Positions 1 to 20,165 of a stretch of DNA of 20,165 nt are shown here, piece by piece. Location: the IMG/VR virus record IMGVR_UViG_3300046804_003870, positions 1-20,165 of that record, one strand, 5' to 3'. The notes under the pieces were generated by a model that was given only the letters and a program-made list of their open reading frames with translations, ran no database searches and was not told the DNA's origin. Source of the stretch: a virus. The translations under genes were made by a program, and so were the position numbers. Positions within the stretch are counted from its first letter, which is position 1. Every line of letters begins with the position of its first letter.

Positions 1-813
1 GGTCCAATAAAACATCATTCCAAAGTAGAATCAAATTTCTTTGATAGTTACAATTTTGAAACAGGAGAAATGTATCAAGGCCCAAAAACAATACATATGA
101 GTTTCGATAGGACATGTAATTATAAATGTCCATCTTGTAGAATAGAAATGATTGTTGCTAATAGTGATAAAATAGAAAAAATAAATATTACAATTAAAGA
201 AATGGAATCTTTATATTCAAAAGATATAGAAATGATATATTGTTCAGGAACCGCAGACCCATTTGCTTCCGTTTCATATAGAAATTTTTTAAAAAAATTC
301 AATCCTAAAAAATATCCAAATTTAAAATCAATACATTTACACACAAATGCCAGTTTGTGGAATAAAGAAATGTGGGATTCAATGCCAAATGTACATAAAT
401 TTGTTAAAAGTTGTGAAATAAGTATTGATGCTGGTTCAAAATTTACATACGAAAATATAACAAGATTGGGTGGTAATTGGGATAATTTAATATCTAATCT
501 GAATTTTATTTCAACTATAAAAAGCATACAGAATGTAAAGTGTTCATTCGTAGTGCAGCAATCTAATTATATGGAAATGTCTGAATTTTTAAGATTAATT
601 ACTTCTATATTTGGTAACAAAACAAAAGTATTTTTTGGAAGAATAACTAATTGGGGAACATTTTCGGATGAAACATTTAAAATAATTGATGTGGGGAATG
701 TATCGCATTCAGAACATTCTTTATTTTTAGATGAATTTAAAAAGGTAGCCACAAATCCTTATGTTTTTCATAATATGTATGATTTGATAGAAATAAAAAA
801 ATCAATATTATAA
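1..813 (+). CDS. Radical SAM enzyme, 5' end outside window
   Basis: Probable radical S-adenosylmethionine enzyme; the substrate is unknown. The frame is open from the first base of the window, so the ATG at 70 is probably internal and the true start lies upstream. The motif CNYKCPSC (cysteines encoded about 39, 43 and 46 codons into the window) is the CX3CX2C pattern that holds the 4Fe-4S cluster. It follows a short beta-strand-like segment (KTIHMSFD), as is usual in this superfamily. A later YCSGTADPF segment fits the glycine-containing strand that binds SAM. No cysteine-rich SPASM cluster is visible at the C-terminus, so the twitch or extra-cluster part, if any, would be N-terminal and outside the window. 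The stop TAA shares one base with the ATG of the SGNH gene (TAATG). The superfamily call is firm; the reaction is not inferable. Confidence 0.85.
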   Translation, partial: GPIKHHSKVESNFFDSYNFETGEMYQGPKTIHMSFDRTCNYKCPSCRIEMIVANSDKIEKINITIKEMESLYSKDIEMIYCSGTADPFASVSYRNFLKKFNPKKYPNLKSIHLHTNASLWNKEMWDSMPNVHKFVKSCEISIDAGSKFTYENITRLGGNWDNLISNLNFISTIKSIQNVKCSFVVQQSNYMEMSEFLRLITSIFGNKTKVFFGRITNWGTFSDETFKIIDVGNVSHSEHSLFLDEFKKVATNPYVFHNMYDLIEIKKSIL

Positions 814-1436
814 TGAAACCAAATCTTTATATATGTGGTGATAGTTTCGTTGATTGGGATTTACCAGAAACACATTGGGCAGACTATTTAGCAAATCATT
901 ATAATATTGTTAAATTGGGTAAATATGGTTCCGATAATCATTCTATAATATATCAAACAGGTCAAATTAAAGATTATAAAGAAGGAGATAGAATAGTAAT
1001 AGTATTTACAGCTCCTGGTAGATTTCCAAGAAGATATTTTGGAGAAAGAGAAACCAATCACAATATAAAATATTTAAATTGGGAATGGTATAAAGATAAA
1101 TCATTTGCAAAAAAACTTTTAGAATTAAGAGTATCAGAAACAGAACATTGGTTAAGTGGAAATAGAAATAATGAAATACTTTTTATTAAAAAACTGAAAA
1201 TGTTTTATAAAGAATATAATCCCATATTTGTAACATGGAGTGATGATTTTTATAAAATGACTTCGGATTTTGTTGAATTAATAAAAGTAACATCCATAGC
1301 AGATGAAGGTGGAGACCCAATGGATTGGCATCCTGGTTGGAGAGGTTGTTATGAATTTTATAAAAAAATTTATAGTTTATTAAATATAGATGAACAAATT
1401 GTAGAATTTCAAAATAAAGTAAATACAATTATATGA
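813..1436 (+). CDS. SGNH/GDSL-type hydrolase-like protein
   Basis: A 207-residue protein with the landmarks of the SGNH fold. Block I is GDS at 9-11 with the candidate nucleophile Ser11. A Gly-containing block II is GKYGSDNHS (36-44, Gly39 and Asn42). The C-terminal block V is DWHP (Asp171, His173). These families cleave or transfer acyl esters on sugars, lipids or proteins; the substrate here is unknown. There is no signal peptide or membrane segment, so it probably acts in the cytoplasm. It starts on the last base of the preceding radical SAM stop codon, and its own stop overlaps the next start by four bases (ATGA), so the three genes look translationally coupled. A second SGNH protein is encoded at 9264-10019, but the two are not obviously close copies. 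Confidence 0.7.
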   Translation: MKPNLYICGDSFVDWDLPETHWADYLANHYNIVKLGKYGSDNHSIIYQTGQIKDYKEGDRIVIVFTAPGRFPRRYFGERETNHNIKYLNWEWYKDKSFAKKLLELRVSETEHWLSGNRNNEILFIKKLKMFYKEYNPIFVTWSDDFYKMTSDFVELIKVTSIADEGGDPMDWHPGWRGCYEFYKKIYSLLNIDEQIVEFQNKVNTII

Positions 1437-1951
1437 AATTGATAACGGATGAATTTAATTTTTTAATACAAGAATTAAAAAATACTAATATTTTAAATGA
1501 AGAAGAATTAAAATATGTAAAGTCCGCACACCCACAATTATATTATACTACTATAAATAAAAAAGATGAGGGTGTATCTTTGTTTACTGAAAAATCATTT
1601 ATTTATTCTTTACAAAACAAAAATTTGAATGAATTCATTTGTGAAAAATTTGAAGAACCATTAGAGAACTTATATATGATTCATAGATTATTATATGGGG
1701 TTTCTGGTTATGCAAGGGCACATAAAGATAGATTTACTACGCACAAAACAATAAGCTTAATCCTATCAGATGAGTTTACCGGTGGGGATATGTATATAAA
1801 TGATGAAAAGATAGATTTAAACAAAAATGGTGAATATGTTGTTTTTAATGGTGGAAAAGATTTACATGAAGTTAAACCAATTCTAACAGGTATTAGAGAT
1901 GTACTTATAGTTTGGTTTTCCAAAAAAAATTCTCAATTTTCTTTAATATAA
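1433..1951 (+). CDS. 2-oxoglutarate/Fe(II)-dependent oxygenase (prolyl-4-hydroxylase-like)
   Basis: A 172-residue non-heme iron dioxygenase of the P4H-like class. The HxD motif is His97-Lys-Asp99. The distal iron ligand is His145 in DLHEV, and Arg155 in GIRDVLIVWF is placed to bind the 2-oxoglutarate carboxylate. The segment ISLILSDEFTGGDMYI (107-122) is the typical core strand with a GG(D) turn. All catalytic residues are present, so the enzyme is likely active. It would hydroxylate a protein, small molecule or nucleic-acid base, coupled to decarboxylation of 2-oxoglutarate; the substrate cannot be told. Such genes are common in T4-like marine phages. It closes the overlapping radical SAM-SGNH-oxygenase cassette and is followed by a promoter-like site at 1953-1984. 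Confidence 0.85.
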   Translation: MKLITDEFNFLIQELKNTNILNEEELKYVKSAHPQLYYTTINKKDEGVSLFTEKSFIYSLQNKNLNEFICEKFEEPLENLYMIHRLLYGVSGYARAHKDRFTTHKTISLILSDEFTGGDMYINDEKIDLNKNGEYVVFNGGKDLHEVKPILTGIRDVLIVWFSKKNSQFSLI

Positions 1952-1952
1952 A

Positions 1953-1984
1953 TTTGATAAATTAAAATATTTTTCGTATATTAG
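1953..1984 (+). promoter_or_regulatory. Bacteroidetes-type promoter candidate before HD hydrolase gene
   Basis: TTTG (1953-1956) is followed after exactly 20 bases by TATATTAG (1977-1984), preceded by ATTTTTCG. The 17-base block TATTTTTCGTATATTAG is identical to one at 4493-4509, and both have TTTG at the same spacing. TTTG and TAnnTTTG are the known -33 and -7 elements of Bacteroidetes promoters; TATATTAG fits with one mismatch. The ATG of the HD gene lies 30 bases after the box, which leaves room for a short A-rich leader without a Shine-Dalgarno sequence. The promoter role is inferred. Confidence 0.6.
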
Positions 1985-2013
1985 AGTATTGTAAACAATT
2001 AAACTCTAAAAGT

Positions 2014-2661
2014 ATGAAACAAAAGACAGAACAAGAATTAAGAGCGAATTACGATAAGTTCATCGCAGTTATCAAAAAGTATTTTAAAGGTGAAAGATTG
2101 GAGAAATTACTTCATATGTATTCCGAAGAAGAATTAGGAATCAACCTTACTCTATCGGCCGCATCTGGTTCAAAACATTATCATAATGCATATGTAGGTG
2201 GATATATTGACCACATTTTTAATGTAACAAAAAATGCTCTTAAAATGAGAGATTTGTTTGTTGCACAAGGTGGTATAATAGATTTTACAGAAGAAGAATT
2301 GGTATTCAGTTGTTTACACCACGATTTAGGTAAATTAGGTATTAAAGGTGAATTACATTATTTACCAAATCAGGAAGAATGGTCTCAAAAGAAATACGGA
2401 ACTTTGTTTGTTCGTAATGAAAAGATACCATATATGTCTTTAACTGATAGAACTTTTTTTACTCTTAATCAATATGGTATTCAGTATAATGAAAAAGAAT
2501 ATTTTGCTATTAAACTTACTGATGGTATGTACGATGAAGATAATCAAAAGTATTTAGCCGGTCACGACTTAAAGAAACAATTAGTTTATAAGTTACAATT
2601 TATTATGCATTGGGCCGACCATATGTCTACAATCATTGAAAGACAAGATAACATATTATAA
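2014..2661 (+). CDS. HD-domain phosphohydrolase/nuclease-like protein
   Basis: A 215-residue HD-superfamily metal-dependent hydrolase. The visible ligands are His55/His57 and His67 in the HNAYVGGYIDH segment (57-67), His102-His103-Asp104 in LHHDLGK (the HD doublet), and a late Asp202 in HWADHMS. The HNAYxGGxxxH...LHHDxGK arrangement resembles the HD domain of the YhaM 3'-5' exoribonuclease group and related phage HD proteins, but the OB-fold part of YhaM is missing. Hydrolysis of a nucleotide or phosphodiester is therefore likely, while the exact substrate is open. It has its own promoter-like site upstream and an A-rich leader, and is followed by a 78-base gap before the Hsp20 gene. The start is set by the ATG after AAACTCTAAAAGT. 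Confidence 0.75.
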   Translation: MKQKTEQELRANYDKFIAVIKKYFKGERLEKLLHMYSEEELGINLTLSAASGSKHYHNAYVGGYIDHIFNVTKNALKMRDLFVAQGGIIDFTEEELVFSCLHHDLGKLGIKGELHYLPNQEEWSQKKYGTLFVRNEKIPYMSLTDRTFFTLNQYGIQYNEKEYFAIKLTDGMYDEDNQKYLAGHDLKKQLVYKLQFIMHWADHMSTIIERQDNIL

Positions 2662-2674
2662 TGACATTTTGTCA
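2662..2674 (+). repeat. Short inverted repeat, possible operator upstream of hsp20
   Basis: TGACA-TTT-TGTCA is a perfect 5-base inverted repeat starting right after the HD gene stop codon. It overlaps the TTTG that could be the -33 element for the Hsp20 gene. It has no U-tract, so it is not a terminator. The operator role is speculative. Confidence 0.3.
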
Positions 2675-2700
2675 ATAAAAATACTTTGGTATAGTATTTG
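2668..2700 (+). promoter_or_regulatory. Possible promoter for hsp20
   Basis: TTTG (2668-2671) is followed after 20 bases by TAGTATTTG (2692-2700), an imperfect TAnnTTTG-like box with one base extra. The Hsp20 ATG lies about 40 bases further on, after a very A-rich leader (ACTAAAAAAATTAAAAACT) typical of Bacteroidetes translation starts. It lacks the ATTTTTCG block seen at the other sites, so it is the weakest of the promoter candidates. Confidence 0.35.
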
Positions 2701-2739
2701 AATTATATTCAGTATTATTAACTAAAAAAATTAAAAACT

Positions 2740-3129
2740 ATGTATTACACAAATTTTGACAAAGTATTTGATACTTTATTCGAAATTGATTCTCCTATTT
2801 GGAAAAACAATTCAACAACATTTGTACCTTCTAAATTTGCAGTAGATATTGTTGATGATAAAGCCTACATTGCGTTAGCAGTATTAGGACATGACCCTAA
2901 AAATATTGAAATCAATTGTTATGAAGATAAGATTGAAATAAAAGCTAAAAAGGGTGAAGATAAAACAGCATTCAATCAATTAGTGGGTAATATTAATGAA
3001 ACCATCACATTGGGTAAAGATTTGGATGGTAGAAATGCAAAAGCCGAAATCAAAAACGGAATTTTATCAATTACTGTGGAAAGAAAAGAAGAGTCCAAAC
3101 CTAAAAAATTAACCTTAAAAGTTGGTTAA
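2740..3129 (+). CDS. Small heat-shock protein, Hsp20/alpha-crystallin family
   Basis: A 129-residue small heat-shock protein, an ATP-independent holdase that keeps unfolding proteins soluble. The alpha-crystallin domain runs from about 31 to 118. Its signature AxxxNGxLxIxV is present as AEIKNGILSITV (102-113). The C-terminal tail ends KKLTLKVG, which provides an IxI-like anchoring motif (LTL). The N-terminal arm is short and begins with aromatic residues (YYTNFDKVFDTLFE). Hsp20 genes occur in many T4-like marine phages, where they may help virion protein folding or protect the infected host. The gene stands alone between a promoter-like region and an intrinsic terminator at 3151-3185. Confidence 0.93.
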   Translation: MYYTNFDKVFDTLFEIDSPIWKNNSTTFVPSKFAVDIVDDKAYIALAVLGHDPKNIEINCYEDKIEIKAKKGEDKTAFNQLVGNINETITLGKDLDGRNAKAEIKNGILSITVERKEESKPKKLTLKVG

Positions 3130-3152
3130 TTCAGTTATTTTTCGTAAATTAA
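3121..3152 (+). promoter_or_regulatory. Degenerate copy of the ATTTTTCG promoter-like motif
   Basis: GTTG (3121-3124), 20 bases, then TAAATTAA (3145-3152), preceded by ATTTTTCG. It matches the 17-base block of the sites at 1968-1984 and 4493-4509 at 15 positions and keeps the same spacing. It overlaps the end of the Hsp20 gene and runs directly into the terminator stem, so either it is a decayed site or it would give a very short transcript. Confidence 0.35.
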
Positions 3153-3185
3153 AAGGGTAAGGTGTAATAACTTTACCCTTTTTTT
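3151..3185 (+). terminator. Rho-independent terminator after hsp20
   Basis: The stem AAAAGGGTAAGG (3151-3162) pairs with CTTTACCCTTTT (3171-3182), including one G-T wobble, around an 8-base loop TGTAATAA. The 3' arm runs into a tract of seven T (3179-3185). It lies 21 bases after the Hsp20 stop codon and is the only convincing intrinsic terminator in the window. Confidence 0.85.
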
Positions 3186-3193
3186 ATTTAAAA

Positions 3194-3204
3194 AATATTT
3201 ATTA
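3194..3204 (+). promoter_or_regulatory. Candidate phage late-promoter motif AATATTTATTA (site A)
   Basis: AATATTTATTA lies in the gap after the terminator. The same 11 bases occur at 12936-12946, and a one-mismatch copy lies at 19545-19555, all in intergenic gaps just upstream of + strand genes. The reverse complement contains ATAAATA, close to the T4 late promoter TATAAATA, but on the opposite strand to the genes. AT-richness raises the chance of coincidence. Only two bases separate it from the ATG at 3207, whereas the in-frame ATG at 3231 would leave a normal leader. Confidence 0.4.
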
Positions 3205-3206
3205 GT

Positions 3207-3383
3207 ATGATATACAATGAAAAAATAGAAATGCTTTTAGAATCCTTAACTGGAAAATTACGCATTTTAAAGAATGTAGCAAATGGTGCACAACAATTAT
3301 CACCATCTGATGTTAATCAAACAATTGATGATGCTCAAAAGATTGTAGAAAGAGTATCCGAATTAGTAAGAATCAATAGATAA
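3207..3383 (+). CDS. Small hypothetical protein (58 aa)
   Basis: A short open frame of 58 residues beginning MIYNEKIEML and ending SELVRINR. It is predicted to be almost wholly alpha-helical, with heptad-like hydrophobic spacing (LLESLTGKLRILKNV, then IDDAQKIVERVSELV), so a helical hairpin or coiled coil is plausible. No family is recognised. It is supported as a gene because it fills the space between the terminator and the next gene, shares codon style with its neighbours, and its TAA overlaps the next ATG by one base (TAATG) like many pairs here. The in-frame ATG at 3231 (Met9) is an alternative start that would leave more room after the AATATTTATTA motif. Confidence 0.65.
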   Translation: MIYNEKIEMLLESLTGKLRILKNVANGAQQLSPSDVNQTIDDAQKIVERVSELVRINR

Positions 3384-4474
3384 TGAATTGGCTTAAGATT
3401 TTAGTCGGACTTTCCGCACTAATTATCGCTGGTTGTGCGGCATATTTCTCTGTAACAGGATTGGGTGTTTTATTTGCTGGCGCTTCCATATCGGTAATGA
3501 TAATGGCTTCCTCTTTGGAATTAGCAAAATTAGTAGCTGCAACTTATTTAAAACAAAAATGGGATGAAATTGGTGGATTTAATAAATGGTATCTAACATC
3601 TGCAGTTGCATTATTGATGTTAATCACATCCGCCGGCATCTTTGGATATCTTTCTAATGCATTTCAGGCTCAATCACTAAAATTACAAGTAGTTGATAGA
3701 GAAATTGCTGTTTATCAAACAAAAATTGACCAAAATACCGCCCAAATTACACAACTAAACCAACAATTGGGTGGTTTATCGCAGACACAATCGCAAATTT
3801 TAGATAAAGGTAAAGTAAATTCTCGTTTACTGCGTAGTATTGACAGTAAAGACCGTCAGACTGCGCAAATTAACAAAAAAATTGAAGGTTTACAAACGGA
3901 AAATGCTAAAAACACAGAAAAAATTAATGAAATTAAACTTGCCAATTTAGATTTGGAGAAAGAAGTCGGTGGATTCCGATTTGTAGCAGAGGCTTTTGGA
4001 GTAGAATTAAAAAAAGTAGTAAAATTTTTCATATTTTTGATTGTAATTGTGTTTGACCCATTGGCCGTAGCGTTAATTATTGCTTTCAATGGTTTAGTTT
4101 CGGATAAAAAACGAAAACAAAAGGAAGCCTTAATTGAAATGATGGAAAATGACCAAAAATTAGGTTTATATGAGGTATATGGGGATACAAAAGAAGATAT
4201 AGTGGAAAATATTCCACAAAATACCGAAGATAGTGGAAAAAATTTACCAATTCAAGAAGAAACTCCGGTTATAATGGAAAATATTTCAAAAGAAAAGGCA
4301 GAAATATCTGAACTAAAATGGGAAGAGTATATGCATCCAGAATTTCCGTGGAATAATAGAAAATTATGGATAAATAATCCAAAGGCAGTAAATTATTGGA
4401 TGTCTAATAAAGGTGGAACTGTCAGAGACTTAGCAAAAATTAGAAACGAAGAAGAAAATATCAAAACTTACTAA
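3383..4474 (+). CDS. Membrane protein with long periplasmic or cytoplasmic coiled coil
   Basis: No known family is recognised. The 363-residue protein has three hydrophobic helices near the N-terminus (about 5-24, 28-52 and 69-91). A polar Gln/Asn-rich coiled-coil region (about 97-195) follows, then a fourth strongly hydrophobic helix (about 213-237), a basic stop (SDKKRKQK) and an acidic tail. The tail ends in a compact segment (about 313-363, with MHPEFPWNNRKLWINN and VNYWMSNKGG) that looks like a small folded domain. The layout suggests an inner-membrane protein whose coiled coil may sense or span part of the envelope. A role in lysis timing, superinfection exclusion or membrane anchoring is possible but unproven. 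The start overlaps the preceding small gene by one base. Confidence 0.7.
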   Translation: MNWLKILVGLSALIIAGCAAYFSVTGLGVLFAGASISVMIMASSLELAKLVAATYLKQKWDEIGGFNKWYLTSAVALLMLITSAGIFGYLSNAFQAQSLKLQVVDREIAVYQTKIDQNTAQITQLNQQLGGLSQTQSQILDKGKVNSRLLRSIDSKDRQTAQINKKIEGLQTENAKNTEKINEIKLANLDLEKEVGGFRFVAEAFGVELKKVVKFFIFLIVIVFDPLAVALIIAFNGLVSDKKRKQKEALIEMMENDQKLGLYEVYGDTKEDIVENIPQNTEDSGKNLPIQEETPVIMENISKEKAEISELKWEEYMHPEFPWNNRKLWINNPKAVNYWMSNKGGTVRDLAKIRNEEENIKTY

Positions 4475-4477
4475 TAT

Positions 4478-4509
4478 TTTGGTATTTTAAGTTATTTTTC
4501 GTATATTAG
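4478..4509 (+). promoter_or_regulatory. Bacteroidetes-type promoter candidate before uvsE-led operon
   Basis: TTTG (4478-4481), 20 bases, then TATATTAG (4502-4509). The 17-base block TATTTTTCGTATATTAG (4493-4509) is identical to 1968-1984. It precedes a gene run with no gap larger than about ten bases until 12923. The ATG at 4515 begins only five bases after the box, which would put the transcription start at or very near the start codon. Confidence 0.6.
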
Positions 4510-4514
4510 TATCT

Positions 4515-5402
4515 ATGAAGATAGGATATGCATGTATTAATATGACAATGGGTAAGCACGTAAGTACAAATCGTGCTATGGTTAAAAAAACCTTTCATAC
4601 TAAAGGATTGGATTATGTTTCCGAACTTGCACTTAAAAATGCATCGGATATTATCAAAATTTTAGAGTGGAATAGAATGAACGGAATTAAATTCTTTCGG
4701 TTATCATCTGCTATTATTCCTTGGGGTGACCATATTGATTTAACTCAACTAAAAGATTACAAAGAAATCAAAGCAGAACTGAAAAAAGCAGGTGATTTTG
4801 CTAAATTTCATAATATGCGTATAAATTCTCATCCTGGTCCGTTTTGTGTACTAACTTCACCAAAAGAAGAGGTTGTATTAAACTCAATCGCTGATTTGGA
4901 ACTACATGGTAAGATATTTGATATGATGGGGTTAGAGAAATCACCTTTCAATAACATTAATATTCATTGTAATGGTGTTTATGGGGATAAAAAGTCCGCA
5001 ATGGATAGATTTATCAAAAATTTCAAAAGGTGTTCTAATTCGGTTAAAAAGAGGCTTACAATCGAAAATGATGATAAGGCTACAATGTATTCGGTTAAAG
5101 ATTTAATGTATATTCACAAAGAAACAGGTATTCCAATTGTATTTGATTATCATCATCACCAATTTTGTACAGGTGATTTGACAGAAGAGCAAGCACTTAA
5201 ACTTGCAGCAACAACCTGGCCAAAAGATATCGGACAAGAAGTACATTATTCCGAAAGTAAAGCATTGCACGAAAATAATTCAAAACTAAAACCGCAAGCT
5301 CATTCCGATTATATTAATTCTCTTCCAAATACTTACGGATTGGATGTAGATATTATGGTTGAAGCAAAAGCAAAAGAATTATCAATATTAAAATTTATAT
5401 AA
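4515..5402 (+). CDS. uvsE: UV-damage endonuclease UvsE/UvdE
   Basis: A 295-residue UV-damage endonuclease, which nicks DNA 5' of cyclobutane dimers, 6-4 photoproducts and some abasic sites. It has a TIM-barrel fold with a metal cluster. Family landmarks are all present: N-terminal KIGYACIN, FFRLSSAIIPW (60-70), NSHPGPF (104-110, His106), IHCNG (150-154, His151), IENDD (183-187, Glu184), FDYHHHQF (210-217, Asp211 and the His run), VHYSES (243-248, His244), and DIMVEAKAKE (279-288, Glu283). Length is normal for the family. The conserved first strand begins directly at Met1, so a later start is unlikely. It would let the phage repair its own genome in sunlit water. It is the first gene of a long operon and is followed by the next ATG after a single base. 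Confidence 0.93.
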   Translation: MKIGYACINMTMGKHVSTNRAMVKKTFHTKGLDYVSELALKNASDIIKILEWNRMNGIKFFRLSSAIIPWGDHIDLTQLKDYKEIKAELKKAGDFAKFHNMRINSHPGPFCVLTSPKEEVVLNSIADLELHGKIFDMMGLEKSPFNNINIHCNGVYGDKKSAMDRFIKNFKRCSNSVKKRLTIENDDKATMYSVKDLMYIHKETGIPIVFDYHHHQFCTGDLTEEQALKLAATTWPKDIGQEVHYSESKALHENNSKLKPQAHSDYINSLPNTYGLDVDIMVEAKAKELSILKFI

Positions 5403-5403
5403 T

Positions 5404-5778
5404 ATGAAAAAATACGCATTATACATCGGAAGATGGCAAACGTGGCACGCCGGACACGAATGGTTAATTAGACAGCAATTAGATAAAGGAAAAAATGTAT
5501 GGGTAGCTATTAGAGACGTGCAAATTGATGAAAACAACCCAAAAACGGCACATCAAGTCCTTATGGATTTATCAAAAGAAAAATTCTTTATTGAAAATTC
5601 CGATAAGATTATGATTTCCATTATTCCGGATATTGAGAGTGTAAACTATGGTAGAGGTGTGGGATATGAAGTAATTAACCACCCACCACCAGCTGATATA
5701 GAATTAATTAGTGGAACAAAAATTAGACAAGGGTATATGGATACCGATGGAGAAATTATAGAATATGCCGCTAATTAA
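5404..5778 (+). CDS. Cytidylyl/adenylyl-transferase-like nucleotidyltransferase
   Basis: A 124-residue nucleotidyltransferase of the HxGH superfamily, which joins a nucleoside triphosphate to a phosphorylated substrate and releases pyrophosphate. The start YIGRWQTWHAGHEWLI carries His15-x-Gly17-His18, and the C-terminal ISGTKIR (102-108) matches the ISGTxIR phosphate-binding motif. The arrangement resembles NMN adenylyltransferase (NadM type: GRFQPFHxGH, NPxTAxER) more than TagD, with NPKTAHQ at 45-51. At 124 residues, however, it is shorter than NadM enzymes, and the substrate cannot be fixed. The last 14 bases overlap the DUF2061 gene, suggesting the two act together. A role in cofactor salvage, such as NAD, is one possibility. 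Confidence 0.82.
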   Translation: MKKYALYIGRWQTWHAGHEWLIRQQLDKGKNVWVAIRDVQIDENNPKTAHQVLMDLSKEKFFIENSDKIMISIIPDIESVNYGRGVGYEVINHPPPADIELISGTKIRQGYMDTDGEIIEYAAN

Positions 5779-5977
5779 AAGACACATAGTAAAAAGTATT
5801 AGTTATAGATTTATAGGAACTATAACTACAATCATACTCACAGTTGCCGCAGGATTGCCTTTAAAGTGGGCCGGAATGGTTGGATTGGGAGAGTTGGTAA
5901 TAAAACCAATAATTTACTTTCTACATGAAAGAATTTGGTATAAATTTATAAAATACGGATTAAAAAAACAAAAATGA
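5765..5977 (+). CDS. DUF2061 small membrane protein
   Basis: A 70-residue membrane protein matching the DUF2061 family. A basic N-terminus (RHIVKSISYRFIGT, 6-19) precedes two hydrophobic helices (about 16-30 and 35-52). The conserved GxxELxxKxxxYxxHER(I)W pattern spans 41-58 (GLGELVIKPIIYFLHERIW). The function of the family is unknown; from memory, it is often found next to nucleotidyltransferase or sulfate-activation genes in bacteria. Here it overlaps the nucleotidyltransferase by 14 bases and the deformylase by four (ATGA). It would sit in the inner membrane. The family call is strong, the role open. Confidence 0.85.
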   Translation: MPLIKRHIVKSISYRFIGTITTIILTVAAGLPLKWAGMVGLGELVIKPIIYFLHERIWYKFIKYGLKKQK

Positions 5978-6609
5978 AATTAATTATTGACAAAAACAGT
6001 AAAGGATTTGAAACAAAAGAATTTAGAGAATATCTAAAGACACCGTGTCCTAAAACAGAAATCACTCAAAAAGAATCAGATGAATTGAGAGAGCAATTAG
6101 AAGAAGGTATGAAACAATACCCAGGTTTAGGAATTTCAGCAACACAATTGGGAATTAAAAAAAGAGCATGTCTTATTCAATTCGGTGATGAAGAACTATT
6201 TTTATTAAACCCAGTAATTAAAGAAAAATCTAAAGATGGGTTTCTTTTTTATGAAGGATGTTTATCAATTCCAAGAACAATTGAAAGACCAGTTCGAACA
6301 ATTAGAGCTTGTAAAGTTGTTATTGATACAGATAATTTAGGTGAGTTGATATTTGAAATTAATCCAGAAGGAGATAAGCAAAGGGAACAGATATCAAAAG
6401 AAACAATGATGACCGTAATCGTTCAGCATGAAATTGACCACTTGGATGGATTTACAATTAAAGATAGAGTGTATACTACTACAATTGTTAAACCACAATC
6501 ATATGGTAGAAATGATAAAGTTGTAATGAAATCACCCGAAGGTGAAATGGTAGAAGTAAAATATAAAAAAGCAAACGATTATTTTTTAAAAGGATATGAA
6601 ATAGTATAA
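5974..6609 (+). CDS. def: Peptide deformylase
   Basis: A 211-residue peptide deformylase, which removes the formyl group from the N-terminal methionine of new proteins. All three motifs are intact: GLGISATQLG (51-60), EGCLS (94-98, with the metal ligand Cys96) and QHEIDHLDG (151-159, metal ligands His152 and His156, catalytic Glu153). It has a longer insert than usual between motifs II and III (about 115-145), and an extra C-terminal stretch of about 40 residues. Many phage deformylases are minimal versions, so this one is comparatively large. Phages may use it to keep pace with heavy virion protein synthesis. It overlaps the DUF2061 gene (ATGA) and is followed after two bases by the next gene. 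Confidence 0.95.
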   Translation: MKLIIDKNSKGFETKEFREYLKTPCPKTEITQKESDELREQLEEGMKQYPGLGISATQLGIKKRACLIQFGDEELFLLNPVIKEKSKDGFLFYEGCLSIPRTIERPVRTIRACKVVIDTDNLGELIFEINPEGDKQREQISKETMMTVIVQHEIDHLDGFTIKDRVYTTTIVKPQSYGRNDKVVMKSPEGEMVEVKYKKANDYFLKGYEIV

Positions 6610-6611
6610 TT

Positions 6612-6875
6612 ATGGAAATAGCATTAGGATTGATATTGGTATTAATTGGAATATGTATTTATGTTATTTTTAATTTATTAAAAAAATTAGAAAAATATGA
6701 AGATACTATCGAAGAATATCAAAATTTTATACAAAAAGAAACAACAAGAAACGAAGCATTACTGGAGGCATTAAGACAAATTGATAATCGTCAGATGTTT
6801 GAGAAGGATGATGAAGTAGGTTCTATATTTTATCAAATAAAAGAAACTATTGAAAAATTTAAAAACCAACAATAA
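6612..6875 (+). CDS. Small single-helix membrane protein with coiled coil
   Basis: An 87-residue protein with one N-terminal transmembrane helix (about 3-23, ALGLILVLIGICIYVIFNLL). A charged coiled-coil region follows (24-60), then a conserved-looking segment RQMFEKDDEVGSIFYQIKETI (60-80). From memory, the F-E-x-D-D-E-V-G-x-x-F pattern recurs in small proteins of other T4-like phages, often near the late sigma gene, but no function is assigned. Its TAA overlaps the sigma-factor ATG by one base (TAATG), so the two are probably translated together. Confidence 0.75.
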   Translation: MEIALGLILVLIGICIYVIFNLLKKLEKYEDTIEEYQNFIQKETTRNEALLEALRQIDNRQMFEKDDEVGSIFYQIKETIEKFKNQQ

Positions 6876-7567
6876 TGCCTAGAAAAAGAGGACCTAATAG
6901 ACAATATTTTACAAAAGATACCGAAGATGCAATAATAGAATACAATCTAACAAGCGACCAATTCACTAAAGATAAAATATATAGAGAAAGAATTGATTCA
7001 GCATTTAAGAAATTAGCGGAGATTGTATATAACAAATGGAAATTTACTTATTTTGATGATGACCCACAAGATGTGATGGCAGAAGTGGTTGCATTTATGA
7101 TTGAGAAAATTCATATGTACAAAAATGGTAAGGGTAAAGCATTTTCGTATTTTACCATTGTTGCAAGAAACTATTTAATTTTAAATAATAATGCAAATTA
7201 TAAACGTTACAAAGATACGGATATAATGTCTGCATTACCGGAAAGTTGGGATACTGAAAATAATTTTAGAGAAGAAGTTCGTAATGATGAACATAGAACA
7301 TTTAATGTTAGAATGTTACAATATTGGGATGCTCATTTAGAAAATTTCTTTCCTAAAAAAAGAGATATGCAAATAGCAGATGCTGTATTAGAATTATTCC
7401 GCAGAGCAGAATATATTGAAAATTTTAATAAAAAATCACTTTATCTACTTATTAGAGAAATGACGGGCCATCCTACACATTATATAACAAAGGTTGTCAA
7501 TAAAATGAAAGAAAGACAAATGGAATTATATAACGAATTTGATAAAGAAGGTGATATAAAAATTTAA
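6875..7567 (+). CDS. Late-transcription sigma factor, T4 gp55-like
   Basis: A 230-residue sigma-70-family-like protein. A basic N-terminus (MPRKRGPNRQ) precedes a region-2-like segment (about 60-112): DDPQDVMAEVVAFMIEKIH, then GKAFSYFTIVARNYLI, the helix that in sigma region 2 contacts the RNA polymerase clamp and melts promoter DNA. T4 gp55 has the equivalent 'hAYITQACFNAFVQRI'-type helix. The C-terminal part (about 165-218, FNKKSLYLLIREMTGHPTHYITKVVNKMKE) looks like a helix-turn-helix, which T4 gp55 lacks, so this protein may bind a -35-like or upstream element on its own. It would redirect host RNA polymerase to late genes. It sits immediately before the carbamoyltransferase and the baseplate genes. 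Confidence 0.8.
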   Translation: MPRKRGPNRQYFTKDTEDAIIEYNLTSDQFTKDKIYRERIDSAFKKLAEIVYNKWKFTYFDDDPQDVMAEVVAFMIEKIHMYKNGKGKAFSYFTIVARNYLILNNNANYKRYKDTDIMSALPESWDTENNFREEVRNDEHRTFNVRMLQYWDAHLENFFPKKRDMQIADAVLELFRRAEYIENFNKKSLYLLIREMTGHPTHYITKVVNKMKERQMELYNEFDKEGDIKI

Positions 7568-7569
7568 CT

Positions 7570-9264
7570 ATGATACAATTAGGTTTATCAGGATTCTACC
7601 ATGATTCCGCAGCAGCATTGGTAATTGATGGTAAAGTTATAGCAGCAATCGAAGAAGAGAAACTATCCGGCGTAAAGCATGATAGTTCTTTTCCGTTTAA
7701 GGCAATCCAATGGGTTTTAAATTATGCACAAATCACAATTGATGAAGTTGATATGGTTTGTTGGTATGAGAACCCTCAATTAAAGTTTGATAGAGTTAAA
7801 AAAACCGTTGGTAAGTGGAATGGATTTAGATATCCAAAACAATGGAAAAAATTTAAGGAAAGATGGAATATGGATGAGGGTGCATTGAAACCTTTATTAT
7901 GGTCTATTGGATATGAAGGTATAATAACATATACAAAACATCATCTTTCTCATTTAGCATTTTCATTTTATACATCACCGTTTGATTCCGCTATAGGAGT
8001 TTCGGTAGATGGTGTTGGTGAAGAAGAAACCATATTAGCAACTCTTTGTAAAAATGGTAAATTTCAAAATTTGGCCAAAGTAACATTTCCAAACTCATTG
8101 GGATTAGTATATTCAGCATTTACTGCATATTTAGGATTTAAACCAAACGAAGGTGAGTATAAAGTAATGGGATTGGCACCATACGGAAATTCAGAAAAAT
8201 ATGAATATGTTTTTGATAAAATAGAAAAATACGATAGACTTGGTGAAGTATTAGAAATCAATCAAAAATATTTTACATACAGAACTTCTGAAACGGATAT
8301 GTTTAATCAAAAATTAATTGATTTAATAGGTTTTCCTCCTCGTTTTAAAGGTGATTCAATTGAACAACATCATAAAGATTTAGCAGCTGCACTACAAAGA
8401 TGGTACGAAAAATGTTTTTATTTTATCCTTAACAGAGTAAATAGTAATTGGAGTAGTGATAATTTAGTATTAGGTGGTGGATGTGCATATAATGGAACTG
8501 CAAATGGTAAGATTAAACAACATACATCATTCAAAAATGTTTGGATTCCATTTGCACCATCTGATGCAGGTTCGGCAATTGGTGCATGCTTATATCATTG
8601 GCATATAACATTGGGTAATCCAAAAGTAAAAGGTGGAGATAATCAATCACCATATTTGGGCCCTGATTGGGATGTAAAGGTTGGGCAAATAGTAAAACAA
8701 AATAAAAAATTATGTGTTGAGGTTGCACAGGATGAAGAACGTTTATGTGAAATTGTTGCAAAATTTATAAAAAAAGGAAAAATAGTAGGATGGTTTCAAG
8801 GTAGAACAGAATTTGGTGCAAGAGCATTGGGTAATCGTTCTATATTAGGAAATCCACATTTAGAAGATATTAGAGATAGAATTAATAAGGTTGTCAAAAA
8901 GAGAGAAATGTTTAGACCATTTGCTCCATCGGTAACACAAGAAGATTATACAAAGTATTTTAAATCAGAAGAGGATGTTCCATATATGAATCAAGTTGTT
9001 GAAGTTATTTCCAAAACACCAATACCTTCTGTAACACATGTGGATAATAGTGCAAGAATTCAAACGGTTACAAAAGAACAAAATCCACTTTATTATAAAT
9101 TACTAAAAGAATTCGAAAAACTAACGGGAACACCCATTCTATTGAATACATCATTTAATTTAAAAGACCATACAATGACAAATGATCCAGAAAAAGCTAT
9201 ATGGACTTTTTTAAATTGTGATATGGATATATTGGTTATTAATAATTTTATAATTTATAAGTAA
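7570..9264 (+). CDS. Carbamoyltransferase, NodU/CmcH (TobZ-type) family
   Basis: A 564-residue, full-length two-domain O-carbamoyltransferase. The N-terminal domain has LGLSGFYHDSAAALV (4-18) and EEEKLSGVKHD (28-38). It also has the metal-binding HHLSH cluster (His124, His125, His128), SVDGVGE and an ASKHA-like LGGGCAYNG segment (about 299-307). The C-terminal YrdC-like domain has GRTEFGARALGNRSILG (411-427) and REMFRPFAPS, the usual signature. Family members move a carbamoyl group from carbamoyl phosphate, via carbamoyl-adenylate, to a hydroxyl of a sugar or antibiotic. Relatives from phage metagenomes were reported to carbamoylate 5-hydroxymethylcytosine in DNA. The substrate here is not shown. 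The TAA overlaps the next SGNH gene by one base. Confidence 0.93.
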   Translation: MIQLGLSGFYHDSAAALVIDGKVIAAIEEEKLSGVKHDSSFPFKAIQWVLNYAQITIDEVDMVCWYENPQLKFDRVKKTVGKWNGFRYPKQWKKFKERWNMDEGALKPLLWSIGYEGIITYTKHHLSHLAFSFYTSPFDSAIGVSVDGVGEEETILATLCKNGKFQNLAKVTFPNSLGLVYSAFTAYLGFKPNEGEYKVMGLAPYGNSEKYEYVFDKIEKYDRLGEVLEINQKYFTYRTSETDMFNQKLIDLIGFPPRFKGDSIEQHHKDLAAALQRWYEKCFYFILNRVNSNWSSDNLVLGGGCAYNGTANGKIKQHTSFKNVWIPFAPSDAGSAIGACLYHWHITLGNPKVKGGDNQSPYLGPDWDVKVGQIVKQNKKLCVEVAQDEERLCEIVAKFIKKGKIVGWFQGRTEFGARALGNRSILGNPHLEDIRDRINKVVKKREMFRPFAPSVTQEDYTKYFKSEEDVPYMNQVVEVISKTPIPSVTHVDNSARIQTVTKEQNPLYYKLLKEFEKLTGTPILLNTSFNLKDHTMTNDPEKAIWTFLNCDMDILVINNFIIYK

Positions 9265-10019
9265 TGATATTACATGCATATGGGGATAGTTGGACAGAGG
9301 GTGAAGGTTGTAATTCAAATGAAGAAAAAAAATTAAAAAAGCAAGACCTAATTGTATATCGAAATCAACATTCTTGGGTAAAAATATTAGGAGAAAAATT
9401 AGGATTAAATTGGATTAACAATGGTAAAAGTGGAAATCCAAATGCTGTTATATTTAATCAAATCATAGATGATGTTACAAACGGTAGAATTAAAAGAGGA
9501 GATTTTGTTATCATTTTATGGAGTTCTTCTTTAAGAGATTACGCAGCTTTTTTACCAAGACAACAATGGGTTAGTTGGTCCGTAAAGCATTTAATAAATC
9601 TACCTGAAAAGTTTACTAATTCATATAAGAGTAATAATTCAACATATGATTTATTTCTTTCCGAATATAAATCGTTTTTTTTAAATGAAATGTTTAATCA
9701 AAATTATTACAACATTGTTAATCAAAACTACATAATATTTTTACAAAAATTATTTGAATATTATGATATAAAATATATTATGGCAGATGCTTTTGATAAA
9801 ATGGTTTCTGATTTGGATTTAAAGGATGATATTACACATCTTATTAATAAATCTATTTATTGGAATTTTATGAATAGCACTATGAAAGATTATTTGGAAC
9901 AAACAAAAACGGATTGTTTTGAAAATACAGATAATCCGGGTAAACACCCAAACAAATTAGGTTATAAACTAATAAGTGAAGAATTTTATAATTATATAGT
10001 AAAGAATGTAATATTATGA
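9264..10019 (+). CDS. SGNH/GDSL-type hydrolase-like protein (second copy)
   Basis: A 251-residue protein with SGNH landmarks: GDSWTEG (7-13, candidate nucleophile Ser9), NNGKSGNPN (52-60, Gly and Asn of blocks II and III), a hydrophobic strand VIILWSSS (82-89) and HPNKLGYKLIS (228-238, His228, with Asp223 five residues before). The family hydrolyses or transfers acyl esters. It overlaps the carbamoyltransferase stop by one base and the next gene by four (ATGA). This hints that it works with the carbamoyltransferase on the same decorated molecule, or is a virion-associated esterase made with the baseplate genes downstream. It is longer than the SGNH protein at 813-1436 and differs outside the motifs. 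Confidence 0.72.
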   Translation: MILHAYGDSWTEGEGCNSNEEKKLKKQDLIVYRNQHSWVKILGEKLGLNWINNGKSGNPNAVIFNQIIDDVTNGRIKRGDFVIILWSSSLRDYAAFLPRQQWVSWSVKHLINLPEKFTNSYKSNNSTYDLFLSEYKSFFLNEMFNQNYYNIVNQNYIIFLQKLFEYYDIKYIMADAFDKMVSDLDLKDDITHLINKSIYWNFMNSTMKDYLEQTKTDCFENTDNPGKHPNKLGYKLISEEFYNYIVKNVIL

Positions 10020-10423
10020 GTTCAGAATTTCAACTATTTGATGGTAAAAATTTATCATCATTATTTAGAGATATATACGAAAACCAACAAAACAAAAAGA
10101 AAAATATTTCCGATTTGATTGAATCTTTGAGGAAATTAATTAAGAATGTTGGTGAAGCAACGGTTATAGCTCCAATCATAAAAGATTTAATTGAGGTATC
10201 GGTTAAAAACGATGAACATCTTATTAAAATGGCAACTATCGCACAAAGACTTGCGGCCGCAGAAGCTAAAGGTATTGGTGAAGATGGTTGGTTAAGTGAA
10301 CACGAAAAAGCACAATTGTTTTCTCAATTAGAAGAAGCGGTTGAAGAAGTTGATGCAAAAAACAAAGAAAGAATTACGGATATCGAAATTGAAATAGAAG
10401 AAATCAGTAAAAAGATAAAATAA
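10016..10423 (+). CDS. Hypothetical helical protein next to baseplate genes
   Basis: No family is recognised. The 135-residue protein is almost entirely alpha-helical. A polar N-terminus contains FQLFDGKNLSSLFRDIYENQ, the middle holds long amphipathic helices (29-85), and the C-terminal helix is rich in Glu and Lys (100-135) and looks like a coiled coil. It sits between the SGNH gene (ATGA overlap) and the gp5-like spike gene (TAATG overlap), so a role in baseplate assembly, for example as a chaperone or small hub component, is plausible from context only. Confidence 0.6.
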   Translation: MSSEFQLFDGKNLSSLFRDIYENQQNKKKNISDLIESLRKLIKNVGEATVIAPIIKDLIEVSVKNDEHLIKMATIAQRLAAAEAKGIGEDGWLSEHEKAQLFSQLEEAVEEVDAKNKERITDIEIEIEEISKKIK

Positions 10424-11718
10424 TGCCAATTGGAATTAACACTAAAGTGGGAGAATACAAAGATTATGATGTATCCTCTAAAGAAATACAAAAGGATGTA
10501 ACTTCCTTTTTTGCAACTGTAACTAAAGTATTAAAAACTGAAAGCGATTTTTTAGAATTAAAAAAAGAAGAAGATACTGTTGTTATTCATAATAAAAATA
10601 GTAATTTTTCAGAAAAAGATGCAAGATTTTATGGTGCAATACTTTTTGCCTCACAAGATACACAAAAGGATATTCACTATGCATATCCGATTGATAAAAA
10701 TAATTTTACTTTTCCAATTGTTGGTGAAACAGTTATTATTTTAGTAGTTAATAAAAATGAGTATTTATATTTACCATATACCGTTACACAATATCCGAAC
10801 TACCGTGTTGATTACAAAACAAAAAAAGTAACAACCGATAAAAGTCTTGAAGAAAATAATAAAAAAAGTTCTTCTCAATCATATGAAAATGTAAAAAAAA
10901 CAGGTACAACAAATTCTTCACCAAATTCTAAACAAGATAAAAAAGAAGAATACAACGTACAAGAAAAAATAAAATTTATTAAACCAAATGAAGGCGATAC
11001 TATTTTAAGTGGTAGAGTTGGCAATACAATAAGATTTTCAGAATTTTTTTTAACAGAAGATGGTAAAACAACATCACCATCAATATTCATTCGTAATAAA
11101 CAAAACCCTGAATTAGATTCCAAATCAATTGGTACTTTGGTTGAAGAAGATATTAATAAAGATGGTACATCAATTTATTTAACATCAAATAAAGTCAAAG
11201 TTCCATTTAAAGAAACTATAAAAAAACAAAAAGTAGGTTTTAAAGAATTTCCATCATCGGATAAATTAAAAGGTGACCAATTATTTGTAAATTCTGATAG
11301 AATAATATTATCTGCTAAAGCTAGTGAGTTTATTATATTTGGTAAAGGAAATACGGGAGTAATTACGGATGGTAATTATTCAATTGATGCAGAAAAAGAA
11401 GTCTATATACATAATAAACAAAATATAACAATCCATTCCGAAGGTGCAAATCAAATATTTTTAAACTCCGATAACGGAACAATATATTTAGGAAAAAATT
11501 CAGGTGCAGGGGATGCAGGAGCTGCAGTTCAGAAAATGGTATTGGGTGGTGAATTGGTTAAAATATTAGAAGAATTAATAGATGCTATAAATGCACAATT
11601 TTATTTAACGCCGGCCGGACCATCAAAAGTAGCTCCAGAAAATCAATCGGAGTTTAATGGAATAAAATCAAAATTGAAAACCATCTTATCTGCTAAAAAT
11701 TATTTAAGTAAAAACTAA
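10423..11718 (+). CDS. gp5-like central spike / baseplate hub protein without lysozyme domain
   Basis: A 431-residue probable tail-spike tip protein. The N-terminal third (about 65-125) looks like the gp5 OB-fold: YGAILF, then FTFPIVGETVIILVV and LYLPYTV. A low-complexity linker (about 133-178, Lys/Ser/Asn/Thr rich) follows. The KIKFIKPNEGDTILSGRVGNTIRFSE segment (182-207) is characteristic of spike proteins in T4-like marine phages. From about 285 to 360 the protein has short alternating strands (LFVNSDRIILSAK, VYIHNKQNITIHSE, IFLNSDNGTIYLG) typical of the trimeric beta-helix needle. T4 gp5 carries a lysozyme domain between OB-fold and needle; here that place holds only the linker, so the spike appears not to digest peptidoglycan itself. 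Confidence 0.75.
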   Translation: MPIGINTKVGEYKDYDVSSKEIQKDVTSFFATVTKVLKTESDFLELKKEEDTVVIHNKNSNFSEKDARFYGAILFASQDTQKDIHYAYPIDKNNFTFPIVGETVIILVVNKNEYLYLPYTVTQYPNYRVDYKTKKVTTDKSLEENNKKSSSQSYENVKKTGTTNSSPNSKQDKKEEYNVQEKIKFIKPNEGDTILSGRVGNTIRFSEFFLTEDGKTTSPSIFIRNKQNPELDSKSIGTLVEEDINKDGTSIYLTSNKVKVPFKETIKKQKVGFKEFPSSDKLKGDQLFVNSDRIILSAKASEFIIFGKGNTGVITDGNYSIDAEKEVYIHNKQNITIHSEGANQIFLNSDNGTIYLGKNSGAGDAGAAVQKMVLGGELVKILEELIDAINAQFYLTPAGPSKVAPENQSEFNGIKSKLKTILSAKNYLSKN

Positions 11719-12923
11719 TGGCTTTCTCTTTACAAAATTTGAAATTACCATCCACAGGAGCATCAAATAGTTGGACTGATTTTTATGTCAATGTAACTAA
11801 TAAGCAATTAGAGCGTACATTTCAAATAAAAAAGAATGCACAAAAGGCCATCGGAAAAAAAGTCGGATTGGGATTTATCATAAATGCTGCCGATGCATGG
11901 TGGTTTGCAAATGTTATCACCGATGAATATGATAAAATAATTAAAAACGGAAAAACGTTAATTGGTGGAGTACCAATAGAATCTGGTAATAAAAAATTAA
12001 TGGCATTAATTTTAACAAATCTTTTAATGTCTACTCAAAAAAATAAAAAAGGAAATTTATTAAGAGATATAGGACCGGCTGTTCAAGCATATTGGACAGG
12101 TGCAACTTTAAAAAAATTTCCCTCTCCAAATATACCATGTATTGGTTCTTTAAAAAACATAAATACAATAACTGCTTTGAATTTATCTCCAGGAGTATGG
12201 ACACCAATTTCAGTAGGTCCATCTGGTAGTAACGGCCCTTTTTTATTAAATTTTATATTATCAGCATCGGTTCATTTGTTGACAGTGGGTGGATTTTTTA
12301 GTTGTAATTGTCAATATCCACCACCAGCACCGCCGGCACCGGGAATGCTTCCATGGGTTGGTTATTTTGTTAATCCATTTTCAGGTAATCCACTTTCATC
12401 TTTTGATTTTAAATCATTGGTTAAATCTTTGGGAAAGGGGTTAGCTTGGGGAGCAGGCGCTGCAGCAACACTTGCAGCTTTAGTTGCCGTTGCTAATTTA
12501 TTAAATGCCGGTGATAAGAAAAAAAAATCAAAAAGACAAATATCTAAACAATTAGATTTAATTTTTGCAGGACAAACACCACAACCAGAAATAAGAGCGG
12601 CTTTACAGGCAATTATGGAAGGAGATAGTGAGGCAATGGCACAGGCAGCGGAAGCATTGAATAAATTAGAAGCCGAATCATCTTCAAATGTAACAAATGA
12701 AGTATCTGCAAATAATACCAATACTCAAACAACATCTACAAATGTAAGAAATAATGTATCAACATCAAATGTTACAAATCAAACTGTTATAAATACAACA
12801 ATACCGGCAACGGCCGGTATCGGTATACCATTACTACAACAAACAATTAATACAGCCATTACCCTGGCCGAAAATAGAAAAAAAATAAACAATTCTACTA
12901 GTCAAACTGGTAGTATAGAGTAA
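11718..12923 (+). CDS. Probable baseplate/virion protein of unknown family
   Basis: No family is recognised. The 401-residue protein starts with an apparent folded domain (1-200, e.g. SWTDFYVNVTNKQLERTF, AADAWWFANVITDEYD). A proline-rich hinge (PPPAPPAPGMLP, 201-212) is followed by an Ala/Gly/Leu-rich helix that could be a membrane or fusion-like segment (242-264). Next come a basic patch (DKKKKSKRQ, 266-274), an Ala/Glu-rich helix (290-320), and a low-complexity Asn/Thr/Ser tail (321-365). It lies between the gp5-like spike and the gp25-like wedge genes, so a structural or tail-associated role is likely. The amphipathic or hydrophobic helix raises the possibility of membrane contact on genome delivery, which is inference. 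The TAATG overlap couples it to the spike gene. Confidence 0.65.
   Translation: MAFSLQNLKLPSTGASNSWTDFYVNVTNKQLERTFQIKKNAQKAIGKKVGLGFIINAADAWWFANVITDEYDKIIKNGKTLIGGVPIESGNKKLMALILTNLLMSTQKNKKGNLLRDIGPAVQAYWTGATLKKFPSPNIPCIGSLKNINTITALNLSPGVWTPISVGPSGSNGPFLLNFILSASVHLLTVGGFFSCNCQYPPPAPPAPGMLPWVGYFVNPFSGNPLSSFDFKSLVKSLGKGLAWGAGAAATLAALVAVANLLNAGDKKKKSKRQISKQLDLIFAGQTPQPEIRAALQAIMEGDSEAMAQAAEALNKLEAESSSNVTNEVSANNTNTQTTSTNVRNNVSTSNVTNQTVINTTIPATAGIGIPLLQQTINTAITLAENRKKINNSTSQTGSIE
12801..12820 (+). repeat. Perfect inverted repeat inside coding sequence
   Basis: ATACCGGC and GCCGGTAT form a perfect 8-base-pair hairpin around the 4-base loop AACG. It is GC-rich in an otherwise AT-rich gene and lies about 100 bases before the stop of the 11718-12923 gene. 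It encodes the residues IPATAGI, so codon constraint alone does not require the symmetry. There is no following T-tract. Confidence 0.4.
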
Positions 12924-12935
12924 ATTAAAACTTTC

Positions 12936-12946
12936 AATATTTATTA
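12936..12946 (+). promoter_or_regulatory. Candidate phage late-promoter motif AATATTTATTA (site B)
   Basis: The 11-base sequence is identical to site A (3194-3204) and lies in the 35-base gap between the 11718-12923 gene and the next gene, whose ATG follows after 12 bases. It is the first break in an 8.4-kb run of touching genes and precedes the gp25/gp6-like wedge genes. The promoter role is inferred from position and recurrence. Confidence 0.42.
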
Positions 12947-12958
12947 AAAACAATTATT

Positions 12959-13480
12959 ATGGATTCGAAATTATTAGTCGGATTAATTAAAGAAGTTGTA
13001 AAAAACGAAGTTAAACAACAAGTTAAGGAAGAATTAGCTAAATTGATTAAATCCGGTGCAGTTACATTGAACAAAGAAAGAAGACAACCAACATCATTAA
13101 AAGAATTGAGTGAAGTTAATGAGTGGGCAACTCCGATTAAAAAGGTAGCACCTATTCAACAACAAAGACCAGTTCAAATTAAGGAATATACAAAAAACCC
13201 GGCATTGAATGAGGTATTGAGTATGACAACTCCATTTACAGCTGCACATAGAGCAGAAGGTGGAATGATGGATGAGAGTTCGGTATTGGATATGATGCAA
13301 CCTGAACAATATGATGAAGAAGGTTGGGAAACTATGGATTACAGAACACAACAAACACCTCAACAAATCCCACAAACAGGAAATGCGGGATTAGATGCTT
13401 TACAAAAAGCATTAAATAGAAATTATACGGATTTGACAAAGGTATTTACTAAACAAGAAAAAGAAAAAGGATTAAGATAA
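12959..13480 (+). CDS. Conserved phage structural-associated protein of unknown function
   Basis: The 173-residue protein has no recognised domain. It starts with an amphipathic helix (LLVGLIKEVVKNEVKQQVKEELAKLI, 5-30). A long disordered, Gln/Pro/Glu/Met-rich middle follows (about 40-145), and then a short C-terminal helix, DALQKALNRNYTDLTKVFTKQEKEKG (146-171). The ALNRxYxxLxKxF-like end recalls small structural or assembly proteins in T4-like phages, but this is from memory. It precedes the gp25-like gene by one base and follows the late-promoter-like motif, so it is probably made late and may be a baseplate or assembly helper. Confidence 0.6.
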   Translation: MDSKLLVGLIKEVVKNEVKQQVKEELAKLIKSGAVTLNKERRQPTSLKELSEVNEWATPIKKVAPIQQQRPVQIKEYTKNPALNEVLSMTTPFTAAHRAEGGMMDESSVLDMMQPEQYDEEGWETMDYRTQQTPQQIPQTGNAGLDALQKALNRNYTDLTKVFTKQEKEKGLR

Positions 13481-13481
13481 G

Positions 13482-13919
13482 ATGGCAATAGAGATAGGTA
13501 AAGTTAATGTAGCCGATTTAAAAGAAAATAACTATAAAGTTTTGGGTATAGGTATAAATACCACATCCAATTCTAATGGTATTTTTGCGGTAAATTATAC
13601 AACATTATCTCAAGCAAAAAATAATTTAATAAATCTTATTTTAACAAGAAAGGGAGAAAGAGTTATGCAACCTGAATTTGGTTGTGATATTTGGAAATTA
13701 ATCTTTGAACAAATAGACAAAGATATAATAGATTCAAAAATAGAAAAAAGTATCAATGATGCTGTTTCGGAATGGATGCCAAATATTAATATAGATGAAA
13801 TAATATTCGATTATGAATCGGAAGATATTGATAGAAATACCATATCATTAGAAATGACATTTTCTTTAATATCAAATCCCAAAATGAGAGATAACATAAG
13901 TGTAATTGTAAAACAATAA
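13482..13919 (+). CDS. gp25-like baseplate wedge protein
   Basis: A 145-residue protein of the GPW/gp25 family, which forms the sheath-initiating part of the baseplate wedge in contractile tails. The core pattern is LTRKGERVMQPEFGCDIWKLIFEQ (54-77). This carries the GERxMxPxFGxxxxxxxFE signature, and helices SKIEKSINDAVSEWMP and a final beta-sheet follow as in the family. Length is typical (T4 gp25 is 132 residues). It sits directly upstream of the gp6-like wedge gene, the usual neighbour in T4-like and other contractile systems, including phage P2-type and type VI secretion baseplates. Confidence 0.92.
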   Translation: MAIEIGKVNVADLKENNYKVLGIGINTTSNSNGIFAVNYTTLSQAKNNLINLILTRKGERVMQPEFGCDIWKLIFEQIDKDIIDSKIEKSINDAVSEWMPNINIDEIIFDYESEDIDRNTISLEMTFSLISNPKMRDNISVIVKQ

Positions 13920-13928
13920 TATAATTAA

Positions 13929-15950
13929 ATGGCATTAAAAACTTTAAATAAAAATTGGTCAAATAATCAACGAGACATAAATTATGTTGGAAAGGATTTT
14001 TCAACATTAAAAGAAAATCTTATTGATTTTACAAAAACATATTTTCCAAATACATATTCGGATTTTAGCGAAGCTTCTCCTGGTATGGTATTTGTTGAAA
14101 TGGCATCTTACATAGGTGATGTACTTTCTTTTTATCAAGATATTCAATTAAAGGAATCATTGTTAAACCATGCAACAGAAAGGAAAAATATATTATCAAT
14201 AGCACAATCTTTAGGATATAAACCAAAAGTAACATCGCCGGCAATTACAAACCTAACAGTTTATCAAGTAGTTCCTGCAGTAGAAAATGCGGTTAATCCT
14301 ATTCCTGACAGCAGATATTATTTAAAAATAAAAGAAGGTATGGAAGCCACAACCAATGGTGGTATAATATTTAGAACTAGCGATGAGATTGATTTTGCAT
14401 CGGATTTAAATAGAGAAATTGATGTTTACGAAAGAAACAATAATGGACTTCCTATATCATATGTGGTAACAAAAAAGGTAAAAGCAATATCGGCAAATCA
14501 AAAAGAAGTTGTTTTAACTATACCATCAAATGATATAGAATATCCATCTATAACATTGAGTGATACAAATATTATATCTATTGTTTCCGTAAAAGATGAA
14601 GATAATAATGAATACTTTGAAGTACCTTATTTAGCACAGGAAAGTATTTTTGTAGAAAAAGAAAATACTGCATCAAATAGTAATTTATCAGAGTATTCAT
14701 CTGGTGTACCATACATATTGGAAGTTAAAAAAGTTCCAAGAAGATTTTCAGTAAAAGTAAATTCCGATAATACTATTGATTTACAATTTGGAAGTGGAGA
14801 TGTAAATTTAAGTGATGATGTTATTTTACCAAATACAAAAAACATTGGATTAGGATTAGCAAATTCCGTAAGTAGATTAAATGAAGGAATTGACCCATCA
14901 AATTTTTTAAAAACAAACACATTTGGTATTGCACCAGCTGGTAAATCTTTAACAATAAAATATTTAGTGGGTGGTGGAATTGAATCTAATGTAAATTCAG
15001 AAGAATTGACATTAATAAATAAAATTGAATATAACGAAGATTTATTATCAATAGATAATGATATATTAGCCGGATATCAGGCAGGTAAAGAAACAATGGC
15101 GGTAACAAATTTAGAACCTGCAATTGGTGGTAGAGATGCGGAATCGGTTGAAGAAATTAGACAAAATGCATTAGCAATGTTTGGTTCTCAAAATAGAGCA
15201 GTAACTAAACAAGATTATATTGTTCGTGCTTTATCTATGCCTACAAAATATGGTAGTGTTGCAAAGGTATATGTATCAGCTGATGGTGAAATAGATAATA
15301 ATTCTCCTGCTAGTATATTAGCTAATCCAAAAAATTTACAAGAATTTACAAATTTAGTAGATTCTATAAAAGATTTATCCAAAGTGGATATGCAAAAAGA
15401 ATTAGTTAAATATTTAACTCAAAAAAGAGGAAATGTTGCAGAAGTTAATAATCCGTTTGCAATCAATATGTACGTTTTAGGATATAATTCAGATAAAAAA
15501 TTAACAACAATAAATCCAGCAGTAAGAGAAAATCTTAAAACTTATTTAGGAGAATATAGAGTACTTACAGATGCGGTTAATATTATAGATGGATTTATTG
15601 TTAATATTGGTGTTGATTTTGAAATAGTAACATATTCAAACTATAATAAAACGGAAGTTTTGGCAGCATGTTTATCGGAATTGCAAAACTATTTTAATAT
15701 AGATAATTGGACATTTAATAAACCAATCAATATTTCTGAAATTGAATTAATATTAGCAAATGTAGAAGGAGTTATGAGTGTACCATCCGTTAGAGTATAT
15801 AATATATGTGGTGATGGTGGAAATGGATATTCTCCAAACAAATATAATATAAATGAGGCGACTAAAGGTAAAATTATTTATCCATCTTTAGACCCTTGTG
15901 TTTTCGAAGTAAGATTCCCTAACAAAGATATAAAAGGAAGAGCTTTATAA
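13929..15950 (+). CDS. gp6-like baseplate wedge protein (baseplate-J family)
   Basis: A 673-residue wedge protein close in length to T4 gp6 (660). The N-terminal part has INYVGKDFSTLKENLIDF and FSEASPGMVFVEMASYIGDVLSFYQ (about 48-72), a gp6/baseplate-J hallmark. HATERKNILSIAQSLGYKPK follows. The baseplate-J core is visible at about 396-450: AIGGRDAESVEEIRQNALAM and the QNRAVTKQDYIVRAL motif. The C-terminal third (about 510-640) has the FNIDNWTFNKPINISEI segment, as in gp6 proteins that shape the dimer interface. It forms the ring of the baseplate that changes conformation when the tail contracts. It lies just after gp25 with a nine-base gap. Confidence 0.93.
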   Translation: MALKTLNKNWSNNQRDINYVGKDFSTLKENLIDFTKTYFPNTYSDFSEASPGMVFVEMASYIGDVLSFYQDIQLKESLLNHATERKNILSIAQSLGYKPKVTSPAITNLTVYQVVPAVENAVNPIPDSRYYLKIKEGMEATTNGGIIFRTSDEIDFASDLNREIDVYERNNNGLPISYVVTKKVKAISANQKEVVLTIPSNDIEYPSITLSDTNIISIVSVKDEDNNEYFEVPYLAQESIFVEKENTASNSNLSEYSSGVPYILEVKKVPRRFSVKVNSDNTIDLQFGSGDVNLSDDVILPNTKNIGLGLANSVSRLNEGIDPSNFLKTNTFGIAPAGKSLTIKYLVGGGIESNVNSEELTLINKIEYNEDLLSIDNDILAGYQAGKETMAVTNLEPAIGGRDAESVEEIRQNALAMFGSQNRAVTKQDYIVRALSMPTKYGSVAKVYVSADGEIDNNSPASILANPKNLQEFTNLVDSIKDLSKVDMQKELVKYLTQKRGNVAEVNNPFAINMYVLGYNSDKKLTTINPAVRENLKTYLGEYRVLTDAVNIIDGFIVNIGVDFEIVTYSNYNKTEVLAACLSELQNYFNIDNWTFNKPINISEIELILANVEGVMSVPSVRVYNICGDGGNGYSPNKYNINEATKGKIIYPSLDPCVFEVRFPNKDIKGRAL

Positions 15951-15951
15951 T

Positions 15952-17043
15952 ATGCATAAATTTTTTACATCATCATACGACGCAAGTGTATATCTACAAC
16001 AACCTGAACAAAATGCAGGTAGAGATGAGATATTGGAAGTAGGTAAACTTTACTATGGTTCTACAAAGGATATTGCTAGAACTTTTATAAAGTTTAATAC
16101 TGGTTCATTAAAATCTGATATACAAAATATTGGAACAGGAAGTTGGAATACATTTTTAGTTCTTAAATCTGCAAACGCATCAGAAATACCATTAGAATAT
16201 ACAATTTATGCCAACGCAGTTTCTCAAAGTTGGTCAATGGGAACTGGTACAAAATTTGATAATATAACAACCGATGGTATTAGTTGGAAATATAGAGATG
16301 GTGTTAATAGTTGGCAAGATAATACCATCGGTGGAACTGCTTATTATGGAGCAGGAACAACAGGTTCAGCCAATGCGGAAGGTGGTACTTGGTATTTAAG
16401 TGGTTCTGCATCACAATCATTCAATAATGAACCGGATGATATTAGAATTGATGTGAGTGAAATTGTAAATCTTTGGTTGAGTGGTTCATTGCCAAATAAT
16501 GGTTTTGTTATCCACCATAGTTTAGAAAATGAAGAAAATACATTAGATTATGGCGTTCTTAAATTCTTTTCAAAAGAAACAAATACAATTTATCAACCAA
16601 AATTAGAATTAGTGTGGGATGATAGTGTATTCAATACAGGCTCCTTAATGGGTATAACCGGTTCAATTAGTTCTGACCCATTAGAAAATTCAAAAGTAGT
16701 TGTAACCAATTTACAAAAAGAATATTTTGAAAATACTAAAACAAAAATAAGAGTAAAAGGTAGAGATATTTATCCTTCTAAATCTTTTGGAACTACATTT
16801 GCATACGACCAGTCAAAATATTTACCAACATCTTCATATTATCAAATTGAAGATTATAAAACAAATGAGGTAATTGTTCCATTTGGAAATTATTCTAAAT
16901 TGAGTTGTGATTCAAAATCAAATTACTTTTATTTAGATACAAATACATACCCTATTAATAGAACTTATAAATTAAAATTAAAAGTTGTTGTTGATGGTGT
17001 TTCAAAAATAATTGATGACAAATTAATCTTTGATGTTATATAA
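15952..17043 (+). CDS. DNRLRE-like beta-sandwich virion protein
   Basis: A 363-residue probable structural protein. The first 215 residues resemble a DNRLRE-type (carbohydrate-binding-like) beta-sandwich: SYDASVYLQQPEQNAGRDEIL, KDIARTFIKFN, DIRIDVSEIVNLWLSG and NNGFVIHH follow the family pattern 'DA.v....N.G....l.v...rt.ikF...v..W..g...n.Gf.l'. The C-terminal half (about 225-363) is rich in beta-strand and could be an extra Ig-like or adhesin part. In T4 the position after gp6 holds gp7, which is much longer, so this is not a clear gp7 homologue. It may be a peripheral wedge or fibre-attaching protein. The TAA overlaps the next ATG by one base. Confidence 0.65.
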   Translation: MHKFFTSSYDASVYLQQPEQNAGRDEILEVGKLYYGSTKDIARTFIKFNTGSLKSDIQNIGTGSWNTFLVLKSANASEIPLEYTIYANAVSQSWSMGTGTKFDNITTDGISWKYRDGVNSWQDNTIGGTAYYGAGTTGSANAEGGTWYLSGSASQSFNNEPDDIRIDVSEIVNLWLSGSLPNNGFVIHHSLENEENTLDYGVLKFFSKETNTIYQPKLELVWDDSVFNTGSLMGITGSISSDPLENSKVVVTNLQKEYFENTKTKIRVKGRDIYPSKSFGTTFAYDQSKYLPTSSYYQIEDYKTNEVIVPFGNYSKLSCDSKSNYFYLDTNTYPINRTYKLKLKVVVDGVSKIIDDKLIFDVI

Positions 17044-18158
17044 TGACAAATTTAGAAGCAATAGCATTAAAACTACAAGAAGAAAAAGATAAAAGACTTG
17101 AACAGATTTTAAGTATTTCAGGTTCTGCTGCTATTACTAAAAATGAATATAACGTAAATATAGTTGATGATTCGAATCCAGCATCTTCATTATTATTTAA
17201 AAAATTAAATAAACCAAAATTAGATGATGAACGAATTGTAAAAGCAATTGATGTTAATTTAAAGGAATTAAAACCTAATATTCCAAAACAAATAAAAGAT
17301 TTAGTTCCTAAACCTTTATATGATGATGTTGTTTCTCAAAATGAAAATTTGAGAGCAACTGTTATTAAATTAGAAAGTGATGTTGAAACTTTAAATTCAA
17401 CCGTTGCCGATTTACAAACAAAAGTTCAAACCGAAATAAATAACAGATTAAGTATTGAACAAACCAATGATGTATTGGTAAATCAATTAGAAACAATCAA
17501 TAAAACTATTGAAGAATTCACAGGTCAAATATCAACATCATTACAAAAATCGGTTGATGAAAGTATTTTGAGAGCTGCGCTACAATCACAAAACACAGGA
17601 TTCAAAGCACAAATTAATGCGTTAATTAAACAAATTGATTCATTGAATTCAATCATTGAAGGTTTGCAATCTCAATTGGGAGCAGTTCAACAACAACAAG
17701 CAATTCAACAATCAACTGCGAATGTAGCATTGGCAAGTGGCGCGGATGTTGTTAATAATGTTGTTGCTGTAAAAGTTACTCCTAAAAAAGAAAAAGCTGA
17801 ATATCCTGATTTTGATGCAAGAATTAATAATAAGGATAGTGCAAATAAATGGATTTGTGGTAATACTATTGATATTACAAATAATGATACAAAAGATGTA
17901 CAGATATCAATTACAACCCAATTTGATGAAAACCAAAAGTGGTTCAGTTTACCAAAAACAAACTTCAGCATACCACCTGGTCAAAATGATAAATTGGCAT
18001 TAACTATAACTCCTGGTGGTTGTAGATATGGTAAAAGAGACCATAGTAAATTTGTCGGCGGAACAATGAAAATTGTAGTAAAAAGAACTGCAGATGGAAG
18101 TGAACAAACTAAAGAATATAAATTACAAATTGGTATAATGCATCCAAATTCATACTAA
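17043..18158 (+). CDS. Virion coiled-coil protein with C-terminal Ig-like domain
   Basis: No named family. The 371-residue protein has an N-terminal region with helix and strand elements (1-95) and a long coiled coil (about 95-225, ENLRATVIKLESDVETLNSTVADLQTKV and later heptads). A Gln-rich linker (215-230) follows, with an Ig-like beta-domain at the C-terminus (about 262-371). That domain has GNTIDITNNDTKDVQISITT and NFSIPPGQNDKLALTITPGGC, resembling immunoglobulin-like modules in phage structural proteins. The shape suits a fibrous or rod-like tail component, possibly trimeric. It follows the DNRLRE-like gene with a one-base overlap (TAATG) and precedes the 18165 gene by six bases. Confidence 0.65.
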   Translation: MTNLEAIALKLQEEKDKRLEQILSISGSAAITKNEYNVNIVDDSNPASSLLFKKLNKPKLDDERIVKAIDVNLKELKPNIPKQIKDLVPKPLYDDVVSQNENLRATVIKLESDVETLNSTVADLQTKVQTEINNRLSIEQTNDVLVNQLETINKTIEEFTGQISTSLQKSVDESILRAALQSQNTGFKAQINALIKQIDSLNSIIEGLQSQLGAVQQQQAIQQSTANVALASGADVVNNVVAVKVTPKKEKAEYPDFDARINNKDSANKWICGNTIDITNNDTKDVQISITTQFDENQKWFSLPKTNFSIPPGQNDKLALTITPGGCRYGKRDHSKFVGGTMKIVVKRTADGSEQTKEYKLQIGIMHPNSY

Positions 18159-18164
18159 TAAAAT

Positions 18165-19532
18165 ATGAGCATAAAAAAATATACAAATTTTGAACAAGTA
18201 AATCTTAAAAAAGATAATGAAGGGCAGTATTTACAAGCCGAAGATTTCTTTATTATAACAAAGAATGAAAGAGAAGAAAGTTACTTTGGTGAATGTAAAT
18301 ATGATGTAATGGAAGTTGCCGTTTACGATATAAACAATAATTTACTCCCACATAAAACAGGAAAAAATGTTGCATATATAAAATCGCAAAACATTGCAGA
18401 ATATATGTATAATGTAACAAACCAACAAGCGCAAAAAGAATTAGCAATTAATATAGAAAAATTACTTAATGATTTAGGATTTACAAACGGAATATTAAAA
18501 GTTAATATAAATTTTGTAAGAAATAAAGTTGGTTCTGATAATGAATTGGAGAGAGTTTGGATTCAAGAAATTTCTCCTTCAAGAGAAGAAATTCGTATTC
18601 TTCCTTTAAAAACACAATACGAACCAATTACTAAAAAAAATGCAAAAGAATTTGATGATATAAACAATCTAACAAAAGATTTTATCTATTATAAAAGAGA
18701 AATAATTAATTCTTTAGATTTATATCAATCTTCTTTTTTAGAAAAGATAGATTCAGCATTGGAAACTAAATTTGGAAAAGATTTTTTTAATGTATTAAAA
18801 ACAGATTTTGGATTATCAAAATTTGCAGATTTAAGAACAAAAATATTTTCAGATTTTAGAACATCTGTTAATTATTATTTAGAAAATCGTTATTATACAT
18901 TTGGTGAATCTACCTACGGTGCACCCTCTGAAATTCGTTTTGAAAATTGTGAAAGATATGATTTTTCAACAATTTTAGGAGTTATTGAAAATATATTAGC
19001 AAATTGTATAGATATTAATATGTCATTCTTAAAAAGAAGAACTGTTGATATTAAAAAAATTCCTAAAGAATTTAAAACTGTTACGTTTAATAAAAATATA
19101 AAAGATACAATTGGAGCATTGGGTGATCCTGTTAAAGATATTAAAGTTGTATTTGATGGTGAAAGAATTAAAATAAAGGATGAAAAGCCGGTTCCTAAAT
19201 TCCCAACAATCATACAGGATAGAGATGAAATAATTTTACCACCTCCTCCAAAAAAGGATGTGATAATAGATAATCCACCACCACCAAAAGAAAAAGATAT
19301 TTTACCACCACCAAAAGAAAAAGATATTTTACCACCAAATGATGGTGATATTATAATATTCCCACCGCCACCAAAAGAAGAAATAATACAACCACCTATA
19401 AAAGAGCAAGAGCAAACATATGGTGGAGGGGGTGGAGGTTCTATATCAAATGGTATGGATAGTGGTGAATTTGATTTTAATCCTACTACAAAATTAGTAG
19501 ATGTAGCACCTGATAGAAAAGCTATGAAGTAA
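18165..19532 (+). CDS. Probable virion protein with Pro- and Gly-rich C-terminal tail
   Basis: The 455-residue protein has no recognised family. Residues 1-350 look like a mixed alpha/beta folded region, with motifs such as ELERVWIQEISPSREEIRILP and a helix-rich section (165-240). A Pro-rich tail (about 360-415) contains two perfect copies of PPPKEKDIL and further PPPPK and IIF segments. A run of six glycines (420-425) then leads to a short end (SNGMDSGEFDFNPTTK). The tail probably is flexible and could be a docking arm for another tail or fibre part. The next gene, at 19564, also has Gly/Pro-rich stretches. Its position in the baseplate run suggests a late structural protein. Confidence 0.6.
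   Translation: MSIKKYTNFEQVNLKKDNEGQYLQAEDFFIITKNEREESYFGECKYDVMEVAVYDINNNLLPHKTGKNVAYIKSQNIAEYMYNVTNQQAQKELAINIEKLLNDLGFTNGILKVNINFVRNKVGSDNELERVWIQEISPSREEIRILPLKTQYEPITKKNAKEFDDINNLTKDFIYYKREIINSLDLYQSSFLEKIDSALETKFGKDFFNVLKTDFGLSKFADLRTKIFSDFRTSVNYYLENRYYTFGESTYGAPSEIRFENCERYDFSTILGVIENILANCIDINMSFLKRRTVDIKKIPKEFKTVTFNKNIKDTIGALGDPVKDIKVVFDGERIKIKDEKPVPKFPTIIQDRDEIILPPPPKKDVIIDNPPPPKEKDILPPPKEKDILPPNDGDIIIFPPPPKEEIIQPPIKEQEQTYGGGGGGSISNGMDSGEFDFNPTTKLVDVAPDRKAMK
19278..19331 (+). repeat. Two perfect 27-base tandem repeats in coding sequence
   Basis: Units 19278-19304 and 19305-19331 are identical over 27 bases and encode PPPKEKDIL twice. A partial third unit (CCACCA) follows. The in-frame length and exact identity suggest recent duplication by slippage or recombination; copy number may vary between relatives. 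Confidence 0.92.
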
Positions 19533-19544
19533 ATTTAAATAAAA

Positions 19545-19555
19545 AATATTTATAA
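19545..19555 (+). promoter_or_regulatory. Candidate phage late-promoter motif AATATTTATAA (site C)
   Basis: This is a one-mismatch version of the site A/B motif in the 31-base gap before the last gene, eight bases ahead of its ATG. Its reverse complement contains TATAAATA, the exact T4 late -10 box, but facing away from the gene. The surrounding run of A and T makes chance matches possible. Confidence 0.38.
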
Positions 19556-19563
19556 AAAAGTAA

Positions 19564-20165
19564 ATGGCAAGAAGCGTAGATGATATTAATCCATTTGGAC
19601 CAACCGGTGGAAATATTGGAAATTTATCGGTAGGGCAAGAATATAATCCATTCACCCCAAGCCAAGGATTTTTTGGTGATATTGGTGGTGGCGGCGGTGG
19701 CGGCGGTTATACTCCACCGGTTGACCCAAATCCAGTATATGTACCACCAACTTATTCCGAACCAAACTCGGGTTCTTTAAAAATAAATTTAATTTCACCA
19801 GAACCTACGGAATTTTTAGAAAACGATATATCCGTTGGTATTGGTGTATCTACTACTTTAACATACAGCCCATCTTTAACATTTGGTAATAGTAAAATAT
19901 ATAAATCTAACACTACAAATAAAATATCAAAAAACTATTATGAAGTTAGTGTTAAGAGAACTCATTTTAATCCTTTATTTAATCCGGATGTAAATACCAA
20001 TGATACAATATCGTTTAATAATCCCGGAACAATGCCACTTGGAGATGTATTTAATACTCCATTTATAGGAGGAAGGTTGGCATTTACAAATATACCACCG
20101 GATGATTACCCATCAGGAACACCAACGTTACTTGATATTAATTTTAGAGAAAGAATTAGAATACA
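19564..20165 (+). CDS. Probable virion protein, 3' end outside window
   Basis: The frame is open from the ATG at 19564 to the end of the window (200 full codons). It starts MARSVDDINPFGPTGGNIG and then has a run of eight glycines (residues 41-48) followed by a Pro-rich stretch (YTPPVDPNPVYVPP). A beta-rich region follows (from about 72, e.g. LKINLISPEPTEFLENDISVG, SLTFGNSKIYKS). The gene start lies after site C. No family is recognised. The beta-rich sequence after a flexible Gly/Pro segment is compatible with a fibre or baseplate protein. It shares Gly/Pro-rich character with the preceding gene, which supports a joint structural role. Confidence 0.7.
   Translation, partial: MARSVDDINPFGPTGGNIGNLSVGQEYNPFTPSQGFFGDIGGGGGGGGYTPPVDPNPVYVPPTYSEPNSGSLKINLISPEPTEFLENDISVGIGVSTTLTYSPSLTFGNSKIYKSNTTNKISKNYYEVSVKRTHFNPLFNPDVNTNDTISFNNPGTMPLGDVFNTPFIGGRLAFTNIPPDDYPSGTPTLLDINFRERIRI

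Follow-up and report, generated by a model that had tools for sequence, protein, structure and literature searches.

RiPP gene clusters encode a longer precursor ending in a short Cys-rich peptide, together with many neighbouring tailoring enzymes, among them radical SAM enzymes, 2OG oxygenases and halogenases. The viral gene module described here resembles them in its neighbouring enzymes and probably also in its precursor. It is arranged around a protein that we call f3, in which the part preceding the putative core peptide is not a short leader but a protein of 460 residues that includes a Hint domain; moreover, the module enzymes have a common C-terminal tag, and the module was found, among the collections searched, in phage contigs only. 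Conopeptides, which belong to animal venom, are disulfide-rich and contain halogenated Trp, sulfated Tyr and hydroxylated residues, whereas the modifications made by the f3 module are predicted from gene families alone. Hint, intein and BIL domains, such as BIL2 of Tetrahymena BUBL1 (PDB 6y75, 6tmm), have the same fold as the f3 model (Z 15.8) and the same C-terminal His-Asn, but the N-terminal nucleophile is absent in 64 aligned single-Hint f3 proteins. VirX1, the flavin halogenase of cyanophage Syn10 (PMC8407142), is, like the halogenase of the module, a phage-encoded enzyme of the tryptophan halogenase type; the excerpted text of PMC8407142 names no natural substrate for it, and a tblastn search with the module halogenase matched Syn10, among others, at 27.7% identity. 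Pelagibacter phage HTVC008M has a halogenase and five 2OG oxygenases nearby, which unlike the module enzymes lack the tag (0/6). Searches of the open-licence PMC literature gave, among the matches listed, no description of a module of tagged enzymes with f3.

The window, by which we mean the whole stretch of DNA analysed, is a viral fragment of 20,165 bases. An earlier note, made from the sequence, had read three overlapping enzyme genes at its start as one cassette. The features are as follows.

1..813, + strand: radical SAM protein, its 5' part cut off at the contig end (open reading frame; 270 of about 354 aa)
115..138, + strand: CX3CX2C motif, C39-x3-C43-x2-C46 of the translated piece (from the sequence; invariant in 11 aligned)
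796..810, + strand: C-terminal tag KKSIL of the radical SAM protein (family tagged in 27/30 distinct complete members)
813..1436, + strand: SGNH-like protein, 207 aa (GDS and D-W-H motifs)
1419..1433, + strand: C-terminal tag VNTII of the SGNH-like protein (family tagged 13/13)
1433..1951, + strand: 2OG-Fe(II) oxygenase, 172 aa (HxD...H...R: His97, Asp99, His145, Arg155)
1934..1948, + strand: C-terminal tag QFSLI of the 2OG oxygenase (clustered 2OG family tagged 139/156)
Downstream of the trio: HD protein, Hsp20, UvdE, peptide deformylase, NodU-type carbamoyltransferase, second SGNH protein, baseplate genes

The description of the three genes in that note largely stands. The open reading frames bear out its overlaps, TAATG (1 base, at 813) and ATGA (4 bases, 1433-1436), and the motifs of the three proteins are kept in relatives: the intact CX3CX2C cluster in 11/11 aligned sequences, the GDS and D-W-H motifs of SGNH hydrolases in 9/9, and the 2OG metal triad HxD...H together with the Arg for 2OG in 14/14 aligned proteins, 5 of them divergent, so that all four ligands named in the note are invariant. 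The genes are those of three enzymes as it read them, except that the radical SAM gene is incomplete: base 1 falls within it, and full-length relatives, mostly of 354-355 aa, have about 84 extra N-terminal residues with conserved Cys. Pfam scores are below the curated cut-offs, 20.8 bits against 29.5 for Radical_SAM on the truncated piece and 22.5 bits against 27 for 2OG-FeII_Oxy_3 (PF13640) on the window 2OG protein, and thus the radical SAM and 2OG assignments rest on motif conservation. The SGNH-like protein, with no Pfam family and no PDB sequence match, is likewise assigned by its motifs. For a full-length relative of the radical SAM protein (in locus L002), the closest NCBIfam model is N_Twi_rSAM (NF033640), which spans the N-terminal Cys region of that relative and scores 56.7 bits with it and 37.3 bits with the window protein, against a cut-off of 170; matches to this model below the cut-off also occur in 14/14 control genomes. 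With the 2OG alignment as a profile, the best PDB matches are PKHD-type, prolyl and lysyl hydroxylases (E 7e-9 to 1e-3), from which the window enzyme differs in being a short phage protein, and Tet-like dioxygenases are matched more weakly (5e-5). PDB sequence searches with the alignments of f3, radical SAM, SGNH and ST1 (a small P-loop protein of the module) gave nothing usable. In GenBank phages, the radical SAM and SGNH proteins have no match by nucleic-acid or protein search, and the 2OG protein matches 6 cyanophage records at about 25-30% identity.

Is the trio itself a unit? Relatives were taken from viral-contig scans, which gave 16 loci with the radical SAM gene and 23 with the 2OG gene, and adjacency was counted over distinct protein sequences, fragments included. 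The SGNH gene is followed by this 2OG gene, with a 4-base overlap, in 13/13 distinct cases, and 12/16 of the 2OG genes have an SGNH gene directly before them; the co-occurrence that the earlier note proposed to look for thus holds for these two genes but not for the radical SAM gene, which directly precedes an SGNH gene in 2/33 distinct cases (4 of these 33 run up to a contig edge). An SGNH gene lies within four genes of it in 6/33, and its most frequent predecessor is ST1 (20/33). The trio in its exact form occurs in the window and again in L013/L014. The conserved unit is the SGNH-2OG pair, not the trio, and the expectation that the three genes would be conserved together failed on the radical SAM gene, which often stands apart. 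Overlap with the next gene is seen in 361/632 genes of the tagged families and in 158/469 of other families; being so common in these loci, it says little by itself.

The natural unit for the trio genes is a larger module around f3. Its content in relatives includes 2OG oxygenases, SGNH proteins, sulfotransferase-like proteins, the radical SAM protein and often a tryptophan halogenase, and its common order is halogenase - 2OG - ST2 - f6 - f3 - SGNH2 - 2OG - ST1 - radical SAM, with losses and additions. ST1 and ST2 match nothing in Pfam, NCBIfam or PDB, and are putatively labelled sulfotransferase-like from their P-loop motifs. The f6 family (L009:5544-5831), with no family match above cut-off, consists of small Cys-containing tagged proteins of about 95 aa that adjoin f3 in most modules, possibly as an adaptor. 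In the nearest relative of the window, L002 (radical SAM 90% identical), f3 lies five genes upstream of the radical SAM gene and the downstream genes are the same as in the window, to the carbamoyltransferase and beyond; the window-type SGNH-2OG pair is absent from this module, and no halogenase match was found in the 238-kb record. The window record contains no f3, ending before any such gene would be reached, and the relatives suggest that its own phage has one. Tailoring enzymes encoded beside the putative precursor, as expected of a RiPP locus, are to be seen in the gene maps of relatives, the record of the window being cut before f3. At L032:3437-8519, the neighbours of a tagged SGNH-2OG pair are a T4-type RNA ligase and an AAA protein like ClpA/B; f3 was not found in this 43.6-kb fragment.

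The original view, that the three enzymes form one small glycan- or nucleobase-editing pathway independent of f3, can draw on the overlaps and on the fixed SGNH-2OG pair, which in L032 stands away from f3. It is opposed by the usual separation of the radical SAM and SGNH genes and by the tag, which all three enzymes have in common with the larger module, and we regard it as very unlikely. What survives of it is the coupling of the genes and, probably, their service in a single pathway acting on one kind of molecule; the trio is not the unit of that pathway, and the C-terminal tag, which had been missed, ties the three enzymes to the larger module.

The tag is a likeness of C-termini, roughly K-[S/T/K]-[L/I]-[I/L], across proteins of different superfamilies. 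We scored it at the protein end by the pattern [KNSTQREDF][KSTNQYHRG][LIMVF][LI]. Both the pattern and the division into families were set after inspecting the C-termini, and the families are grouped by the tag itself: a tagged family is one in which at least half of the distinct members have it, families with fewer than five distinct members being excluded. So defined, 14 families have the tag in 529/640 proteins and 34 other local families in 19/483; shuffling the last 40 residues 200 times gave a mean of 10.7 tagged proteins and a maximum of 19, as against the 529 observed. Position -4 is K in 55%, position -3 is S, T or K in 32, 28 and 18%, position -2 is L or I in 71 and 23%, and position -1 is I or L in 74 and 23%. 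Two checks are independent of the grouping. One is gene distance from f3: the tag frequency is 68-83% at -4 to -1 and 69-87% at +1 to +4, and 7-29% at 8 to 12 genes away. The other is a set of later-fetched proteins, in which the tag is found in ST1 (19/21), the main 2OG cluster (49/55), radical SAM (8/9), ST2 (17/20), f6 (16/20) and 2OG217 (15/19), as compared with CTPt (0/12), p70 (0/11), Hsp20 (0/7) and unlabelled proteins (23/251). The halogenase tag fails to repeat, with 24/43 in the first set and 0/10 in the later one. In the window, the radical SAM, SGNH and 2OG proteins are all tagged, and among 20 other genes checked only the HD protein (RQDNIL) matches, which we ascribe to chance because its family is tagged in 2/22. 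A tag common to a dozen unrelated phage enzyme families near f3 needs explanation, whatever their substrate.

Could such a tag arise from the overlap of stop and start codons alone? Where two genes overlap by ATGA, the last codon must end in A, which favours Ile (ATA) or Leu (TTA) in AT-rich DNA. However, the tag is equally frequent where the next gene is more than 20 bases away (107/133) and where it overlaps (315/361), with 102/138 at gaps of 1-20 bases; among overlapping genes outside the tagged families, 9/158 have it; and the codons vary, six being used for Ser and six for Leu. This artefact was rejected on the gap, other-family and codon counts, its probability being close to nil, and the tag is a peptide-level feature, not a DNA-level one.

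Alternatively, the tag may be a degradation or localisation signal, recognized by a host protease or the membrane rather than by f3, so that the enzymes would share only their turnover or place. Short C-termini that are basic and then hydrophobic are known types of degron, and f3 itself is untagged (0/93). A general degron would not explain why the tag declines with gene distance from f3, why few other genes in these loci have it, or why only 15/305 open reading frames of the L002 record match it, 6 of the 15 inside the 7-kb module. We hold this explanation to be distinctly unlikely. For docking, by contrast with such a signal, the first candidate for the binding partner of the tag is f3, since no other module protein is consistently without the tag.

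What, then, is f3? Its relatives occur in at least 179 viral-contig stretches (another scan gave 140, and the sets overlap), and 80 loci from each of two overlapping scans were analysed. No match was found in GenBank phages or plasmids, and a pattern-limited search of GTDB genome contigs confirmed none among 29 pattern matches. A structure model from 64 sequences (mean pLDDT 81.3) was used, a model from 16 (pLDDT 47.5) being left aside. According to this model, f3 has a Hint/intein fold: the region of about 285-469 resembles inteins and a BIL domain with Z up to 15.8 over 140 residues, and Foldseek gives a hedgehog/intein match (E 1e-7). The end of the domain, His465-Asn466, is invariant in 64/64. 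The residue aligned with residue 1 of inteins is His in 50, Ile in 13 and Phe in 1 of the 64, never Cys, Ser or Thr, and the domain is therefore classed as a Hint fold, not an intein. The residue following Asn is C/S/T-like in 34/64 and another in 30/64, and 4 members of the single-Hint set match Pfam Intein_splicing weakly (best E 0.011). By the mechanism of inteins, a C-terminal His-Asn without an N-terminal nucleophile is expected to give C-terminal cleavage and not splicing; as f3 has no such nucleophile, only cleavage at its C-terminal side would be expected by this analogy. The N-terminal part of f3 is probably ATP-grasp-like, a label drawn from motifs, from weak RimK matches in 2/64 and from low-TM Foldseek matches such as that to 3k1t (E 5e-4, TM 0.25).

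Past His-Asn, 88 of the 93 distinct f3 proteins end in a Trp/Tyr-rich, Cys-rich tail of 25-33 residues, with six Cys in 80/88 and one to four Trp in 81/88. One of the others, in L045, has a different C-terminus, and the remaining four are two-Hint variants, in which a second Hint domain comes directly after the Cys-rich segment:

L149:10001-11926
L161:10001-11920
L163:10001-11947
L175:2076-4001

The second Hint of these variants is above the Pfam cut-off (PF14890, 40.5-47.4 bits against 35.8) and canonical, with Cys first and Asn last. Being placed between two Hint domains, the Cys-rich segment could be released at both ends or even cyclised.

From the tag and the architecture of f3, both of which are shown by sequence, we infer a substrate, a mode of docking and a product as follows. 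The trio would be the downstream end of a phage RiPP-like peptide-modification module, in which tagged enzymes modify the tail of f3 and the Hint domain releases it, a pathway to which we give about an even chance. Serving as both precursor and carrier of a Cys-rich peptide, f3 would gather the tagged enzymes, this being the simplest way in which they could be brought to act on its tail. There, the 2OG oxygenases would hydroxylate side chains, the sulfotransferase-like proteins would act on Tyr, the halogenase, where present, on Trp, and the radical SAM enzyme would perform a radical step, such as a cross-link of Cys or of an aromatic residue. The SGNH-2OG pair may act on one residue: hydroxylation, then transfer of an acyl group to the new hydroxyl or its removal from there. 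Cyclisation of Asn in the Hint domain would then release the peptide, which in two-Hint variants may be freed at both ends or cyclised. Candidate roles of the peptide are antibacterial action, exclusion of superinfection or service as part of the tail tip. The earlier note had left the choice between a glycan, a peptide and a nucleobase; of the three, it is the peptide that fits this explanation best.

If this is true, the complete route to decorated Cys-rich peptides is encoded by lytic-type phages, a transferable tag of four to five residues could serve to recruit enzymes to a chosen peptide, and one kind of phage tryptophan halogenase, at least, gains a natural substrate. A wider reading, which we put forward as possible but doubtful, is that the tag works as a common docking code, through which any enzyme could join the self-cleaving carrier f3, and that phages swap enzymes to make hypermodified disulfide-rich mini-peptides, some of them backbone-cyclised between two Hints. 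In the two-Hint variants this would be like the circular ligation by natural split inteins, and the recruitment of enzymes would be unlike the recognition of a leader peptide. The tag on a dozen unrelated enzyme families is directly testable, even if the guess at the substrate is wrong.

Several observations count against the peptide pathway. The SGNH-2OG pair of L032 stands without f3; the window record has no f3; L002 has f3 but neither a halogenase nor the window-type pair; the halogenase tag is absent from the later set; the 2OG profile also matches Tet-like DNA dioxygenases; and the glycosyltransferases and methyltransferases near some modules would suit a glycan as well. One line of evidence in favour of the pathway comes from the halogenase, whose assignment as a flavin-dependent tryptophan halogenase is secure as judged from its sequence match to PF04820 (297.8 bits, cut-off 21, E 2e-88). 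Trp is present in the f3 tail in 32/32 loci with a halogenase and in 13/19 without, where absence means none within about 9 kb inside the locus (Fisher p 0.0015, uncorrected for kinship); this count omits L149, L161 and L163 (halogenase and Trp) and L045 (Trp, no halogenase). An earlier count was 27/0/10/4 (p 0.0099). Three halogenase loci seemingly without Trp (32/3/13/6, p 0.053) were discarded as exceptions, since they are really two-Hint variants in which the core had been misplaced. On the f3 tree there are about three halogenase changes and two Trp changes, and both Trp losses fall in halogenase-free lineages; with so few changes the link is weak, and we regard it as only suggestive. No halogenase is present in the window.

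The tagged enzymes may instead act on a component of the virion or on a surface glycan, such as a tail fibre or a polysaccharide of the host envelope, f3 being a structural or tip protein and the tag an address to the site of assembly. Several neighbours point this way. A 1307-aa tail-fibre protein, with Peptidase_S74 over the cut-off (44.8 bits), comes after the module in L066; in the f3 of L045 (L045:10001-11746) the Cys-rich segment is followed by a stretch that matches a virion structural phrog (E 4e-6) and, below the cut-off, Peptidase_S74 (E 0.065), perhaps a chaperone; and genes for a glycosyltransferase/FkbM protein (906 aa) and GT9 come after several modules. However, the tag is found in none of the 906-aa glycosyltransferases (0/8), MT219 proteins (0/8) or GT9 proteins (0/4), which places the glycan genes outside the tagged set; the carbamoyltransferase, though present, is tagged in 0/15; a tryptophan halogenase fits a peptide better than a glycan; and L066 offers the only annotated tail-fibre neighbour. 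Modification of the virion or of a glycan is in our judgement unlikely.

Some further genes of the window may be mentioned. At 7570-10019, the untagged NodU-type carbamoyltransferase gene overlaps that of the second SGNH protein, which belongs to the SGNH2 family and ends in KNVIL. The gp6-like protein is closest to those of Microcystis phage Mel-JY01 (43%) and Flavobacterium phages (40%), and a UvdE UV-endonuclease, well above its Pfam cut-off, is encoded at 4515-5402.
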